This document shows, one piece after another, positions 1-64,000 of a DNA stretch of 64,000 nt. The DNA is from Geothrix limicola (GTDB lineage Bacteria > Acidobacteriota > Holophagae > Holophagales > Holophagaceae). Under the pieces are notes generated by a model that made no database searches, was not told where the DNA came from, and saw only the letters and a list, made by a program, of their open reading frames with translations. A program made the translations under genes and the position numbers. Position 1 is the first letter of the stretch. Each line of letters starts with the position of its first letter. The stretch spans positions 992,001 through 1,056,000 of the forward strand of contig NZ_BSDE01000001.1 in assembly GCF_030268085.1 (NCBI RefSeq), written 5' to 3'.

Positions 1-286
1 CGTAGGGATCCTCGTTCACGGCCTCCGGATGGTCGGCCAGGACCGCGTTCACTTCCACGATTTCGCCGGCGGCGGGCATGTTCAGCTCGGACACGGTCTT
101 CACGGATTCCACTGTGCCGAACTCCTCGCCCTCGGCGAAGGTGGCGCCGGCCTCCGGCAGGTCCACGAAGACCACGTCGCCCAGCGCGTCCTGCGCGTAG
201 TGGGTGATGCCCACCAGGGCCGTGCCGTCGCCCGCGGGCTTCAGCCATTCGTGATCCTTGGTGTACTTGAGATCGGCAGGGAACAT
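1..286 (-). CDS. gcvH: Glycine cleavage system H protein, partial (3' end outside window)
   Basis: The first 95 codons are visible. H protein carries the lipoyl-bound aminomethyl group between the P, T and L proteins of the glycine cleavage system. The sequence shows the lipoyl-attachment context ESVKTVSE, with the modified lysine at about residue 63, the usual place. The N-terminus, with KYTKDHEW followed by VGITHYAQDALGD, is typical of the family. A GGAGG ribosome site lies just before the ATG at 286. The gene is 37 bp downstream of gcvT on the same strand, so the two are almost certainly co-transcribed. The remaining roughly 30 codons lie to the left of the window. Confidence 0.95.
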   Translation of the reverse strand, partial: MFPADLKYTKDHEWLKPAGDGTALVGITHYAQDALGDVVFVDLPEAGATFAEGEEFGTVESVKTVSELNMPAAGEIVEVNAVLADHPEAVNEDPY

Positions 287-323
287 GGTTCCTCCAGGTT
301 GGGTGGGTCGGTCAGGAAAAGGG

Positions 324-1439
324 TTACTTGGCGCGCTTGTAGAAGGGCGTGGGGATGATCTCGGCATTCACGGCACGGCCGCGGATCTCGATCTGGATGG
401 TTCCACCGACCTTCGCCAGTTCCGTCGGAACGTAGGCCAGGCCCAGGTTGAAGCCGCAGGTCGGGGACGGGGCGGCGCTGGTGACGAAACCGATCTGCTT
501 CCCGTCCTGCACCACGGGCATGTGGTCGCGGGCGATGTCACGCTTCTCGAGCGTCTTGAAGCCGACGAGCTTGCGCGGCGCGGGGGCGGCCTTGGCGGCC
601 ACCAGGGCCTCGCGGCCGATGAAGTCGCCGTGATCGAGCTTCACGATCCAGCCGAGGCCGGCTTCCAGCGCGTGGATGCTGTCGTCGATCTCGTGGCCGT
701 AGAGGGCCATCTTGCATTCCAGACGCAGGGTGTTGCGGCAGCCCAGGCCCGCGGGAATCAGGCCCTTGGGCGTGCCGGCCGCCAGCACGGCGTTCCACAG
801 CTTTTCCGTATCGCCGGCGGCGCAGTAAAGCTCGAAGCCATCCTCGCCCGTGTAGCCCGTGCGGCTGATGATGCACTTGATGCCCGCGACCTCGCCGTGG
901 GTGAAGTAGTAGTAGCCGATGGGATCCAGCGGGGTCGCCGTCAGGGGCTGCAGGATGCTCACGGCCAGTGGGCCCTGGAGGGCGATCTGGCCCGTCACCG
1001 GGCTTTCGTTCACCACGGTGCAGTCATAGCCCGCGGCGTGCTGCTGCACCCAGGCGAAATCCTTGTCGATGTTCCCGGCGTTCACCACCAGGAGGAATTC
1101 CTGCTCGCCTTCGCGGTAGACCAGGAGGTCGTCCACGAAGGTGCCGTTCTCGTAGAGGAAGGCGGTGTAGTGGACCTGGCCGATGACGAGCTTGGAGACG
1201 GCGTTCGGCGTCAGGTGCTCCACGAGGGCCAGGGCCCCAGGGCCCTTCACGCGGATTTCGCCCATGTGGCTCACGTCGAAGAGCCCGGCCTTGGTGCGAA
1301 CGGCCTCGTGCTCGGCGATGATCCCGGCCGGATACTGCACGGGCATGTCCCAGCCGCCAAAGTCCACCATCTTGGCGTTGAGGGCCCGATGGGCCGCGTT
1401 GAGCGGGGTTTTCATCAGTTCTGATGCGGCGGTCGACAT
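324..1439 (-). CDS. gcvT: Glycine cleavage system T protein (aminomethyltransferase)
   Basis: The 371-residue protein matches the usual length of about 360-370. It transfers the methylene carbon from lipoyl-bound aminomethyl on GcvH to tetrahydrofolate and releases ammonia. Visible family features are the N-terminal block GGWDMPVQYP, the FDVSHMGE motif, the VDDLLVYR segment with the catalytic aspartate, and the RTGYTGEDGFE folate-domain motif. The open frame runs upstream to 1775, but that part has no family similarity. I choose ATG at 1439; an ATG at 1415 is the alternative. It sits 25 bp after sfsA and just before gcvH, inside a leftward operon-like run. Confidence 0.95.
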   Translation of the reverse strand: MSTAASELMKTPLNAAHRALNAKMVDFGGWDMPVQYPAGIIAEHEAVRTKAGLFDVSHMGEIRVKGPGALALVEHLTPNAVSKLVIGQVHYTAFLYENGTFVDDLLVYREGEQEFLLVVNAGNIDKDFAWVQQHAAGYDCTVVNESPVTGQIALQGPLAVSILQPLTATPLDPIGYYYFTHGEVAGIKCIISRTGYTGEDGFELYCAAGDTEKLWNAVLAAGTPKGLIPAGLGCRNTLRLECKMALYGHEIDDSIHALEAGLGWIVKLDHGDFIGREALVAAKAAPAPRKLVGFKTLEKRDIARDHMPVVQDGKQIGFVTSAAPSPTCGFNLGLAYVPTELAKVGGTIQIEIRGRAVNAEIIPTPFYKRAK

Positions 1440-1464
1440 GGATGCTCCGGCGTGAAACACCAGT

Positions 1465-2205
1465 CTATCTCCGCAGGCTCCAAGGCAGAAGACCTCGTAA
1501 TCCCCAGCCCAGGATCCAGCGGCCATCAGCCTCCTGCCTTGTGACCAGGTGCACAGCCAGGGGCAGCACCGCCACACCGGCCTCCGCGGCCCGGTCCAGT
1601 TCGGCGGCGTAGGAAGGATCGATCTCCCGTGCGGCATCGAAGCGATCCACATCCGTCCGGTGGACGAAAAAGGCGATGGCGGCACGGTGGCCTTCCCGCA
1701 CCATGGCCTGGAGTTCGCGCAGGTGCTTGGTGCCGCGCTCGGTGACCGCATCGGGAAACAGGGCCCAATCGCCATCCTTCAGGGTGGCGTTCTTCACTTC
1801 GATGAACACCTGGCGGCCTTCTCCATCCAAGGCCAGCACGTCGATGCGGCTGTTCTCCGCGCCATACCTCACTTCGGTCCGAACCCCGTGCAGGCCGGCC
1901 AGGCCCGGCAGCGCGTCGCGGCGCGCCGCCTCAGCCACGACGCGGTTCGGCATGCCCGTCTCCACGCCCACCCATCCGCCCGGTCGCTCCACCGCCAGCC
2001 AGGTGTATTTCAGCTTGCGCGCGGGATTGGACGCGGGCTCCAGCAGCACCCGGTCCCCGGGCTCCCAGCAGGTCTTCATGGAGCCCGTGTTCGTCGTATG
2101 GGCGGTCACGACGCTGCCATCGGGAAGCTGGACGTCCGCCAAGAACCGCTTGTAGCGCTGGATCAGCGAGCCCGCCACCAGCCCCGTCTTTTCGACGAGG
2201 ATCAT
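1465..2205 (-). CDS. sfsA: SfsA family sugar fermentation stimulation protein homologue
   Basis: This 246-residue protein is of SfsA length. Family blocks visible are LIQRYKRFLADV near the N-terminus, the AHTTNTGSM motif, RIDVLAL, VFIEVKNATL and a late DVDRFDAA segment. SfsA proteins have an OB-like N-terminal part and a nuclease-like fold with a conserved E-V-K; they have been linked to sugar metabolism genes and DNA binding, but the true role is not settled. The ATG at 2205 overlaps the stop of the upstream phosphatase gene by four bases, which supports this start and translational coupling. An open frame reading back to 2817 is only a frame shadow of that upstream gene. Confidence 0.93.
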   Translation of the reverse strand: MILVEKTGLVAGSLIQRYKRFLADVQLPDGSVVTAHTTNTGSMKTCWEPGDRVLLEPASNPARKLKYTWLAVERPGGWVGVETGMPNRVVAEAARRDALPGLAGLHGVRTEVRYGAENSRIDVLALDGEGRQVFIEVKNATLKDGDWALFPDAVTERGTKHLRELQAMVREGHRAAIAFFVHRTDVDRFDAAREIDPSYAAELDRAAEAGVAVLPLAVHLVTRQEADGRWILGWGLRGLLPWSLRR

Positions 2206-2759
2206 GGCCACTGGGAGAGGATGCGATCCACGGCCTCGGGGAGATCTTCGGCCACCAGGTCGGCGGCGGAGCCGTCCACCTTGTGCCCGTAGCCGGTGCG
2301 CACGAGCGCCACCTTGCACCCGGCCCGCCGTCCCGCCTCGATGTCCAGGGCCTTGTCGCCCACCATCCAGGACCGCGAGAGGTCGAGCCCATGCTCTTCT
2401 GCCGCCCGCAGCAGCATGCCCGGATTCGGCTTGCGTTCCGGGTGGTCGGCCACGGCGTACTCGCCCAGGGCATGCTCGTGGTGCGGCGAGGCGTAGACCG
2501 CGTCGATGCGGGCATTCTCGAGCGCCAGCAGGGTTCCCATGCGGCTCATGACGGCGGCGAAATCCTGCCATCCGTACTTGCCCCGGCCGATGCCGCTCTG
2601 GTTGGTGACCACCACCACGGGGATGCCCTTGGCATTCAGGCGCGCCACGGCGGCGCCCGCACCCGGGATCAACACCAGCTGATCGGGGTCGGACAGGAAG
2701 TCGACTTCTTCGTTGAGGGTGCCGTCGCGATCCAGGAAGATCGCTGGTTTCATGCTCAT
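2202..2759 (-). CDS. HAD-IIIA phosphatase, GmhB-like (heptose bisphosphate phosphatase family)
   Basis: The 185-residue protein is a histidinol-phosphatase/GmhB-type HAD hydrolase. Motif I is DRDGT at residues 10-14, motif II is VVTNQSGIGRG, the motif III lysine lies in KPNPGML and motif IV is MVGDKALDIEAG. In LPS heptose synthesis GmhB removes the C7 phosphate of D-glycero-D-manno-heptose 1,7-bisphosphate. The usual cysteine-rich zinc loop between motifs II and III is absent: the region reads SPHHEHALGEYA without a cysteine, so the substrate is not certain. The ATG at 2759 shares one base with the stop of the upstream TolB-like gene, and the gene's end overlaps sfsA by 4 nt. Confidence 0.85.
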   Translation of the reverse strand: MSMKPAIFLDRDGTLNEEVDFLSDPDQLVLIPGAGAAVARLNAKGIPVVVVTNQSGIGRGKYGWQDFAAVMSRMGTLLALENARIDAVYASPHHEHALGEYAVADHPERKPNPGMLLRAAEEHGLDLSRSWMVGDKALDIEAGRRAGCKVALVRTGYGHKVDGSAADLVAEDLPEAVDRILSQWP

Positions 2760-3802
2760 CAGTGCCACTCCGCCACGCAGACATCAAAAAGACGGGAACC
2801 CCGGGGGTTCCGCCCACTCACCCAGAGCAGTTTCTTGCCATCCGGGCTGAAGTGGGGAAAGGAATTGAAGAGGCCGGTCCAAGTGATCCGCTCCAGGCCC
2901 GTGCCGTCGAGGTTGACGCGGAAGAGGTCGAACTGGCGGCCCCTGCCCTGGTTGTCGTGATGGTTGCTCGCGAAGACCAGACCCTTGCCATCGGGCGTGA
3001 AGGTCGGCGCAAAAGCTGCGCCGGGCAGCCTCGTCACCTGCCGCTTGGTGCTGCCGTCGGCGTTCATGAGCCAGATGTCCATCTCCATGGGCTCGACCAG
3101 GTGCTGCTTGAGCAGATCGCGGTACTTCGCGGTGGCAGCCTCGCCCTTGGGATAGTTGGTGCGCCAGGCGATCAGCTTCGAATCGGGACTGAAGACGGCG
3201 CCGCCGTCGTAGCCCACGCCATCGGTGAGGCGGATGAGGTGCCCGCCATCGAGATCCGCGCGCCAGAGATCCACGTCACCACTGCGTTCGCTCGTGAACA
3301 CGATCCACTTGCCGTTGGGCGCGGTCGTGGCCTCGGCGTCGTAGCCGGGCGAGGCGAGGAAGGGCTTCGCGTCGCTGCCATCGGCCTTGGCGATGTAGAG
3401 GTCATAGCCCTGGAAGACGGGCCACTGGTACTTGCCCGGCGTGAAGGGCGGCGCCACGGGGCATTCCGGGCCCGCCCCGTGGGTGCTGGCGAAGATGATG
3501 CGGTCATCCCCCGGCAGGAACCATCCGCAGGTGACGCGCCCCTTCCCGGAACTGACCCGTTTCTGCTCCGAACCATCGGCGTTCATGGTGTAGAGCTGAT
3601 CGCATGGATACCCGTCCCGGGTGCTCTGAAAGATGATTTTCTTCCCGTCGTTGGACCAGTAGGCTTCAGCGTTGGACCCGGTGCTTGTGAGCTTCTTCAC
3701 GTTCCTGAGGTGAATCTCCCGAACATCGGAAAGCGCGTCCGAAGGCAGAGTCTGGGCGCCGAGGACCATGGAGCACAGGGCGGCCAGCAGGATTCGTCTC
3801 AT
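2759..3802 (-). CDS. Secreted TolB-like (PD40/WD40-like) beta-propeller protein
   Basis: This 347-residue protein starts with a signal peptide (MRRILLAALCSMVLGAQT). It then carries several PD40-type repeats of the pattern S.DGKKI.F.S.R.G followed by MNADGS or KADGSD turns, as in TolB and in DPP4-like propellers. It is likely periplasmic. Classical TolB is about 430 residues and has an N-terminal alpha/beta domain that is missing here, and no tolQRA or pal gene is adjacent, so I do not call it tolB. It is the first gene of the leftward run to gcvH. The region between it and divergent scoA (3803-3888) must hold both promoters. Confidence 0.82.
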   Translation of the reverse strand: MRRILLAALCSMVLGAQTLPSDALSDVREIHLRNVKKLTSTGSNAEAYWSNDGKKIIFQSTRDGYPCDQLYTMNADGSEQKRVSSGKGRVTCGWFLPGDDRIIFASTHGAGPECPVAPPFTPGKYQWPVFQGYDLYIAKADGSDAKPFLASPGYDAEATTAPNGKWIVFTSERSGDVDLWRADLDGGHLIRLTDGVGYDGGAVFSPDSKLIAWRTNYPKGEAATAKYRDLLKQHLVEPMEMDIWLMNADGSTKRQVTRLPGAAFAPTFTPDGKGLVFASNHHDNQGRGRQFDLFRVNLDGTGLERITWTGLFNSFPHFSPDGKKLLWVSGRNPRGSRLFDVCVAEWH

Positions 3803-3888
3803 GAATTTCTTCCTTCAGGGTTCAAAACAGGAACTGAAGCAGGATGCCAGAGATGGCACACTGTTGGCACCTTCAGAGGTTCCCGATC

Positions 3889-4587
3889 ATGATCGACAAG
3901 CGCGTCAGCTCAGCCATGGAAGCCGTCAAGGATATCCCGGACGGCGCCCACCTCGCCGTCGGCGGCTTCGGCCTCTGTGGCATTCCCGAACACCTGATCG
4001 CCGCCCTGGCTCAGACCGGCGTGAAGCACCTGACCTGCTATTCCAACAATGCCGGCGTGGATGATTTCGGCCTGGGCATCCTGCTCAGGAACCACCAGAT
4101 CCAGAAGATGGTCAGCAGCTATGTGGGCGAAAACGCCGAGTTCGAGCGGCAGTTCCTCCATGGCGAACTGGAGGTCGAGCTGGTGCCCCAGGGCACCCTG
4201 GCCGAACGCATGCGCGCGGGCGGCGCGGGCATCCCCGCCTTCTTCACACCCACCGGCGCGGGCACGAAGGTGGCCGAAGGCAAGGAAACCCGGATGTTCG
4301 ACGGCAAGGAGTGCGTGCTGGAAGCCGGGATCGTCGCCGATTTCTCGCTGGTCAAGGCCTGGAAGGCCGACCGGCTGGGCAACCTGGTCTTCCGCAAGAC
4401 CGCCCGCAACTTCAACCCGATGGCGGCCACCTGCGGAAAGGTCTGCATCGCCGAGGTCGAGGAGATCGTCGAGGTCGGCGAACTCGATCCCGACACCATC
4501 CACACACCCGGCATCTTCGTGCATCGGCTCGTGCTGGGGACGGAGTATGAAAAGCGCATCGAGAAAATCGTGACCCGCAAGGACTGA
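3889..4587 (+). CDS. scoA: 3-oxoacid CoA-transferase subunit A
   Basis: The 232-residue protein is the alpha subunit of a succinyl-CoA:3-ketoacid (acetoacetate) CoA-transferase. The CoA-binding loop [10 protein letters not shown] is at about residues 24-33, followed by [10 protein letters not shown] and by FFTPTGAGT, which are typical of ScoA/AtoD. ATG at 3889 is preceded by AGAGG at a usable distance; the open frame upstream adds 15 residues without similarity. The active enzyme needs the beta subunit ScoB, which carries the catalytic glutamate. It normally follows at once, but here the next base after the stop belongs to an opposing gene, so scoB must be elsewhere or lost. Confidence 0.93.
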
Positions 4588-6402
4588 TCACTCCATCGGG
4601 AGGTTGATCCGCACCTGGGAACCCCGTTCCATCGGGATGATCTGCACGGTTCCGCCATAGGCGTTCATGAGCTGGGCGCAGGCCGACAATCCCCGCCCCG
4701 GCTGGCGTCCGGACCCACTCCGCGCCTGACGCAGATCCAGGAAGGGTTCGAAGGCCGTTTCCAGGAGCTCTGCCGCGATGGGCGCCCCGTCATCTTCCAG
4801 TTCGATGCGCACGTGGCTGTTCCCCCCCCAGGTCCTCAGGGAAAGGTGCTCCGGCGCGCCTTCCAGGGCGTGACCGATGAGGTGGCCCAGCACCTCGGCG
4901 AAGTCTGAATAGACGCCATACAGCAGGTCCCGCGGCGCCTGGAGGTTCAAGTCCACCTCCAGGCGCTCGGGCAGGGTGCCCTCGGCCTGCATCAGCTCGA
5001 TTTCCTGCTTCAGCAGGTCGTGAAGGTGGATCCATTCGGGAGTGCTGGCCTCCCCCTGCCCCGCGCGCCGCAGCAGGGCCCGCACGAGGCCATCCACCTG
5101 GGCGATGGCGTGGCGGATCTGATCCATGGACTGATGACAGGCCGCCCGCTCTTCGGGCAGGGGCGCGTCGGGACGGTCCATGAATTGGGACAGCGCGACG
5201 CTCTCCTCCTTCAGGGTGCGCACGGGGGCCTGGAGCCGCTGGGCCGTGTTCATGAAGAGGCCGCCCAGGGCCGTCTTCTGGTTCTGCGTGCCCAGGGCCC
5301 GCTGAGCCTCTTTCAAGGCTTCGTAGGCCGATTCCAGGCCCTCGTAGCTGGTGCCCAGGGCCTGGCTGGTCTCTGCCAGGTGCGCGATGAGGCCGGCGTT
5401 TTCCAGGCTGACCTGGAGGATGCCCGCATGCAGGGCCGCCAGCTCGGCTTCGAAGGGCTGGAAGGGCTTGTCGGGGCGGTCCGCGGCCAGCAGGCCCCAC
5501 AGGTGGCCCTCCTCCGAGCGGCTGCGGAGCGGCAGCAGCAGGGCCTGGTTCTTCGGCGCCCAGAGGCCCAGGTCGATGCCCTGTTCCCAGGGCGTGGACT
5601 GCCGGAGGTCGCCTCCCGTCAGCACGGTCCCAGCCGGAAGTGATTCCGCCCAGGCGACCATGGGATGGGAAACCGGCAGCACCGGGGTTTCAGCAAAGCC
5701 CTCCGACGCAGCCGCCAGCCCCTGGAAGTAGGTTCCGCTTTCGTGCACGCGATAGGTCCGGAGCCGGTCCAGGTGCAGTTCTTCCCGTAGCTGCCCGAGC
5801 ACACGGGACTGGATCTCGTGTTCGTCGCGGACGGGAATGATGTCCTTGCTGAGCGACAGGAGGCGCGAGAGGTGCTGGCTCCGCTCTTCGAGTTCGGCCT
5901 GCACTTCCGTGAGCTTGCGGTTGCCCTCCTGGGCCTCCCGCAGCTGGGTTTCCAGGTGCTCCACCACCTGCTGGCTGAACTGGCGCAGCGCGGCGCCTTC
6001 CCGTCCCTGCTCGATGCGGTCCCGCTGCCCGCCGAGGTAAGCCTGCACCTGGCCCACGAACAGGAAGGGGTCGATGGGTTTGGAGATGAAGCCGTCGCAG
6101 CCCGTGACCAGGGCCGTTTCGCGATCGATCTTCATCGTCTTGGCCGTCAGGGCCACGATGAGCGTGGCGTCCAGGCTGCCGTTCTGGCGCAGCTTCGTGG
6201 CGACTTCGAAGCCCGAGAGGCCCGGCAGGTTGATGTCGAGCAGGATCAGGGCCGGCTTCAGCTCCAGGGCCATCTCACAGCCCTTGAGGCCGTCCTCCGC
6301 CCAATGCATTTCGTAGCCTGCCTGCGACAACAGGCGCTGCACGAGCCGCCAGTTCATCGGGTTGTCCTCGATGTAGAGAATGCAGGGCCGGGAACCGGTC
6401 AC
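4588..6402 (-). CDS. Receiver domain fused to GAF-like and degenerate histidine-kinase (pseudokinase) domains
   Basis: The 604-residue protein begins with a CheY-like receiver: IEDN acid pair, phosphoacceptor D56 in LLDINLPG, and the late lysine in FISKPID. A coiled coil and a GAF-like region (about 190-345) follow, then a second helical region and a HATPase-like C-terminus. The kinase part looks inactive. At the H-box the expected AHEL is AQRL, with Gln at residue 388. The N-box asparagines are His 507 and His 511 (HLIGHA). The G-boxes read DDGAPI and GRGLSA. The gene overlaps the upstream true kinase by 4 nt, so the pair is co-translated. I infer an output or scaffold partner of that kinase, with the kinase-like part acting as a binding module. 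Confidence 0.8.
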   Translation of the reverse strand: MTGSRPCILYIEDNPMNWRLVQRLLSQAGYEMHWAEDGLKGCEMALELKPALILLDINLPGLSGFEVATKLRQNGSLDATLIVALTAKTMKIDRETALVTGCDGFISKPIDPFLFVGQVQAYLGGQRDRIEQGREGAALRQFSQQVVEHLETQLREAQEGNRKLTEVQAELEERSQHLSRLLSLSKDIIPVRDEHEIQSRVLGQLREELHLDRLRTYRVHESGTYFQGLAAASEGFAETPVLPVSHPMVAWAESLPAGTVLTGGDLRQSTPWEQGIDLGLWAPKNQALLLPLRSRSEEGHLWGLLAADRPDKPFQPFEAELAALHAGILQVSLENAGLIAHLAETSQALGTSYEGLESAYEALKEAQRALGTQNQKTALGGLFMNTAQRLQAPVRTLKEESVALSQFMDRPDAPLPEERAACHQSMDQIRHAIAQVDGLVRALLRRAGQGEASTPEWIHLHDLLKQEIELMQAEGTLPERLEVDLNLQAPRDLLYGVYSDFAEVLGHLIGHALEGAPEHLSLRTWGGNSHVRIELEDDGAPIAAELLETAFEPFLDLRQARSGSGRQPGRGLSACAQLMNAYGGTVQIIPMERGSQVRINLPME

Positions 6403-8069
6403 GCGCCACCTCCGCCCACCAGGGGCATTTCCACCACGAACGTGCTGCCCTCGCCCTTCCGGCTGCTGGCCCAGATCCGCCCGTTCATGAGTCCCATGAA
6501 ACGCTGGCTGATGGCCAGCCCGAGGCCCGTGCCGCCGAAGCGCCGGGTGATGCTGCCGTCCACCTGCTGGAAGGGCTTGAAGAGGCGTTCCATTTCCTCG
6601 CTGGACATGCCGATGCCCGTGTCTTCGATGCGCACCTTGAACCAGGCGCCATCCTGGAAGGCCGAGATCCTCACGAGACCCGACTCGGTGAACTTGATGG
6701 CGTTCCCTGCCAGGTTCGTAAACACCTGGCGCAGCCGGTCCTTGTCCCCCATCACGCGGACGCCGCCCTCGGGGCGCACGTACTGCAGCTCGATGGGGCG
6801 GCCCCGGATGAGCCCCGAAGCCATGGCCTTGACCTCGTCCAGTAGCTGCACCGGATCCACCTCCTCCAGCTCCAGCTCCATCTTGCCCGCCTCGATTTTG
6901 GAGAGGTCGAGGATCGAATCGATGAGGCCAAGCAGGGAGCGGCCGTTCTGGTAGATGATCTGCAGATCCTCGCGCGCATCCGAGCTGAGGCGGCCCTGCG
7001 GGTCCTGCATGAGCATGCCCGAGAAGCCGATGATGGAATTGAGGGGCGTCCGCAATTCGTGGCTCATGCTGGCGAGGAACTCATCCTTCAGGCGGTCGAC
7101 CTCCTTCAGCTTCTGGTAGCTGGTGAGCAGGTTGTCGTTGAGCTCGCGCAGCTCCTGGGTCTTCTCGTGGACCTTCTCTTCGAGGGTGCTCGCCCAGGCC
7201 TTCAGCTCGGTCCGGCTCTGCTCCAGGCCGCGGGTCCGGTCCTGGACGAGCTGCTCCAGGTTGGCGCGGATCTCCTCCAGCTCCCAGATGGTCTCCATCA
7301 ACTGCCGGGTGCGCTCCTGGACGCGGTATTCCAGCAGGCGGTTCTGCCGCTCGATTTCGTCCCGCGACACCCGCAGCTTGTCCGTCATCACCTCGAAGGA
7401 TTGGCTCAGGTCCTGGATCTCATCCCGGGTGTAGACCTTCACGGACACGGTTTCGAGGTTCCCCTGCGCCACCTTCTGGGCCGCCTCCGTCAGCTGGATC
7501 ACCGGGCGGAGGTAGCGGTTCGACAGGAAGATCGACACGCCGATGCCCAGGATCAGCGTGACCAGGCCCACCGCGAGGCTGGCCTTGATGTTTTCCCGCA
7601 CGGCACGCTGGGTGCCTTCCGTGGTGAAGCCGATGATCAAGGTACCCACCCGGTCCGCCTGGGGCTCCTCGTAGAAGACCGGCGCCACCGCCACGAGCAT
7701 GTTGTCCTCGCGCCGGGTGTAGGTGTGCGAGATGCCATCCTTGATGATCTGGCCCATGGCCCAATCGGGCGTGGTGGGCGTGCTGTCGAGGGCCTCGCCC
7801 TTGGCGCCGTAGACCGCGCTGAAGCGAAAGGCCGGGATGTTCTGCACACCTTGGAGCACCTTGGCGATATCACGGGTATTGCCAAAGCTGACCGCCGGGC
7901 TCAGGGCATAGCTGGCCGTCTCGGCCACCTGGCGGGCGCTCAGTTCCGCCTGGGTTCGGATCTGCTGCTCCACCCAGCGCGGGTAGTACAGCAGGTTGAA
8001 GGCGATGAACGAGAGGACCAGGATGCTGATGACGCCGCTGAGCTTGGTCTTGATGGAAAGACGGTACAT
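6399..8069 (-). CDS. Transmembrane sensor histidine kinase with HAMP domain
   Basis: The 556-residue protein has a first membrane helix at about 11-28, an extracytoplasmic sensor of about 130 residues, a second helix at about 164-182, a HAMP linker and a long coiled coil (about 230-320). A canonical HisKA domain follows, with phosphoacceptor H337 in SHELRTPLNS. The HATPase domain has N-box NLAGNAIKF, G1 DTGIGM and G2 GTGLGLAI, so it should be a working kinase. It has no receiver of its own, but the next gene starts with one and overlaps it by ATGA, which makes that protein its likely partner. The ligand is not evident from the sequence. Confidence 0.92.
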   Translation of the reverse strand: MYRLSIKTKLSGVISILVLSFIAFNLLYYPRWVEQQIRTQAELSARQVAETASYALSPAVSFGNTRDIAKVLQGVQNIPAFRFSAVYGAKGEALDSTPTTPDWAMGQIIKDGISHTYTRREDNMLVAVAPVFYEEPQADRVGTLIIGFTTEGTQRAVRENIKASLAVGLVTLILGIGVSIFLSNRYLRPVIQLTEAAQKVAQGNLETVSVKVYTRDEIQDLSQSFEVMTDKLRVSRDEIERQNRLLEYRVQERTRQLMETIWELEEIRANLEQLVQDRTRGLEQSRTELKAWASTLEEKVHEKTQELRELNDNLLTSYQKLKEVDRLKDEFLASMSHELRTPLNSIIGFSGMLMQDPQGRLSSDAREDLQIIYQNGRSLLGLIDSILDLSKIEAGKMELELEEVDPVQLLDEVKAMASGLIRGRPIELQYVRPEGGVRVMGDKDRLRQVFTNLAGNAIKFTESGLVRISAFQDGAWFKVRIEDTGIGMSSEEMERLFKPFQQVDGSITRRFGGTGLGLAISQRFMGLMNGRIWASSRKGEGSTFVVEMPLVGGGGA

Positions 8070-8134
8070 GGATGGAGGCCTTGGGTCGGATCCAGCCTAT
8101 CAGCAAGGGACCCATCCACCGACCAGGAGCCCAC

Positions 8135-10681
8135 CTACAACTTGAAGAGGTTGACCTCGCGGTTGAGCATGTGGACCTGGGCGCCAAGCTGCTCCACCGC
8201 GCCGCTCGATGCCTCGATGGCGCGCTCGCTTTCCATGGCCTTCCCCAGCACCCGGTTCATCGTCTCCTTGAGGGAGATCACGTGGTCCTCTTGCCGGGCC
8301 AGGATCTCGTGGAGGTTGCTGGCGAGGGTCCGGACCTGCTCGGTGGCCTTGGCGATCTCGTCGCTGCCGATGCTCTGTTCCTTGGTCGAATCGCGCACCA
8401 CGGCCGTGGCCTGCTGCACGTTCATGGCCAGGGACAGGATGTAGTTGCTCGTCTGCTGCTGCTCTTCGATGACCGAGCGGATGGTTTCCACCTGGGTGTG
8501 GATGTTCCGGTTGGCCTCATGGATGAGCGAAGCCTGCCCGGCCTGCTGGATAGTCTCGCTGAGGATGCTTTCCACCACGCTGTCGGTCTCGCTCACGGAT
8601 TCGAGGATGGCCTGCAGGGCCTCCTGGCTCTGGGCCACGGATTCCGAGCCGTCGCGCACCGCGTCCAGGCCCAGTTCCACCTGCTGGTAGGCCTTCCGGA
8701 TCTCGGCCTGGAGGGTGCCGATGATCTGCTGGATCTCCTGCGTGGAACGGGCGGTCTGATCCGAAAGCTGCTTGATCTCGTCTGCGACCACCGAGAAGCC
8801 CTTGGACTGCCCGTCGCCGGCCCCCCCCTGGGACGCGATGATGGCGGCGTTCAGGGCCAGCAGGTTGGTCTGCTGGGCATGGTCCCCGATGTAGTCAAGA
8901 ATCTTGGCGATGTCCGCCCCGAGCTGCAGCAGGGTGCGGGTGGTGCCGTGGAAATCCTGCACCACGCGCTCGATGACCTGGATCTTTTCGCGGTTGCGGG
9001 CCACCAGCTCCATGCCCCGTCCCGCATTGTGGATCACCTTCTTGGTGTACCGCTGAGCGATCTTCACGCTGTCGTCGATGGCGGAGGTGCTCTGTTCCAG
9101 GTTCTCGGCGAATTCCTTGGTGTGCTCGGCGTGACCCGCCAGGTGGTCGACGTTCTTGCCGACGTTCTTGATGGCGATATCGAAATCCCGGATGGCCGAG
9201 GTGATCCCTTCGACCACCATCAGCAGCTCGTCCATGCTCTGATTGATCTGTTGCACGCTGGCAGCCATCTCGATGATGGTCGTATTGGTGCTTTCGGAGG
9301 CCAGGCTGAGCTCCATGGAACTCGCGCTGATCCCGATGGAGGTGTCCGTCAGTTCGTTGATCTCCTGATGGAAGGCCTCGATGAGTTCGCGTTGGCCGTG
9401 GTTCGACTGGCGGACGCCGTCCCCGGATTCGCGGATCAGGGCCGAAGCCTTGGCCAGATCGCGACTCGCCGCGCGGATCTGGACCACCATGCCCCGGAGG
9501 CTGCCGACCATGTGGCCGAAGCCCTGCACGAGGGAGGCCACCTCGTCATCGCTGTAGACCGGCTCGAGGCGATCGATGCGCCCTTCGCCCACCTGGTCCG
9601 TGTTGCGGCTCAACAGAAGCAGGGGCTGCTGCACGTCGCGGAGGATCAACGGGATGAAATAGGTCAGGAAGATGCCCGCCAGGACGAGGATGGCCAGGTT
9701 GGGCCGCAGGGCCTTCCAGATGGCATCCGCGTACTCCGCCTCGGGTATGACGGCCCGGAGTTCGGATCCATCGGGGAGGGTCTGCACGACGAGGATGTCT
9801 CCGCCCCCGTGGGGCTGGATCTTGGAGCCCAGGATGGCCCCGCCTCGCGAGGCGGGAAGCCGCAGCGACACGCCGCCCCCGGCCCCCAGCTTAAGGGTGC
9901 TGAGAAAGGCATCCAGGTCCTCCTGGGTCGTGTTCATTTCCGACACCAGGTTCACGGAATCCGCCAGGTTCGCCAGTTCGTTCCTGGCATAGCTGGTCAC
10001 CTTGGTGCGAATGGAGGACTGCAGTGTGAGTCCCGAGATGAGAATCGACATCAGCAGCACGCCGCCGGTGATCCCCAGGACGCCGAACCCGAACTTGGCC
10101 CTCAGGCTGGTCGTGAACCGGGCCATGGAATCGGCGAATCCGGGTTGCCCGGCCAGGATCTTGAACGCCTTCATCAGGCCCTGTTTGGCGAGGAAGTACT
10201 GGCTCACCCCGCAGAGGCCGGCGATGACCATGAACATGGCCATCGTGATGAAGCTCACCCACAGGCTCTGGCCCAGGTAGAGCTTGGCCCACAGGTAGGC
10301 CGCGGCGCTGAGGGCGAAGGCCTGGATGGAAAACAGGGTGGAAAAAGCCTGGGGGAACCGCGTCAGGGGCCGGTAGAGGTTCGGCCCCAGCGGTTGTTCC
10401 GCCAGGATCACGTCCAATTGGCGGATCTGCAGAAAGGAGATGCCAATGGCGGCCGCCAGCAGCACCAGGGCCACCACCACCCCCATGAGGCTGAGGTGGA
10501 AATCCGGGGGGGCCGCCAGCAGGAACAGGACCGTGGAAACGAGGAATCCGAGGCCCCAGACGGAGGCGTTCCCCAGTCTGAGGCGGGTAATCACCAATTC
10601 CCGGTCCGCCCGGCTCAGTTTCACGGGGGCTTGCACCCTGAGTTCAGGCAGGGGTCCAGAAATGGAATCGGGCTGCACCAT
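8135..10681 (-). CDS. Methyl-accepting chemotaxis-type transducer with about six membrane spans
   Basis: This 848-residue protein has four hydrophobic helices in the first about 165 residues. A fifth at about 195-217 and a sixth at about 318-340 bracket an exposed loop of about 100 residues. A HAMP-like linker and a long cytoplasmic signalling rod follow. The rod tip reads QQTNLLALNAAI, then IASQGGAGDGQSKGF and SVVADEIKQLSDQ. Relative to the common tip this segment is three residues longer. It ends in NREVNLFKL with no CheR-docking pentapeptide. The start overlaps the end of rsmD by 38 bp, so a start further inside is possible. It is likely a membrane chemoreceptor or a receptor for a non-flagellar Che-like pathway. 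Confidence 0.88.
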   Translation of the reverse strand: MVQPDSISGPLPELRVQAPVKLSRADRELVITRLRLGNASVWGLGFLVSTVLFLLAAPPDFHLSLMGVVVALVLLAAAIGISFLQIRQLDVILAEQPLGPNLYRPLTRFPQAFSTLFSIQAFALSAAAYLWAKLYLGQSLWVSFITMAMFMVIAGLCGVSQYFLAKQGLMKAFKILAGQPGFADSMARFTTSLRAKFGFGVLGITGGVLLMSILISGLTLQSSIRTKVTSYARNELANLADSVNLVSEMNTTQEDLDAFLSTLKLGAGGGVSLRLPASRGGAILGSKIQPHGGGDILVVQTLPDGSELRAVIPEAEYADAIWKALRPNLAILVLAGIFLTYFIPLILRDVQQPLLLLSRNTDQVGEGRIDRLEPVYSDDEVASLVQGFGHMVGSLRGMVVQIRAASRDLAKASALIRESGDGVRQSNHGQRELIEAFHQEINELTDTSIGISASSMELSLASESTNTTIIEMAASVQQINQSMDELLMVVEGITSAIRDFDIAIKNVGKNVDHLAGHAEHTKEFAENLEQSTSAIDDSVKIAQRYTKKVIHNAGRGMELVARNREKIQVIERVVQDFHGTTRTLLQLGADIAKILDYIGDHAQQTNLLALNAAIIASQGGAGDGQSKGFSVVADEIKQLSDQTARSTQEIQQIIGTLQAEIRKAYQQVELGLDAVRDGSESVAQSQEALQAILESVSETDSVVESILSETIQQAGQASLIHEANRNIHTQVETIRSVIEEQQQTSNYILSLAMNVQQATAVVRDSTKEQSIGSDEIAKATEQVRTLASNLHEILARQEDHVISLKETMNRVLGKAMESERAIEASSGAVEQLGAQVHMLNREVNLFKL

Positions 10682-11174
10682 ATTCGCGTGTTTCGGCCAG
10701 GATCCATCCGGGCTGTAATTCCAGCCTGGTCTTCCGGTCGGTCTCGAAAATCAGGACTCCCTCGGAGGCCACCCAGGAGCGCATCGCCCCCGCCTGGCGG
10801 GCCCACAGATCCGAGGCCAGCTCGTAGGGAGGATCCACGAAGATCACGGCCTGCTCGGTGAAGGCGCCGACCTTCAGCGTCCTCAGATCCTTGCGGAGGG
10901 CCTTCACGGGCAGTCCGGCGAGGTTCTTCTGAAGGCAGGTCCAGCCGGGCTCGGCTGATTCCACGCAGACCACCGGCTCATAGCCCCGGGAATGGGCCTC
11001 CACTCCGACGGCCCCTGTCCCGGCGCAGAGGTCCAGGAAGGGCCCGGAAGCCCAGCGCTGGAGGATCGAGAACAGGGCCTCGCGGGCCCGGTCCGCCGTG
11101 GGGCGCACGCGGAGGTCCCCTGGCGGGGGCGTCGCGAGCCGACGCCCCTTCAGGGTTCCTGCCACCACGCGCAT
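10644..11174 (-). CDS. rsmD: 16S rRNA (guanine966-N2)-methyltransferase
   Basis: The 176-residue protein matches RsmD. It begins MRVVAGTLKGRRL, has the substrate-binding PTADRAREALFSIL segment, the SAM-binding FLDLCAGTGAVGVEA loop and the catalytic VDPPYE motif. RsmD methylates G966 of 16S rRNA on the assembled small subunit. I start it at ATG 11174 because MRVVAG is the conserved N-terminus; a GTG at 11210 would extend it by 12 residues into fabH. No clear Shine-Dalgarno precedes it, and it lies 7 bp after fabH, so translation may depend on coupling. Its 3' end overlaps the chemotransducer gene. Confidence 0.94.
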   Translation of the reverse strand: MRVVAGTLKGRRLATPPPGDLRVRPTADRAREALFSILQRWASGPFLDLCAGTGAVGVEAHSRGYEPVVCVESAEPGWTCLQKNLAGLPVKALRKDLRTLKVGAFTEQAVIFVDPPYELASDLWARQAGAMRSWVASEGVLIFETDRKTRLELQPGWILAETREYGAARFHFWTPA

Positions 11175-11181
11175 GGAGGCG

Positions 11182-12183
11182 TCAGTAGGCCCAGCGCATG
11201 AGCGTGGCACCCCAGGTGAAGCCGGCGCCGAAGGCCGCCAGGGCCACCAGGTCGCCCTTGGCCATGCGCTTCTCTCCGAAGGCCTGGTGCAGGGCCGTGG
11301 GAATGGTGGCGGTGGTGGTGTTGGCGTACTTGTCGATGTTGACCATCATCCGCGAGGGATCCAGTTCCAGCCGCTTCGCCGCGGCATCCATGATGCGGAT
11401 GTTGGCCTGGTGGGGCACGAAGAGCTTGAGCTGGTCGCCCGTGAATCCGTTGCGGTCCATCAGCATCTTGCTGTTGTCGGCCATTTCGCGCACGGCGTTC
11501 TTGAACACTTCGCTGCCGGCCTGGTGGATGTAGTGCTCCTTGGCGGCCACGGTTTCCGCGGTGGCAGGCTTGAGGGAACCACCGGCGGGCATGTAGAGGA
11601 AGCAGCCTCCGGAACCGTCGATCTTGTGCTCGAAGTCAATGATGCCGAGGCCCTCCTCCACGCGCTCCACGATGACGGCGCCCGCGCCGTCGCCGAAGAG
11701 CACCGAGGTAGCCCGGTCTTCCAGGTTGATGATGGTGGACATGATGTCCACGCCGACCACGGCCACGCGCTTCACGCCGCCGGCGGCCACCAGGCTGGAA
11801 GCCGTGGTGAGGGCATAGAGGAAGCCCGAACAGGCGGCGTTCAGATCGAATCCGAAGGCATTGGTGGCGCCGACCATGTGCTGGATGCGGCAGGCGGTGG
11901 CGGGGAACAGCGTGTCCGGCGTGACCGTCGTGACGAGGATCAGGTCCAGCTCGGAAGCCTTGATCCCGCGGTTGTCCAGGGCCATCTGGAGGGCCGGGGC
12001 GCCCAGCTGGGAGGCGCCGGTGCCGGGTTCGACCCAGCGGCGCTCGCGGATGCCGGTGCGGGTGCGGATCCATTCATCATTGGTCTCCATGATCTTGGAA
12101 AGATCATCATTGGTGACCACCTTGGGAGGAAAGCATTGTCCAGTGGCGGTGATTCCAACGGGGGCGGACAGACGACGGTTCAA
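11182..12183 (-). CDS. fabH: 3-oxoacyl-ACP synthase III
   Basis: The 333-residue protein is a full-length KAS III, which condenses acetyl-CoA (or a branched starter) with malonyl-ACP to begin fatty acid synthesis. The Cys-His-Asn triad is present: Cys in NAACSGFLYAL, His in VPHQANIRI and Asn in YANTTTATIP. The early TNDEWIRTRTGIRER block and the closing FGAGFTWGA glycine motif also fit. The usual neighbours plsX, fabD and fabG are not here; instead it is followed by rsmD and preceded (48 bp) by cheW on the same strand. Confidence 0.96.
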   Translation of the reverse strand: MNRRLSAPVGITATGQCFPPKVVTNDDLSKIMETNDEWIRTRTGIRERRWVEPGTGASQLGAPALQMALDNRGIKASELDLILVTTVTPDTLFPATACRIQHMVGATNAFGFDLNAACSGFLYALTTASSLVAAGGVKRVAVVGVDIMSTIINLEDRATSVLFGDGAGAVIVERVEEGLGIIDFEHKIDGSGGCFLYMPAGGSLKPATAETVAAKEHYIHQAGSEVFKNAVREMADNSKMLMDRNGFTGDQLKLFVPHQANIRIMDAAAKRLELDPSRMMVNIDKYANTTTATIPTALHQAFGEKRMAKGDLVALAAFGAGFTWGATLMRWAY

Positions 12184-12231
12184 GGAGCCTCCGGCACGAA
12201 ACTCCCATCATCGCATGAACCTACCTCCGCG

Positions 12232-12678
12232 TCATCGATCCCCCCTGAAACGGCGCAGCAGCGCGACGAGACGATCCCCATCCAGCACCCGGAACGACTG
12301 GCCTTCAACCTCGCAGACACCGGCGATCCAACTGATCGCGGGATCGTTCTCGTCAGCCTCCTTCAGGGTGTTCAGGGGCACCTTCATGGTCCCGATCAAA
12401 CGGTCCAGGGGGATGCCGAGCCGGGGACGAAGCACCGCCATCGCCGCCGCCGGTCCGGCCTTCGAACCTTCGCAGCCCGGCAGGTCCTTCCAGGCCAGGA
12501 CCGGCAGGAATTCGCCCTGGTAGATCACCACCCCATCGATGCCCCGGGGGCGTCCGGGGAGCGGCGCCACCGGCGAATGGGCCACCACCTCGCGGAGGTC
12601 CTGCGTGGAAAGCAGCAGGTCCATGCCCGCCGCCTTCACGTGCAGCCAAGTCCCTTGTTCCGTCACGGGTTCAGACAC
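12232..12678 (-). CDS. CheW-like coupling protein
   Basis: The 148-residue protein is a single CheW domain: an opening strand WLHVKAAGMDLLLS, then REVVAHSPVAPLPGRPRGIDGVVIYQGEFLPVL, the usual PLPG.P..I.G...YRG..LPV pattern. CheW couples receptors to CheA. Its start lies inside the end of cheA (8-nt overlap on the same strand), so the two are co-translated. No cheY, cheB or cheR is adjacent. The second half of the domain is diverged (CEVEGQSFRVLDGDRLVALL replaces the usual V..V..I....I.P pattern), so it may serve a dedicated CheA-like pathway. Confidence 0.85.
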   Translation of the reverse strand: MSEPVTEQGTWLHVKAAGMDLLLSTQDLREVVAHSPVAPLPGRPRGIDGVVIYQGEFLPVLAWKDLPGCEGSKAGPAAAMAVLRPRLGIPLDRLIGTMKVPLNTLKEADENDPAISWIAGVCEVEGQSFRVLDGDRLVALLRRFRGDR

Positions 12679-14698
12679 GGGCCACCCGCCGCATCAAGGA
12701 ATCCATGGCCAATCCCAGTACCGCCTCGGGGTCCAGCACCCAGAGGATGCCCTCCTCCTGGAGGCTGCCGCCCATGATGCCCGAGGCGTGGGCCAGTTCC
12801 GGCAGGCTCCGCAGCAGGACTTCCCCGCGGCCCTGGATCTCATCGACGCCGAGGGCCACCTCGACGCTCTTCGAGGCGGCACCCTGGGAGCCCAGCACCA
12901 CGAAGGCGCGCTGGCCATCGGGTTCCGGAAGGCCCAGGCAGGCTTGCAAGGACTCCAGCGGCATGGATTGGCTAAGCACCTGCACCTGGTCGCCGCCGTG
13001 GCGCACCTGCTTGCCGGCCTGGACGCGGACCACGCTGCCCAGCGGGATGCCGAAGGTCTGGCCCGCGCAGCGGACCCGGAGACAGCTCAGCACCACGCGG
13101 CTGAGGGGGATGGTCAGCCGGATGAGGCTGCCGCGCCGCGCTTCACTCGTCAGGTGGATTTCCCCGCCCAGGGCCTCGATCTCGGCCCGCACCACGTCCA
13201 TCCCCACGCCGCGGCCCGAGAGCTGGGAGGCGCGGGTCTGGGTCGAGAAGCCGGGCTCGAGGGTCAGCCGGTGCAGCCGCTCGGGCGTGTAGGTCTGCCC
13301 GGGCTTCAGCATGCCCAGCTCCAGGCCCCGCGCCTCGATGCGTTCCAGATCGAAGCCCCGGCCATCATCGCGGATATCGAAACGGAGGTTCCGGCCGCGC
13401 TGGGAGGCCGAAATCCTCAAGGAACCCGCCTCGTTCTTCCCCAGGGCCAGCCGCTCCGACGGCGATTCGAAGCCGTGGTCCACCGCGTTCCGAACCAGAT
13501 GCAGGAAGGGGTCGCTGAGCCTCCCGAGCAGGTTGCGCTCCAGCTCCAGGTCGCTGCCCTGGAAGCTGAGCCTCACGGGTTTTCCCGTGTCCCGGCTGAG
13601 GCTCTTCACCATGGGTTCGATGCGCGAGAACAGGCTTTCTACCCGGACCATCCGCATCTGCAGCAGGGATTTCTGCACCTCGAGCAGGCCGTCCTCGATC
13701 TGTCCCAGGATCGCGGCGGGTCGGTCATCCCCGGCGGCCAGGGGCTGGTGCAGCAGCAGGCTGGCCGCATCGCGCAGCTGTCCCACGGCCATGAGCCGGG
13801 CCTCCAGTTCCTCCACCCGGGAGGCGGGAAGCCGGAGGATTTCCACTTCCTGAGCCTGGGGAGCCTGCGGTGGCGCGGCTGGAGCCTCCGGTTCCGGTGG
13901 AGGTTCTTCTGTCGGCTGGACGGCAACTTCGTTCCGCATGCTCGCCGGCACCCGTGAGGGATCCGCCAGCAGGGCAGTGCCCACCAGTTCGCCTTCCAGT
14001 GTGGGGAGGGAGGCCGGATCCAGGGTGGCGCAGGCCACGATGAGCAGGAAACCCAGGCCTTCGGCCCCCTCCGGAACGTCACAGGGCAGCGTGGAGATCA
14101 GCTCGCCCTGGGCGCCGAGCACTTCGTTGAAGAGGCGGAGGCGCTCGTCGAAGGTGGCGAAATCCAGGCAGACCGTCACACCGTGGATGGGCACCCCGTT
14201 CATCAACAGCGCCGTCACACGGGTACGCTCGTATTCGGACAGGGATTTCAACAGCTCGGTCGACAGATCGAGCATGGTGGTCAGGTCGCGGGTTCCGCCT
14301 TCGGCCGGGCGAGCCAGGGCTTCGAGTTCACCCAGCTGCCGGCGCAGCGCGTGCAGGTAGTCCTCGGGCTCCTCCCGCCCCCGGCGCAGGCCGGCCAGAC
14401 CCGATTCCAGGGCCAGGACCCCCGCCTCCAGGGTCTCCACCACCGAATCCGTGGAGCGCAACCGCCCCTGGCGCATGAGGTCGAAGATGTCCTCCATGCG
14501 GTGGGCCGCCCGGCTGAAGCTGGTGAATCCCAGCATGCCCGCCATCCCCTTGAGGGTGTGGGTCGTCCTGAAGAGCGCATTCACCGAGGCCTGGATGACG
14601 TGGGCCGGCTGAGGCGACTTCAACTTGACCAGGGTCTGGCGGGCCTGCGCGAACAGGTCCTCGCATTCTGCCCAGACATCATCGAAGGATTGATCCAA
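12671..14698 (-). CDS. cheA: CheA-type chemotaxis histidine kinase
   Basis: The 675-residue protein has an N-terminal Hpt domain with phosphoacceptor H47 in FRTTHTLKGMAG. A region of about 150 residues follows where P2 would be; it resembles an extra alpha/beta module rather than a clear CheY-binding P2. Then come a Pro/Glu-rich linker (about 255-280), the dimerisation helices, a HATPase domain (LVRNAVDHGFE, DDGRGFD, GRGVGMDVV) and a C-terminal CheW-like domain. All kinase motifs look intact. It is the first gene of the leftward run cheA-cheW-fabH-rsmD-transducer. A divergent promoter region of 85 bp separates it from kdsB. Confidence 0.92.
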   Translation of the reverse strand: MDQSFDDVWAECEDLFAQARQTLVKLKSPQPAHVIQASVNALFRTTHTLKGMAGMLGFTSFSRAAHRMEDIFDLMRQGRLRSTDSVVETLEAGVLALESGLAGLRRGREEPEDYLHALRRQLGELEALARPAEGGTRDLTTMLDLSTELLKSLSEYERTRVTALLMNGVPIHGVTVCLDFATFDERLRLFNEVLGAQGELISTLPCDVPEGAEGLGFLLIVACATLDPASLPTLEGELVGTALLADPSRVPASMRNEVAVQPTEEPPPEPEAPAAPPQAPQAQEVEILRLPASRVEELEARLMAVGQLRDAASLLLHQPLAAGDDRPAAILGQIEDGLLEVQKSLLQMRMVRVESLFSRIEPMVKSLSRDTGKPVRLSFQGSDLELERNLLGRLSDPFLHLVRNAVDHGFESPSERLALGKNEAGSLRISASQRGRNLRFDIRDDGRGFDLERIEARGLELGMLKPGQTYTPERLHRLTLEPGFSTQTRASQLSGRGVGMDVVRAEIEALGGEIHLTSEARRGSLIRLTIPLSRVVLSCLRVRCAGQTFGIPLGSVVRVQAGKQVRHGGDQVQVLSQSMPLESLQACLGLPEPDGQRAFVVLGSQGAASKSVEVALGVDEIQGRGEVLLRSLPELAHASGIMGGSLQEEGILWVLDPEAVLGLAMDSLMRRVARV

Positions 14699-14783
14699 AC
14701 CAGAGCTCCCGTTCCAAGGGCATCGGCAGGCCCTTCCGGAGTCTGGAGTCTAGAGCGAAGTGGCTCTGTCTTACACTGGCCCC

Positions 14784-15581
14784 ATGCGAACCCTCGCCGT
14801 CCTTCCCTCCCGGTTCCAGTCCACCCGCTTTCCCGGCAAGCCCCTCGCCCTGATCGCCGGAAAGCCGATGATCCAATGGGTGTTCGAGGCCGCTCGCCGG
14901 GCGGAGGGTGTGGACCGGGTGGTGGTCGCCACGGATGATGACCGCATTGCAGGAACCGTCCGTGGTTTCGGAGGCGAGGCGGTAATGACCGACCCCGCCC
15001 TGCCCTCGGGCACCGATCGGGCCGCCGCGGCCCTGGAAGCCCTGCTCGTCTCCGGCGCCGACCCCTTCGACTGCGTGCTCAACATCCAGGGCGACGAGCC
15101 GGCCATGCACCCCGAGACCGTGGCCGCCGTGGTGGCGCTCATGAAGGCGCAGCCCGACCTGCCCATGGCCACGGCCGCCTGCCCCTTCACCCATGCGGAC
15201 GAGGTCTTCAATCCCAACGCCGTCAAGGTGGTGGTGAACGACCAGAAACGGGCCCTCTATTTCAGCCGCAGCCCCATCCCCTACCTGCGCCATTCCTCCA
15301 TCTTCGATGCGGATTTCAGATCCTGGATGAAGCCCGAGCAGCTGGCGCATTTCCAGCGCCACCTGGGGCTGTATGCCTACCGCCCCGCCACCCTGAAGGC
15401 CTTCACGAGCCTGCCGCCCCACCCCCTCGAACAGCTGGAGATGCTGGAGCAGCTCCGCGCCCTGGGCGCGGGCATCTCCATCGGCGTGGCCCACACGCCC
15501 TTCTTCAGCCTCGGGGTGGACGTGCCGGGCGACGTGGCGGCCGCGGAGGCCCTCCTGCGGGAACGGGGCCTCGCGGACTGA
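14784..15581 (+). CDS. kdsB: 3-deoxy-manno-octulosonate cytidylyltransferase
   Basis: The 265-residue protein activates Kdo with CTP to give CMP-Kdo for the inner core of LPS. Family motifs are clear: LPSRFQSTRFPGKPL at the N-terminus (nucleotide loop), VVVATDDDRI, LNIQGDEP with the metal-binding acid, and SRSPIPYLR. The open frame begins at 14760, but MRTLAVLPSR at 14784 matches the family start. A TACACT hexamer ends 6 nt before this ATG, where a -10 element of a leaderless transcript would sit, and no Shine-Dalgarno is seen. It heads the rightward set kdsB-trxB-alr. Confidence 0.95.
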   Translation: MRTLAVLPSRFQSTRFPGKPLALIAGKPMIQWVFEAARRAEGVDRVVVATDDDRIAGTVRGFGGEAVMTDPALPSGTDRAAAALEALLVSGADPFDCVLNIQGDEPAMHPETVAAVVALMKAQPDLPMATAACPFTHADEVFNPNAVKVVVNDQKRALYFSRSPIPYLRHSSIFDADFRSWMKPEQLAHFQRHLGLYAYRPATLKAFTSLPPHPLEQLEMLEQLRALGAGISIGVAHTPFFSLGVDVPGDVAAAEALLRERGLAD

Positions 15582-15643
15582 CAGGTCAGTCGCGCTAGAC
15601 TGAAGGCTTGGGCTTCGCGCCCGTTCCTTGCCAGGAGAAGCTT

Positions 15644-16612
15644 GTGAGCCACCACAAAGTCGTGATCATTGGAACCGGCCCCGCCGGCTACACCGCCGCG
15701 CTCTACACTTCCAGGGCCAACCTGGCGCCCCTCGTCTTCGAAGGCGCCCAGCCCGGCGGCCAGCTCACCATCACGACTGAGGTGGAGAACTTCCCAGGAT
15801 TCCGTTCGGGCATCGAGGGGCCCGCGCTCATGGAGGAGATGCGCGCCCAGGTGCAGCGCTTCGGCACCACCATCAAGCCGGAGACCGTGCTCAAGGCCGA
15901 CCTTCAGAGCCGCCCCTTCAAGCTCACCACCGACAAGGGCGACTACACGGCCGACGCCGTCATCATCGCCACCGGCGCCTCGGCCATGTGGCTGGGCATC
16001 GACAAGGACGAGCAGCTTTCCCGCACGGGCGGCGGCGTCAGCGCCTGCGCCACCTGCGATGGCTTCTTCTTCCGCGGCAAGGAGATCGCCGTGGTGGGCG
16101 GCGGCGACACCGCCATCGAGGAAGCGACCTTCCTCACCAAGTTCGCCACCAAAGTCCACCTCATCCACCGCCGGGACAAGCTCCGCGCCTCCAAGGCCAT
16201 GCAGGAGCGCGCCTTCAAGAACGAAAAGATCCAGCCCCTCTGGAACAAGGTCGTGCTGGACGTCCTCACCAACACCATCGAAACCCCCATGGGCGAGAAG
16301 GTGGAGAAGATCCGCGCCCTGAAGCTCAAGGACACCGTGGATGGCAGCGAATCCGAACTGCCCGTGGAAGGCCTCTTCGTGGCCATCGGCCACCGGCCCA
16401 ACACCAGCCTCTTCACGGGCCAGCTGCCCATGGACGAGACGGGCTACCTGAAGGTGGAGAAGGGCTCCAGCCGCACCGCCATCGAAGGCGTCTTCGCCTG
16501 CGGAGACGTGCAGGACCACACCTACCGCCAGGCCATCACGGCCGCCGGCAGCGGCTGCATGGCCGCCATCGACGCGGAACGCTGGCTGGCCGAAAAGGGC
16601 CTGGCCGAGTAG
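15644..16612 (+). CDS. trxB: Thioredoxin-disulfide reductase
   Basis: The 322-residue flavoenzyme passes electrons from NADPH to thioredoxin. It shows the FAD-binding GTGPAGYTAALY, the redox CATC pair in SACATCDGFFF, the NADPH-binding VVGGGDTAIEEA with the HRRDKLRAS phosphate-recognition segment, and the closing FACGDVQDHTYRQA FAD motif. I choose the GTG at 15644 because CAGGAGAAG stands 4-6 nt before it and the protein then begins just ahead of the FAD loop; the open frame starts 12 codons earlier. It is 62 bp after kdsB and 8 bp before alr. Confidence 0.96.
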   Translation: MSHHKVVIIGTGPAGYTAALYTSRANLAPLVFEGAQPGGQLTITTEVENFPGFRSGIEGPALMEEMRAQVQRFGTTIKPETVLKADLQSRPFKLTTDKGDYTADAVIIATGASAMWLGIDKDEQLSRTGGGVSACATCDGFFFRGKEIAVVGGGDTAIEEATFLTKFATKVHLIHRRDKLRASKAMQERAFKNEKIQPLWNKVVLDVLTNTIETPMGEKVEKIRALKLKDTVDGSESELPVEGLFVAIGHRPNTSLFTGQLPMDETGYLKVEKGSSRTAIEGVFACGDVQDHTYRQAITAAGSGCMAAIDAERWLAEKGLAE

Positions 16613-16620
16613 GCCGCGAG

Positions 16621-17760
16621 GTGAATGAGCAGCACCTCGAACCCCTGAAGCGGCATCCCGAGGGCCGGGCCCTCCGGGCGGAAGTGGATCTGGGCCGCAT
16701 CGCGCGGAACCTGGACCGCATCCGGGCCGCTTCCGGGGGACGCGAGGTCTGGGGTGTCGTGAAAGCCAACGCCTATGGCCACGGCGCCGTGCCCGTGGGA
16801 CGGGCCTTAGCCAGCGCGGGCGCGCACGGGCTGGCCGTCTCCAGTCTTGAGGAAGGCCTGGAGCTGCGTCAGGGTGGCATCGAGTGCCCCATCCTCGTGC
16901 TCGGCGGGTTGCGGCCCGAAGCCCTGCCCGCCGCCAGCGCCGAAGGGCTCACCATCGCCGTCGTCGGGCCCGAACACCTGGCCGAGTACGCCCAGAGCCT
17001 CCCCGCCCATCCCGTCCGGTTGCATCTGAAGCTGGATACGGGCATGGGCCGTTTCGGGCTGCTGCCCAGCGAACTCGGCGACTGCCTGGGCGACCTGCGC
17101 CGACTGGCCCCCTGGATCGAAGGCGTGATGGGCCATTTCGCCACCGCCGACGATCCCGACCAGGGTTTCGCCCTGCGCCAGCGGCACGTCTTCGACGCCT
17201 GCCTGTCCCAGCTGGCGGACGCGGGTATCCACCCGGCCCAGCGCCACCACGGGAACAGCGACGCCTGCCTGCGCCACCTGGTGGACCGGGATACCCACGT
17301 CCGCCCGGGCCTGGCCCTCTTCGGCCTCACCACGCTCCCCGAAGGCCGCGCCCTCGGGCTGGAGCCGGCGCTAGCCCTGGTGGCCGAAGTGGCCCGAGTG
17401 AAGCACGTGCCCGCCGGCACGACCGTGGGCTACGGCCGCACCTTCGTGGCACCCCAGCCCATGCAGATAGCCACCCTGGCCTGCGGCTACGCGGACGGCT
17501 ACCGCCGCGACCTGGGGAACCGGGGCGTGGCCGGGCTTGAAGGCCGCACCTTCCCGGTGGTGGGGCGCGTATCCATGGACTACCTGACCATCGCCCTGCC
17601 CCTGGACGTGCCCATCGCGCCGGGAGTCCCCATGACCCTCTTCAGTGCCGACCCCTCGGCCCCCCACAGCGTGGAGCGCCTGGCCCAGGCCCTCGGGACC
17701 ATCCCCTACGAACTGACCTGCGGCCTTCATCGACGGATCACACGCCGATATTTTCCCTGA
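16621..17760 (+). CDS. alr: Alanine racemase
   Basis: The 379-residue PLP enzyme makes D-alanine for peptidoglycan. The PLP lysine is K48 in VVKANAYGHGA; HLKLDTGMGRFG and the catalytic tyrosine context VGYGRTF are present, as are CGYADGY and GRVSMDY near the C-terminus. I start it at GTG 16621, 8 bp after trxB; the open frame goes further back only through trxB's shadow. The first about 18 residues extend beyond the usual N-terminus, so a slightly later start is possible. Spacing suggests co-transcription with trxB. Confidence 0.94.
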   Translation: MNEQHLEPLKRHPEGRALRAEVDLGRIARNLDRIRAASGGREVWGVVKANAYGHGAVPVGRALASAGAHGLAVSSLEEGLELRQGGIECPILVLGGLRPEALPAASAEGLTIAVVGPEHLAEYAQSLPAHPVRLHLKLDTGMGRFGLLPSELGDCLGDLRRLAPWIEGVMGHFATADDPDQGFALRQRHVFDACLSQLADAGIHPAQRHHGNSDACLRHLVDRDTHVRPGLALFGLTTLPEGRALGLEPALALVAEVARVKHVPAGTTVGYGRTFVAPQPMQIATLACGYADGYRRDLGNRGVAGLEGRTFPVVGRVSMDYLTIALPLDVPIAPGVPMTLFSADPSAPHSVERLAQALGTIPYELTCGLHRRITRRYFP

Positions 17761-17805
17761 AGCGCCGATATTCGAACTACCATTGGGGACACTCGGTCTC
17801 TCCCC

Positions 17806-19185
17806 ATGAACCTGCTGGTCATTACCCGACATGACGACCTCGTTGAGCGCCTCAAGATGGCGTTCGAGGGGGCGGGCCATCGCATCTTCCAGGCTGGCGA
17901 TCCCCTGGAGGCCCTGGCCCAGGACGGCTGGGGGGAGGCCCAGGTGCTCCTGGTGGATGCCGAGGGCGATCCCATGGACGGCTACCGCCTCTGCCGCCTG
18001 CTGCGCGGCGAGGCCCGGGTGCTGTTCCGGAACCTTCCCATCTTCCTCATCCTCGAGCACCCCCCGTCCGAGCCGGATCTGCGGGCCCTCCAGGACGTCG
18101 ACGGGGACGGGTTCATCCCCGCCGAATACAACATCCAGCAGCTGCTCAACCACCTCGGCCCGGTCATGGCCGGCAGCGCCCCCCGCGAGACGGGCCAGCG
18201 CCTGCCCATCCTCGCCGTGGGCCTGCAGACGGGGCTCACCCAGCGGGCCCGGGAGATGCTTCAGCACTACGGCATGGAGGTGCATTCACCCCCCACGCGC
18301 AACGCCGTGGAGGCCCAGCGCGCCCTGAAGGCGCCCGTGCTGCTGCTCGGCCTGTCCGCCGGCGGCGTGGAGGGCGCCCTGGCCATGCTGGCCCAGCTGC
18401 GCGAGCAGAGCGCCCTGCCCTACACCATCCTCGTCGGCCAGGTGAAGGACGAGGCCGCCCAGCGCAAGCTGCTCCTCGCGGGCATCTCCGACTGGGTGCC
18501 CCTGCCCCTGCCCGCGCCGCGTCTGATCCACGCCTGCAAGCGCGCCATCGAGTGGATGCATGCCAAGCGGATCCAGACCGAGTACGAATCCGCCATCCAC
18601 GACCTCCGGGAGCGCCGGAGCATGCTGGAAATCGAGGCGGCGGCGCTGCGCAACGAAGTGCTCACGGATCCGCTGACCGAACTCCTCAACCGCCGCGCCT
18701 TCGACCAGAACCTGGATCATGCCGTGCGCCAGTGGGAGCGCCATCGCCGGGCCTTCGTGCTGCTGCTCGGCGACGTGGACCACTTCAAGCTCATCAACGA
18801 CCGCTTCGGCCATCCGGTCGGAGACGAGGTCCTGCGCCTGATGGCCAGCCGGATCCGTTCGGCCTTGCGCAAATCCGACCTCGCCTTCCGCATCGGCGGC
18901 GAGGAATTCGCCGTGCTGCTGACGGAAACCAGCGTGCGGGGCGGCGCCGAGGTGGCGAACAAGCTCCGCCGCTGCATCGACGAGGATCCGGTCGTCCTGC
19001 CCGGAGGCCAGGCCATCTTCCCGACCATGAGCTTCGGCGTGGGCGGCCCCGGCGCGCCCACCCTCGCCGCCCTGATGGCCCAGGTGGACAAGGCGCTCTA
19101 CCAGGCCAAGAGCCTGGGCCGCAACCGCGTGGTGGTGGCCAATGAAGGCGAGTATCCGCCGCGCGCCCTTAGTGCCGGAAACTGA
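17806..19185 (+). CDS. Diguanylate cyclase with two receiver-like domains
   Basis: The 459-residue protein has a receiver-like first domain (about 1-115, candidate acceptor in VLLVDAEGDPMDG), a second receiver-like fold (about 130-240) whose acceptor strand reads LLLGLSAGG without an aspartate, a short helix and a C-terminal GGDEF domain. The active site is GGEEF. An I-site RKSD lies exactly five residues before it, so product inhibition by c-di-GMP is expected. DVDHFKLINDRFGH supplies the metal and base contacts. The layout recalls PleD, with one true and one degenerate receiver. Its 3' end overlaps convergent lptD by 17 bp. Confidence 0.92.
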   Translation: MNLLVITRHDDLVERLKMAFEGAGHRIFQAGDPLEALAQDGWGEAQVLLVDAEGDPMDGYRLCRLLRGEARVLFRNLPIFLILEHPPSEPDLRALQDVDGDGFIPAEYNIQQLLNHLGPVMAGSAPRETGQRLPILAVGLQTGLTQRAREMLQHYGMEVHSPPTRNAVEAQRALKAPVLLLGLSAGGVEGALAMLAQLREQSALPYTILVGQVKDEAAQRKLLLAGISDWVPLPLPAPRLIHACKRAIEWMHAKRIQTEYESAIHDLRERRSMLEIEAAALRNEVLTDPLTELLNRRAFDQNLDHAVRQWERHRRAFVLLLGDVDHFKLINDRFGHPVGDEVLRLMASRIRSALRKSDLAFRIGGEEFAVLLTETSVRGGAEVANKLRRCIDEDPVVLPGGQAIFPTMSFGVGGPGAPTLAALMAQVDKALYQAKSLGRNRVVVANEGEYPPRALSAGN

Positions 19186-21499
19186 AGAGGTCCCCGAGTC
19201 CGCGCAGGTTGAGCGAGAGGTCCACGCGATCCTCCCGGCCCCCGGACACCAGCGTCGTGTTCAGGGCCACGTGCGTGTACTTCAGCACGTAGGCCACGCA
19301 GGGCTGCACGAAGGCCAGGGCCACCTGGCTGGAGGCGAAGCCCCGGGACCTGAAGTCGTAGTTGGCCGTGAATTCCAGCCGCAGCCGGTCATCCCAGATG
19401 CGATGGAGGCCGCCGAACTGCAATCCCTTCTGGGGCAGGAGGAAGCGGTTCAAACCCGTGGAGAAATAGGCCAGGTTGAAGTGGCCCCCATCCTTGGCCT
19501 TCACGTCCAGGCTGAGCGCGTCGTCCGAGCCTCCGGCCCCGATCTCCGAAGAACGGCGCAGGTTGATGCGCCAGCGGTCATCGGGCTCCACGTCCAGGTC
19601 CGTGTCGACCGAGGACCAGCCCTGCTTGTAGCGGCCGTCGCTGAGGATGATGGGCGAGGCGTGGTACCGCGTGGAGATCTGCAGGCGGGCCAGATCCGCG
19701 AAGCCGGTGCCTGAGCCGGGGCGGCCCAGAAGGTGCTGCTTGAAACCCACCTCGAAACTGCGCTCACCGGAGGCGCTTTCGTTGACCCCCGGGAACGCGT
19801 CCACCGCATCGAAGCGGGGGAGCATGCCATCCTCGCCATAGCGGCTCGTTTCGGTGAACCCGAAGAAGGGCTCCACCACGTGCTTGAGTTCGCCGGTGTA
19901 GCCGAGGAGCGACACCTCCTTGAAGCTGCGCCCCACCTGGGGGCCTGAGAACCGCAAGTGGCTGGAGATGAGGTAGCGGGAGGAGGCGTTCCCATCCACC
20001 TGGAAGGGGCTGACCGTCGGGTCCTTCAGGTTCACCACCGTATCGTTCGCGCCGCCATTCGGATCGAAGATCGGGGCGCGGAGGCTGGAACTGTAGTGGG
20101 TGGCCCTTCCCATGAGTTCGAAATCCGCCCGGAAGGGGCCCCACTGCCCCAGGCGCCCGTGCAGGCGCGTGTTGGCATCCTCGCGGTTCCACGCGTAGGT
20201 GTGATCCAGCGCCGGGTTGTTCTCGCTTTCGATGCGGTAGGCGAAGCGGCCCAGCCGGAGGCCGCCATCCAGGTAGAGCGGCCCGAACAAGGCCACCGGG
20301 AAAAAGCGGAACTCCGCCTGGGGCAGGGTCTGGCGCCGGAGGGAATCGAGGAAATCCGGGCTGTAGAAGGGGTCGCCCTGATTGCTCGTGAAGAAGAAGC
20401 TGCGCTGCTCCGCGGCGGACAGGCTGAGGCTGCCGAAGGTGAAATTGCGGCCGAGGTAGAGGGCCGAATCGAAGCTTGTGGTGCCGAGATTGGCGATGCC
20501 TTTCCCGAAATCCGCATCGACGAGGTTGTCCGAAGCCTGGTTGATGTCCGCCGTGAGCTGCCAGCCGTCCTCCCGCTGCCAGACCTCCTTCAGGCTGTAC
20601 CGGTACCGGCGCTCGTTCAACGTCCGCTGCTGGATGGTCTCCCCCGAGGCGCTTCCCTCGTGGGTCAGGTCGGGGTGCCAACGCACGTCGCCCCCCCAGA
20701 GCGTGCCTTCCTTGGTGAAGTAGTCCGGCGAGAAGGTCGCGTCCACCGAATCGCCGAGTACCTGGTAGTAGGAAAGCCCCACCGTCGTGCCGAAGGCGCT
20801 GGACATGCCGAGCCGGGGCGGCAGCAAGCCCGAAGTGCGCTCCGCCCGGGCGGGGTAGACCGCGTAGGGAAGGTAGTAGATCAGCGGAATCAGGCCCAAC
20901 TGGATGCGGGCGTTCCACATCGTCGCGAAGCCGTCGAGGTCCACCTTGAAGGTGGAGACCTTCGCCTTCCAGCCCGGGTTCTCCTCGGGACAGGGGCTCA
21001 GTTCCACGTCATCAAAGGCCCAGGTGCGCAGGGTCGTGAAGGCCACGTGGGCCGAGCGCAGCGTCCAGGTGGGCGGCAAGTCCATCTGCAGGGCCCAGGC
21101 CTCGCCCGACCGCATCTTCCAATCCATCTGAAGCCGCTCGCAGCGCAGGCGCAGATCCGGCCCCTCGAGACGGATGTGGCCCGTGGCGCTGAGCCGGCCT
21201 TCGCTGATCCGGTACTCGATGCGATCCGCCAGGAGCAGCAGGCCCTCGGCCTGGATGGCGCCCTGCTCCAGGACCCAGAGATCACCATCCTCCTTGACGC
21301 CCTCGCCGCGGTAGGCAAAGGGCACCCGCGAATTCCCCGGCCCTCGTTCGATCTGGAAGGGGCGGAGCGGAAGCAGCTCCGCGGGAGTCGGAGCGTCGAG
21401 GGGCTGCAATGCGGGCGCCGGCGGGAGTTCCTGCGCCACGAGTAGGGCCGACACGGCCCCCAGCATCCAACTGCGGTTCAAGAACCGGCTCCGGCGCAT
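19169..21499 (-). CDS. lptD: LPS-assembly protein LptD (OstA)
   Basis: The 776-residue outer-membrane protein inserts LPS into the outer leaflet. A signal-peptide-like start (MRRSRFLNRSWMLGAVSALL) is followed by an OstA/LptA-like jellyroll region (about 75-190, with AEGLLLLADRIEYRISEGR and SATGHIRLEG). A long C-terminal beta-barrel follows with alternating aromatic strands and the family segment LPYAVYPARAERTSGLLPPRLG. Conserved inter-domain cysteines are few, so the classical disulfide shuffle may differ. ATG at 21499 lies 8 nt after the ZIP gene's stop; the longer frame to 21631 runs through that gene. Confidence 0.92.
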   Translation of the reverse strand: MRRSRFLNRSWMLGAVSALLVAQELPPAPALQPLDAPTPAELLPLRPFQIERGPGNSRVPFAYRGEGVKEDGDLWVLEQGAIQAEGLLLLADRIEYRISEGRLSATGHIRLEGPDLRLRCERLQMDWKMRSGEAWALQMDLPPTWTLRSAHVAFTTLRTWAFDDVELSPCPEENPGWKAKVSTFKVDLDGFATMWNARIQLGLIPLIYYLPYAVYPARAERTSGLLPPRLGMSSAFGTTVGLSYYQVLGDSVDATFSPDYFTKEGTLWGGDVRWHPDLTHEGSASGETIQQRTLNERRYRYSLKEVWQREDGWQLTADINQASDNLVDADFGKGIANLGTTSFDSALYLGRNFTFGSLSLSAAEQRSFFFTSNQGDPFYSPDFLDSLRRQTLPQAEFRFFPVALFGPLYLDGGLRLGRFAYRIESENNPALDHTYAWNREDANTRLHGRLGQWGPFRADFELMGRATHYSSSLRAPIFDPNGGANDTVVNLKDPTVSPFQVDGNASSRYLISSHLRFSGPQVGRSFKEVSLLGYTGELKHVVEPFFGFTETSRYGEDGMLPRFDAVDAFPGVNESASGERSFEVGFKQHLLGRPGSGTGFADLARLQISTRYHASPIILSDGRYKQGWSSVDTDLDVEPDDRWRINLRRSSEIGAGGSDDALSLDVKAKDGGHFNLAYFSTGLNRFLLPQKGLQFGGLHRIWDDRLRLEFTANYDFRSRGFASSQVALAFVQPCVAYVLKYTHVALNTTLVSGGREDRVDLSLNLRGLGDLFSFRH

Positions 21500-21506
21500 G
21501 CGGAGC

Positions 21507-22229
21507 TCAGTGGTGATGCGGCAGCAGCCGCGCGCTGACGAGGAAGATCCCCACCCCCGACAGCAGAGCGATCGTGCTGCGAAGGCCCGAGACTTTCTGG
21601 ACTTCGGGCAGCAGGTCGGAGCTGGCCACATAGAGCGTCAGTCCCGCCGTCAGGCCCAGCACCGGCCCCGTGGGAAGGTTCAGCAGCGACTGACCGGCCG
21701 AGCCCAGGAGCGCCGCCAGGGCCAGCGTTCCCGCGGCCATCAGCGCTCCGCGCTTGCCGAAGCCGCGCACGAGGAAGATCGAGGCGATGGTGCCGCCTTC
21801 GGGGATGCGGTGGAAGAGGATGCCCAGCAGCACCAGGGGACCGAGGTTGCTGTGGGTGGCCAGGGCCGCGGCGATGGCCACGCCATCCATCAGGCTGTGC
21901 AGGGAAAGCCCCACCAGCGCGAGGACGCCGCTGAGCGGCGAGCCATCGGTATGGGTTTCCTCACCGTAGTGGAAGTGCAGCGTGATGCCGTGCTCCATCA
22001 CGTGCACCAGCAGGTAGCCCCCGAGCACCCACAGCGCGTTGATCTCCCCGCCCTTGGCTTCCAGGCATTCGGGGATGATGCGCACGAGGGTGACGGAGAG
22101 CAGGTAGCCCGCCGCGACGCCCGAAAGCAGGCGCATGAACTGGGCCCGGCCCTGAAGGAAGCGCACCACGCCCCAGCCACCCAGGAGGGTGGCCAGGGAG
22201 GCGAGCGGTGCCAGCCAGTAGAGGGACAT
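21507..22229 (-). CDS. ZIP-family divalent metal transporter
   Basis: The 240-residue membrane protein has about eight hydrophobic helices. Two carry the metal-site motifs of ZIP transporters: HSLMDGVAIA in the fourth helix and HRIPEGGTIA in the fifth. A His-rich loop (HGITLHFHYGEETH) lies between helices 3 and 4 and the protein ends LLPHHH. ZIP proteins import zinc, iron or related metals down a gradient; the exact metal cannot be read here. It lies between an RNase E/G gene (6 bp upstream) and lptD (7 bp downstream) on the same strand. Confidence 0.9.
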   Translation of the reverse strand: MSLYWLAPLASLATLLGGWGVVRFLQGRAQFMRLLSGVAAGYLLSVTLVRIIPECLEAKGGEINALWVLGGYLLVHVMEHGITLHFHYGEETHTDGSPLSGVLALVGLSLHSLMDGVAIAAALATHSNLGPLVLLGILFHRIPEGGTIASIFLVRGFGKRGALMAAGTLALAALLGSAGQSLLNLPTGPVLGLTAGLTLYVASSDLLPEVQKVSGLRSTIALLSGVGIFLVSARLLPHHH

Positions 22230-22235
22230 CCCCGA

Positions 22236-24548
22236 CTACTCGGCCTTGACCTTCTTCGGTCGGCCCACCTTGCGTTTGGGCGCGGCCTCTTCCGCGACGG
22301 GCTCGGCCTTCGCCTTCTTGGCGGGGGCCTTGGGTTCCTTGGCCTCCTTGACGGCCTTGGCCTTGGGAGCGGCCTTCTTCTTCGCCGGCGCCTCGGGCTC
22401 GGGGACGGGCGCGGCCTTCGGCGCTTCGACTACCGGCGCCGCGGCGGTCTCCACGGTGGAGGACACCTTGGCCCGTGGGGTGCGCTTGGGCTTGGATGCC
22501 TCTTCGGCCACTGGGGCCGGCGCGGCGGGTGACTGTCCAAACTTGGGACGGGGGCTGGGCGTCAGCAGGCTGGCCACCAGATCCGCCGTGACCTTGGGCG
22601 GCTCGGGCTGGGCTTCCGCCGCGGGCCTGGGCGCAGCCTGACGCGCCTCAGCATGGCGCGATTCAGCCTGGCGAGGCTCCGTATGGCGCCCTTCAGCGGA
22701 ACGTTCTTCGGACGGCGCGCCCTGGGTCGCGGCCTCGGTTCCGCGGTCCGAACCACCCTTGCGGCGGCGGCGGCGGCGCTTGCGCTTGGCGCCATCGCCC
22801 TTGGGCTCGTCGCCGGCCTCCTCGCCACCTTCCTCGATTTCGTCATCCTCGGGCTTGGCGCTTTCGAAGAGGGCGCGCAGGCGCTCCCGCTCATCGAGGG
22901 CGGCCCGCTGCAGGTCGCGGCGATCGTATTTGAAGGCTTCCTTCTTGGCCTCCTTGGGACCTTCGCCGTGAACGCCCAGGGCCTTGTCGAAGGAGATGGG
23001 GCTGTCCCCACCCAGCACCACGGTCTCGTCTTCCGGGGCCTTTTCGCGGTGGGGCTTGGGTGCGGGCTTTTCGGCCGGCGCCTCCTCGGCCCTTTCGATC
23101 TCGGCGGACATCTCGCCGTAGCTCATGGACCAGTCGGCCTGGATGAGGATCTTCGCGTCGCTCTCCTCCTCCATGCGGACCAGGTCGCTGCGCTTCTCGT
23201 TGAGCACCGCGGCGGCAATGGCCGGGGCCAGCTTCACGCGGATCTCGCCGATGCCGCCCTTGGCCAGGATGCCGTGCAGCTTGCGCACCACGGACAGCGT
23301 CATGGCCTCGATGGTCTTCACCTTGCCGGTGCCCGCACAGGTGGGGCAGGACTCATGATTCACGTGCTGCAGGCTGGGTCGGATGCGCTGACGGGTCATG
23401 ACCAGCACGCCGAAGCGGTTGATCTTCCCCACCTCCATGCGGGCCTTGTCGGCCTTGAGGCAGTCCACCAGGCGGTCCTGCACGGCGCGGATGTGGGATT
23501 CGCGCTTCATGTCGATGAAGTCGATGACGACCAGACCCGCGAGGTCGCGCAGGCGCAGCTGGCGGGCGACTTCTTCCGCGGCTTCCATGTTGGTCTTGAA
23601 GGCCATGTCCTCCACGCCGTCGCCGGAGGTCTTGCCGCTGTTCACGTCGATGGCCACCAGGGCCTCGGTCTGATCCAGCACCAGGGCGCCGCCGCTGGGC
23701 AGGGAGACCTTGCGCCCGTAGACGCGGTCGATCTGCTCTTCCAGCTGATGCCGCGAGAACAGGGGCTTCTTGCCGGAATAGTGCTTCAGCACGTCGAGGT
23801 GCTGGGGCATGGTGCGCTTGAAGAAGGACTGGGCGGCGTGGAAGGTGTCCAGATCGTCGATCTGCACTTCCTCCACATCGGCGCTGAAGGTGTCGCGCAG
23901 GGTACGGGTGACGACGTCATCCTCCTGCCACACGAGGCCCACGCCGTGCCGGTGCTTGTAGCGGTTCAGCACTTCCTTGTAGGTGTCCAGCAGGTATTCC
24001 AGATCGCGCTGGAAGTCCTCCTTGGTCACGCCCAGGCTGGCGGTGCGCACGATGACGCCGATGTCCTCGGGGATGTCGAGGGTGTCGATGAGCTGCTTGA
24101 AGTGGCGGCGCTCCTCGGTGGCCTCGATCTTGCGGCTGATGCCGTTCACGGGGTTGCCCGGCGTGATCACCAGGTAGCGGCCCGCCAGGCTCACCTGCCC
24201 GGTCATCATGGCGCCCTTGCTGCCGAGTTCTTCGCGCACGGCCTGGACGAGGATCTCCTGGTCGCGCTGGAGGATGTCCTGGATGCGTCCGCGTCGGCCG
24301 TCGCCGCTCATGTCGCGGGGCAGTTCGCCCAGGGGGAGGAAGCCGTTCTTCTGGCCCCCGAAGTGGACGAAGGCCGCCTGTAGACTGGTGTCCACCCGGA
24401 CCACCTTGGCCTTGTAGAGGTTGCCCTTGATCTTCTCGTTGTGCAGGAACTCCACGTCGTAGTCGAACAGCAGACCGTCGACCAGGGTGGCCACCCGGAT
24501 CTCTTCCGGATCCGTGGCATTGATCATCATTGTTTTCTTGGGGCTCAA
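22236..24548 (-). CDS. RNase E/G family ribonuclease with long basic, AT-hook-like tail
   Basis: The 770-residue protein has the RNase E/G catalytic core: an S1 domain (about 38-125), the RNase-H-like region and DNase I-like part with metal-binding D301 (AIDVNSGK) and D343 (VIDFIDMK), and the zinc-link CPTC at 401-404. After about residue 500 the sequence becomes low complexity: an Arg/Lys block (KRKRRRRRRKGG), Arg/His/Glu/Ala repeats, a Pro/Ala/Lys-rich stretch and a final VGRPKK AT-hook-like motif. In proteobacteria the RNase E tail scaffolds the degradosome; here the tail is likely an RNA, DNA or partner-binding module. I cannot tell Rne from Rng by the core alone. Confidence 0.92.
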   Translation of the reverse strand: MSPKKTMMINATDPEEIRVATLVDGLLFDYDVEFLHNEKIKGNLYKAKVVRVDTSLQAAFVHFGGQKNGFLPLGELPRDMSGDGRRGRIQDILQRDQEILVQAVREELGSKGAMMTGQVSLAGRYLVITPGNPVNGISRKIEATEERRHFKQLIDTLDIPEDIGVIVRTASLGVTKEDFQRDLEYLLDTYKEVLNRYKHRHGVGLVWQEDDVVTRTLRDTFSADVEEVQIDDLDTFHAAQSFFKRTMPQHLDVLKHYSGKKPLFSRHQLEEQIDRVYGRKVSLPSGGALVLDQTEALVAIDVNSGKTSGDGVEDMAFKTNMEAAEEVARQLRLRDLAGLVVIDFIDMKRESHIRAVQDRLVDCLKADKARMEVGKINRFGVLVMTRQRIRPSLQHVNHESCPTCAGTGKVKTIEAMTLSVVRKLHGILAKGGIGEIRVKLAPAIAAAVLNEKRSDLVRMEEESDAKILIQADWSMSYGEMSAEIERAEEAPAEKPAPKPHREKAPEDETVVLGGDSPISFDKALGVHGEGPKEAKKEAFKYDRRDLQRAALDERERLRALFESAKPEDDEIEEGGEEAGDEPKGDGAKRKRRRRRRKGGSDRGTEAATQGAPSEERSAEGRHTEPRQAESRHAEARQAAPRPAAEAQPEPPKVTADLVASLLTPSPRPKFGQSPAAPAPVAEEASKPKRTPRAKVSSTVETAAAPVVEAPKAAPVPEPEAPAKKKAAPKAKAVKEAKEPKAPAKKAKAEPVAEEAAPKRKVGRPKKVKAE

Positions 24549-24874
24549 GGAGGCTCCTCATGGGGCCCGGGGATCCTGGCTGCGGCTTACGCCCGGCAGG
24601 CTCGGCGGCCCTGGGGTTGGATGTCTGGGATGGGAGATGGGGAAACCGAAGGGGGCCCTGCCCTGACTTCGGCCACCCGGAGGGAAAAAATCGGGATGGT
24701 CGCGATCCCCGGGAACGGGCGGTGCCTCGATCGACCCGCAGGATCTACAAGCATTAAACCCACTTATTTCCGCCAGGGCAAGCTTGATCCGGGGCGAAGT
24801 TACAGCGATGTCACAGCGTGTCACAAGGGGGTTCACCCCGCGGCCCCAGGATCAGAGCCATGAAGGAGGCATCC
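24549..24874. other. Divergent intergenic region between the RNase E/G gene and pstS
   Basis: These 326 bases hold the leader of the leftward RNase gene and the promoter of the rightward pst operon. I find no convincing protein gene. The right end has the Pho-box-like repeats annotated separately, and an AGGAGG ribosome site at about 24863-24868 that decides the pstS start. The RNase E leader may be long, since such genes are often self-regulated through their 5' end, but I see no specific structure. Confidence 0.6.
24798..24825 (+). promoter_or_regulatory. Pho-box-like direct repeats upstream of pstS
   Basis: Three 7-mers stand in tandem: AGTTACA (24798-24804), TGTCACA (24809-24815) and TGTCACA (24819-24825), with start spacings of 11 and 10. 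PhoB/PhoP-type regulators bind TGTCA-like 7-mers at 11-bp spacing. The site lies 50-75 bp before the pstS start, as expected for activation of the operon when phosphate is scarce. Its place before pstS, with phoB in the same operon, supports autoregulation. This is inferred from sequence alone. Confidence 0.65.
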
Positions 24875-25849
24875 ATGAGGATCCGAACCCTGGCTCAGAC
24901 CCTGCTGGCCACCCTGGTGGGGCTGTCCGCTTCCGCCCAGACCGTCAAGGTGGACCCCAAGGTCTCCACCTACAAGAAAGTTTCCGGCATCAGCGGAAAC
25001 CTGAACTCCATCGGCTCCGACACCCTGAACAACCTGATGGCCTACTGGGTCGAGGGCTTCAACAAGAAATACCCCAACGTGAAGATCCAGGTGGAAGGCA
25101 AGGGTTCCACCACCGCGCCCCCGGCCCTCATCGAAAGCACCAGCCAGCTCGGTCCCATGAGCCGGGAGATGAAGAGCGAGGAGAGCGACAAGTTCGAGAA
25201 GAAGTTCGGCTACAAGCCCACCAAAGTGGCCGTCGCCATCGACACCCTGGCCGTGTTCGTGAACAAGAACAACCCCGTCAAGTCGCTGAGCATGCAGCAG
25301 GTGGACGCCATCTTCTCCAAGGGCCGCAAGGGCGGCTACGCCAAGGAAGTCAAGACCTGGGGCGACCTGGGCCTGACCGGTGATGCGGCCAACCGGCCCA
25401 TCAGCCTCTATGGCCGCAACAGCGCCAGCGGCACCTACGGCTACTTCAAGGAGCACGCGCTCTTCAAGGGTGACTACAAGGATTCCGTGAAGGAGCAGCC
25501 CGGTTCCTCCTCCGTGGTGCAGAGCGTGGGTTCCGACCGTTGGGCCATCGGCTACAGCGGCATCGGCTACGCCACCTCCGGCGTCCGGGCCGTCCCCCTC
25601 TCCGACGCCAACAAGAACGGCGGCGCCGTGTTCGAGGCCACCTATGCCAACGCCCTCAGCGGCAAATACCCCCTGTCCCGCTACCTCTACATCTACATCA
25701 ACAAGGATCCCAAGAAGCCCATCGATCCCCTCACCCGCGAGTTCCTCAAGTTCGTGCTGAGCAAGGAAGGCCAGGAGATCGTCGTCAAGGACGGCTTCCT
25801 GCCCCTCACCGCCAAGATGGAAGCCGAAGAGATCGCGAAGCTGAAGTAG
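24875..25849 (+). CDS. pstS: Phosphate ABC transporter substrate-binding protein
   Basis: The 324-residue protein captures phosphate in the periplasm for the PstCAB importer. A signal peptide (MRIRTLAQTLLATLVGLSASA) is followed by the ligand loop segments NSIGSDTL and STTAPPALIE, and by GRNSASGTYGYF with its serine-rich anion-binding turn. I choose ATG 24875 over ATG 24860 because AGGAGG stands 6 nt before it and the signal peptide then begins properly. There is no lipobox, so it should be soluble. Pho-box-like repeats precede it and a strong hairpin follows, a common way to make much more PstS than the membrane subunits. Confidence 0.95.
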   Translation: MRIRTLAQTLLATLVGLSASAQTVKVDPKVSTYKKVSGISGNLNSIGSDTLNNLMAYWVEGFNKKYPNVKIQVEGKGSTTAPPALIESTSQLGPMSREMKSEESDKFEKKFGYKPTKVAVAIDTLAVFVNKNNPVKSLSMQQVDAIFSKGRKGGYAKEVKTWGDLGLTGDAANRPISLYGRNSASGTYGYFKEHALFKGDYKDSVKEQPGSSSVVQSVGSDRWAIGYSGIGYATSGVRAVPLSDANKNGGAVFEATYANALSGKYPLSRYLYIYINKDPKKPIDPLTREFLKFVLSKEGQEIVVKDGFLPLTAKMEAEEIAKLK

Positions 25850-25860
25850 CCGCATTCGAC

Positions 25861-25894
25861 AGGGGCGTGCCAGGGGGAATCCCGGCACGCCCCT
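25861..25894 (+). terminator. Hairpin between pstS and pstC (attenuator or partial terminator)
   Basis: A perfect 11-bp stem (25861-25871 with 25884-25894) encloses a 12-nt loop and is followed by TTTG. It lies 11 bp after the pstS stop and about 40 bp before pstC. Such structures stabilise the 5' pstS message or stop part of the transcripts. The short T run suggests incomplete termination, which would let the downstream genes be expressed at lower level. Confidence 0.75.
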
Positions 25895-25934
25895 TTGTTG
25901 GTCAAAAGCCTGCTCCCCTCACCGACGAGACGAC

Positions 25935-28115
25935 ATGCCCAGCCTTCCTTCCAATCAGGCCCGCGCCCAGCGCATGGACCGGTTCATGGCCTTCCTCATT
26001 TCGGGCGGGGGCCTTCTGATCATCGGTGCCGTGCTGGCCATGCTCCTGTTCATCATGAAGGAGTCCGTCCCGCTCTTCGTGCCGCCCCAGTCCCGTTCGA
26101 TGGGGACCCTGCAGGCCCCGCGTTCCGGCGGCGCCTGGCTGGATGAATCGGGGAAGGCCGTCGTTCTTCTATCGCGAAAAGAAGGCCTGAAGGCCATGCG
26201 GGTACCCGAAGGCACCTCGCTGACCCTGCCCAGCCTGAGCAGCGATGGCCCACCCCTGCCCTGGCGCCTGGCCACCCCACCCGGTCCCCGCGGCGACTGC
26301 CTCGTCATCGGCGGAGATGATCGTCTCTCACTGGCCCAGCTGGCCTGGTCCAAGCCCGCCGGGGAGAACGATCCCGCCCGCTGGGTTCTCGAACCGCACT
26401 GGCAGGGCGGGGTGAAGCTGTCATCCGTGCCTGATGCCATCTTCCACTTCCGGCTCATGGAAGCCGGCGGCCTGGGCGGCGGATCTTCGCTGCGCGTCGT
26501 GGCTCGCACGGCCGGAGGGCTCGTATGGTCCGAGACTGCCCTCGAACCTTCGGCGACGCTCGCCTGGAAACCCATCCAGCTCGATCCTTCCCTGCACGCC
26601 AGCGCCGCTGCCTGGAGTTCGGACGGCCAGCGTCTCTTCGTCGGCACCCAGGAGGGCCGCCTGCTGGACCTCGACCCCGAGACCGGTCAGGTGCAATCGA
26701 CCGCCGAATTCGGCGAGCCCATCCAATCCCTGGGCTTTGCCCTGGGACAATCCAGCCTTCTCGTCGGCGGCGCCCGCGGCAAGCTCGCGGCCTACCAGCG
26801 CGTGCGCGTGAACGAGGTGTTCACGCTCCAGGCCTTCCACGCCTTTCCCAGGCTCGGCGGCCCCGTGCTCGGATTCCAGGCCAGCCTGCGGGACAAGCGC
26901 TTCCTCGCCTGGACACCCTCCGAAGCCGTGGTGGATCACCTGACCACGGAGCGCCGCATGTTCTCCGCGCCGATCGAAGGCCTGGGCGTGGCGACCCTGG
27001 CGCCGCGGGGCGACCTCATCCTCCACGCGAACGAGGGTACCGGGGCGCTGCGCCTGTGGTCCCTCGACGCGCCGCACCCGGAAGTCAGCTTCGGCCTGCT
27101 GTGGGGCAAGACCCACTACGAAGGCTACGAAAAGCCCGAGTACGTGTGGCAGAGCACCGGCGGCACCGATGATTTCGAACCCAAGTTCAGCCTGGTGCCC
27201 CTCGTCTTCGGCACCCTCAAAGGCACCCTCTACGCCATGCTCTTCGCCTTCCCGCTGGCGGTGCTCGGCGCCCTCTACACCTCCCAGTTCGCCACGCCGC
27301 GCCTGAAGCACACCATCAAGCCCGCCATCGAAATCATGGCGGCTCTGCCCTCCGTCGTGCTCGGTTTCCTGGCGGGCCTCGTGATGGCCCCCCTCCTCGA
27401 GCGGATGGCCGTCGAGGTCTTCATCTATCCCTTCGTCGTGCTGCTCCTCGCCCTGCTCATCGCGCCCTTCTGGAGCCGCCTGCCCCTGCCCTTCCGCAAT
27501 GCCTTCGGCACTGGGCGGGAAGTGCTGTGGATGGTCCCCGTGCTGCTGCTGGCCGTGGCCCTGACCAACTTCGCGGGGCCCTGGATCGAGCGCGTGGCCA
27601 TGGGGGGCAGCTACCGCACTTGGCTGCAGACGGCCATGGGTGTCACCTACGATCAGCGCAACAGCCTCGTGGTGGGCTTCGCCATGGGTTTCGCCGTCAT
27701 CCCCATCATCTTCACCATCAGCGAAGACGCCCTTTCCAGCGTGCCGAAATCGCTCACCTCGGCCAGCCTCGCCTGCGGCGCCAGCCCCTGGCAGACGGCC
27801 TGGCGCATCGTGCTGCCCACCGCCAGCCCCGGCATCTTCTCGGCCACCATGGTGGGTCTGGGCCGGGCCATCGGCGAAACCATGATCGTGCTCATGGCCA
27901 CGGGCAACACGCCCATCCTGGACTGGAGCCCCTTCAACGGCATGCGCACCCTCAGCGCCAACATCGCCGTGGAGATCCCCGAAGCGCCGCTGCACGGGAC
28001 GCTCTACCGCGTGCTGTTCCTCGCGGCCTTCCTGCTCTTCGTGCTCACCTTCATCCTCAACACCGTCGCCGAGCTGGTCCGCCAGCGCCTGCGCCGCCGC
28101 TACGAGTCCATCTGA
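25935..28115 (+). CDS. pstC: Phosphate ABC transporter permease PstC, enlarged form
   Basis: The 726-residue protein is more than twice the length of E. coli PstC. A first membrane helix (about 18-42) is followed by a large extracytoplasmic region (about 50-400) with WD-like repeats such as SSDGQRLFVGTQEGRLLDL. Then comes the permease domain (about 418-725) with the EAA loop EDALSSVPKSLTSASLA and the following G and P residues that contact PstB. Long PstC proteins of this kind are known in some Gram-negative bacteria. Its stop shares one base with the pstA start (TGATG). It forms the membrane channel with PstA. Confidence 0.9.
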   Translation: MPSLPSNQARAQRMDRFMAFLISGGGLLIIGAVLAMLLFIMKESVPLFVPPQSRSMGTLQAPRSGGAWLDESGKAVVLLSRKEGLKAMRVPEGTSLTLPSLSSDGPPLPWRLATPPGPRGDCLVIGGDDRLSLAQLAWSKPAGENDPARWVLEPHWQGGVKLSSVPDAIFHFRLMEAGGLGGGSSLRVVARTAGGLVWSETALEPSATLAWKPIQLDPSLHASAAAWSSDGQRLFVGTQEGRLLDLDPETGQVQSTAEFGEPIQSLGFALGQSSLLVGGARGKLAAYQRVRVNEVFTLQAFHAFPRLGGPVLGFQASLRDKRFLAWTPSEAVVDHLTTERRMFSAPIEGLGVATLAPRGDLILHANEGTGALRLWSLDAPHPEVSFGLLWGKTHYEGYEKPEYVWQSTGGTDDFEPKFSLVPLVFGTLKGTLYAMLFAFPLAVLGALYTSQFATPRLKHTIKPAIEIMAALPSVVLGFLAGLVMAPLLERMAVEVFIYPFVVLLLALLIAPFWSRLPLPFRNAFGTGREVLWMVPVLLLAVALTNFAGPWIERVAMGGSYRTWLQTAMGVTYDQRNSLVVGFAMGFAVIPIIFTISEDALSSVPKSLTSASLACGASPWQTAWRIVLPTASPGIFSATMVGLGRAIGETMIVLMATGNTPILDWSPFNGMRTLSANIAVEIPEAPLHGTLYRVLFLAAFLLFVLTFILNTVAELVRQRLRRRYESI

Positions 28116-29713
28116 TGAGCCGCCTGGGTGAACGCTTCCGGCAAGGCGGGATTTTCGTGTGGTTCTCCGGAACCCTGCTGGCCTTCTGCCTCGCCATGAT
28201 CCTTTGCCTCGTGGGCTACATCGTCGCCAAGGGCATGGGCTACTTCTGGCCCAGCCCCCTGGCCCAGGTGCAGACGTCCGAAGGCCCGGTGCTCGGCGAG
28301 ATCACGGGCCACGAGCCCGCCCACGGCGAGGAGACGGAAAAGCTGCAGTTCCGGGTCGGCAACCGCGATGTCTTCGGCCAGGACTTCAGGTGGATCCCCG
28401 CCGCCGGGCTGTCCACGCCCGAGTATCCGAAGGAGGCGGTCCTCATCGAACGCCTCGAATACGGCCCCTTCATCGGGCGCGTCGCCTCCCTGAGCCACGA
28501 AGGACAAACGGTGGCCACGGGGACCTCGGCCCTTCAAGAAGCGCTGAAGCACCTGCCTGAAGCCGAGCGATTGCGCCACCACATCCAGACCATCGAAAAG
28601 GGTCAGGTGGGCGACCTAAACCGCCGCATCGAGAAGCTGCGCCTGTCCCGCCACAAGCTGGAAGCGAAGGGAGATGTCGCAGGGTTGCAGGCCCTCGATG
28701 CGAAAACCGCCGACCTGCAGTCCGCCTACGACCAGTTGCAGACCAGCCTCGAGCAAAGCCGGGCCGAGGCGAAGGCCTGGACCCTCAGCCTGCAGACCGC
28801 CGACGGGCAGATCAAGGAATGTCCCCTGGGCAGCGTGGTCCGCGTCGTCCCCGCCAACGCCCTCGGCCCCTTCGGGAAGGTCCGCGTCTATCTCTCGCGG
28901 CTCTGGGAATTCGTGGCCGACGATCCCCGCGAATCCAACACCGAAGGCGGCATCTTCCCCGCCATCTTCGGCACCGTGATGATGGTGCTGGTCATGTCCG
29001 TGCTCGTGGTGCCCTTGGGCGTGATCACGGCGCTCTACCTGCGCGAGTACGCGCGCCAGGGCTGGCTGGTGCGGGCCGTGCGCGTGGCCGTGAACAACCT
29101 GGCCGGGGTGCCCTCCATCGTCTTCGGCGTCTTCGGCCTGGGGTTCTTCGTCTATGGCCTCGGCGGCACCATCGACAAGCTCTTCTTCGCTGACAGCCTG
29201 CCCACGCCCACCTACGGAACCGGCGGCATCCTCTGGGCCTCGCTCACCCTGGCACTGCTGACGGTGCCCGTGGTCGTCGTGGCCACGGAGGAGGCGCTCG
29301 GCGCCGTGCCCCGTTCCCAGCGGGAGGCCAGCCTCGCCATGGGCGCCACCAAGTGGCAGACCCTCTGGAAGGTGGTGCTTCCCAGCGCCACGCCGGGCAT
29401 CCTCACGGGCCTCATCCTCGCCATCGCCCGCGGCGCCGGCGAAGTCGCGCCACTCATGCTCACGGGCGTGGTGAAACTCGCGCCCGCCATGCCCCTGGAC
29501 AGCACCTTCCCCTTCCTTCACCTGGACCGCAAGTTCATGCACCTCGGCTTCCACATCTACGACGTGGGGTTCCAGAGCCCCAATTCCGAAGCGGCCAAAC
29601 CCATGGTCTTCATGGCCTCCTTCCTCCTTCTGCTGGTGGTGGTGGTCCTGAACCTCTTCGCCTTGAACCTCCGCCGCAAGCTGCGCGAGCGCCTGGGAGG
29701 GAGCACCTTCTGA
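28115..29713 (+). CDS. pstA: Phosphate ABC transporter permease PstA, enlarged form
   Basis: The 532-residue protein has one N-terminal membrane helix (about 12-40), an extracytoplasmic insert of about 230 residues with a clear coiled coil (about 145-230, charged heptads such as [18 protein letters not shown]), and the permease domain (about 282-530). The EAA loop reads [20 protein letters not shown]. Typical PstA is about 290 residues, so the insert is extra, parallel to the one in PstC. ATG 28115 is fixed by the one-base overlap with pstC, and its own stop overlaps pstB the same way. Confidence 0.92.
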
Positions 29714-30621
29714 TGTTGAACCCCGGAGTCACCGACATGGAAATCGAAGACCCCCGCCCCCTGCCGGAGCCCGCGCTCCTGCAGGCGCCGCCTCCCGCCA
29801 CGGGGCTCCGCCCTGCGAGCTTCGCGCAGCCGGACCTGCCCCTCACGGATCCCTCCGTGTTGTCCGCGCCCACCATGCTGCGGGTGGATCGGCTTAACCT
29901 CTTCTACGGCGAGAAGCAGGCTCTGTCGGACATCAATCTGCAGGTGGCGCGCAACTCCGTCATGGCCTTCATCGGCCCCTCGGGCTGCGGCAAGAGCACC
30001 CTGCTGCGCTGCCTGAACCGCATGAACGATCTCATCGACAACGTCCGCATCCAGGGCCGCGTGCTGCTGGGTGACACCGATGTCTACGCACCCGAAACGG
30101 ATGTCATCGCCCTCCGCAAGCGGGCGGGCATGGTCTTCCAGAAGTCGAACCCCTTTCCCAAGTCCATCTTCGAGAACGTGGCCTACGGGTTGCGCATCCA
30201 GGGCCAGGGCGACCGCACGGTGCTCGAAGAAGCCGTGGAACGCAGCCTCAAGGGCGCAGGCCTCTGGGACGAGGTGAAGGACCGGCTCAAGGATTCGGCC
30301 CAGGGCCTCTCCGGCGGCCAGCAGCAGCGCCTGTGCATCGCGCGGGCCCTGGCGGTGCGGCCCGAGGTGATCCTCATGGACGAGCCCTGTTCGGCCCTCG
30401 ACCCCATCGCCACGGCGCGGGTCGAAGAACTCATCCTCGAATTGAAGCGCGAGTTCACCATCGTCATCGTCACGCACAACATGCAGCAGGCGGCCCGCGT
30501 CAGCGACCACACGGCCTTCTTCTGGATGGGTAAACTCATCGAATCCGGGCTCACGGAAAAGATGTTCACCAATCCCGGACATCGCATGACCGAGGACTAC
30601 ATCACGGGGAGGTTCGGCTGA
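29713..30621 (+). CDS. pstB: Phosphate ABC transporter ATP-binding protein
   Basis: The 302-residue protein energises phosphate import. It has Walker [10 protein letters not shown] at about 88-96, the Q-loop in [16 protein letters not shown] (a PstB signature), the ABC signature LSGGQQQR, Walker B VILMDEP and the H-loop in IVTHNMQQ. The first about 53 residues, Pro/Ala-rich, precede the usual start [12 protein letters not shown]. Either the extension is real or translation begins at ATG 29875. I keep ATG 29713 because it overlaps the pstA stop by one base. Confidence 0.95.
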
Positions 30622-31286
30622 TGCGCCAATTCGACCAGGAACTGCGGGACCTGCGGGACGGCCTCCTCTCCATGGCCGGTCTGGCCGAGGAGATGATCGA
30701 CCTCACCATCCAGGCCCTGACCGAACGTTCGCGAACCAAGGCCGAGCAGGTGATGGCCATGGACCGCGGCCTCGACGAGTGGGAGCTGAAGCTCGACCGC
30801 CTCTGCATCGATCTCCTGGCCCTGCGCTCGCCGGCCGCCGGCGACCTGCGCCTCATCGCCTCCAGCCTCAAGATCGTCCCGGAGCTGGAGCGCATCGGCG
30901 ACCACTGCTGCAACATCGCCCGTCGCGCCACCTACGTGCATCCACCCATCCTCTCCAGCGGCTCGCTCGAGCGCCTGGGCCAGGAGACTCGCGGCATGGT
31001 GCGGATGGCCGTGGACGCCTTCATCGGCAGCGACGCGGGACTGGCCCGCACCGTGATCAAGTCCGATGATTCGGTCGATGAACTCTACGGCCAGATCTAT
31101 CGGGAACTGCTCCGCCGGATGATGTCCGACCCGCTCTCCATCGAGCGGGCCAGCCACCTCATCCTCGTCATCAAGAACTGGGAGCGCATCGCCGACCAGG
31201 CCACGAACATCGCCGAGGAAGTCCTCTTCATCCTGGAGGGTCGGAGCGCGAAACACCCCTACCTTCAGGGTGATTCCGTAGAATGA
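30621..31286 (+). CDS. phoU: Phosphate transport system regulator PhoU
   Basis: The 221-residue all-helical protein has two PhoU repeats. In the first, ELERIGDHCCNIARRA and in the second NWERIADQATNIAEEV give the E-R-I-(G/A)-D-x-x-x-N-I metal-binding signature. PhoU connects the Pst transporter to the PhoR kinase and keeps the regulon off when phosphate is plentiful. ATG 30621 shares a base with the pstB stop, and its own stop overlaps an ATG of the next gene. Confidence 0.96.
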   Translation: MRQFDQELRDLRDGLLSMAGLAEEMIDLTIQALTERSRTKAEQVMAMDRGLDEWELKLDRLCIDLLALRSPAAGDLRLIASSLKIVPELERIGDHCCNIARRATYVHPPILSSGSLERLGQETRGMVRMAVDAFIGSDAGLARTVIKSDDSVDELYGQIYRELLRRMMSDPLSIERASHLILVIKNWERIADQATNIAEEVLFILEGRSAKHPYLQGDSVE

Positions 31287-31303
31287 AGCCATCAAAGGAC
31301 CCC

Positions 31304-32008
31304 ATGCCGCGCATCCTCCTCCTCGAAGACGACACCGAAATCCGGCTCGGCCTGGAACAGCACCTGCGGCGGGAGGGCTTCAGCCTCATCCCCGTCGGCA
31401 CGGGGCGCGATGCCCTGCTGGCCCTCAACGCCAGCGGCCCCAAGCTGGATGCCGCCCTGCTGGACCTCAGCCTGCCGGACATGGATGGTCTGGACGTGCT
31501 GCGCGCCATCCGCACCCACGCGACGCTACGCGCCCTGCCCGTGCTGCTGGTGACGGCACGCAGCGAAGAGATCGATCGCGTGCTGGGTCTCGAACTCGGC
31601 GCCGACGACTACATCTCCAAGCCCTTTTCCGCACGGGAACTGGCCGCCCGCCTTCGCGCCATCCTCCGCCGCTCGACGCCCTTCGAAGGCGGCGAACGCA
31701 CGCCCCAGCTGACCTTCGGCCCCATCGCCGTCGACCTCGACATGCACACCGCGCGGGTGGATGGACAACTCGTCGAACTCACCCGCCGCGAATTCGAACT
31801 GCTGGCCTACTTCCTGGCCAACCCGCGCCGCGTGCTCACCCGCGAGAAGATCCTGCAGCAGGTCTGGGGCCTCGAATACCTCGGCGAAAGCCGCACCATC
31901 GACGCCCACGTGCGTCGCGTGCGCGCCAAGATCGGCGAGACGGCCGCCGAATTCATCGAGACAGTAGTGGGTGTCGGATACCGCTTGGGTGGACCTTCCG
32001 GGTCCTGA
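31304..32008 (+). CDS. phoB: Phosphate-regulon-type response regulator (PhoB family)
   Basis: The 234-residue OmpR-class regulator has a receiver with the acid pair ED at 8-9, phosphoacceptor D54 (LLDLSLPDMDG) and the late lysine in YISKPFS. The C-terminal winged helix ends in the recognition part TIDAHVRRVRAKIG and VGVGYRL. I prefer ATG 31304 because AAAGGA stands about 5 nt upstream and PRILLLEDD is the family start. ATG 31283, which overlaps the phoU stop, would add seven residues. It is the last gene of the pst operon; its likely kinase phoR faces it on the other strand. Confidence 0.93.
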   Translation: MPRILLLEDDTEIRLGLEQHLRREGFSLIPVGTGRDALLALNASGPKLDAALLDLSLPDMDGLDVLRAIRTHATLRALPVLLVTARSEEIDRVLGLELGADDYISKPFSARELAARLRAILRRSTPFEGGERTPQLTFGPIAVDLDMHTARVDGQLVELTRREFELLAYFLANPRRVLTREKILQQVWGLEYLGESRTIDAHVRRVRAKIGETAAEFIETVVGVGYRLGGPSGS

Positions 32009-32140
32009 ACAAGGCCAAATGAAACGCCATAAGCGGAGGAAAACGGAGGTGCTGAGGAGAGCGGAGAACTAAAGCAGGCATCTTGCTTTTCTCAGCTACC
32101 CTCCGCTTCTCCGCTCACCTCCGCTTCATTTATTCCTTGT
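32009..32140. repeat. 132-bp imperfect palindrome between the 3' ends of phoB and phoR
   Basis: The element starts with ACAAGG directly after the phoB stop and ends with CCTTGT, the reverse complement. Inner matched parts include AAATGAA with TTCATTT, several GCGGAG/ACGGAGG units on the left facing CTCCGC/CCTCCGC on the right, and a central hairpin AAAGCA/TGCTTT around a 7-nt loop (32071-32089). The left arm is a few bases longer than the right. It could act as a two-way terminator for the convergent genes. Its size, mirrored ends and lower GC suggest a member of a dispersed palindromic family (REP- or MITE-like). I cannot test copy number. Confidence 0.75.
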
Positions 32141-32166
32141 AAAGGCAGCGACAGCCCACAGCCAGA

Positions 32167-33525
32167 TCATTGACGTGGCGAATCCTGGGACTCCCCCTGG
32201 GGCGGCAGGATCACGCGGAAGGTGGCGCCTTCGCCAGGAACGCTCGACACCGAAACCTCGCCGCCCATCAGGCGGCACAGGTGCTTCACGATGGCCAGGC
32301 CCAGGCCCGTGCCCGGTTTGGCCATGGAGGCCTTGGCCCGGTAGAAGCGTTCGAAGATGCGCCCTTGCTCGGCTTCGGGAATGCCTGGCCCCTGGTCCCG
32401 CACTTCCCAGATCTGCCCCTGGCTGCTGAGCTGGACCGACAGATCGACGCGGCTGTCGGCAGGGCTGAACTTGAGGGCGTTGGACACCAGGTTCTCGAGC
32501 ACCTGATGAAGCCGGAGCGGGTCGGCCAGGATTGACGCGCCTTCAGGCGCCCGCACGTCCAGCGCCAGATCCACGCCCGCGGCCTCCGCACGGGGCTGGA
32601 GATCCTTCACGAGGGATTCAACAAACGCGCGCAGATCCAGGCGGACCGGGGCCAGGTGCAGGGCGCCGCTTTCGATGCGGCTCAGCTCGGACAGGTCGCC
32701 AAGGAGCAGGGTGAGCCGGTCCACGGAGCGCATGATCGACCGCGCACTGGCGCGCGAGGCCTCGTCCAGGTTCTCCTCCTGCAGGTTCTCCGCGGCGATG
32801 CGGATGGCCGTGACCGGCGTCTTCAGCTCATGGCTCACATTGGAGATGAATTTCTGCCGGGTGGTCTCCAGGGCCTCCTGGCTCGTGACGTCGTCCAGCG
32901 TGAGCAGCACCCCGCTCACCGATCCCAGGGGCGCGAAGGGGATGGCTCGCACGCGCAGGGTCCGGCCCGCCCGCGCGAGGCGCCACTCGCAGGGCGTGCC
33001 GCCGAAGGCCTTCTGGACGGCCTCCGGGCCCTCCTGATCGCGGAACACCTCGGCCACCACCATGCCTTTGCCCAAAGGCGCCCCCAGGCCCAGATGGCGC
33101 TGGGCCGCCGGATTGAACTGCTCCAGCCTTCCGCTGGCGTCGAAGAGCAGCACGCCTTCTTCCAGCCGCGCCATGATGCCGGGCAGCAGGCGGTCCTCCC
33201 GGACGGCCTTGTCCTTCAGGTCGGCATTTTCCCTTTGCAACGCCGACCAGGCGCGGGGAAGGTCCTGGATCACCACGGCCCCCTGGCTGCTGGACAGAGC
33301 GCCCCGGGGCTCCGCCAGGGCCCGCACCTGCCACCGGGCCATGAGCACGAGCACGAAGGCGAGGGTGCCGAGCAGGCCCGCCACCCACCACAGCGATACC
33401 CCCTGATGCACGCTCATGCCCAGGCCGAAACCGAGGAAGAGCATCGAAACCAGACAGATCAGCGCACGACCCAGAAAGACGGGCATTCCCGATCCGTCGT
33501 CACGCTGGGGTTCTGTCTGGTCCAT
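32167..33525 (-). CDS. phoR: Phosphate-regulon-type sensor histidine kinase (PhoR family)
   Basis: The 452-residue protein has two membrane helices near the N-terminus (about 14-35 and 38-58) with almost no periplasmic part, as in PhoR. A PAS domain (about 115-215) follows, then HisKA with H232 in SHELKTPVTA and a HATPase domain (NLVSNALKF, DQGPGIPE, GTGLGLAIV). PhoR kinases sense Pst/PhoU state rather than an external ligand. I start it at ATG 33525 (MDQTEPQRDD); the longer frame to 33639 would invade the divergent promoter. It is convergent with phoB and divergent from DUF47-pit, rather than following phoB as is usual. Confidence 0.88.
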   Translation of the reverse strand: MDQTEPQRDDGSGMPVFLGRALICLVSMLFLGFGLGMSVHQGVSLWWVAGLLGTLAFVLVLMARWQVRALAEPRGALSSSQGAVVIQDLPRAWSALQRENADLKDKAVREDRLLPGIMARLEEGVLLFDASGRLEQFNPAAQRHLGLGAPLGKGMVVAEVFRDQEGPEAVQKAFGGTPCEWRLARAGRTLRVRAIPFAPLGSVSGVLLTLDDVTSQEALETTRQKFISNVSHELKTPVTAIRIAAENLQEENLDEASRASARSIMRSVDRLTLLLGDLSELSRIESGALHLAPVRLDLRAFVESLVKDLQPRAEAAGVDLALDVRAPEGASILADPLRLHQVLENLVSNALKFSPADSRVDLSVQLSSQGQIWEVRDQGPGIPEAEQGRIFERFYRAKASMAKPGTGLGLAIVKHLCRLMGGEVSVSSVPGEGATFRVILPPQGESQDSPRQ

Positions 33526-33576
33526 GCACACCGACCATACACCGTCCGATGGCCATCTCCCAGCTTCGGCCGACGA

Positions 33577-33594
33577 ATTTACGCTCCAGTTACG
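33577..33594 (+). promoter_or_regulatory. Pho-box-like repeat between phoR and the DUF47-pit genes
   Basis: Two 7-mers, ATTTACG (33577-33583) and AGTTACG (33588-33594), are separated by exactly 4 bp, the 7+4+7 layout of a PhoB site. AGTTAC also occurs in the pstS repeats. The site lies 44-62 bp before the DUF47 start and about 50-70 bp before the phoR start on the opposite strand, so it could control either. The repeats depart from TGTCA, so this is a tentative call. Confidence 0.5.
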
Positions 33595-33638
33595 GCCCTC
33601 GACCCGGTACAGTAAAGGGTTGATCGTGGGAGACCGCA

Positions 33639-34286
33639 ATGTCCTTGAATGCCTTGATGCGCTGGCTGAAACCTCGGGAGATGGTCTTCTTCGACCTGCT
33701 GGAATCCGCGGCTGGAAACGCCTACCAGGCCGCCCAGCTCTTCGATCTCGAAATCCGCACGGGCGATCCCGTCCGCTTCGCCGAGCTGCGCCGGCAGATG
33801 AAGGATCTCGAGCACATCGGCGACGACATCACCCGCGAGATCATGGATCGCCTCAACCAGACCTTCGTCACGCCCATCGAGCGCGAAGACATCATGGCCC
33901 TGGCCCATGCCCTCGATGACGTGGTGGACAAGATCCACGCCGTCTGCGAGCGCCTGATCCTCTACCGGATCGGCCACGTGATGCCCGCCGTCACCGAGAT
34001 CAGCTCGATCATCGTCGAAGGCTCCGGGGAGATCCTCCACCTCATCCGGTCGCTGCGGAACATGTCCAACCAGAAGGAAATCCGCGACCGCATCCGGCGC
34101 GTGCACACCCTCGAGAACAAGGCCGATTCCATCTACCACGCGGCCCTGGCCCAGGTCTTCGAAGATCCGAAGGATCCCATCGAGCTCATCAAGTGGAAGG
34201 AACTCCTCGAGCAGATCGAGGACGCGACGGACAAGATCGAGCTCGTCGCCAAGGTCGTGGGTTCGACCGTCATGCGCAACGCCTGA
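33639..34286 (+). CDS. DUF47/PhoU-like accessory protein of the Pit transporter
   Basis: The 215-residue all-helical protein belongs to the DUF47 family, distant relatives of PhoU. It contains LEHIGDDITREIMDRLNQTF, IEREDIMALAHALDDVVDKI and a late DATDKIELVAKVV, the family's D-D-x-x-D metal-binding signature. DUF47 genes are regularly next to pit and are thought to control Pit activity; the OrfA-Pit pair of Sinorhizobium has this layout. It lies 8 bp before pit. A Pho-box-like repeat lies upstream. Confidence 0.9.
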   Translation: MSLNALMRWLKPREMVFFDLLESAAGNAYQAAQLFDLEIRTGDPVRFAELRRQMKDLEHIGDDITREIMDRLNQTFVTPIEREDIMALAHALDDVVDKIHAVCERLILYRIGHVMPAVTEISSIIVEGSGEILHLIRSLRNMSNQKEIRDRIRRVHTLENKADSIYHAALAQVFEDPKDPIELIKWKELLEQIEDATDKIELVAKVVGSTVMRNA

Positions 34287-34294
34287 GGACGCCC

Positions 34295-35290
34295 ATGGTC
34301 CTCGCGCTTGTAATGATCGTCCTGCTGGCCCTGGCCTTCGACTACATCAATGGCTTTCATGACACGGCCAATGCCATCGCCACGGTGGTATCGACGGGTG
34401 TGCTCTCGGCCCGCAAGGCCATCCTGATGGCCGCCGTGCTGAATTTCGGCGGCGCCCTTCTGGGCACCCAGGTGGCCACCACCATCGCGAAGGGCATCGC
34501 CGACAGCCAGTTCGTCGTGCCCGCCGTGATCGTCGCCGCCCTGCTGGCGGCCATCGTCTGGAACCTCATCACCTGGTGGTTCGGCATCCCCTCCAGCTCC
34601 AGCCACGCCCTCGTGGGCGGCCTCGCCGGCGCCGTCGTGGCGCAGGCGGGACTGGGCGCCCTGCACACCACCAAGCTGAAGGAAGTGGCCACCTTCCTCG
34701 TGGTGTCTCCGGTGGTGGGCTTCTTCATCGCCATGGCCATCATCATCCTGCTGCTCTGGATCTGCCGCCGCGTGGCAGGACACCGAGTCAACGTCGCCTT
34801 CCGCAAGCTGCAGCTCGTATCTGCGGGCGCCATGGCCTTCACCCACGGCACCAATGACGCGCAGAAGGCCATGGGCATCATCGCCCTGGCCCTCATCACC
34901 TACGGCAAGCTCGAAGCCCACGGCGCGAAGGTCGACGTGCCCGTCTGGGTGAAGCTCGCCTGCGCCACGGCCATGGGCCTCGGCACCATGTCCGGCGGCT
35001 GGAAGATCATCAAGACCATGGGCTCGAAGATCGTGAAGCTGAAGCCCATCCACGGCTTCGCGGCCGAGACCTCCGCGGCCATCGTGCTCTTCACGACGGC
35101 GCACCTGGGCATCCCCGTGAGCACCACCCACGTCATCTCGGGCGCCATCATGGGCGTCGGGGCCAGCATGAACGTCTCCGCCGTGCGCTGGGGCGTGGCC
35201 GGAAATATCCTCGTGGCCTGGGTTTTGACCATCCCCATCAGTGCCCTCCTGGCCGCTGGATTCCTCAAGCTGGTAACGCCCTACTTCTGA
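34295..35290 (+). CDS. pit: Low-affinity inorganic phosphate transporter, PiT family
   Basis: The 331-residue membrane protein has about ten helices and both duplicated PiT signatures: GFHDTANAIATVVSTG at the N-terminus and FTHGTNDAQKAMGIIALAL in the middle. PFAM-typical GIPSSSSHALVGGL and GIPVSTTHVISGAI blocks are also present. PiT carriers bring in metal-phosphate or proton/sodium-coupled phosphate with low affinity. GAGGA before ATG 34295 supports the start; the longer frame runs through DUF47. It is unusual to find pst, pho and pit genes in one block of about 11 kb. Confidence 0.95.
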   Translation: MVLALVMIVLLALAFDYINGFHDTANAIATVVSTGVLSARKAILMAAVLNFGGALLGTQVATTIAKGIADSQFVVPAVIVAALLAAIVWNLITWWFGIPSSSSHALVGGLAGAVVAQAGLGALHTTKLKEVATFLVVSPVVGFFIAMAIIILLLWICRRVAGHRVNVAFRKLQLVSAGAMAFTHGTNDAQKAMGIIALALITYGKLEAHGAKVDVPVWVKLACATAMGLGTMSGGWKIIKTMGSKIVKLKPIHGFAAETSAAIVLFTTAHLGIPVSTTHVISGAIMGVGASMNVSAVRWGVAGNILVAWVLTIPISALLAAGFLKLVTPYF

Positions 35291-35478
35291 GCGAAAGTCG
35301 TCGACATGTGACGGCGAGGACATCACACCGTCACACCGCCGACCGACACTTGGTATCCCTGCGCTGCGGATGCCCGTCACCGCTTGGTTTCACCCTTTTC
35401 GCGCAGAGTTGGCACCACCGCCACGCCGACGTCATCCGTCCCGCCGATCCTGGATCCAGAACCCAGGGAGGCAGGACC

Positions 35479-36015
35479 ATGACGATCGAGACGCTCACCC
35501 CCCACCCCGAAGGCGCCCGCTACACCGTCCGCCCGCTCGGCAGCGCGGATTTCGCGCACCTGCGGCGCCTGGAGTCGGAAATCTGGTCCGATGACGGCAC
35601 GGGCGAACTCTGCCCACACTACCTGCGCCTCTGCACCGAGCTCTACCGCGACTGGTGCTTCCTCGCCTTCGATGGCGAGCGGCCCGTGGGCTACGTGCTG
35701 AACTTCGTGGCGGGCACCACGGTCTACTGCGCCACCCTGGCCGTGCACCCCGAGTACCAGAAGGGGCGGGTGAACTACCTGCTCATCCGGGCCATGGTCT
35801 CGAAGCTCCTCAACGAGAACGTCGAGGAGTGCCGCTTCCTCGTCGAACCCGGCAACACCGATGCCCGCAGCGTCCACAACGCCCTCGGCGCGCGGGTGGT
35901 GGAGGAGGTGCAGGACTTCTACGCGCCCGGTGACACGCGCCTTTGGTCGGCCATCAACCGGGATGATCTCGAACGCGTCCGCGCCCGCTACACCCGCCTG
36001 AAACTGGTGTCGTAG
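35479..36015 (+). CDS. GNAT-family N-acetyltransferase
   Basis: The 178-residue protein has a GNAT fold: the N-terminal segment TVRPLGSADFAHLRRLE, the strand FDGERPVGYVLNF, and the acetyl-CoA region ATLAVHPEYQKGRVNYLLI, where the usual R/Q-x-x-G-x-G/A loop is altered to QKGRVN. VEPGNTDARSVHNALGARVVEEV is the common C-terminal N..A...Y..LGF block. The substrate is unknown. GGGAGGCAGG stands before ATG 35479. The 188 bp before it hold no gene; they contain a tandem TCACACCG pair at 35323-35338 of unknown meaning. Confidence 0.82.
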   Translation: MTIETLTPHPEGARYTVRPLGSADFAHLRRLESEIWSDDGTGELCPHYLRLCTELYRDWCFLAFDGERPVGYVLNFVAGTTVYCATLAVHPEYQKGRVNYLLIRAMVSKLLNENVEECRFLVEPGNTDARSVHNALGARVVEEVQDFYAPGDTRLWSAINRDDLERVRARYTRLKLVS

Positions 36016-36076
36016 TGCGTCGCCATCGAGCGGCCAAACCCTCCTCGTCCGCCGACCGCGGCGCACGTGGCGGGGG

Positions 36077-36102
36077 TTTGGGGGCACGGCAGTGCCCCCA
36101 AA
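36077..36102. repeat. Hairpin 1: perfect 11-bp stem with 4-nt loop
   Basis: TTTGGGGGCAC (36077-36087) pairs exactly with GTGCCCCCAAA (36092-36102) around GGCA. It is the first of four strong inverted repeats in the 202-bp gap between the acetyltransferase and the acyltransferase. It has no T run after it, but its AAA/TTT flanks could let it terminate leftward transcription. Confidence 0.8.
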
Positions 36103-36111
36103 GGGGTGACA

Positions 36112-36138
36112 GCATGGGCACGGCTCCCGTGCCCATGC
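36112..36138. repeat. Hairpin 2: perfect 12-bp stem with 3-nt loop
   Basis: GCATGGGCACGG (36112-36123) pairs exactly with CCGTGCCCATGC (36127-36138). It starts 10 bp after hairpin 1. Stem sequence overlaps in theme with the neighbours (GGGCAC core), as if the hairpins arose from a shared unit. Confidence 0.8.
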
Positions 36139-36144
36139 GCCAGA

Positions 36145-36166
36145 GGGGGCCATGCCCCCATGGGGG
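36145..36166. repeat. Hairpin 3: two mutually exclusive pairings
   Basis: GGGGGC (36145-36150) can pair with GCCCCC (36154-36159). That same C run can instead pair with the following GGGGG in the palindrome CCCCCATGGGGG (36155-36166). The last G's are also needed for hairpin 4, so the region could switch between structures. Confidence 0.65.
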
Positions 36167-36217
36167 TGCACCGGCTGTCCATTTTGCTCATGGTTCCCCT
36201 GCCCAGCCGGTGCACCC
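36164..36217 (+). promoter_or_regulatory. Hairpin 4: 14-bp stem ending on the acyltransferase start codon
   Basis: GGGTGCACCGGCTG (36164-36177) is the exact reverse complement of CAGCCGGTGCACCC (36204-36217), with a 26-nt loop. The next three bases are the proposed ATG start codon. No Shine-Dalgarno sequence is seen in front of that ATG. If formed in the mRNA this stem would cover the ribosome landing site, so the gene is probably translated only when the stem opens or when translation begins elsewhere. Confidence 0.65.
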
Positions 36218-36898
36218 ATGAGCTGGGCCGGCGTCCTCTGGCCCACCTTCGCCCTCCTGCCACGCCTGGCCGCCGGAGCGGAGCCGCAACCCGGATTGCA
36301 CCGGTGGGCGCGGCGCCTGCTTCCCTCGCTGGGCGTGGACGTGGCTGTTCAGGGGCGCCCGCGCACCGACCTCCCGCTCTGGGTGGCGAACCACCTGAGT
36401 TGGGTGGATCCCCTCGTGCTGATGAGCCTCCGCCCCATGGGCACCATCGCCAAGGGCGAAGTCGCCGGCTATCCCCTCATCGGGCGCTGGGCCCAGAAAT
36501 CCGGCATCCACTTCGTGGACCGGGAGGATGCCCTCAGCCGCGCGGCGGCCCTGGTGGGTTTGCGGGTCTCCCTGAAGCAGGGCCGCGACATGCTGCTGTT
36601 CCCCGAAGGCACCACCACGCGCGGCGAGCGCCTGGCGGATTTCTACGAGGGCGGCCTCCGGCTCGCCTTCGAGCTGGGTCTCCCGGCCCAGCCGCTCCGT
36701 GTCGCCAGCCCCGCGCCCCACTATCCCTGGACCGGCGACGAGACCCTGCTGCCCCACATCCAGACCCTCCTCGCCACGCGGACCATGGTCTCAGTGACCG
36801 CCGAAGAACCGCTGCACCCTTCGGATTTCCGTGATGCCGAAGGCTGGCTCGCCGCCTTCAGGGTGGCCCTTTCCCCCCGGAGTTCTGATGTCCGCTGA
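36218..36898 (+). CDS. 1-acyl-glycerol-3-phosphate acyltransferase-like protein (PlsC family)
   Basis: The 226-residue protein has the acyltransferase motifs NHLSWVDPL (HX4D) and FPEGTTTRG, with GEVAGYPLIGRWAQ and HFVDRED between them. It would acylate lysophosphatidate or a related lysolipid at the membrane. The ATG at 36218 gives a protein of normal length, but it lies against a 14-bp hairpin and lacks a ribosome site; ATG 36152 in the same frame would add 22 atypical residues. The end overlaps the ureohydrolase gene by 11 bp. A second PlsC-like gene is at about 46 kb. Confidence 0.87.
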   Translation: MSWAGVLWPTFALLPRLAAGAEPQPGLHRWARRLLPSLGVDVAVQGRPRTDLPLWVANHLSWVDPLVLMSLRPMGTIAKGEVAGYPLIGRWAQKSGIHFVDREDALSRAAALVGLRVSLKQGRDMLLFPEGTTTRGERLADFYEGGLRLAFELGLPAQPLRVASPAPHYPWTGDETLLPHIQTLLATRTMVSVTAEEPLHPSDFRDAEGWLAAFRVALSPRSSDVR

Positions 36899-37826
36899 TG
36901 TCCTCATGCAGGGTCTGCGCACGGGCCTGACGCCCTTCCTCGGGCTGCCCCTCTGCATCGATCCCCGCCCCGCCACCGGCGTCGTGCTCGGCGCGCCCTG
37001 CGATGCGGGCGTCATCAACCGTCCCGGTGCGCGTCTGGGCCCCTGGGCCATGCGCGCGGCCTCCATGGGCCTGGGTTCCCACCCCATGCCCGAGCGGCTC
37101 CGTGAAGGCCGCCCCGTGTTCGGCGCCCCCGCGGCGCGGGGCTGGCTGGACGGCGGCAACATCCCGGCCCTGCCCTTCTCCCTGAGGGACGCCCTGGAGA
37201 CCGTGCAAGCCACCGTGGGGGCCTGGGCCATGACCGGCTGCCGCACCCTCATGCTCGGCGGCGACCATTCGCTCACCCTCGGCGCCCTGCGCGCCCACGC
37301 CCGCCAGCACGGGCCCCTGGGCCTGCTGCACGTGGATGCCCACCCTGACGCCGCCGACGGCGCCGCCTGGGGCACGGACATCCATCACGGCACCTGGCTC
37401 CGCCAGGCCATCGAAGAGGATCTGGTGGATCCCGAGCGCGTGATGCAGGCGGGCCTTCGCGCCCCCCGCTTCGATGACGAGGAGCTGGCCTTCCTGTCCG
37501 TCGTAGGCGTGCGCATGTGGACGCCCGCGGATCTGCGCGATCCCCTGATGGCCCTGCGGCTGAACGAGGACCTCGCGGCCGTGGGCCGGGGACCGGCCTA
37601 CGTCAGCCTCGACCTCGACGCCCTCGATCCCATCCTCGTGCCCGCCGTCGCCGAGCCCGTGCCCGGCGGCCTGACCTTCGCCGAGGCCCTGCGCCTGATC
37701 CACGCGGCCAGCCAGTGGGCCGAGCCCTGGGTGGGCGCCGACCTCATGGAACTGGCTCCCACCCTCGAAGGCGCCGAAGCCAGCGCCCGCGTGGCCGTCC
37801 ACCTCGCCCTCCACCTCCTCGCCTGA
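36888..37826 (+). CDS. Ureohydrolase (agmatinase/arginase family)
   Basis: The 312-residue protein has the dinuclear manganese site of the arginase fold: GGDHSLTLG, HVDAHPDAAD and SLDLDALDP. PVPGGLTFAEAL fits the family's E-P-G-G-L-T block. The substrate could be agmatine, guanidinobutyrate, formiminoglutamate or another guanidine; no polyamine or histidine-degradation gene is nearby to decide. ATG 36888 has GGAG in front and lies inside the end of the acyltransferase gene, so the two are co-expressed. Confidence 0.88.
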   Translation: MSADVLMQGLRTGLTPFLGLPLCIDPRPATGVVLGAPCDAGVINRPGARLGPWAMRAASMGLGSHPMPERLREGRPVFGAPAARGWLDGGNIPALPFSLRDALETVQATVGAWAMTGCRTLMLGGDHSLTLGALRAHARQHGPLGLLHVDAHPDAADGAAWGTDIHHGTWLRQAIEEDLVDPERVMQAGLRAPRFDDEELAFLSVVGVRMWTPADLRDPLMALRLNEDLAAVGRGPAYVSLDLDALDPILVPAVAEPVPGGLTFAEALRLIHAASQWAEPWVGADLMELAPTLEGAEASARVAVHLALHLLA

Positions 37827-37833
37827 GGCACCC

Positions 37834-38337
37834 ATGACACCCGCCAACTCCCCCATCGAAGCCTTCCTCCGCCACATCGGCGCCCTGAGCTGGGACGACC
37901 TGGTGACCGGCTACGATTTCGGATTCCTCACCTCACTCGAAATCCAGTCCGCCGCGCCCGGCGCAGGTGCGGCCGTCCAGCGGCTGCGGGAACTGGAAGG
38001 CTCGGCCCTGAAAACCTTCGAGGCACACCTCTGGGCCGCCTGCGCCGAGGCCGTGGGCAAGACGCCCCGACCCGGAAGCTCTCGCTGGTCGCAGTCGCAA
38101 GACCGCTGGCGGGAAGCCCTTCTGCGCGAGGCCCTCGCCGTGGACAGCACCACCGCCCAGCTGGCGCGCAGCGTGGAGCGCCTGTACGAACAGGTCGGCT
38201 GCCCCGAGGACATGCTCACCATGCTCAAGCCGTCGCAGCGCTGGTCCGGCACGCCCGCCACCGTGGACCCAGCCGCCGTCGAGCAGTTCCTGAAGCGTGC
38301 GCAGAACACATCGCGGCGCTTCGGAGCGGCCTCCTAG
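37834..38337 (+). CDS. Conserved-looking hypothetical protein
   Basis: I do not recognise this 167-residue protein. It is soluble, mostly helical in appearance and rich in Ala, Leu, Glu and Arg, with tryptophans in WDDLVTGYDFGFL, HLWAAC and RWSQSQDRW. There is no signal peptide or membrane helix. It begins 7 bp after the ureohydrolase gene with GAGG before its ATG, and a 55-bp gap separates it from the PF10136 membrane protein. Codon use is like its neighbours. It probably shares an operon and maybe a function with them. Confidence 0.75.
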   Translation: MTPANSPIEAFLRHIGALSWDDLVTGYDFGFLTSLEIQSAAPGAGAAVQRLRELEGSALKTFEAHLWAACAEAVGKTPRPGSSRWSQSQDRWREALLREALAVDSTTAQLARSVERLYEQVGCPEDMLTMLKPSQRWSGTPATVDPAAVEQFLKRAQNTSRRFGAAS

Positions 38338-38392
38338 CCCAGCCTCACCGAGGCCCCAGGACTGTGGCACTCTGAAGGCCCCCGGAGCCCCG

Positions 38393-40321
38393 ATGCCCCT
38401 GCCCGACCCCAGGCTGGACGAGCTGTTGAACGGTGACGCGCCGAAGCTGGAGCCCCTGCTCCGCTGGCTGCTGGAGGCCTCCCCCGAGGATTCGGTGGAT
38501 GGCGAGGCCCGCCGCACGAGCCGCCTGCGCCGCCTCCACGAGGCCCTTGAAATACGCGGACTCACCGCCAGCCTTTCCGAAGAGTGGAACCACACGTCGG
38601 CCATCCGGCTGCTGGCCGAGACGGGCCTGCCTGATCGCACGTCCCTGCTCGGAGAGGGTTTCCTGCGGGTCGTGGACCGCATCATCCCGCGCCTGGATCA
38701 GGAGGGGGATCTCTACGCCCTGCTGGATCGCCTGGATCTCGACGGAGCCGATGCGGCCTGGATCGAACGCCTGCCGGAAGACCTGCATGTGGCGTGCAGC
38801 GCCCTGTTGTCTCCGCCGCGGGAGATCTGGGTGCACGCGGCGCTGCTTCTGGCCCATCGCGCCGCCGCCGTGGGCCTGTCGCGGGACCTCCTGGCGCTGG
38901 ATCCCCAGGGGAGTGACGCGGATTCGCCCTTCTTCCACCTGTCGCGGGCGGTCCGGAAACGCGGCGAGCAGCCCCAGGATCACCAGTGGAAGGCCGCCTG
39001 GGAAGCCTGCCGCGCGGACTGTGCCGCCGTGCTGGCGCGGGCCCACGCCAACCTCGAAGCCCGCGGCGTCTCCACCGACCTCGTGTTTCGCCTCGAACTG
39101 CTGGAGGCGCAGCTTCAGCGCATCGACCGCCTGCTGTCCTTCGCGTCCGGCGAAGGGAATGGCGCGGCCTTCGCCGCCGAACTGGTGCGCGGCAGCGCGG
39201 CCCAGCACGGCCTGCGCAGCCTGCTCAATACCAGCGTGAAGCGCCTGGCGCGGAAGGTGGTCGAGCACACGGGAGAAACCGGTGAGCACTACATCGCCCG
39301 GGATCGCCGCGAATGGCGCGCCATGGGCTGGTCCGCCGTGGGTGGCGGCGTGCTTACGGCGGGCACGGCCCTGTTCAAGTACGGCCTCTCGGCCCTGCCC
39401 CTGGCCCCGCTGCTGCTGGGCCTGTCGCTCTCCTTCAACTACGCTGCGAGTTTCATCCTCATGCAGCTGCTGGGCTTCAGCCTGGCCTCCAAGCAACCCG
39501 CCATGACCGCCGCCGCCCTGGCCCGCGCCCTGGAATCGCAGGACGGCCAGGCGCGCGAGATCGAACTGGTGGCAGCCATCACGCGCACCCAGGTCATCAC
39601 CACCCTCGGAAACGTGTTCTCCGCCATCCCCGTCGCCCTGGTCATCGCCGCCGGATGGTTCTGGCTCCGCGGGCGGGGACCGCTGGGGCTGGAAACCGCC
39701 CTCCACGGCCTTCACGCGAATCATCCCCTCCACGCGAGCACGCTCATCTTCGCGGCCGCCACCGGCGTGCTGCTGTGGCTGTCCAGCCTGGCCGCGGGCT
39801 GGGCCGCGAACTGGAGCGCCTACCGCCGACTCCCCGAAGCCCTGGCCCAGAGCCATCGGATCCATGCCCTGGTGGGCGCGCGCCGGGCCGAATCCCTGGG
39901 CCGATTCGTGGATCACCACATCTCCGGAATCATCGGCTACGGGGCCCTGGGCGGCCTGCTCATCTTCGTGCCCATGGCCTTCGCCTTCGCGGGCATCCCC
40001 CTGGAAGTGCGCCACGTCACGCTGCAGTCGGCCTCACTGGCCCTGGCCTGTGCCAGCCTTTGGATCCAGGGTGCCCTGCCCTGGGGCGATGTCCTCTGGG
40101 GCCTGCTGGGCATCGGGCTCATCGGCATCCTGAACTTCGCCGTCTCCTTCGCCCTGGCCCTGGCCACGGCCCTGCGCGCGCGGGATCTCAGCGGCATCGA
40201 CCGCCGCCGTCTCTGGCTCGGCATCCTCAAGGCCTTCAACCGCCAACCCGGACGCTTTCTCCTGCCGCCGAAGAGCGGTGATACCCTCGAGTCCCCTCAC
40301 TCCGGAGACCCTCATGCGTAG
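38393..40321 (+). CDS. PF10136 ('site-specific recombinase', Gcr-like) polytopic membrane protein
   Basis: The 642-residue protein matches the family named 'site-specific recombinase'. The key block is GETGEHYIARDRREW at about residue 295, then helices including LSLSFNYAASFILMQLLGF and SKQPAMTAAALARAL. About 300 soluble helical residues precede roughly seven to eight membrane spans. It has no known recombinase active site (no integrase or resolvase signature), so the family name is likely misleading and the true role is open. CCGGAG precedes ATG 38393. Its end overlaps the next gene's start by 8 bp. Confidence 0.85.
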   Translation: MPLPDPRLDELLNGDAPKLEPLLRWLLEASPEDSVDGEARRTSRLRRLHEALEIRGLTASLSEEWNHTSAIRLLAETGLPDRTSLLGEGFLRVVDRIIPRLDQEGDLYALLDRLDLDGADAAWIERLPEDLHVACSALLSPPREIWVHAALLLAHRAAAVGLSRDLLALDPQGSDADSPFFHLSRAVRKRGEQPQDHQWKAAWEACRADCAAVLARAHANLEARGVSTDLVFRLELLEAQLQRIDRLLSFASGEGNGAAFAAELVRGSAAQHGLRSLLNTSVKRLARKVVEHTGETGEHYIARDRREWRAMGWSAVGGGVLTAGTALFKYGLSALPLAPLLLGLSLSFNYAASFILMQLLGFSLASKQPAMTAAALARALESQDGQAREIELVAAITRTQVITTLGNVFSAIPVALVIAAGWFWLRGRGPLGLETALHGLHANHPLHASTLIFAAATGVLLWLSSLAAGWAANWSAYRRLPEALAQSHRIHALVGARRAESLGRFVDHHISGIIGYGALGGLLIFVPMAFAFAGIPLEVRHVTLQSASLALACASLWIQGALPWGDVLWGLLGIGLIGILNFAVSFALALATALRARDLSGIDRRRLWLGILKAFNRQPGRFLLPPKSGDTLESPHSGDPHA

Positions 40322-41171
40322 GCTGCTGCTCCCCGCCTTCCTCACCCTTTCCCTGGTCGCCCAGGACAAGCCCGCTCCCGTGCGTCTGACGCCGCTGCGC
40401 GTGAGCCCCGCCAGCACGCTGACGCAGGACATCGGCATCAGCAAGATTGAGCTCGCCTTCTCCCGTCCCGCCGTGAAGGGTCGGAAGATCTGGGGCGGCC
40501 TGGTGCCCTTCGGCGAGGTGTGGCGCGCGGGCGCAAACAGCGCCACCACCCTCACCCTCAGCCACCCCGCGAAGGTCGCCGGCCACGACGTGCCCGCGGG
40601 AACCTACGGCCTGTTCATCGTCCCCGGCGAAAAGACCTGGACCCTGATCCTCAACAAGAAGCCCAAGCAGTGGGGCGCCTACGAGTACAAGAAGGAGGAG
40701 GACCTGCTGCGCTGGGAAGTCACGCCCCAGGCCGGGCCCTTCCTCGAATACCTGGAGTACCGCGTGCTGCCGACGGACACCGCGAACGCCACCGTCGAAC
40801 TGGGCTGGGAGAAGCTGCGCGTCAGCTTCCCCGTGGCCTTCGATACCAAGGCGATCTACTGGGCCCAGCTGGAAGAGACGCTGAAGAAGGCGCCCGATAC
40901 GGACTGGACACCCTGGTACCAGGCCGCCAAGTACTGCCAGGAGCAGGGCGTCGAACCCCAGAAGGCCCTCGCCTGGATCGAGAAGAGCCTGAAGGCCGGC
41001 GAGAGCTTCTGGAACCACGAAACCGCCGCGCGGATCTACAAGGACGCCAAGCGCATGCCCGAGGCCCTCGACCAACTCCAGAAGGCCATCGACCTGTCCC
41101 GCGGCAAGGCGCCCAAGGAGTACACCACCAACCTCGAGAAGGAACTCGCGACCTGGAAGGCCGCGAAGTAG
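40314..41171 (+). CDS. DUF2911 secreted protein with C-terminal TPR-like helices
   Basis: The 285-residue protein has a signal peptide (MRRLLLPAFLTLSLVAQ). It then shows the DUF2911 hallmark: AFSRPAVKGRKIWGGLVPFGEVWRAGANSAT and VPAGTYGLF with a late VELGWEKLRVSFPV strand (each piece read separately). The last about 90 residues look like TPR helices (ALAWIEKSLKAGESFWNH, AARIYKDAKRMPEALDQL). It should be periplasmic or outer. The function of DUF2911 is unknown. ATG 40314 with CCGGAG upstream lies within the end of the PF10136 gene. Confidence 0.85.
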   Translation: MRRLLLPAFLTLSLVAQDKPAPVRLTPLRVSPASTLTQDIGISKIELAFSRPAVKGRKIWGGLVPFGEVWRAGANSATTLTLSHPAKVAGHDVPAGTYGLFIVPGEKTWTLILNKKPKQWGAYEYKKEEDLLRWEVTPQAGPFLEYLEYRVLPTDTANATVELGWEKLRVSFPVAFDTKAIYWAQLEETLKKAPDTDWTPWYQAAKYCQEQGVEPQKALAWIEKSLKAGESFWNHETAARIYKDAKRMPEALDQLQKAIDLSRGKAPKEYTTNLEKELATWKAAK

Positions 41172-41202
41172 GCCGGGAAGGACGCCGCCCTTCCCGGCCC
41201 GC

Positions 41203-41652
41203 CTACATCTTCACGGCCGTTCGCAGGAAGGATTCGGGAAGGGTGACGCCGCTGCGCCCCAGGTTCGCCTGGTGGACGAAGACCGTCAGGCGCCCGCCGA
41301 TGCGCTCGAAGGCGATGGCGCCGCCCTCGGCGAAGAGCTTGCGGTTGTTGCAGACCACGAGCTTGCCCTGGCCCGCGTAGAACCGCGTCTGGTCCGCCGT
41401 GAAGGACCAGGCCAGGTTGGCCTTGGCGTCCACCGAGATGTCCTGCTTCTTCAGCTGCATAACCATGTCGAGCTCCTTGCAGGCGACGCGGCCTTCGGAG
41501 CCGGCGCTGCTGGCCAGGATCTGGAGGAACTTGGCAGCCTCGGGTACCGGCACGGCTTCCGCGAAGGCCGATGAAGACGCCGCGGCGACGAGGATCGCCG
41601 CGCCGAGGCGCCGCGAGAGCAGGTTGGGATAAGAAAGGGATCGTTGCGGCAT
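41203..41652 (-). CDS. Small exported protein, possibly YfiR/DUF4154-like
   Basis: The 149-residue protein has a long signal peptide (LLSRRLGAAILVAAASSSAFA). Its C-terminal half, with EGGAIAFERIGGRLTVFV and an ending NLGRSGVTLPESFLRTAV, resembles the end of YfiR-like proteins (GG.I.F....R..F.IN...A...GL..S..LL.LA). YfiR controls a diguanylate cyclase from the periplasm. The N-terminal half is shorter than usual, so I hold the family call loosely. ATG 41652 has GGAG in front. It lies after the chemoreceptor gene on the same strand, 94 bp away. Confidence 0.6.
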   Translation of the reverse strand: MPQRSLSYPNLLSRRLGAAILVAAASSSAFAEAVPVPEAAKFLQILASSAGSEGRVACKELDMVMQLKKQDISVDAKANLAWSFTADQTRFYAGQGKLVVCNNRKLFAEGGAIAFERIGGRLTVFVHQANLGRSGVTLPESFLRTAVKM

Positions 41653-41746
41653 GATGGGCTCCGCCCATCCCATCGGCTGGCCCCTTGACGCGGCGGAAAC
41701 ACAGGCGTGACGGGCCTGGAACTTCTACCAGGACCTTTACGAATTC

Positions 41747-43366
41747 CTAATTGGTCCTGAATCTGGCGAGCGAGGCCGAAAGCTCTTCGGCGATCTGAGA
41801 CAGGTATTCAGCCGTCTTGTTCACCTCTTCCACCGTGTGCGCGAGCTCCGTGGAGGCCGCGGCGCTGCGTTCGGTGGATTGGGCGGTGTCCTCCACCTGG
41901 CGGGCCACTTCGTCCGAGGTGCGCTCCTGTTCTTCGGTGGCGGATCCGATCTCGCGGGCCGCGACGACCACGGCAGAGATGTTCTCCTGGATGGTCCGGA
42001 TGGTGGTGTCGGTCGCCTCGACGGTACGGATGCCCGTCACCATGGCGTCTTCGGTGCGATGGATGAGGTCCCCGATCTGCTTGGCGGCCTCGGCGCTGCG
42101 TTCGGCGAGCTTGCGCACTTCCTCCGCGACCACGGCGAACCCTTTGCCGTGAACGCCGGCCTTGGCGGATTCGATGGCCGCATTGAGGGCCAACAGGTTG
42201 GTCTGGCGCGCCAGATCCTGGATCACCTGGACGGCCTTGACCATCTCCTGGGTGGCCTCCCGGATGTCCTGCATGGCCATCACGGTGGCCTCGCCCTGTT
42301 GCGCGCCTTCGGCTGCGGCCTTCACCATGGTCTCCGTGCGGGCGTGGCTGCTGCGCACGTTGCCGGCCACCTGCTGGATGGAAGCCGCGAACTCGGTCAT
42401 GGCCGCGGCCGTCCGCTCGGAGGCGAGCCGCTGATTCTCCGCGAACTGCGCGATCTCGTTGGTGGCCCGCGCCACCTCGCCCGCCGTCGCGCTGAGCTCG
42501 GTGGAGCCCGTGGCCACGCGGCTGCTGGTTTCCCGGAGCTGGCTGAACAGGCCCTGGAAGCGGGCCAACATATCGTTGAAGTCCTTGGCCATGCGCCCCA
42601 GTTCGTCGTCGGAATGCACGACGAGGCCCTGGGTGAAGTCGCCGTCCACCATGCGCTCCATCCCTTCGGACACCTCCTTCAGGGACCGATGAATCCGGCC
42701 CATGACGGCGCCCGAGATGAGCACGCCAAGGACCAGACTGACGATCAGGATGGTCAGCTTCAGGATCGCGCCGTCCCGCACCACCTTCGCCATCTCCGCC
42801 TTTTCACGCAGCTCGATGCGCTTCGATTCCGTGAAGGTCGTATCCGCCAGGCCCTTGATGGCCTCATTCATGGGCCGGTCGATGCCCTTCAGCTGTCCAT
42901 CGACCGCCCGGTAGGCCAGCGGATCCGATGCTCTCCAGGTGGCCAGGGCTTCCCGATACTTGGCCCCGAGCGCATGGAGTTCCTGCAGGGTCTTCTCCAA
43001 AGGGCCGGTGGAAATATCCAGATCCTTCAGAGCCGAGCGAAGCTTGGCGAGATCAGCCTCGACCTCCTTTTCCGACTTATCAAAGGCGGCCTTGTACTTG
43101 GTCATCTGTTCCGGATCGTGGCCCCGGATGAGGATGTTCTTCCATTCCTGGACCTGGGTCTTGAAGTCGTTCTGCGCCTCCCGGGCCATGTCCCCGGCCT
43201 GGGCGAGCCTCATCATGGTGTCCGCCAGTTCGCTGGACTGGGTCGTGAGCCGGTAGGCCACCCAGAAGCCCGCGGCACCAAGGGCCAGGGCCGCCACCAT
43301 GAGGCATCCGGCCAGCAGCCGGAGTTTCGCGCGGACGGAAATGCGGTCGAGGAAGGACATTCGCAT
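41747..43366 (-). CDS. Methyl-accepting chemotaxis protein (classical two-helix type)
   Basis: The 539-residue receptor has a first membrane helix (about 17-38), a helical four-helix-bundle-like sensor of about 165 residues, a second helix (about 205-228), a HAMP domain and a full signalling rod. The tip is the common QTNLLALNAAIESAKAG then HGKGFAVVAEEVRKLAERS. No CheR-binding pentapeptide ends the protein. GGAGG six nt before ATG 43366 fixes the start; the longer frame adds 19 residues. It would signal to a CheA/CheW pair, perhaps the one at 12.2-14.7 kb. Confidence 0.95.
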   Translation of the reverse strand: MRMSFLDRISVRAKLRLLAGCLMVAALALGAAGFWVAYRLTTQSSELADTMMRLAQAGDMAREAQNDFKTQVQEWKNILIRGHDPEQMTKYKAAFDKSEKEVEADLAKLRSALKDLDISTGPLEKTLQELHALGAKYREALATWRASDPLAYRAVDGQLKGIDRPMNEAIKGLADTTFTESKRIELREKAEMAKVVRDGAILKLTILIVSLVLGVLISGAVMGRIHRSLKEVSEGMERMVDGDFTQGLVVHSDDELGRMAKDFNDMLARFQGLFSQLRETSSRVATGSTELSATAGEVARATNEIAQFAENQRLASERTAAAMTEFAASIQQVAGNVRSSHARTETMVKAAAEGAQQGEATVMAMQDIREATQEMVKAVQVIQDLARQTNLLALNAAIESAKAGVHGKGFAVVAEEVRKLAERSAEAAKQIGDLIHRTEDAMVTGIRTVEATDTTIRTIQENISAVVVAAREIGSATEEQERTSDEVARQVEDTAQSTERSAAASTELAHTVEEVNKTAEYLSQIAEELSASLARFRTN

Positions 43367-43493
43367 TGACGCCTCCAACTTTGGGACTTGCCATGTAATC
43401 GGTTCCCTGAGATCGATTATCAAGTTCTGGAAAATCGGGTTTTTCCGGATCTTGGCATCCCAAAGCCCCTACGGAGCGGCCTCCTGGGAGTCT

Positions 43494-45620
43494 TTACGCG
43501 ACGGGGAAGATGCTCCGGCACTGCGCGATCAGTTCATCGGGCGTGAAAGGCTTGCGGAGGGCGGGAACCCCGATGTCCAGGAGCTCCTGGTCCAGGCTCT
43601 GGCTGCCGCTGTCGCCCGTGATCACCACCACCTTGGGCAGGAGCGCGGCCCGGAAATCCCGGATCCAGGCCAGCACCGCGAAGCCGTCCAGCCCGGGCAT
43701 CCGGAGGTCCGTGATGACCAGGTCGAACGGCGTGTGCTCGAGGCGTTGGATCGCCTGCCGTCCGTCGTGCACCCGTTCCACCCGCCACCCGAGGCGGCTG
43801 CGGAGCAGTTCCTGAACCAGGTTGGTGATGTACTCCTCGTCATCGATCACCAGCACGGTCAGGCGCCGCTCCGGAGGCAGGCTCGTCGGAACCGGTGACA
43901 GGACCCGCGGCCGCTTCGCCGGGGGAAGCGCTGAGCCACCCAGCGCTTCCACGCCCTTGGCCCGGGGGAGCAGCACGCGGAACTCGCTGCCTTCACCCGG
44001 AACGCTGTGCACCGAGATCTCGCCCCGGTGCTGGCGAATGATGCCGAGGCAGACGCTGAGCCCGAGCCCCGTGCCCCGCTCTTCGGACTTCGTCGTGTAG
44101 AAGGGATCGAAGATCCGGGACAGCTTGTCGGCGGGAATGCCGTGGCCGGTGTCGCTGATGGACACGGCCATCCATTCGCCCTGGGCTTCCACGCGGACCT
44201 GGAGCACCTTCCTGGCGGCGTGTTCCATGGCATCGATGGCGTTGATCAGGAGGTTGATCAGGACCTGCTTGATCTGTGCCGCGTCCGCCAGGATCAGCGC
44301 CGATGCTGATGGAAGGCTGATTTGCATCCCCACTTCCGCGGCCCGCAGCCGGAACTGCATGATCGAGCCGACCTCGTCGAGGATCGCCCCCAGATCCGTC
44401 GGAACGAGCTCCATGGTGGCGGGCCGGGAAAGCTGCAGCAGCTGGCGGATGATCCGCACGGCTTCCTGCGCGCTCTGGGAAATGGCGTTGCAGTGGTTCT
44501 GCATCGCGTCATGACCGCCCATCTTCTCCAACCGGTTCATGAGCAGTTCGGAAAACCCGAGCACGGGCGCGAGCTTGTTGTTCAGCTCGTGGGCGATGCC
44601 CCCCACCAGCGACTCGAAGAGCGCGGCCTTGTCGTTGATGGCCATCTGACCTTCGAGAGCCCGCTGCTCGGTGATGTCGTGGAGGATGGCGCAGATCTGC
44701 CCCGTTTCGCGGACCAGCGACGTGTGGAACTTGAACAACCGCTCCCCGAGGGCGGGCAGTTGAAGCGTGAACTCGGCGGCGTGGTGCCCCTGAAGGGAGG
44801 TGTCCGAATCGTGAAGGCTCAGCAGGTCCAGGAAGGCCGCCCGCTGCCGGGGAGGCATCAGGTCCGCCAGGTTGGAACCCGCGCCATCCCAAGCCTCGCC
44901 GGCCCCGAGCAGGGTCTGGAGCTTGGCGTTGTGGGCTTCGATCCTCCCATCCGGTTGGAGCAGGGCTACGGCCAAGGGGCTGTGCTGGAAGAGGGTCTGG
45001 TAGCGCCCCTGCGACTGCCGCAGCTCATGAAGGCTCCGGAACAGAGCCTGGTTCTTGGTCTGCAATTCGTTCCGCCGGAACTCGGCCAGCTTGAACTGGT
45101 GCGCGACGAGCGCAGACTGGGCCCGGACCAGGGCGGGAACCGGGATGATGCCCAGGAACCGGCCGTCCTCGCCCACCATCGGTACGTCCTGGTAGAAGCT
45201 CTCGCCCACCCTGGAGAGGGTCCTTTCCAGCAGCACCAGCAGGGGGCTCGACGGGCTCGCGCACAGGCTTCCAGGGAGGATGTGCTCGCGGATCTGGTGG
45301 CGGCTGTGGAGGGTGAATCCGAACCGCGTCCCGAGCAGCGTGCCCAGGTGTCCCCGCGAAATGAGTCCGACGTAGCGCACCCCGTCCACCACCGCCGCAA
45401 ACTCATGGGGATGATGGCGGAAATGTTCGGAGACCTGCTCGACCGTCAGATCCACTTGGACGCATTCGTGGTGGTCCACCAGGCTCGAAGGGTCCAGAGA
45501 AGGCCCTTGGGTCCAGGAAGCTGTGTGGGTCGAGCCATGTCCGCGCGGCATGGAGCCATCTTCGGCCGGGCCTGGTGCCGCCGGGCGACCGCAGGGTAAC
45601 CAGGGCGTAACGATCCCCAT
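43494..45620 (-). CDS. Hybrid histidine kinase with CBS-like and PAS domains and C-terminal receiver
   Basis: The 708-residue soluble protein starts with two CBS-like stretches (about 50-170: VDLTVEQVSEHFRHHPHEF, then GVRYVGLISRGHL, and later VPMVGEDGRFLGIIPV). A PAS domain (about 205-325), HisKA with GGIAHELNNKLAPV, an intact HATPase (NLLINAIDAM, DTGHGIP, GTGLGLSV) and a receiver (acceptor in VITDLRMPGLDG) follow. The order is that of NtrB-like hybrid kinases. The start could also be ATG 45551. There is no membrane helix, so the signal is internal; CBS domains often bind adenine nucleotides. The promoter region of the receptor gene lies just downstream. Confidence 0.88.
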   Translation of the reverse strand: MGIVTPWLPCGRPAAPGPAEDGSMPRGHGSTHTASWTQGPSLDPSSLVDHHECVQVDLTVEQVSEHFRHHPHEFAAVVDGVRYVGLISRGHLGTLLGTRFGFTLHSRHQIREHILPGSLCASPSSPLLVLLERTLSRVGESFYQDVPMVGEDGRFLGIIPVPALVRAQSALVAHQFKLAEFRRNELQTKNQALFRSLHELRQSQGRYQTLFQHSPLAVALLQPDGRIEAHNAKLQTLLGAGEAWDGAGSNLADLMPPRQRAAFLDLLSLHDSDTSLQGHHAAEFTLQLPALGERLFKFHTSLVRETGQICAILHDITEQRALEGQMAINDKAALFESLVGGIAHELNNKLAPVLGFSELLMNRLEKMGGHDAMQNHCNAISQSAQEAVRIIRQLLQLSRPATMELVPTDLGAILDEVGSIMQFRLRAAEVGMQISLPSASALILADAAQIKQVLINLLINAIDAMEHAARKVLQVRVEAQGEWMAVSISDTGHGIPADKLSRIFDPFYTTKSEERGTGLGLSVCLGIIRQHRGEISVHSVPGEGSEFRVLLPRAKGVEALGGSALPPAKRPRVLSPVPTSLPPERRLTVLVIDDEEYITNLVQELLRSRLGWRVERVHDGRQAIQRLEHTPFDLVITDLRMPGLDGFAVLAWIRDFRAALLPKVVVITGDSGSQSLDQELLDIGVPALRKPFTPDELIAQCRSIFPVA

Positions 45621-45688
45621 GACGCCTGCCCCTGGTGAACCCTAGCCTTCGATCCGCCTTCATGGGCGCCGAACGCGCCGTTGCCACC

Positions 45689-46555
45689 TCAGGAACGGAG
45701 GATCGTCCCCAATCCTCCCGACCCTGCTTCCGGCGGACCCTCATGCCTCCCAGGGATGGCGCGACTCCAGTGCCAGCACGTCTCCGCCGAGGCCAGTGGA
45801 TCTGTCACCCGCCTGGGTTCTCCGAATTCCAGGGTCGCCCGGATGGGCCCGGCCTTCAGCAGGCGATAGAGATGGGGCAGCAGGGTGTCCTTCCCCACGA
45901 AGGCCGCCAGGCGCGGTGGGTCATAGGCCAGGCGGAAGGGCTGCACGAGAAAGCCGCCCTCCTTCGCGATCTTGAAGGCGCCGGGCCGCCAAGGCCGCCC
46001 TTCCTCCAGCGAGGTGGTACCCGAGGGGAACAGCCCGAGGCTCATGCCCCGAGCCTCCAGGCAGTCTGAAATCGCGCGCACCGCCTGCCGCCGTGACCCA
46101 TCGGATTCACGCTTGACGAACACCATGCCCGCCCGGCGCCCGGCCGCCCCGAAGAGGGGCCACCGCGCGATCTCGGCCTTGCCCAGGAAGACGACCGGCA
46201 CCTGGCTCAGGAGCACAGGAATGTCCAGGTAGCTCAGGTGGTTTCCGACGAACAGAGCCGGTGACCGCAGCGGCTCGATGGAACCCACGCGCTGCACGTC
46301 CACATTCAACAGGGGCAGCACGTCCTTGGCCCAGGCCGAAAGGAGCGCCTGGAGGGCTTCGCGAGGAATGTGCCCCCCGTTCTGGGATTCACACCGCGCA
46401 CCGAGCTGGTGGTAGCGGAGGATGCTGCCGAGGATCCGCGCCATGCGCAGGAACGTTCCTCCGGGAAGCTGGTCCTGATGCGGGATTCCGGCCAGCGAGG
46501 CCAGGGCCCCGCCCTCCTCCGCGACCAGGCTCGTGGAACTCCTGTCTGCCATCAC
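45689..46555 (-). CDS. PlsC-family acyltransferase with N-terminal extension
   Basis: The 288-residue protein shows HX4D as NHLSYLDIPV, the linker VVFLGKAEIARWPLFG, FVKRESDGSR and the FPSGTTS motif (Ser in place of Glu of the usual FPEGT). About 95 residues precede the catalytic core, longer than usual. It would acylate a lysophospholipid or an amino-acid lipid such as ornithine lipid; the FPSGTT form and the extension favour a lineage apart from the 36-kb paralogue. It has two adjacent ATG codons; the second is 46552. No membrane helix is strong. Confidence 0.82.
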   Translation of the reverse strand: MMADRSSTSLVAEEGGALASLAGIPHQDQLPGGTFLRMARILGSILRYHQLGARCESQNGGHIPREALQALLSAWAKDVLPLLNVDVQRVGSIEPLRSPALFVGNHLSYLDIPVLLSQVPVVFLGKAEIARWPLFGAAGRRAGMVFVKRESDGSRRQAVRAISDCLEARGMSLGLFPSGTTSLEEGRPWRPGAFKIAKEGGFLVQPFRLAYDPPRLAAFVGKDTLLPHLYRLLKAGPIRATLEFGEPRRVTDPLASAETCWHWSRAIPGRHEGPPEAGSGGLGTILRS

Positions 46556-46729
46556 ATGCCTCGGGAACGCGTCCTCCGGAGGCCGGGGAGCAGATGAACG
46601 TTTCGCGGATCAGCCGGAAGGAAAAAGCATGGCTTGCGCGTCAGGAGTTGCCGGTTCGTCACGCCGCCACAGCCTAGCGAACCCGTGTAAACCGCGCGTA
46701 CCCATCCTGTGCCCGGACCAAGACCTGGT
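46556..46729. other. Intergenic region between queE and the acyltransferase
   Basis: These 174 bases lie after queE and before the acyltransferase on the leftward strand. I see no gene. Read leftward they contain GGCAA and GACGCGCAAGCC segments that vaguely recall a c-di-GMP riboswitch, but the spacing does not fit (see rejected items). An AGGACGCGTT tract near the acyltransferase start may act as its ribosome site. Confidence 0.5.
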
Positions 46730-47398
46730 TCAGACGCCCTTTTTCTCAGCTCCCCAAAGCACCTTGTGCAACTGCACCTGCACCCGCACGGGCAGGCCGT
46801 CGGCGACCACCTGTTCGGCCAGCCAGGCCGGATCGAGGCGGCCCCAGACCGGGCTGAAGAGCACTTCGAGGCGATCCCACACGGCTCTTTCGGCGCACCA
46901 GGCCTTGGCCCACGCATAGTCGGCCTGGTCGCAGAGCACGAATTTCAGCTCGTCCTGGCCGGGCACCATGTGGTCCAGGTTCGATTCGAGCCAGCGCTGC
47001 ACCTCACCGCTACCCGGGGTCTTGCGATCCACGATCTTCACCACCTCGCGCGGAACGGGCGCCAGATCATGGCTGCCCGCCGTCTCCAAGGCCACCTCGT
47101 AGCCCAGGTCCAGCAGGGCCCGCAGCAGGTCCGGCGCCTGGGGATGGGCCAGGGGCTCGCCGCCGGTGAGTTCGACGAAGGGCGCATTGGGCCCCTTCCG
47201 CGGCGGTCCGAGGCGCTGGCGAACCTCGGCCAGCAGGTCGTCGACCTCGCGCATGCCGCCCTCGTAGAACGCGTATTCCGTATCGCAGTAGGTGCAGCGC
47301 AGCGGGCATCCCGTGAGGCGGATGAAGAGGCAGGGCCTGCCAATGCGGGCGCCTTCCCCCTGAACGCTGTAGAAAACCTCATTGACCTTGAATTTCAT
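46730..47398 (-). CDS. queE: 7-carboxy-7-deazaguanine synthase (QueE)
   Basis: The 222-residue radical-SAM enzyme rearranges 6-carboxytetrahydropterin to CDG in queuosine synthesis. It begins KFKVNEVFYSVQGEGARIG, has the cluster-binding CPLRCTYC (CxxxCxxC), DTEYAF, FVELTGGEPLAHP and LKFVLCDQADY. The pathway partners queC, queD and queF are not in the window. A second, truncated copy of its first 16 codons lies 105 bp upstream at 47504-47581, which suggests a past duplication or recombination at this locus. Confidence 0.95.
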   Translation of the reverse strand: MKFKVNEVFYSVQGEGARIGRPCLFIRLTGCPLRCTYCDTEYAFYEGGMREVDDLLAEVRQRLGPPRKGPNAPFVELTGGEPLAHPQAPDLLRALLDLGYEVALETAGSHDLAPVPREVVKIVDRKTPGSGEVQRWLESNLDHMVPGQDELKFVLCDQADYAWAKAWCAERAVWDRLEVLFSPVWGRLDPAWLAEQVVADGLPVRVQVQLHKVLWGAEKKGV

Positions 47399-47476
47399 TC
47401 AGCACCCGACCCATTCAATTGTCCTCCGCTCCCACCCTCCGGGTGATCGCGGGGCGCCCAAGACTACCCCCGAATC

Positions 47477-47497
47477 GGACGCGCCACCGGCGCGTCC
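47477..47497. repeat. Hairpin upstream of queE, 9-bp perfect stem
   Basis: GGACGCGCC (47477-47485) pairs exactly with GGCGCGTCC (47489-47497) around ACC. It lies between intact queE and the truncated queE copy. A further small stem, GGACGG/CCGTCC, occurs at 47521-47536, right where the copy loses its similarity. It may be a remnant of the event that broke the copy, or a terminator for leftward transcripts. Confidence 0.65.
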
Positions 47498-47503
47498 TCC
47501 CGC

Positions 47504-47581
47504 TCACGCAACGCGTTCGCGGACGGGGCTCCGTCCTTCCCCCTGCACGCTGTAGAACACTTCATTGACCTTGAACTTCAT
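47504..47581 (-). pseudogene. Truncated second copy of the queE 5' end
   Basis: An ATG frame of 25 codons begins with the same 16 residues as queE (KFKVNEVFYSVQGEG after Met) and then diverges into RSPVRERVA and a stop. The matched 47-bp block (47535-47581) differs from the real queE start (47352-47398) at only four bases, all at third codon positions and all silent. This means the lost copy was once a selected gene, or the block was copied from a diverged relative. It has no cluster cysteines, so it cannot be an enzyme. A short leader role cannot be ruled out. Confidence 0.75.
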
Positions 47582-47668
47582 CGATCGAAACCCCTCGGCC
47601 CCATTCTCCCATGGCGCTTTCCTGGATTCCGATTCCTGTGGGAGCATCTTTCCTTTCCCGGGGTGCTC

Positions 47669-49528
47669 ATGTCTGGTCGCTGGTTCCTGGTGGTTCTGCT
47701 CCTGTGCGCGGCGCTCGGAGCCGAAGCGCCGGAGCTCCTGGAGCCGGTCCAGACCCGCTACACCAAGCAGGAAGTCCTCGTACCCATGCGGGACGGGGTG
47801 AAACTCTTCACCTCGATCTACCTGCCGAAGGATGCGGGACATCCCCACCCGATCCTCCTGAACCGGACCCCCTACAGCGTGGGCCCCTACGGGCCCGACG
47901 CCTTCCGGAGCGGCGTGGGCCCCTCGGCCGCGTTCGCCAAGGAGGATTACATCGTCGTCTACCAGGATGTGCGCGGGCGCTTCCGCAGCGAGGGGCAGTT
48001 CGTGGACGCCCGGCCCTTCAATCCGGCCAAGGGCCCCCGCGACACGGACGAAGGCACGGACACCTACGACACCATCGAGTGGCTGCTGAAGAACCTTCCC
48101 AACCACAACGGCCGGGTGGGCCAGTGGGGCATCAGCTATCCGGGCCACTACGCGGCCCAGGGCATGCTGTGCGGGCATCCGGCCCTGAAGGCCGTCTCGC
48201 CCCAGGCCCCCATGATCGATCTGTGGGAAGGCGATGACAGCTATCACCGAGGCGCCTTCCAGCTCACGGCCAATTTCGGGTTCTTCCTCTTCTTCCACAG
48301 CCAGCGCGAACCCTCCGCCGACCTCCACCCGGCCTTCCTCCAGCCGGGCACGGCTGACGGCTATCGATGGTACCTGGAGGCGGGCCCCGTGGCCGGCCTG
48401 CCCGCCAAGGTCCAGCAACAACCGGAACCCATCTGGGAGGATTACCTGCGCCACACCACGTACGACGCCTACTGGCAGGCGCGGAACCTGCGCCCCCACC
48501 TGCGCGGGGTACGCCCCGCCGTGCTCACGGTCGGCGGCTGGTTCGATGGCGAGGATCTCTTCGGCGCCCTGGCCTGCGCCGCCACGCTCGATCAACAGAG
48601 CCCCGGCACCGACAGCCACCTCGTGATGGGGCCCTGGACCCACGGCCAGTGGGCCAGTGGGGACGGCAGCCGTATCGGACCCGTGGCCTTCGGATCGAAG
48701 ACCGCCGCCTGGTTCGAGGAGGAGGTCGAACTGCGCTTCTTCAACCAGCACCTCAAGGGAGAGGCGGGTCAGGCCCTGCCCAAGGCCACAATGTTCGAAA
48801 CGGGCAGGAACCAGTGGCGCACCTTCGATGCGTGGCCACCCCGGGCCGCCAAGCCCAAGACCTTCTACCTGGAAGCCAGGGGCCGGATCGGCTCGACAGC
48901 GCCCTCCGATCAGGCCCCAGTCTTTGACGCCTTCACCAGCGATCCCGCGAGGCCCGTGCCCTACACCCAGGACATCAGCTTCCACTACTCGGCCCCCTAC
49001 ATGGTGGAAGACCAGCGCTTCGCCGCGCGGCGGCCGGATGTGCTCGTCTTCGAGACCGCGCCGCTCGAGGCGGATCTCACGCTCGCCGGGCCGCTGCGGC
49101 CCGTACTCCAGGTGAGCACCACGGGCACCGACAGCGACTGGATCGTGAAGGTCATCGACGTCTTCCCCGACGATGCCCCCGACCCCGAAGATGCCCCGCG
49201 CGGCTGGCACGCCGCGGGATCCCAGATGCTGGTCCGCGGCGACGTCATGCGCGGGAAGTTCCGCCACAGTTATTCGAAGCCCGAGCCCTTCGTCCCGGGG
49301 AAACCCACCGAGGTGGCCTTCACGCTGCCGGATGTCTTCCACACTTTCCGCAAGGGGCATCGCCTCATGGTCCAGGTGCAGTCGTCCTGGTTTCCCCTGG
49401 TGGACCTCAATCCCCAGACCTTCTGCGAGATTCCCACCGCCCAGCCCACGGTCTTCCAGAAAGCCGAGCAGCGGCTCTACCACTCCAAAGCCCTGCCATC
49501 CCGCCTCGAGGTGCTGGTGCTGGATTGA
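47669..49528 (+). CDS. CocE/NonD-type alpha/beta hydrolase, exported
   Basis: The 619-residue protein has a signal peptide (GRWFLVVLLLCAALGAEA) and the X-Pro dipeptidyl-peptidase/CocE layout. After MRDGVKLFTSIYLP come VYQDVRGRFRSEGQF, the nucleophile serine in WGISYPGHYA, the GGWFDGEDLFG aspartate region and the MGPWTHGQW histidine. A C-terminal jellyroll domain starts at about residue 390. Such enzymes cleave acyl-amino or ester bonds (for example N-acyl amino acids, beta-lactam precursors). It should act outside the cytoplasm. It ends 3 bp before the convergent dehydrogenase gene. Confidence 0.9.
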   Translation: MSGRWFLVVLLLCAALGAEAPELLEPVQTRYTKQEVLVPMRDGVKLFTSIYLPKDAGHPHPILLNRTPYSVGPYGPDAFRSGVGPSAAFAKEDYIVVYQDVRGRFRSEGQFVDARPFNPAKGPRDTDEGTDTYDTIEWLLKNLPNHNGRVGQWGISYPGHYAAQGMLCGHPALKAVSPQAPMIDLWEGDDSYHRGAFQLTANFGFFLFFHSQREPSADLHPAFLQPGTADGYRWYLEAGPVAGLPAKVQQQPEPIWEDYLRHTTYDAYWQARNLRPHLRGVRPAVLTVGGWFDGEDLFGALACAATLDQQSPGTDSHLVMGPWTHGQWASGDGSRIGPVAFGSKTAAWFEEEVELRFFNQHLKGEAGQALPKATMFETGRNQWRTFDAWPPRAAKPKTFYLEARGRIGSTAPSDQAPVFDAFTSDPARPVPYTQDISFHYSAPYMVEDQRFAARRPDVLVFETAPLEADLTLAGPLRPVLQVSTTGTDSDWIVKVIDVFPDDAPDPEDAPRGWHAAGSQMLVRGDVMRGKFRHSYSKPEPFVPGKPTEVAFTLPDVFHTFRKGHRLMVQVQSSWFPLVDLNPQTFCEIPTAQPTVFQKAEQRLYHSKALPSRLEVLVLD

Positions 49529-49531
49529 CCT

Positions 49532-50260
49532 TCAAAGCCAGCGCCGGCCGCCATCCTGAGTGAGGATCTCGCCGGTGAGGAAGGAGCTATCGGCCGCGAA
49601 GCGCACGGCGCGGAACAGATCCGCCGGTTCCCCGATGCGCTTGAGGAGCGTGCGGTCCGCGAGAAAGCTAGGATCGCTGCCCGCATCGGGAAGGACAGCA
49701 CCGAGTGCGTGCCCCACCACCCGCACCTTCGGCGCGAGCAGCTGGGCGAGTCCCGGCACCAGCGCCGCCAGCCCGGCCTTGGCGGCGCTGTAGGGAAGTC
49801 GTTTGAGCCAGGGATTGTGGATGGACGTGTCCAGGAGAAGCTGCAGGCAGGCGCCTTCCACCAGCCGCGGCCCGAGGGCCTGGGCGCACAGGAATGGGAA
49901 GCTCAGGTTCATGCGCCAGGTGGCTTCGAGAGTCCCGCGGGTCCAGCTTCCCAGGGGCTGTTCGGGAAAGGTCCCGGCAAGAATCACGGCGCCGGAAATA
50001 ACCCGCCCTTCCCCCTCCAACGTGTCCAAATCTGCCATCATTCGGGAAACCAGGTTCGGGTTCTCAGCATCCCACTGAAGCGTCCGACTCCACCCTGTCT
50101 TCGACAAGTCGCCTACCCATGATTCGCCCTCCCAGGGCTCGGAACTGGTCAGCACCAGATCGTGGTCCCGGGCCAGATCCTCGGCCAGGGCCCGGCCCAA
50201 TCGCCGCCTTCCGCCGACGAGAAGCCAGCATTCCCTGCCGTTCCGCGCATTCCGCTCCAT
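49532..50260 (-). CDS. Short-chain dehydrogenase/reductase
   Basis: The 242-residue protein has a Rossmann start WLLVGGRRRLGRALAEDLA (Arg-rich form of TGxxxGxG, suited to NADPH), an altered NAG region (VILAGTF), and the active-site YSAAKAG (YxxxK) with a Ser/Thr in LLDTSIHN upstream. It closes with LTGEILTQDGGRRWL, the usual SDR end. The pattern recalls pteridine or acyl-ACP reductases, but no substrate can be named. The start at 50260 is only 25 bp from the divergent phosphatase gene. Confidence 0.85.
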   Translation of the reverse strand: MERNARNGRECWLLVGGRRRLGRALAEDLARDHDLVLTSSEPWEGESWVGDLSKTGWSRTLQWDAENPNLVSRMMADLDTLEGEGRVISGAVILAGTFPEQPLGSWTRGTLEATWRMNLSFPFLCAQALGPRLVEGACLQLLLDTSIHNPWLKRLPYSAAKAGLAALVPGLAQLLAPKVRVVGHALGAVLPDAGSDPSFLADRTLLKRIGEPADLFRAVRFAADSSFLTGEILTQDGGRRWL

Positions 50261-50285
50261 GCGGGCATTCTTCCACAAAGGCCTC

Positions 50286-52823
50286 ATGAATCCCTATCTG
50301 AAACGCATCCGGTGGCGGCTGATCTGGATCAGCTTCGTCTGCCTGACCACGGCCCTCGGGTCCTTCGCCCTCAACCACTGGGTCTACGGCCGGTCCGACG
50401 ATCAGTGCTCCTGGCAGGTTGAGAAGGGCAAGATCGTCATCCGCGAAATCCTGCCGGACGGCGTGGCCGAAGAAGGCGGCCTGCTGGAGGGCGACGAGCT
50501 GGTGAAGATCCAGGGCCGTGCCTTCGAAGGCAGCCTGGACGGAACCGCCAAGGCCCAGCGGTTCATCAACAGCAAGCCCGAAGGCGCGATCCTGATCTAC
50601 ACGGTGAAGCGCCAGGGCCGCCAGATCCTCGTCCCCATCCGCCTCGTGAAGCCTCTGGATTTCATCCAGCTGGCCCTGCTGGCGAACGGGCTCATCGCCT
50701 GGCTCATCAGCCTGCTGGTGGTGCTTTCCGCGCCGGAGCGGAAGTCCTCGCGGCACTTCTTCTACCTGGCTGCGGCCGCCCTGCTGGTCTCAAGCACGTT
50801 CCAATCGGGCAACCTGCCCCTGGCCCTGAGCCTGGCCCTCATTCTTCTCGTGGGCGTGGCTTCCGCCATGCTCCCGCCGCTGTGGATCCACTTCTTCCTG
50901 CGCTTCCCCCACCCTTCGGACCTGCGCAAGAACCGGCGGTTCCTGCAGATCATCTACGGAACCTTCGCCCTGCTCGCCCTGGCCCTCGTGATCCTGCAGG
51001 TCTCCGCCTTGACGACCGATGGGACCGTGGCCACCGACGGGGTGCTGGGACCGGTCATCAAGGTCTACCGGATCGTCGCCGTCCCGCTCTACATTGCCGC
51101 GGCGCTCACGGGCCTCGGATTCTTCATCCGGGGCACCTTCAAGGCCTCGGAACGGCTCCGGAAGGCGCTCTGGCCCTCGTTGATCGTGGCGGCGGCCCTC
51201 TGCCTCGACCTGCTGGCCATGGTCGTCCTCCAGGGCCGGTACGGCCGCAGCCTGCTCTTCACGCGGCAGATCTTCGTCTTCATGCTGCCCGCGCCGCTTC
51301 TGCCCCTCAGTTTCGCCTACGCCATCTTCCGCCACGGACTGTTCGACGTGCAGAAGGTGCTCATCCGCTGGGCCAGCTACATGGCCATCCTGGGCCTCAC
51401 GGTCGTCGCCTACCTGGGCGGCCTGGCCTGGGCCTTCTCCCACCTTTCCGCCATCCCGTCCGGCTGGACCGGCGCCCTCATCGGCATCCTCGCCCTGCCA
51501 CTGGGCTGGATCCTCCGGCGGCTGCTGAAGGGCATCCGCCGCCGCTTCCGCCGTGATTTCTCCAGCACCCGCGAAATCGCCCTCAGCGCCGTGCGGGAAC
51601 CCCGCAAGCGCTTCAGCGAGGAATCCCTGCTCCGCTCCCTGCGCCGCGCCCTCGGCGAAGCCTTCCAGCCCCACCTGCTGGAGATCCTGCCCATCGAGGA
51701 CCGCCAGGTGCTGCTGCCCGCCGCCGAAGGGTCGGACCGCGAGGATCACCGGGTGCACTTCCCGCCCCAGCCTCTGAAGATCCCACCCAGTCTGCTGCGC
51801 CTCGCCCGCGAAAACCGCGAGCTGGTGCTGGGCCTTGGCGGGGAGGAGGCCGACTGGATCCGCGAGCAGGGCGGTACCCTGCGCGCCCACGTGGACGCCC
51901 TGGAAGCCCAGCTGATGCTCCTCATCCTCGCCGGGGACGTGCCCCACAGCGTGGTGCTGCTCGGCGGCAAGTACGCCGAACTGAACTATGGCCGTGAGGA
52001 CCGCGAACTCCTGCGGGAGGTGGCCCTCGCCTCGGGCCAGGTCCTGGAAACCGCCCTCATGCACCAGCGGCTCGTGGCCCAGGAACGCCTGAGCCAGGAA
52101 CTGGAAACGGCCCGCCGCATCCAGGAGGGCCTCGTCACCTCCCAGGTGCCTCCCATCCCCGGCTTCCACGTGGCCCTGCGCCTGGAACCGGCCCAGGAAA
52201 CCGGCGGCGACCTGCTCTTCGTGAAGCGCCGTCCCAGCGGCAAATGGATCGCCGCTGTGGGCGATGTCTGCGGCAAGGGCCTCGCCGCGGCGCTCTACAT
52301 GGCCCAGGCCACGGCCCTGCTCGAACAGGCCGCCCAGCGGGAGGACCAGGGCCTGGAGGAGATCCTCTGCTCACTGGATCAGACCCTGCGGCAGCTCCTC
52401 GGCCACCGGGGCTTCCTGACCCTCATCCTCCTCGAATGGGACGAGGCGGGGAATTACCGCCTGGCGCGGGCGGGCCATCCCGGCGCCCTGGTGCTCGAAG
52501 GGCTGCACGAGAACGGATCCTCCGAAGTGGTGCCCCACGGCCGGGGCCTGGGCCTGCGCCCCGCGGGACCCGGTGACTGGCAGGTCATCGAAGGCGTCCT
52601 TCCCCCCAAGGGCTGGATGGTGCTCTACAGCGACGGCCTCTCCGAAGCCATGAACCGCGAGGGCGAACTCTACGGACTGGATCGTTTATGCGCCCAGCTG
52701 CGCCGCCTCTGGGGCACCGGGAGCCCCCGGGCCGCCTGCGAAGCCGTCTTCCACGACGTGGCGGCATTCGATACCCAGAACCGCGATGACCGAACTTTGT
52801 TTATCCTGGGACGGGAGGCCTGA
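50286..52823 (+). CDS. Membrane PP2C-type (SpoIIE) phosphatase with PDZ-like domain
   Basis: The 845-residue protein has an N-terminal membrane helix (about 10-30), a PDZ-like domain (about 45-118: ILPDGVAEEGGLLEGDELVKI), then about seven membrane helices (126-415). A soluble region with GAF-like features (about 455-605) leads to a SpoIIE/PP2C phosphatase (about 615-845). Metal-binding acids are present in AVGDVCGKGLAAAL, LYSDGLSEAMN and NRDDRT. Such proteins usually act on anti-sigma-factor antagonists, but none is seen here. AAAGG precedes ATG 50286. Its stop shares a base with the next gene, as does the next. Confidence 0.9.
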   Translation: MNPYLKRIRWRLIWISFVCLTTALGSFALNHWVYGRSDDQCSWQVEKGKIVIREILPDGVAEEGGLLEGDELVKIQGRAFEGSLDGTAKAQRFINSKPEGAILIYTVKRQGRQILVPIRLVKPLDFIQLALLANGLIAWLISLLVVLSAPERKSSRHFFYLAAAALLVSSTFQSGNLPLALSLALILLVGVASAMLPPLWIHFFLRFPHPSDLRKNRRFLQIIYGTFALLALALVILQVSALTTDGTVATDGVLGPVIKVYRIVAVPLYIAAALTGLGFFIRGTFKASERLRKALWPSLIVAAALCLDLLAMVVLQGRYGRSLLFTRQIFVFMLPAPLLPLSFAYAIFRHGLFDVQKVLIRWASYMAILGLTVVAYLGGLAWAFSHLSAIPSGWTGALIGILALPLGWILRRLLKGIRRRFRRDFSSTREIALSAVREPRKRFSEESLLRSLRRALGEAFQPHLLEILPIEDRQVLLPAAEGSDREDHRVHFPPQPLKIPPSLLRLARENRELVLGLGGEEADWIREQGGTLRAHVDALEAQLMLLILAGDVPHSVVLLGGKYAELNYGREDRELLREVALASGQVLETALMHQRLVAQERLSQELETARRIQEGLVTSQVPPIPGFHVALRLEPAQETGGDLLFVKRRPSGKWIAAVGDVCGKGLAAALYMAQATALLEQAAQREDQGLEEILCSLDQTLRQLLGHRGFLTLILLEWDEAGNYRLARAGHPGALVLEGLHENGSSEVVPHGRGLGLRPAGPGDWQVIEGVLPPKGWMVLYSDGLSEAMNREGELYGLDRLCAQLRRLWGTGSPRAACEAVFHDVAAFDTQNRDDRTLFILGREA

Positions 52824-53314
52824 TGCGCCGTTCTTCCCTCCGATGGATCATTCCGACCTTCCTGGCCCTCCAGTTGGGGCTCCTCTGGATCCAGGGGGCC
52901 CAGCTCCACCAGCAGAACCAGGTGCTGCAGGCCCTGCGCGAAGACATCCAGAGCCTGGCGGAATCCATCGAGAACAGCCAGGCGGAAACCTCTTCGGACG
53001 AGGAGGGATCGGCGGTTCCCGCGAGCACCCCGAAACCCGCCGCACCCCATAAGAAGGTGGCGGTGCTCGGCGTGGAGGAAGATCAGGAATCCGCCAACAA
53101 GGATCTGCAGGCCTCCAGGGAATCGGCGCAGAAGGCCATCAAGGAAGCCCGGGAAGTCCAGTCCAAGCTTTCCATCGAGGAGAACGCCCGCAAGGCTGAG
53201 GAGGCCAGCAAGGTGCAGGCCGCCACCAACGCCTGGCAGCGCTGGTTCTGGGGCGCCCTCGCCGTGGTGGTGCTGGCCCTGGCGGCCCGCTCCATGTACC
53301 GCCGGCGCGGCTGA
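52823..53314 (+). CDS. Small membrane protein with coiled coil (two predicted helices)
   Basis: I do not recognise this 163-residue protein. It has an N-terminal membrane helix (about 8-24), a coiled coil (about 28-55), a Ser/Pro/Ala linker, a second charged helical stretch (about 85-130, ANKDLQASRESAQKAIKEA) and a C-terminal membrane helix (about 140-157) before MYRRRG. Both ends would be in the cytoplasm if the middle is periplasmic. It is bound by one-base overlaps between the phosphatase and SirB1 genes, so it is probably a physical or functional partner of the phosphatase. Confidence 0.85.
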   Translation: MRRSSLRWIIPTFLALQLGLLWIQGAQLHQQNQVLQALREDIQSLAESIENSQAETSSDEEGSAVPASTPKPAAPHKKVAVLGVEEDQESANKDLQASRESAQKAIKEAREVQSKLSIEENARKAEEASKVQAATNAWQRWFWGALAVVVLALAARSMYRRRG

Positions 53315-54108
53315 TGTCCCTGCTCGAGTACCTCCGCGAGGACCCTGAATGCCGCCACCTCGCCGAGGGCGCGGTCCATGCGGTGGCGCCCGCACTGGAT
53401 GATCCGGATCCCGATGGCGTGTCCATGCAGTTGAACGAGTGGGCCTTCGCCCTCGCCGGACGCATGCCCCTGCCCTGGAACACCCACAAGGCCATCGACG
53501 CCCTGAACCAGCTGCTCTTCAGCGACCTGGGCTTCGAAGGGGACCGGGACACCTACGACGATCCCCTGAACGCGCTGCTGCCCGCCGTCATCTCCCGCCG
53601 GAAGGGGTTGCCCATCTCGCTCTCCATCCTGTGGATCGATCTGGCCCGCCGCATGGGGTTCGATGCTGTGGGGGTGGGGCTGCCAGGGCATTTCATCACG
53701 GCGCTGCGCACCGACTTCGGTCTGCTTTGCTTCGACCCCTTCCACAAGGGACGGCCCGTCGGCGAGGAGGGCGGCGCCGAGCTGGTGCGCTCCGCCACCT
53801 CCGGACGCGTGGCCTTCCACCGGGACATGCTCCGTCCCGCCACCCACCGCGAGATTCTCATCCGCCTCGTGCGCAACCTCCACCTCCGCTTCATGCACGC
53901 CGAAGACTGGGACGAGGCCCTGTGGACGGGCACCCACCTCATCCTGCTCGACCCCGAGAACCACCGGAGCCACAAGGAGCGCGCCTTCATCCATCTGCAG
54001 CGCGACGAGCCCCGTGCCGCGCTCAACGACCTCCGCGAAGCCCTGCGCCTCTGCCCGGATCCCGATCCCGAAATCCAGACCTGGATGGCCCAGCTCGAAC
54101 AAAGCTGA
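53314..54108 (+). CDS. SirB1/transglutaminase-like protein with TPR tail
   Basis: The 264-residue protein is of the SirB1 family. Its core includes DPLNALLPAVISRRKGLPISLSIL, then FDAVGVGLPGHFIT and CFDPFHKG (each read separately), the transglutaminase-like region; the usual catalytic Cys is not at the expected place. A TPR pair (WDEALWTGTHLILLDPENHRSHKERA, then RAALNDLREALRL) ends it. It overlaps the coiled-coil gene by one base. The role of SirB1 proteins is not established. Confidence 0.87.
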   Translation: MSLLEYLREDPECRHLAEGAVHAVAPALDDPDPDGVSMQLNEWAFALAGRMPLPWNTHKAIDALNQLLFSDLGFEGDRDTYDDPLNALLPAVISRRKGLPISLSILWIDLARRMGFDAVGVGLPGHFITALRTDFGLLCFDPFHKGRPVGEEGGAELVRSATSGRVAFHRDMLRPATHREILIRLVRNLHLRFMHAEDWDEALWTGTHLILLDPENHRSHKERAFIHLQRDEPRAALNDLREALRLCPDPDPEIQTWMAQLEQS

Positions 54109-54156
54109 GGGACCAAAGCTGAGGAACACTGACCGGCCTCGGAGCATCCTTCTGGC

Positions 54157-54744
54157 ATGCGAATCCCGACCCGATGCGCCCTTCCGCTCCTGGGCCTGCT
54201 GGCCCTGGGCTGCGCCAAGCCTCCCTTCGTCTACGAGGTGGAACCCGCCTTCCGCAGCGCCTCGTACGCCACGGTGGCGCCGGATCCCCGCACAGACAGA
54301 ATCGTGATCCGGGAGGGGCTGCGTCCCCTCAATCCGGACCTGCACCTCAGGGCCGTGCTTGGAGAGCTGGAGGCGCGGCGCTACCAGCGCGCAGCCCCGG
54401 ATGCGGCGGATCTCTGGGTGGCCGTCTACGTCCTGATGCCCGGCGCGACCGAGGGTTCCGCCCAGGGCCCCCGCAGGGAAGGCTCCGGCGGCGAAGGACG
54501 CCACGGTGGCGGACACGGCGGAGGGCGCGGCGGCTCGGGCACGGGAGGCGCTCCTTCCTTCGGCAAGGAAGGGAAGGGACGACCCCTCACCCTCATCGTC
54601 CAATTGGAGGACCGGAAGACCGGCCTGCCGGTCTGGCAGGGCGAAGCGCATGCGGACTCGCGCGAAAGAACCCCGGACGGCAGGCCCCTCGGCATCGAGG
54701 ACCTCGCCCACCAGCTGCTCCAGCCGCTTAAGCCGCGTCCATGA
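54157..54744 (+). CDS. DUF4136-like lipoprotein with Gly-rich insert
   Basis: The 195-residue protein has a lipoprotein signal with lipobox LALGC (Cys 19). It then shows a DUF4136-like pattern: YATVAPDPRTDR, the LELEARRYQRA-like strand and a C-terminal LIVQLEDRKTGLPVWQGEA block. A Gly/His/Arg-rich insert (about 103-128) stands in the middle. It would be anchored to a membrane facing the periplasm. It starts 48 bp after the SirB1 gene. A strong terminator follows. Confidence 0.82.
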   Translation: MRIPTRCALPLLGLLALGCAKPPFVYEVEPAFRSASYATVAPDPRTDRIVIREGLRPLNPDLHLRAVLGELEARRYQRAAPDAADLWVAVYVLMPGATEGSAQGPRREGSGGEGRHGGGHGGGRGGSGTGGAPSFGKEGKGRPLTLIVQLEDRKTGLPVWQGEAHADSRERTPDGRPLGIEDLAHQLLQPLKPRP

Positions 54745-54771
54745 AAAAGCGGGGGCCACGGCCCCCGCTTT
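54745..54771. terminator. Bidirectional terminator between the lipoprotein and maeB
   Basis: A GC-rich stem AAAGCGGGGGCC (54746-54757) pairs with GGCCCCCGCTTT (54760-54771). Read leftward, the stem is followed by five T residues, ideal for ending the malic-enzyme transcript; read rightward it also gives TTT after the lipoprotein gene. The two genes converge here. Confidence 0.9.
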
Positions 54772-54786
54772 CCGGAACGATGATGA

Positions 54787-57042
54787 TTACTTCTGCTGCT
54801 GCGCCTCGACGACGGTGAGCGCCGTGAGGTGGATGATGTCATTGAGATCGCTGTGCCGCTGCAGGACGTGCACGGGGGCCGCCATGCCGCAGGTGATGGG
54901 GCCGATGACCTCGGCGCCCGCCAGCCGCTGCACCAGCTTGTAGCCGATGTTGCCGCTGGTGAGGTCGGGGAAGATCAGCACGTTCGGGCCGCCGGGCAGG
55001 TCCACCCAGGGGTAGTTCTCCGCCAGGACGCCATCGGCCAGCGCCGTATCGGCCTGCATTTCGCCGTCGCACTTCAGCTCGGGGCGAGTGGCCTTCACGA
55101 TCTCGACGGCCTTCTGGACCTTGCGGACGAGCGGGTGATCCACGCTGCCGAAGCTGGAGAAGGACAGCATCGCCACCTGGGGTTCCATGTTGAAGGTGTC
55201 CTTCACCAGGTCCGAGGTGAGCATGGCGATCTCGGCCAGCTCCTCGCCCGTGGGCTCGATGTTCATCGTCGTGTCGGAGAAGAACAGCACGCGGTTCTTC
55301 AGCACCATGGTGTAGACGCCGCAGACCTTCTTCACGCCCTTGCGGGTGCCGATCACCTCGAGGCAGGGACGGATGGTGTCGGGGTAGTACATCGTGAGGC
55401 CGGCGATGAGGCCATCGGCCTTGCCCAGGCGGCACATCAGCGCGCCGAAGTAGATGCGGCGGTGCGTCTGGCGCTTGGCCTCGAAGCGGGTGATGCCGCG
55501 GCGCTTGCGCAGCTCGTAGAAGGCATCCACGGCTTCCTGGCGCCAGGGCACCGTCTCGGGATTCAGGATCTCGATGCCTTCCAGATCGATGCCGTGCTCG
55601 GCGGCCACGGCCTTCACCTTCTCGGGCTCGCCCAGCAGGATCGGGATGCAGATGCCCTCGTCCACCATCCGGGAGACGGCCTGCAGGATCAGCGGGTGAT
55701 CGCCTTCGGGGAAGACGACGCGCTTGGGATCCGCCTTGGCGCGGTTCACCACGTTGCGGATGACGTCCTTGCTGCGGCCCTGGAGGCCTTCCAGGCGCTC
55801 GATGTAGGCCTTCATGTCGGCGATGGGCTTCCTCGCCACGCCGGTGTCCATGGCAGCCTGGGCCACGGCCGGGGCCACCCACAGCAGCACGCGGGGATCG
55901 AAGGGCTTGGGAATGATGTACTCGGGGCCGAAGCTGAACTTCTGGCCCGCATAGGCCCGCGAGACGCTTTCCGGGACTTCCTGGCGGGCCAGGGCGGCCA
56001 GGGCCTTGGCGGCGGCGATCTTCATGGGCTCGTTGATCTCGGAGGCGCGCACATCCAGGGCGCCGCGGAAGATGAAGGGGAAGCCCAGGACGTTATTCAC
56101 CTGGTTCGGGTAGTCGCTGCGGCCCGTGGCGAGGATGATGTCATCGCGGGTGGCCTTGGCGGTGGGGTAGTCGATCTCGGGATCGGGGTTGGCCAGCGCG
56201 AACACGATGGGGTTCTTCGCCATGCTGAGCAGCATCTCGGGCGTGAGTGCGCCCTTGCTGGAGCAGCCCACGAAGACGTCGGCGCCCTTGATGGTGTCGG
56301 CCAGGGTGCGCCACTCGCTCGGCTTGGCGAACTTGTCCTTGTACTTGTTCATGCCTTCGCCGCGGCCCGTGTAGACCAGGCCCTTGGTGTCGCAAAGCCA
56401 GAGGTTCTCCAGCTTCACCCCGGCCTGGATCATCATGTTCGCGCAGGCGATGGCGGAGGCGCCGGCACCGCTGAACACCACCTTCATGTCGGCCATGTTC
56501 TTGCCCGTGATCTCGCAGGCGTTCATCAGGGCGGCCGTGCTGATGATGGCGGTGCCGTGCTGATCGTCGTGGAAGACGGGGATGTTCATTTCCTTCTTCA
56601 GGCGGGTTTCGATCTCGAAGCACTCGGGGGCCTTGATGTCTTCGAGGTTGATGCCGCCGAAGGTGGGTTCCAAGGCGCGGGCCACCTGGCAGAAGCGGTC
56701 GATGTCCGTCTCGTCGACTTCGATGTCGAACACGTCGATGTCGGCGAAGCGCTTGAAGAGCACGCCCTTGCCTTCCATCACCGGCTTGCCCGCCAGGGCG
56801 CCGAGGTTGCCCAGACCCAGCACCGCCGTGCCGTTGGAGAGCACCGCGACGAGGTTGCCCTTGGCGGTGTATTCATAGGCCAGTTCAGGATTCTTCTCGA
56901 TCTCCAGGCAGGGTTCGGCCACGCCCGGAGAGTAGGCCAGCGACAGATCCCGCGCCGTGGAACAAGGCTTGGTGGCGATGACCTCGATCTTGCCCTTCCG
57001 TCCCTGCGAATGGTAATCGAGGGCTTCCTGCTTGCGTTTCAT
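54787..57042 (-). CDS. maeB: NADP-dependent malic enzyme with C-terminal phosphotransacetylase-like domain
   Basis: The 751-residue protein is a MaeB-type fusion. It converts malate to pyruvate, CO2 and NADPH. The malic N-domain ([30 protein letters not shown]) is at about 35-165, with the catalytic [11 protein letters not shown] block. The NAD(P)-binding domain ([14 protein letters not shown]) spans about 170-420. A PTA-like domain follows (about 425-751: [38 protein letters not shown]), which in E. coli MaeB is regulatory rather than catalytic. AAGGAG seven nt before ATG 57042 decides the start over GTG 57048. Confidence 0.95.
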
Positions 57043-57225
57043 GGCCACACTCCTTGATTTGAGTGCCCTGACTTTGGGCTGAATGCCCCCAGCTTACACC
57101 TCGTATGACGCGATCATCCCTGGAAGGTCATCAATACAGGCCTTTGTTGCAGTGATCACATGGAGATCTTTCCCAAATCTCCAGCAGGGGTTAGGCTCCA
57201 TGCATCGATCCAGCCCGGAGTCCCC

Positions 57226-57774
57226 ATGCGCACGTTAACGCTTCTCCTGCCCTGCCTTCTGGCGCTTCCCCTCACCGCGCAGAAGGCCAAGCCGGCGACG
57301 AAAGCCTCCGAGCCCGCTGCGGAAACGAAAGTCGACTGGGACGGCGAGTGGAGCCTCCATGTTTCACAAAGTGACAAAATCGACGACCAGATCGACGCTC
57401 ACCTCAAGGACCTGAATTTCGCGCTGAAACTCTTCTGGAAAAAGAAACTTCAAGGCGCCTGCCGCAGCTTCAGCAAACTTGACATCCTGGCGGGCGACAG
57501 TTTCTCCGTGACCATGGGCAAGGAGCGGCCCATCGACACGCCGACGGATGGCACCGAAGCCGAATGGAAGCGCAGTGACGACACGGTGTTCAAGGCCACG
57601 CTCACGAAGAACGGGCCCACGATGATCCAGACCCTCACGGGGGATGGCTACACCCTGAAGCACGTCTATTCCATGCGGAAGGATGGCAATTCCTTGGCCC
57701 TGCAGGTGACCTACACCCATCCCAAGCTGGACAATCCCTTCAGCTACAAGCTGGTGTTCAAGCGGAACGACTGA
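57226..57774 (+). CDS. Small exported protein of unknown function
   Basis: The 182-residue protein has a signal peptide (MRTLTLLLPCLLALPLTAQ), a short Lys/Ala linker and a domain of about 140 residues with regular beta strands (DGEWSLHVSQSDK, WKRSDDTVFKATLT, YTLKHVYSMRKDG, LALQVTYTHPKL, FSYKLVFKR). The pattern suggests a small lipocalin-like barrel that binds a ligand outside the cytoplasm. I do not know the family. CCGGAG precedes ATG 57226. The 183-bp gap between it and divergent maeB holds only promoters. Confidence 0.8.
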   Translation: MRTLTLLLPCLLALPLTAQKAKPATKASEPAAETKVDWDGEWSLHVSQSDKIDDQIDAHLKDLNFALKLFWKKKLQGACRSFSKLDILAGDSFSVTMGKERPIDTPTDGTEAEWKRSDDTVFKATLTKNGPTMIQTLTGDGYTLKHVYSMRKDGNSLALQVTYTHPKLDNPFSYKLVFKRND

Positions 57775-57810
57775 GAGTGCCTAGGCGCTCTACGCGGTCA
57801 CACTGGGTTC

Positions 57811-58815
57811 ATGCGCAAGCTGGCTCCACCGCCCCTTCCCTGCCGTCCGCCCTGGTGGGCGCGCACGGGCCATCTGCAGACGATTCTCGGCAACTACCTG
57901 CCGGGTGAATCCCCCTCCCATCCTTCAGAGCCGTTCCGTCTTCCCCTTCCCGACGGGGACGAGCTCGCGGGTCGGCACTATCCCGGCGAAACCGGTGTGC
58001 TGGTGCTGGTCTTCCACGGCCTGGGCGGCGATGACCAGGCCCACTACGTGCGACGCACCGTGGCCCTGGCGCGCAGCCTGGGACACCATGTCTGGACCCT
58101 CAACCATCGGGGCTGCGGCGCGGGGCGCGGCCTCGCCAGGAGGCCCTACCACAGCGGCTCCGGCGACGACCTGGGCGCGGCCTTCGCGGCGGCGCGCACC
58201 CTTCATCCGGATCTGCGTCAGTTGGCCGTCGGCTACTCCCTCTCCGCCAACGCCCTGCTGCTCAACCTGGGCGGAGGTCTGCCCGAACCGGCGGCCCAAC
58301 CCGATGCCGCCATCGCCGTGAATCCGCCGCTGGACCTGGGCGCCTGCTCCCGCAGCATCCACGCGGGCCTCAGCCGACTCTACGAGCTGCGCTTCATCAA
58401 TCGCTGCCGCCAGGCCATTCGCGAGCGCGTCGAGGATGGCCTTATCCAGGACATCTACCGGACCTGGCCGCTCATGAGCCTGCGCGAATTCGACGACGCC
58501 TACACGACCAAGGCCGGGGGGTTCACCAACGCGGACGATTACTACGACCGGTGCTCGGCCCGACCCCACCTCTCGAAGATCACCGTGCCCACGGTCATCC
58601 TCATGGCCAAGGATGATCCCTTCATCCCCTGGGAGCATGCGGCCCGCGCGTGCCCTTCGGAGGCCGTGCACCTCCACCTGGAACCCGTGGGCGGCCACAT
58701 GGGCTACCTCAGCCGGAACCTTCCGGGACATCGCTGGCTTCCCTACGCCGTGGAGCACTACGCAAAGGAACTGCTCCGTACGGAAGTCCTCAGCGAAACC
58801 TCCATATCGGTCTAG
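57811..58815 (+). CDS. YheT-family alpha/beta hydrolase
   Basis: The 334-residue protein matches the YheT/EMB8 hydrolases: WARTGHLQTILGNYL at the N-terminus, VFHGLGGDDQAHYVR (oxyanion loop), NHRGCGAG, the nucleophile serine in VGYSLSANALLLNL, the acid in AKDDPFIPW and His in GGHMGYL. The substrate is probably a lipid ester. A CACACT hexamer ends 6 nt before the ATG and no Shine-Dalgarno is seen, as for kdsB. Its stop codon interlocks with that of the next, opposing gene. Confidence 0.9.
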   Translation: MRKLAPPPLPCRPPWWARTGHLQTILGNYLPGESPSHPSEPFRLPLPDGDELAGRHYPGETGVLVLVFHGLGGDDQAHYVRRTVALARSLGHHVWTLNHRGCGAGRGLARRPYHSGSGDDLGAAFAAARTLHPDLRQLAVGYSLSANALLLNLGGGLPEPAAQPDAAIAVNPPLDLGACSRSIHAGLSRLYELRFINRCRQAIRERVEDGLIQDIYRTWPLMSLREFDDAYTTKAGGFTNADDYYDRCSARPHLSKITVPTVILMAKDDPFIPWEHAARACPSEAVHLHLEPVGGHMGYLSRNLPGHRWLPYAVEHYAKELLRTEVLSETSISV

Positions 58816-60062
58816 CGGGTCTCTGCGAGGTGCAGGGTCTGTTCTGCCCCCTGGCCCTGGATCCACATGGCGGAAGCGCCCCCAGGGCAGAGGCTGAGGC
58901 GGGGCGAGGCGCAGGGTTGCCTCGACGCCGGGCTCAGGGGCACGGGAGCGGACCATTCCCGCTGGCGGAGGCGCGCCGACACCCAGTCCCCCTCGGCGCC
59001 GTGGTGCACGGCCAGCAACCCGGCCTGCCCCGCCGGGCCCAGGCCGATGGCGAAGTCCCGCACCGGGCCGTGACCCAGCTCGAAGGCCTCCAGGCCGGAT
59101 TCCCAGGCGCCCTTGGCGAAGGCCTTGGCAAACAGGCGGGAAGGTCCGTGGCCCTCGCCCTGGCACCAGGCCGCGAGGGCTTCTCCGGTTTCCGACATGA
59201 CGAGCCGAGGAATCGAAAACGACTGGGCGTGGCTGAGGACCTCGGGCTCGCGCCACTCCGCGGCCAGCGCGTCGTAGTAGCTGGCTTCGAGCGCCCACCG
59301 CTGTCCGTACGGCGCATGCACCCAGAGCGCCAAGGCGTTGCCGGATCCGTCCATGGCCACCTGGTGATGGCGGGTGGCATGAGAAACCACGGGCACGGGC
59401 CGGTCCGACCAGATGCGGTCCGAGGGCCAGTAGTGGCTGGCGACGAGTCCTTCGAACGCATCATCCGAACTTTCCCAGAGCACCATGGCGTGCTCCCGGT
59501 GGTTCACCGCGATGCGCGGCGCCACGTCCGCCAAGGTTGGGATCCCGAGCGTCATGGGTTCCTGGTTCCAGGCCTGGCCGCGCGCATCAAAGGCGCCCGC
59601 CATCACTTCGATCCGGCCCTCCAGTTCCAGGAGCCACACCATCAAGGCGTTGCCCCGGCGGTCCACCGCCGCCTGGAGGTGGCGGATCTGCCCTTCCGTG
59701 CGGAAGACCGTGTGACTCTGGCCTTCTCCGTCCCCGAGGATCTTTCCCTGGATGCACCGCTCCCCGGCGGCGTCCGTCTGCCACAAGGCGATGCCGCGGC
59801 CTCCGAGATTCAGTTCGATGCGCGGCGCCCGGCCCTCACCCACGGGAAGCCGCACCAGTGAAGGCGAACTGCGGGGTCCGATGGGCATGGTCCAGACGCG
59901 GCCGCCGTTCTCCCACACGGCCGAGCCGCGGCCACGCCGGTCCAGGGCCAGCCCCGTATCCCCCAGGCAGCCTCGATCCAGGACCACCGGCGTCCGCCAG
60001 CACGATTCGGGCTCCGACTTGCCCATCCCCATGCCCTGAGTGAGGCGCTTCAAGAAATCCAT
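58812..60062 (-). CDS. Eight-repeat propeller-like protein without signal peptide
   Basis: The 416-residue protein has about eight repeats of about 45-50 residues, each centred on a D/N-x-x-G-x-A-x-x-x-W core: LALDRRGRGSAVW, IELNLGGRGIALW, AAVDRRGNALMVW, IAVNHREHAMVLW, VAMDGSGNALALW, LVMSETGEALAAW, IGLGPAGQAGLLA and LSLCPGGASAMW. The short N-terminus (MDFLKRLTQGMGMG) looks like an amphipathic helix rather than a signal peptide, so it is likely cytoplasmic or membrane-associated. I know no named family. AGGAGAG before ATG 60062 supports the start. Confidence 0.82.
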   Translation of the reverse strand: MDFLKRLTQGMGMGKSEPESCWRTPVVLDRGCLGDTGLALDRRGRGSAVWENGGRVWTMPIGPRSSPSLVRLPVGEGRAPRIELNLGGRGIALWQTDAAGERCIQGKILGDGEGQSHTVFRTEGQIRHLQAAVDRRGNALMVWLLELEGRIEVMAGAFDARGQAWNQEPMTLGIPTLADVAPRIAVNHREHAMVLWESSDDAFEGLVASHYWPSDRIWSDRPVPVVSHATRHHQVAMDGSGNALALWVHAPYGQRWALEASYYDALAAEWREPEVLSHAQSFSIPRLVMSETGEALAAWCQGEGHGPSRLFAKAFAKGAWESGLEAFELGHGPVRDFAIGLGPAGQAGLLAVHHGAEGDWVSARLRQREWSAPVPLSPASRQPCASPRLSLCPGGASAMWIQGQGAEQTLHLAETR

Positions 60063-60166
60063 GGCTCTCCTCTTCTCATCGGCATGACAGAGGCTTGGGG
60101 TCCCGAATTCTGATGTGGCGTGATGGTAGCCCATTCTTCCTTCAAGGGGAGGGCTTCGAACCGGAA

Positions 60167-61327
60167 TCAGCGGCGAGTGGCCTGAAGCCCCGCCCCCTTC
60201 CTCAATTCGCCCACCATGGGTTCCAGCAGACCCAGCACCTTGTCCAGATCCTCCTGCGAAGTCCCCCGCCCGAGGCTGAAGCGCACGGTGCCCCGCGCGA
60301 AGGCGTCGGGCACCTGCATGGCCCGCAGCACGTGGCTGGGTTCACGCATGCCCGTGCTGCAGGCACTGCCCGTGGACACGCAGATGCCCTGCTCGGCCAG
60401 CTTCAGCTGCAGGGCCTCGCCTTCGAGACCGGCGAAACCGACGAGGCTGGTGTTGGGCAGGCGTTCCGACGCAGGCCCGTGGATGCGGATCTCGGGGATC
60501 TCCGCCAACAAACGCGCCTCGAAGGCATCCCGCATCCCTCTCACGCGCGCCATCTCGGGCAGCCGCGTTCGCGCGAGTTCCGCGGCCCGGCCCAGACCAA
60601 CGATGCCGGGGACGTTCTCAGTGCCACCGCGTCGACCGCGCTCCTGGGAGCCGCCGAGCATCAGGGGCTTGAGGCGCACGCCGCGGCGGATCATCAGCGC
60701 GCCGGTGCCCTTCGGCCCATGGAATTTGTGGCCGCTGAGGCTCAGCAGGTCCGCCCCCCAAGCCGCGGCGTCCACGGGGATCTTGCCCATGGCCTGGGTG
60801 GCGTCCACGAGGAGGAGCGCGCCCTTGGCCTTGGCGAGGCGGCCCGCTTCGGCCACGGGAAACAGCACGCCGGATTCGTTGTTGGCCGCCATGACCGCCA
60901 CCAGGGCCGTGTCCGCGCGCAGCGCCGCCTCGAAGGTCGCCAGGTCCAGGCGGCCCTCCGCATCCACGCCCACGTCGGTGACCGCGCCGCCCTGGGCCTT
61001 CCACCACAGCACCAGGGCCCGGACGGCGGGATGCTCGACGGCGGTCGTGACGAGGTGACGCTTCGCCGGAAAGGCCTCCCAGACGCCGCGGAAGGCGTGG
61101 TTCAGGCTTTCGGTGCCCCCCGAGGTGAAGACGATCTCCGCGGGCGTGCAGCCCACGAGGGCCGCCACCTGCTCCCGCGCCGCCACCACGGCGCCATCCG
61201 ACAGGTGCCCCAACGCATAGGCCGCGCTGGCATTGCCGAAACGCTCGGTGAACCAGGGCCGCATGGCTTCGAAGGCCTCGGGATCGAGGGCGGTGGTGGC
61301 GTTGTGGTCGAGGTAGATGAGATCCAT
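60167..61327 (-). CDS. Cysteine desulfurase (NifS/IscS-like)
   Basis: The 386-residue PLP enzyme takes sulfur from cysteine for Fe-S clusters, tRNA thiolation or similar. The start YLDHNATTALD, the PLP lysine in LSGHKFHGPKG and the catalytic Cys in STGSACSTG (with the short loop of group I enzymes) are clear; GGSQERGRRGGTENV is also typical. No iscR, iscU or mnmA gene is next to it; it lies 105 bp from the eight-repeat gene and 19 bp after the membrane hydrolase on the same strand. It could be IscS or a NifS-like housekeeping form. Confidence 0.95.
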   Translation of the reverse strand: MDLIYLDHNATTALDPEAFEAMRPWFTERFGNASAAYALGHLSDGAVVAAREQVAALVGCTPAEIVFTSGGTESLNHAFRGVWEAFPAKRHLVTTAVEHPAVRALVLWWKAQGGAVTDVGVDAEGRLDLATFEAALRADTALVAVMAANNESGVLFPVAEAGRLAKAKGALLLVDATQAMGKIPVDAAAWGADLLSLSGHKFHGPKGTGALMIRRGVRLKPLMLGGSQERGRRGGTENVPGIVGLGRAAELARTRLPEMARVRGMRDAFEARLLAEIPEIRIHGPASERLPNTSLVGFAGLEGEALQLKLAEQGICVSTGSACSTGMREPSHVLRAMQVPDAFARGTVRFSLGRGTSQEDLDKVLGLLEPMVGELRKGAGLQATRR

Positions 61328-61346
61328 GGCCTCATTGTCCCATCTG

Positions 61347-62273
61347 TCAGGAAAGGGGGGACCGCCCGCTCGCCGAGGCTCGCTCTACGTCCCCCCTTTG
61401 ACCCCCACGCAAGGCCTGAGCCGAGCCCAGACCTTGCGTCTGCACGTGACTGCGGAGAAAGGCCAGGGCCTCGGACCAGGGCGGCCGCCCCGGAAGCAGC
61501 GGCAGGCCGTTGTGGTTGGCGTCCGGGATCTCCCAGACCCGCACGGCTCCCGGACAGCCCTTGGCGAGGCGGCGCCCCTGCTCGGCACCCACCACCTCGT
61601 CCCGCCCCGCCACGATCATGGCGACCGGGCCCGGATAGCCACGCACAGCCCCCAGGCTGTCCCAGCGATCCTTCAGGAGCAGACCCATGGGCAGGTACGG
61701 ATAGTGCTGCGCCGCGACCTCGGTCATGCGGGCGAAAGGCACGGTCAGCAACAGGCCGGCCACGGCGCCGCGTTCGGCGGCGGCCACCTGCACCGCCACG
61801 CCGGAACCCAGACTCTCGCCCAGCAGGAACACCGGGGTCTTCGATTCCTCCCGCAAACGCCGCAGGGCCGCCCGCGCGTCGGCCACCAGCGAGGCTTCCG
61901 ACCGCTCGCCCTCCCGCGGTCCGTAACCCGGATATTCCAGCAGGACGACTTCGAAACCCGCGGCCTCGAGCACCGCCAGGTAGCCTTCCCGGCCCAGCGC
62001 ATCGCCCGCGTTGCCGTGCAACACAAGCATGCGGGGCGCCTGCCGCCGCACCACCCGCCGCCATCCGAGCAGCCGGCCCCGCGCGTCGGACCAGGGCACG
62101 AGCCCGTGGCCCAGGGCCCGGTGGATGGCCTCGGTCTCGCCCTCCCGCTCGGGGAAGTACATCAGGCGCCGCTGGGCCAGGAAGGCCACCGCGCAGAGCA
62201 CCGCATAGAGCCCGGCGGCCCCGATCAGGAACCGGAGCGGTCCCGTGATCCAGGGCGACCAGGACCGGAACAT
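61347..62273 (-). CDS. Membrane-anchored alpha/beta hydrolase (BEM46-like)
   Basis: The 308-residue protein has one N-terminal membrane helix (about 13-33). A BEM46/ABHD13-type hydrolase domain follows: MLVLHGNAGDALGR, LEYPGYGPREGER, the nucleophile Ser in LLGESLGSGVAV, the acid in AGRDEVVG and His in DANHNGL. The true domain ends near residue 275. The last about 25 residues (GGQRGDVERASASGRSPLS and the bases before) are encoded by a perfect inverted repeat. ATG 62273 with AAGG seven nt upstream is preferred over GTG 62276. It is immediately after the tRNA-editing gene. Confidence 0.88.
   Translation of the reverse strand: MFRSWSPWITGPLRFLIGAAGLYAVLCAVAFLAQRRLMYFPEREGETEAIHRALGHGLVPWSDARGRLLGWRRVVRRQAPRMLVLHGNAGDALGREGYLAVLEAAGFEVVLLEYPGYGPREGERSEASLVADARAALRRLREESKTPVFLLGESLGSGVAVQVAAAERGAVAGLLLTVPFARMTEVAAQHYPYLPMGLLLKDRWDSLGAVRGYPGPVAMIVAGRDEVVGAEQGRRLAKGCPGAVRVWEIPDANHNGLPLLPGRPPWSEALAFLRSHVQTQGLGSAQALRGGQRGDVERASASGRSPLS
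61352..61399. repeat. Perfect 11-bp inverted repeat inside the hydrolase 3' end
   Basis: AAAGGGGGGAC (61352-61362) is the exact reverse complement of GTCCCCCCTTT (61389-61399), with a 26-nt spacer. The palindrome makes the final codons of the hydrolase and lies 2 bp from its stop. It could end the hydrolase transcript, since a run of T follows the stem on the leftward strand. It may also be an inserted palindromic element that replaced the original end of the gene. Confidence 0.75.
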
Positions 62274-62276
62274 CAC

Positions 62277-63464
62277 TCAGCCTTCGCGAGCCTGGAGGTG
62301 GGTCAGGGCCTCGGCGCGGGCCGCCAGGCTGGGAGCCTTGCCCTGGAAGCTCTTGCCGGAACCGCCGCCCTTGGCGCCCAGGACCTCCGCCACGGCCTTC
62401 CCGAGCGCGGCAACATCGAGGCTCGACGCCTCGCCCGCGCTCAGCAGGAAGATGCCCTGCCCGTTCGCCTCCGCCGTGAGGAACACGGCCTTGGCGGGAT
62501 CCACCGTCAGCACACCGCGGGCCAGCTTCTGCAGGAAGGCCATGTCCCGGCCCTCCAGGTGCGCCTCCACCAGGGCGCCCGGACGCGCACCCAGGGCCGC
62601 GGCCTGGTACTCGGCCAGTTCCTCCTCCAGCTTGCGGGTGCGGCGGTCCAGCGCCAGGAGCTGATCCAGCTTGATCTGGAGCGCGGACACCAAGTCCTCA
62701 TCCGGCGCGCCGAGGGCGGCACGAAGGGCGGCGTTGCGCTGTTCGTGGGCCCCGAGGCGACGCCGCACGCGGCCGCCCGCCACGTAGAAGAGCCGCGTGC
62801 CGCCGCGGATGCCCTCGGTTCCGAGCAGCTTGAGGGATTCGATCTCGCCCGTGTGGCGCAGGTGCGTGCCGCCGCAGGTGTTCAGGTCTACGCCCTCGAT
62901 GCGCACGAGCCGAATGTCGCCCACATGCCCCTCGGGCAGCCCGCGGGAACGCACGGCCTCCTGACCATAGGCTTCCGTCGTGACCCATCGGGCCGAGATC
63001 TCTCGCTGGGCGCGGATTTCCACCGCCACGGCCTCTTCCAGCCGTGCCATCTCGGCAGGCGAGATCGACGGCGCATCCACCTCGATGTCGCAGACCTGGG
63101 CGCCGAGGTGGAAGGCCGTGGTCGCCCAACCGAAGCGGTCCTGGGCCACGGCCGTGAGCAGGTGCTGGCCCGTGTGCTGCTGCATGTGGTCGAAGCGCCG
63201 GGCCCAGTCGAGCCGGAGTGAAGCCGGGCCCTCCGAAAGCGCGCCTTTCAAGTAGTGCCGGATCTCCCCGTCACGCTTCTGGACATCCACCACCTCGACG
63301 CCGTTCACCGTGCCCAGGTCGCAGGGCTGGCCCCCGCCCTCGGGGTAGAAGACGGTGTCCTCCAGGATCACGAAGGGACGGCCCTTCTCGTCGCCGCAGC
63401 GCAGGATGCGGGTCTCCAGGGAGGTCGCCAAGGGGTCTCGTTCGTAGGCAGGAAGGACGTTCAC
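62277..63464 (-). CDS. Alanyl-tRNA editing protein (AlaX-type) with DHHA1 domain
   Basis: The 395-residue protein removes serine or glycine wrongly attached to tRNA-Ala. It begins with the short N-terminal part FYPEGGGQPCDLG. It then shows the two halves of the zinc site, HTGQH and CGGTH (LNTCGGTHLRHTGE), a coiled middle part and a C-terminal DHHA1-like domain (ending KGGGSGKSFQGKAP). This is the long AlaX form; the catalytic synthetase domain is absent. I choose GTG 63464 because AGGAGG stands six nt before it. The longer frame to 63902 is a shadow of rarA. Confidence 0.92.
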   Translation of the reverse strand: MNVLPAYERDPLATSLETRILRCGDEKGRPFVILEDTVFYPEGGGQPCDLGTVNGVEVVDVQKRDGEIRHYLKGALSEGPASLRLDWARRFDHMQQHTGQHLLTAVAQDRFGWATTAFHLGAQVCDIEVDAPSISPAEMARLEEAVAVEIRAQREISARWVTTEAYGQEAVRSRGLPEGHVGDIRLVRIEGVDLNTCGGTHLRHTGEIESLKLLGTEGIRGGTRLFYVAGGRVRRRLGAHEQRNAALRAALGAPDEDLVSALQIKLDQLLALDRRTRKLEEELAEYQAAALGARPGALVEAHLEGRDMAFLQKLARGVLTVDPAKAVFLTAEANGQGIFLLSAGEASSLDVAALGKAVAEVLGAKGGGSGKSFQGKAPSLAARAEALTHLQAREG

Positions 63465-63581
63465 ACGGCACCTCCTGTGCCGTGCCCTGCGGGCTTCGGC
63501 TTCGCCAAAGTGGCACTCCGCTCGTGCTGCATGCTCATGCGGGGAGCCTAGCACAGCCGGGCTGATAGTCTGAGGGTCACC

Positions 63582-64000
63582 ATGTCCCACGTTCCCCTTC
63601 CCGAACGCCTCCGCCCCACCACCCTCGACGAGGTGGTCGGACAGGCGCACCTGCTGGGGCCCAAGGGCGCGCTGACGCGGCTCACGGCGGGCGGGCGCCT
63701 GCCCTCCATGGTGATGTGGGGCCCCCCGGGCACGGGCAAGACGACGCTGGCGCGCATCCTCGCCGAAGCCACGGGCCACGGGTTCATGGAATTCTCGGGC
63801 GTCAGCGGCAGCGCGGCGGAGCTGAAGAAGTTCCTGGCCGACAGCCGCGAGATGCCCCTGTTCCGGCACGTCCCGCCCGTCGTGTTCCTCGACGAGATCC
63901 ATCGCTTCAACCGGGCCCAGCAGGACATCCTGCTGCCCTTCCTCGAACGTGGCGAGGCCATCCTCATCGGCGCCACCACCGAGAATCCGGCCTTCTACCT
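63582..64000 (+). CDS. rarA: Replication-associated recombination protein A, partial (3' end outside window)
   Basis: The first 139 codons are visible. RarA (MgsA) is an AAA+ ATPase that helps stalled replication forks. It shows RPTTLDEVVGQAHLLG, Walker A GPPGTGKTT, the VSGSAAELK segment, Walker B VVFLDEIHRFN and GATTENPAF (sensor 1), all as in the family. A TAGTCT hexamer lies 10 nt before the ATG at 63582, so the leader is very short. It is divergent from the AlaX gene; the 117 bp between them must hold both promoters. Confidence 0.95.
   Translation, partial: MSHVPLPERLRPTTLDEVVGQAHLLGPKGALTRLTAGGRLPSMVMWGPPGTGKTTLARILAEATGHGFMEFSGVSGSAAELKKFLADSREMPLFRHVPPVVFLDEIHRFNRAQQDILLPFLERGEAILIGATTENPAFY

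Follow-up and report, generated by a model that had tools for sequence, protein, structure and literature searches.

Between the facing stop codons of a phoB-like response regulator gene and a phoR-like sensor kinase gene in Geothrix limicola lies a 132-bp palindrome, which raises the question of whether it is a terminator private to this junction or one copy of a mobile repeat, and what such a repeat would do at the ends of two genes. The window analysed here is a 64,000-nucleotide stretch of one contig, and the features discussed are collected in Table 1. The two gene names are based on best NCBIfam matches that fall below the equivalog cut-offs, together with a clear PhoU neighbour (TIGR02135, above cut-off).

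The element starts with ACAAGG directly 3′ of the phoB-like TGA (32006–32008) and ends with CCTTGT, 26 bp short of the facing phoR-like stop. Its arms (38 nt each, 76% complementary) carry GCGGAG-type units on the left and CTCCGC units on the right, around a loop of 20 nt with an inner pair of AAAGCA (32071–32076) and TGCTTT (32084–32089). Ends, units and central hairpin were thus found as the original prediction had them, and so was the AT-richness relative to the surroundings (G+C 51.5% in the element, 67.2% in the window); the palindrome itself stood, the word “mirrored” did not, the repeat being an imperfect inverted complement and not a mirror repeat. The predicted RNA fold reaches −62.1 kcal/mol compared with −36.6 ± 3.7 in dinucleotide shuffles (z −6.8), the DNA fold has a z of −5.7, and no shuffle was as good in either case. 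An ungapped hairpin scan gave two matches scoring at least 18 in the window, the element among them, and none in four locally shuffled windows. At the element, a scan for the standard terminator pattern gave no match, and an Rfam scan returned no family, only chance-level models far below their gathering scores. A second strong imperfect palindrome, with 42-nt arms around a 26-nt loop and without unit periodicity, was seen at 36136–36245 of the window, close to the start of another gene.

Table 1. Features of the phoB/phoR junction, in window coordinates.
Feature	Position	Strand	Remarks
phoB-like response regulator gene	31283..32008	+	ORF; PhoB TIGR02154 is the best NCBIfam match (E 1e-58), below equivalog cut-off
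Palindromic element as first described (ACAAGG ... CCTTGT)	32009..32140		Copy of the GCnGAG hairpin family
Stretch in end-to-end alignment with the family covariance model	32016..32141		94.5 bits on +, 90.3 bits on −
Left end ACAAGG	32009..32014		Family consensus A-rich AAAGGAATT
Left arm, four ~9-nt units: AAGCGGAGG, AAACGGAGG, GCTGAGGA, AGCGGAGAA	32031..32068	+	
Loop with small inner AAAGCA/TGCTTT hairpin	32069..32088		
Right arm, four CTCCGC-type units	32089..32126	+	Inverse complement of left arm
Right end CCTTGT	32135..32140		Family consensus AATTCCTTT
phoR-like sensor kinase gene, convergent with phoB	32167..33639	−	PnpS and PhoR models best, below cut-offs

The element is a copy of a previously uncatalogued dispersed hairpin family in Geothrix-group bacteria. 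BLAST within the window's genome (4.23 Mb, 20 contigs) gave two dozen matches, in several cases with a single copy matched on each strand. A covariance model trained on 28 copies from the genus found 17 strong full-length copies, each scoring at least 75 bits on both strands; they occupy 17 places, of which two are adjacent, and are followed by a tail of weaker matches, some of which are other hairpin families. Within the genus the distribution is patchy, from no matches to several tens per genome with both strands of one copy counted twice. The family was also matched in other genera of Holophagaceae, where the named records are Geothrix, and was absent from 16 genomes of two other families in the class; an exact pattern of one full arm, searched over 84,980 species, matched 17 stretches, all of them Holophagaceae or Geothrix. 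Rfam has no family for it, and literature searches with the unit sequences gave no relevant paper within the library searched. No recent burst or mobility is visible in the window's genome, because its most similar non-adjacent copies are 81% identical; in genome G020, three copies are 85–88% identical.

The family consensus reads AAAGGAATT-nnAT-AAGCGGAGG-AnAGCGGAG-nnGCTGAGG-AAAGCGGAG-AAA up to the loop and TTT-CTCCGCTTT-CCTCAGCCC-CTCCGCTCT-CCTCCGCTT-nnnn-AATTCCTTT after it. Each arm holds four units of ~9 nt in which the GC and GAG letters are nearly invariant and the third letter and linkers vary, the stem is ~36–39 bp long in a whole element of ~120–130 bp, and the loop is different in length and sequence in nearly every copy. 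The ends AAAGGAATT...AATTCCTTT form terminal inverted repeats (68% of cells paired), and the end pattern matched 11 times in the window's genome against none for a reversed control; in the window copy, the left end lies ~8 bp farther from the arm than is the family norm. Outside the arms the base composition is skewed symmetrically, which is what a terminator acting in both directions would require: A makes up 45% of the 15 nt flanking the left arm, and T 46% of the 15 nt that follow the right arm (16–17% in the window). The T-run is interrupted (TTCCTTT) and lies at least 4 bp away from the GC-rich stem.

Copies of the family gather at the 3′ ends of genes. Among 101 distinct copies from several genomes, which are not fully independent since copies at orthologous junctions are related, 56 were in convergent, 36 in tandem and 9 in divergent junctions, and none was inside a gene. 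Convergent junctions made up 27 of 230 comparison junctions in the same long stretches (12%), an excess for the copies at p ~ 4e-26, and divergent junctions were avoided (p 0.002). The strong copies of the window's genome taken by themselves were convergent in 12 of 17 cases (p 2e-8). The nearest stop codon is typically 5–30 bp from the copy, and between tandem genes the copy mostly lies close against the stop of the upstream gene. Genes around the copies were called from codon usage by a simple gene finder; around the window element, it recovered the genes expected there.

Empty sites, which the original prediction proposed to look for, are present at this very junction. Out of 29 relatives in which phoB was examined, nine have a 31-bp overlap of phoB and phoR and ten have 24–70 bp between them without a hairpin of this kind. 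In the overlap relatives, PhoR ends in PAGPPS(or I)R, encoded antisense to the last codons of phoB; in the window's genome it ends in QDSPRQ, with SPRQ in place of the PAGPPSR tail. Judging by its spread over species, the overlap is probably the older state, and the incoming element, together with some 45 bp, appears to have cut and replaced the PhoR tail and left phoB intact. TCCTGA at the end of phoB and TCCTGG on the phoR side are a possible target duplicate of 5–6 bp; the ttcA and miaB junctions have no clear target duplicate.

Some junctions are filled otherwise. Between phoB and phoR, a different palindrome is present in G020 (CACAGATTC units, fold z −7.5) and in G004 (CGCAGAG units, z −11.7), and in G047, in which no phoR was found adjacent to phoB, CACCGATG units follow the phoB gene (z −3.4). 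The phoB–phoR hairpin of G022 was not counted as an alternative, its fold being no better than shuffles (z −0.9). In many species the genes of the miaB/epimerase and ttcA/methyltransferase pairs either abut or have a 4-bp overlap; these junctions hold the GCnGAG family in some species and CACGAAG- or CGCAGAG-type hairpins in others.

Several further arrangements were seen at these two junctions. Arrays of 7-nt units (e.g. TATCAGCTGTCAGC) occur at the convergent miaB junction of several species (loci L229, L235, L236, L237 and L240) and seem to reach into the end of the epimerase gene; 9-nt hairpins of the GGACAGGATTAACAGGATT type lie near miaB in other Geothrix-group genomes (L251:1368–1460, L235:1242–1314, L239:1214–1315). 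At the ttcA–methyltransferase junction of G012, the left arm is duplicated on both sides of a small resident gene (L079:7790–8470). The idea that two copies 0.5 kb apart (L079, 7826 and 8344) form a cassette around this gene was dropped, because a similar gene occurs at that junction in other species without elements.

To follow the element after insertion, copies that different species have at one junction were paired by both flanks; these are called orthologous here. In the five groups with alignable loops, hence of true descent, changes were seen in 4 of 245 core unit letters, 22 of 143 other stem letters and 12 of 81 loop letters (Fisher tests of core letters against other stem letters and loops, p 3e-7 and 2e-5). 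The contrast is somewhat circular, because the family alignment itself served to define the core set, and gene conversion among copies could also mimic such conservation. In the remaining orthologous groups, some copies may be separate arrivals, because their loops no longer align. Compensatory changes between orthologues were at chance level (104 pairs changed on both sides, 101.8 expected), and 499 of 500 shuffles had at least as many pairs changed on both sides as the family alignment. This low count is partly due to one conserved mismatch read in two orientations: the seeming anti-pairing at model columns 38/98 (T:C or G:A, not T:A) is a single inherited mismatch, which appears both ways because the copies have no fixed orientation. 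The lack of compensatory changes points to selection on the unit letters and not on pairing alone.

We read the element as a copy of a REP-like, dispersed, bidirectional 3′-end hairpin family, and give about an even chance to its stopping transcription from both sides and forming the ends of the transcripts. A family copy would have entered the 3′ junction of phoB and phoR, where many relatives have the overlap. With four ~9-nt GCnGAG units per arm, RNA of either strand would form a long hairpin with a T-rich end behind it (AATTCCTTT), so the element could terminate transcripts from each of the two facing genes and shield their 3′ ends, and converging RNA polymerases would be kept out of the opposite gene. 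Such a role plausibly fits the placement and the A-rich and T-rich ends. Against it, a pure terminator hairpin should tolerate letter swaps, yet the unit letters are conserved without compensation, the interrupted T-run is set off from the stem, and relatives do without any element at phoB/phoR. The first two of these are the main weaknesses; given them, the units might instead be read by a protein, or the repeat might be purely selfish and survive only where it is harmless.

A wider reading takes in the other hairpins. Stretches totalling ~0.8 Mb, a sample and not a genome-wide census, hold a range of such hairpins with 7–10-nt units. One of these, the CACAGATGAACACAGAT type, has 55 exact arm matches in a single 7.5-Mb genome of another Acidobacteriota family (G262, L290), some of them as facing pairs 39 bp apart. 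Possibly, though we propose it only tentatively, the GCnGAG family belongs with many others that are unrelated in sequence and share one design (two facing arrays of 7–10-nt units, an A-rich start and a T-rich end), colonise the same 3′ junctions independently and replace one another. They would then be an interchangeable, mobile, two-way gene-end punctuation, spread by an agent other than RAYTs.

The sampled stretches also contained the following hairpins. Genome G000 has a second family, likewise at the 3′ ends of genes, which is built of CACGGAGG units and has ends of the type AAAGATCCACCACGG...CCGTGGTGAATCCTT (L078:5163–5269, L183:3186–3349, L185:3249–3353), and further hairpins with 9–10-nt units (ACCGCAGAGAACGCGGAG; ACCGGTGATGAACCGTGATGG; CGCGAATGG) at L184:3305–3376, L076:3295–3371, L018:241–354 and L077:10124–10206. 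Repeated GGAGCCGGGGGCGCCGTGGCC...GGCGCCCCCGGCTCC hairpins, another repeat family, were seen in L089 and L222 (G042 and G008), with several per locus in L089.

It is rather doubtful, if still a serious competitor, that the element is a selfish, non-autonomous, MITE-like hairpin repeat with no host function, which inserts anywhere and survives only between the stops of facing or tandem genes. Dispersed copies, empty sites, a patchy distribution within the genus, the lack of copies inside genes and their scarcity in divergent (promoter) junctions all agree with this, as does the gathering of several unrelated families at the same junctions. A repeat without function would not be expected to keep its unit letters in orthologous copies while the loops drift, with the same proviso on gene conversion, and the window's genome has neither recent near-identical dispersed copies nor a parent element with these ends: searched there with up to 2 mismatches, the end pattern gave matches in known ~125-bp copies only, all 11 of them.

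Conservation of the 9-nt unit letters on both arms without covariation, together with the convergent placement, would also suit a tandem array of protein-binding sites, bound by gyrase, HU/IHF or some other nucleoid protein, at which positive supercoiling between converging polymerases is dealt with; the palindrome would then consist of two such arrays facing each other. Such arrays have a published parallel in Geobacter metallireducens, where TCTCCGTS[Y] repeats, arranged as facing arrays of three in tandem, are predicted, along with comparable classes, to be sites for global regulators (PMC2700814). We consider this unlikely: families with quite different unit letters occupy the same junctions, so one protein reading GCnGAG cannot be their shared function.

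REPs or REPINs proper, spread by a RAYT (Y1) transposase, are likewise palindromic, extragenic and placed between convergent genes within ~20 bp of both 3′ ends (Di Nocera et al., PMC3733652). They are made of 20–40 bp units with a stem of 5–13 bp and a GTAG or CGTC tetranucleotide at one end (PMC3733652), whereas the stem here is ~36 bp and the tag is absent, the aligned ends in 28 copies being AAAGGAATT and AATTCCTTT. Y1_Tnp (PF01797), searched for in 41 genomes, was matched in only 3 of the 25 that belong to the genus, and the window's genome has only a partial match, in a 77-aa frame. A RAYT was rejected as the driver, since Y1 is lacking from most copy-bearing genomes of the genus, including many-copy ones, and we regard this origin as very improbable. 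Of the original REP- or MITE-like reading, the dispersed, multicopy palindrome stands and a REP-like nature is plausible, as is the two-way terminator that the prediction also named; the link to RAYT or IS200-like transposases is not supported. A single-copy local terminator, for which the exact position between convergent stops would speak, has next to no chance, since the genome holds at least 17 full copies, the genus more, and most relatives lack the GCnGAG element at phoB/phoR, the reverse of one copy kept alike in all relatives, which the original prediction had named as the refuting outcome.

If the wider class is real, bacterial lineages outside the well-studied REP hosts have tandem-unit hairpins of their own that would turn overlapping convergent genes into insulated ones. 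The tails of overlapping convergent genes can also be rewritten when an element arrives, as probably happened to PhoR. The phoB/phoR, miaB/epimerase and ttcA/methyltransferase junctions are natural pairs with and without the element among relatives, which makes the old question of parasites, terminators or supercoil handlers directly testable.

Among known systems, MITEs are similarly short, non-coding and dispersed, with inverted ends and empty sites, but the present family has a strong 3′-end bias, and no parent transposon with the same ends was found in the window's genome. REPs, BIMEs and REPINs (PMC3733652; PMC2817692; PMC3116915) are dispersed extragenic palindromes downstream of genes, mostly convergent or tandem and often <20 bp from both 3′ ends; the family described here differs in its ~3× longer stem of 9-nt direct repeats, its 17 copies and the absence of the GTAG/CGTC tag and of a RAYT. 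Bidirectional intrinsic terminators likewise have a long, stable hairpin lying between convergent stops, with an A-rich stretch ahead of it and a T-rich one behind it on each strand, whereas here the T-run is interrupted and off the GC stem, the letters are conserved beyond pairing and the hairpin belongs to a dispersed family. The closest published architecture that we found is class 2 of G. metallireducens, which comes from another phylum and has three units against four here, but shares short tandem units, facing pairs on opposite strands, variable spacing and multiple copies, with a unit, TCTCCGTS[Y], that by description is close, not identical, to the CTCCGCTYT unit of the Geothrix family.
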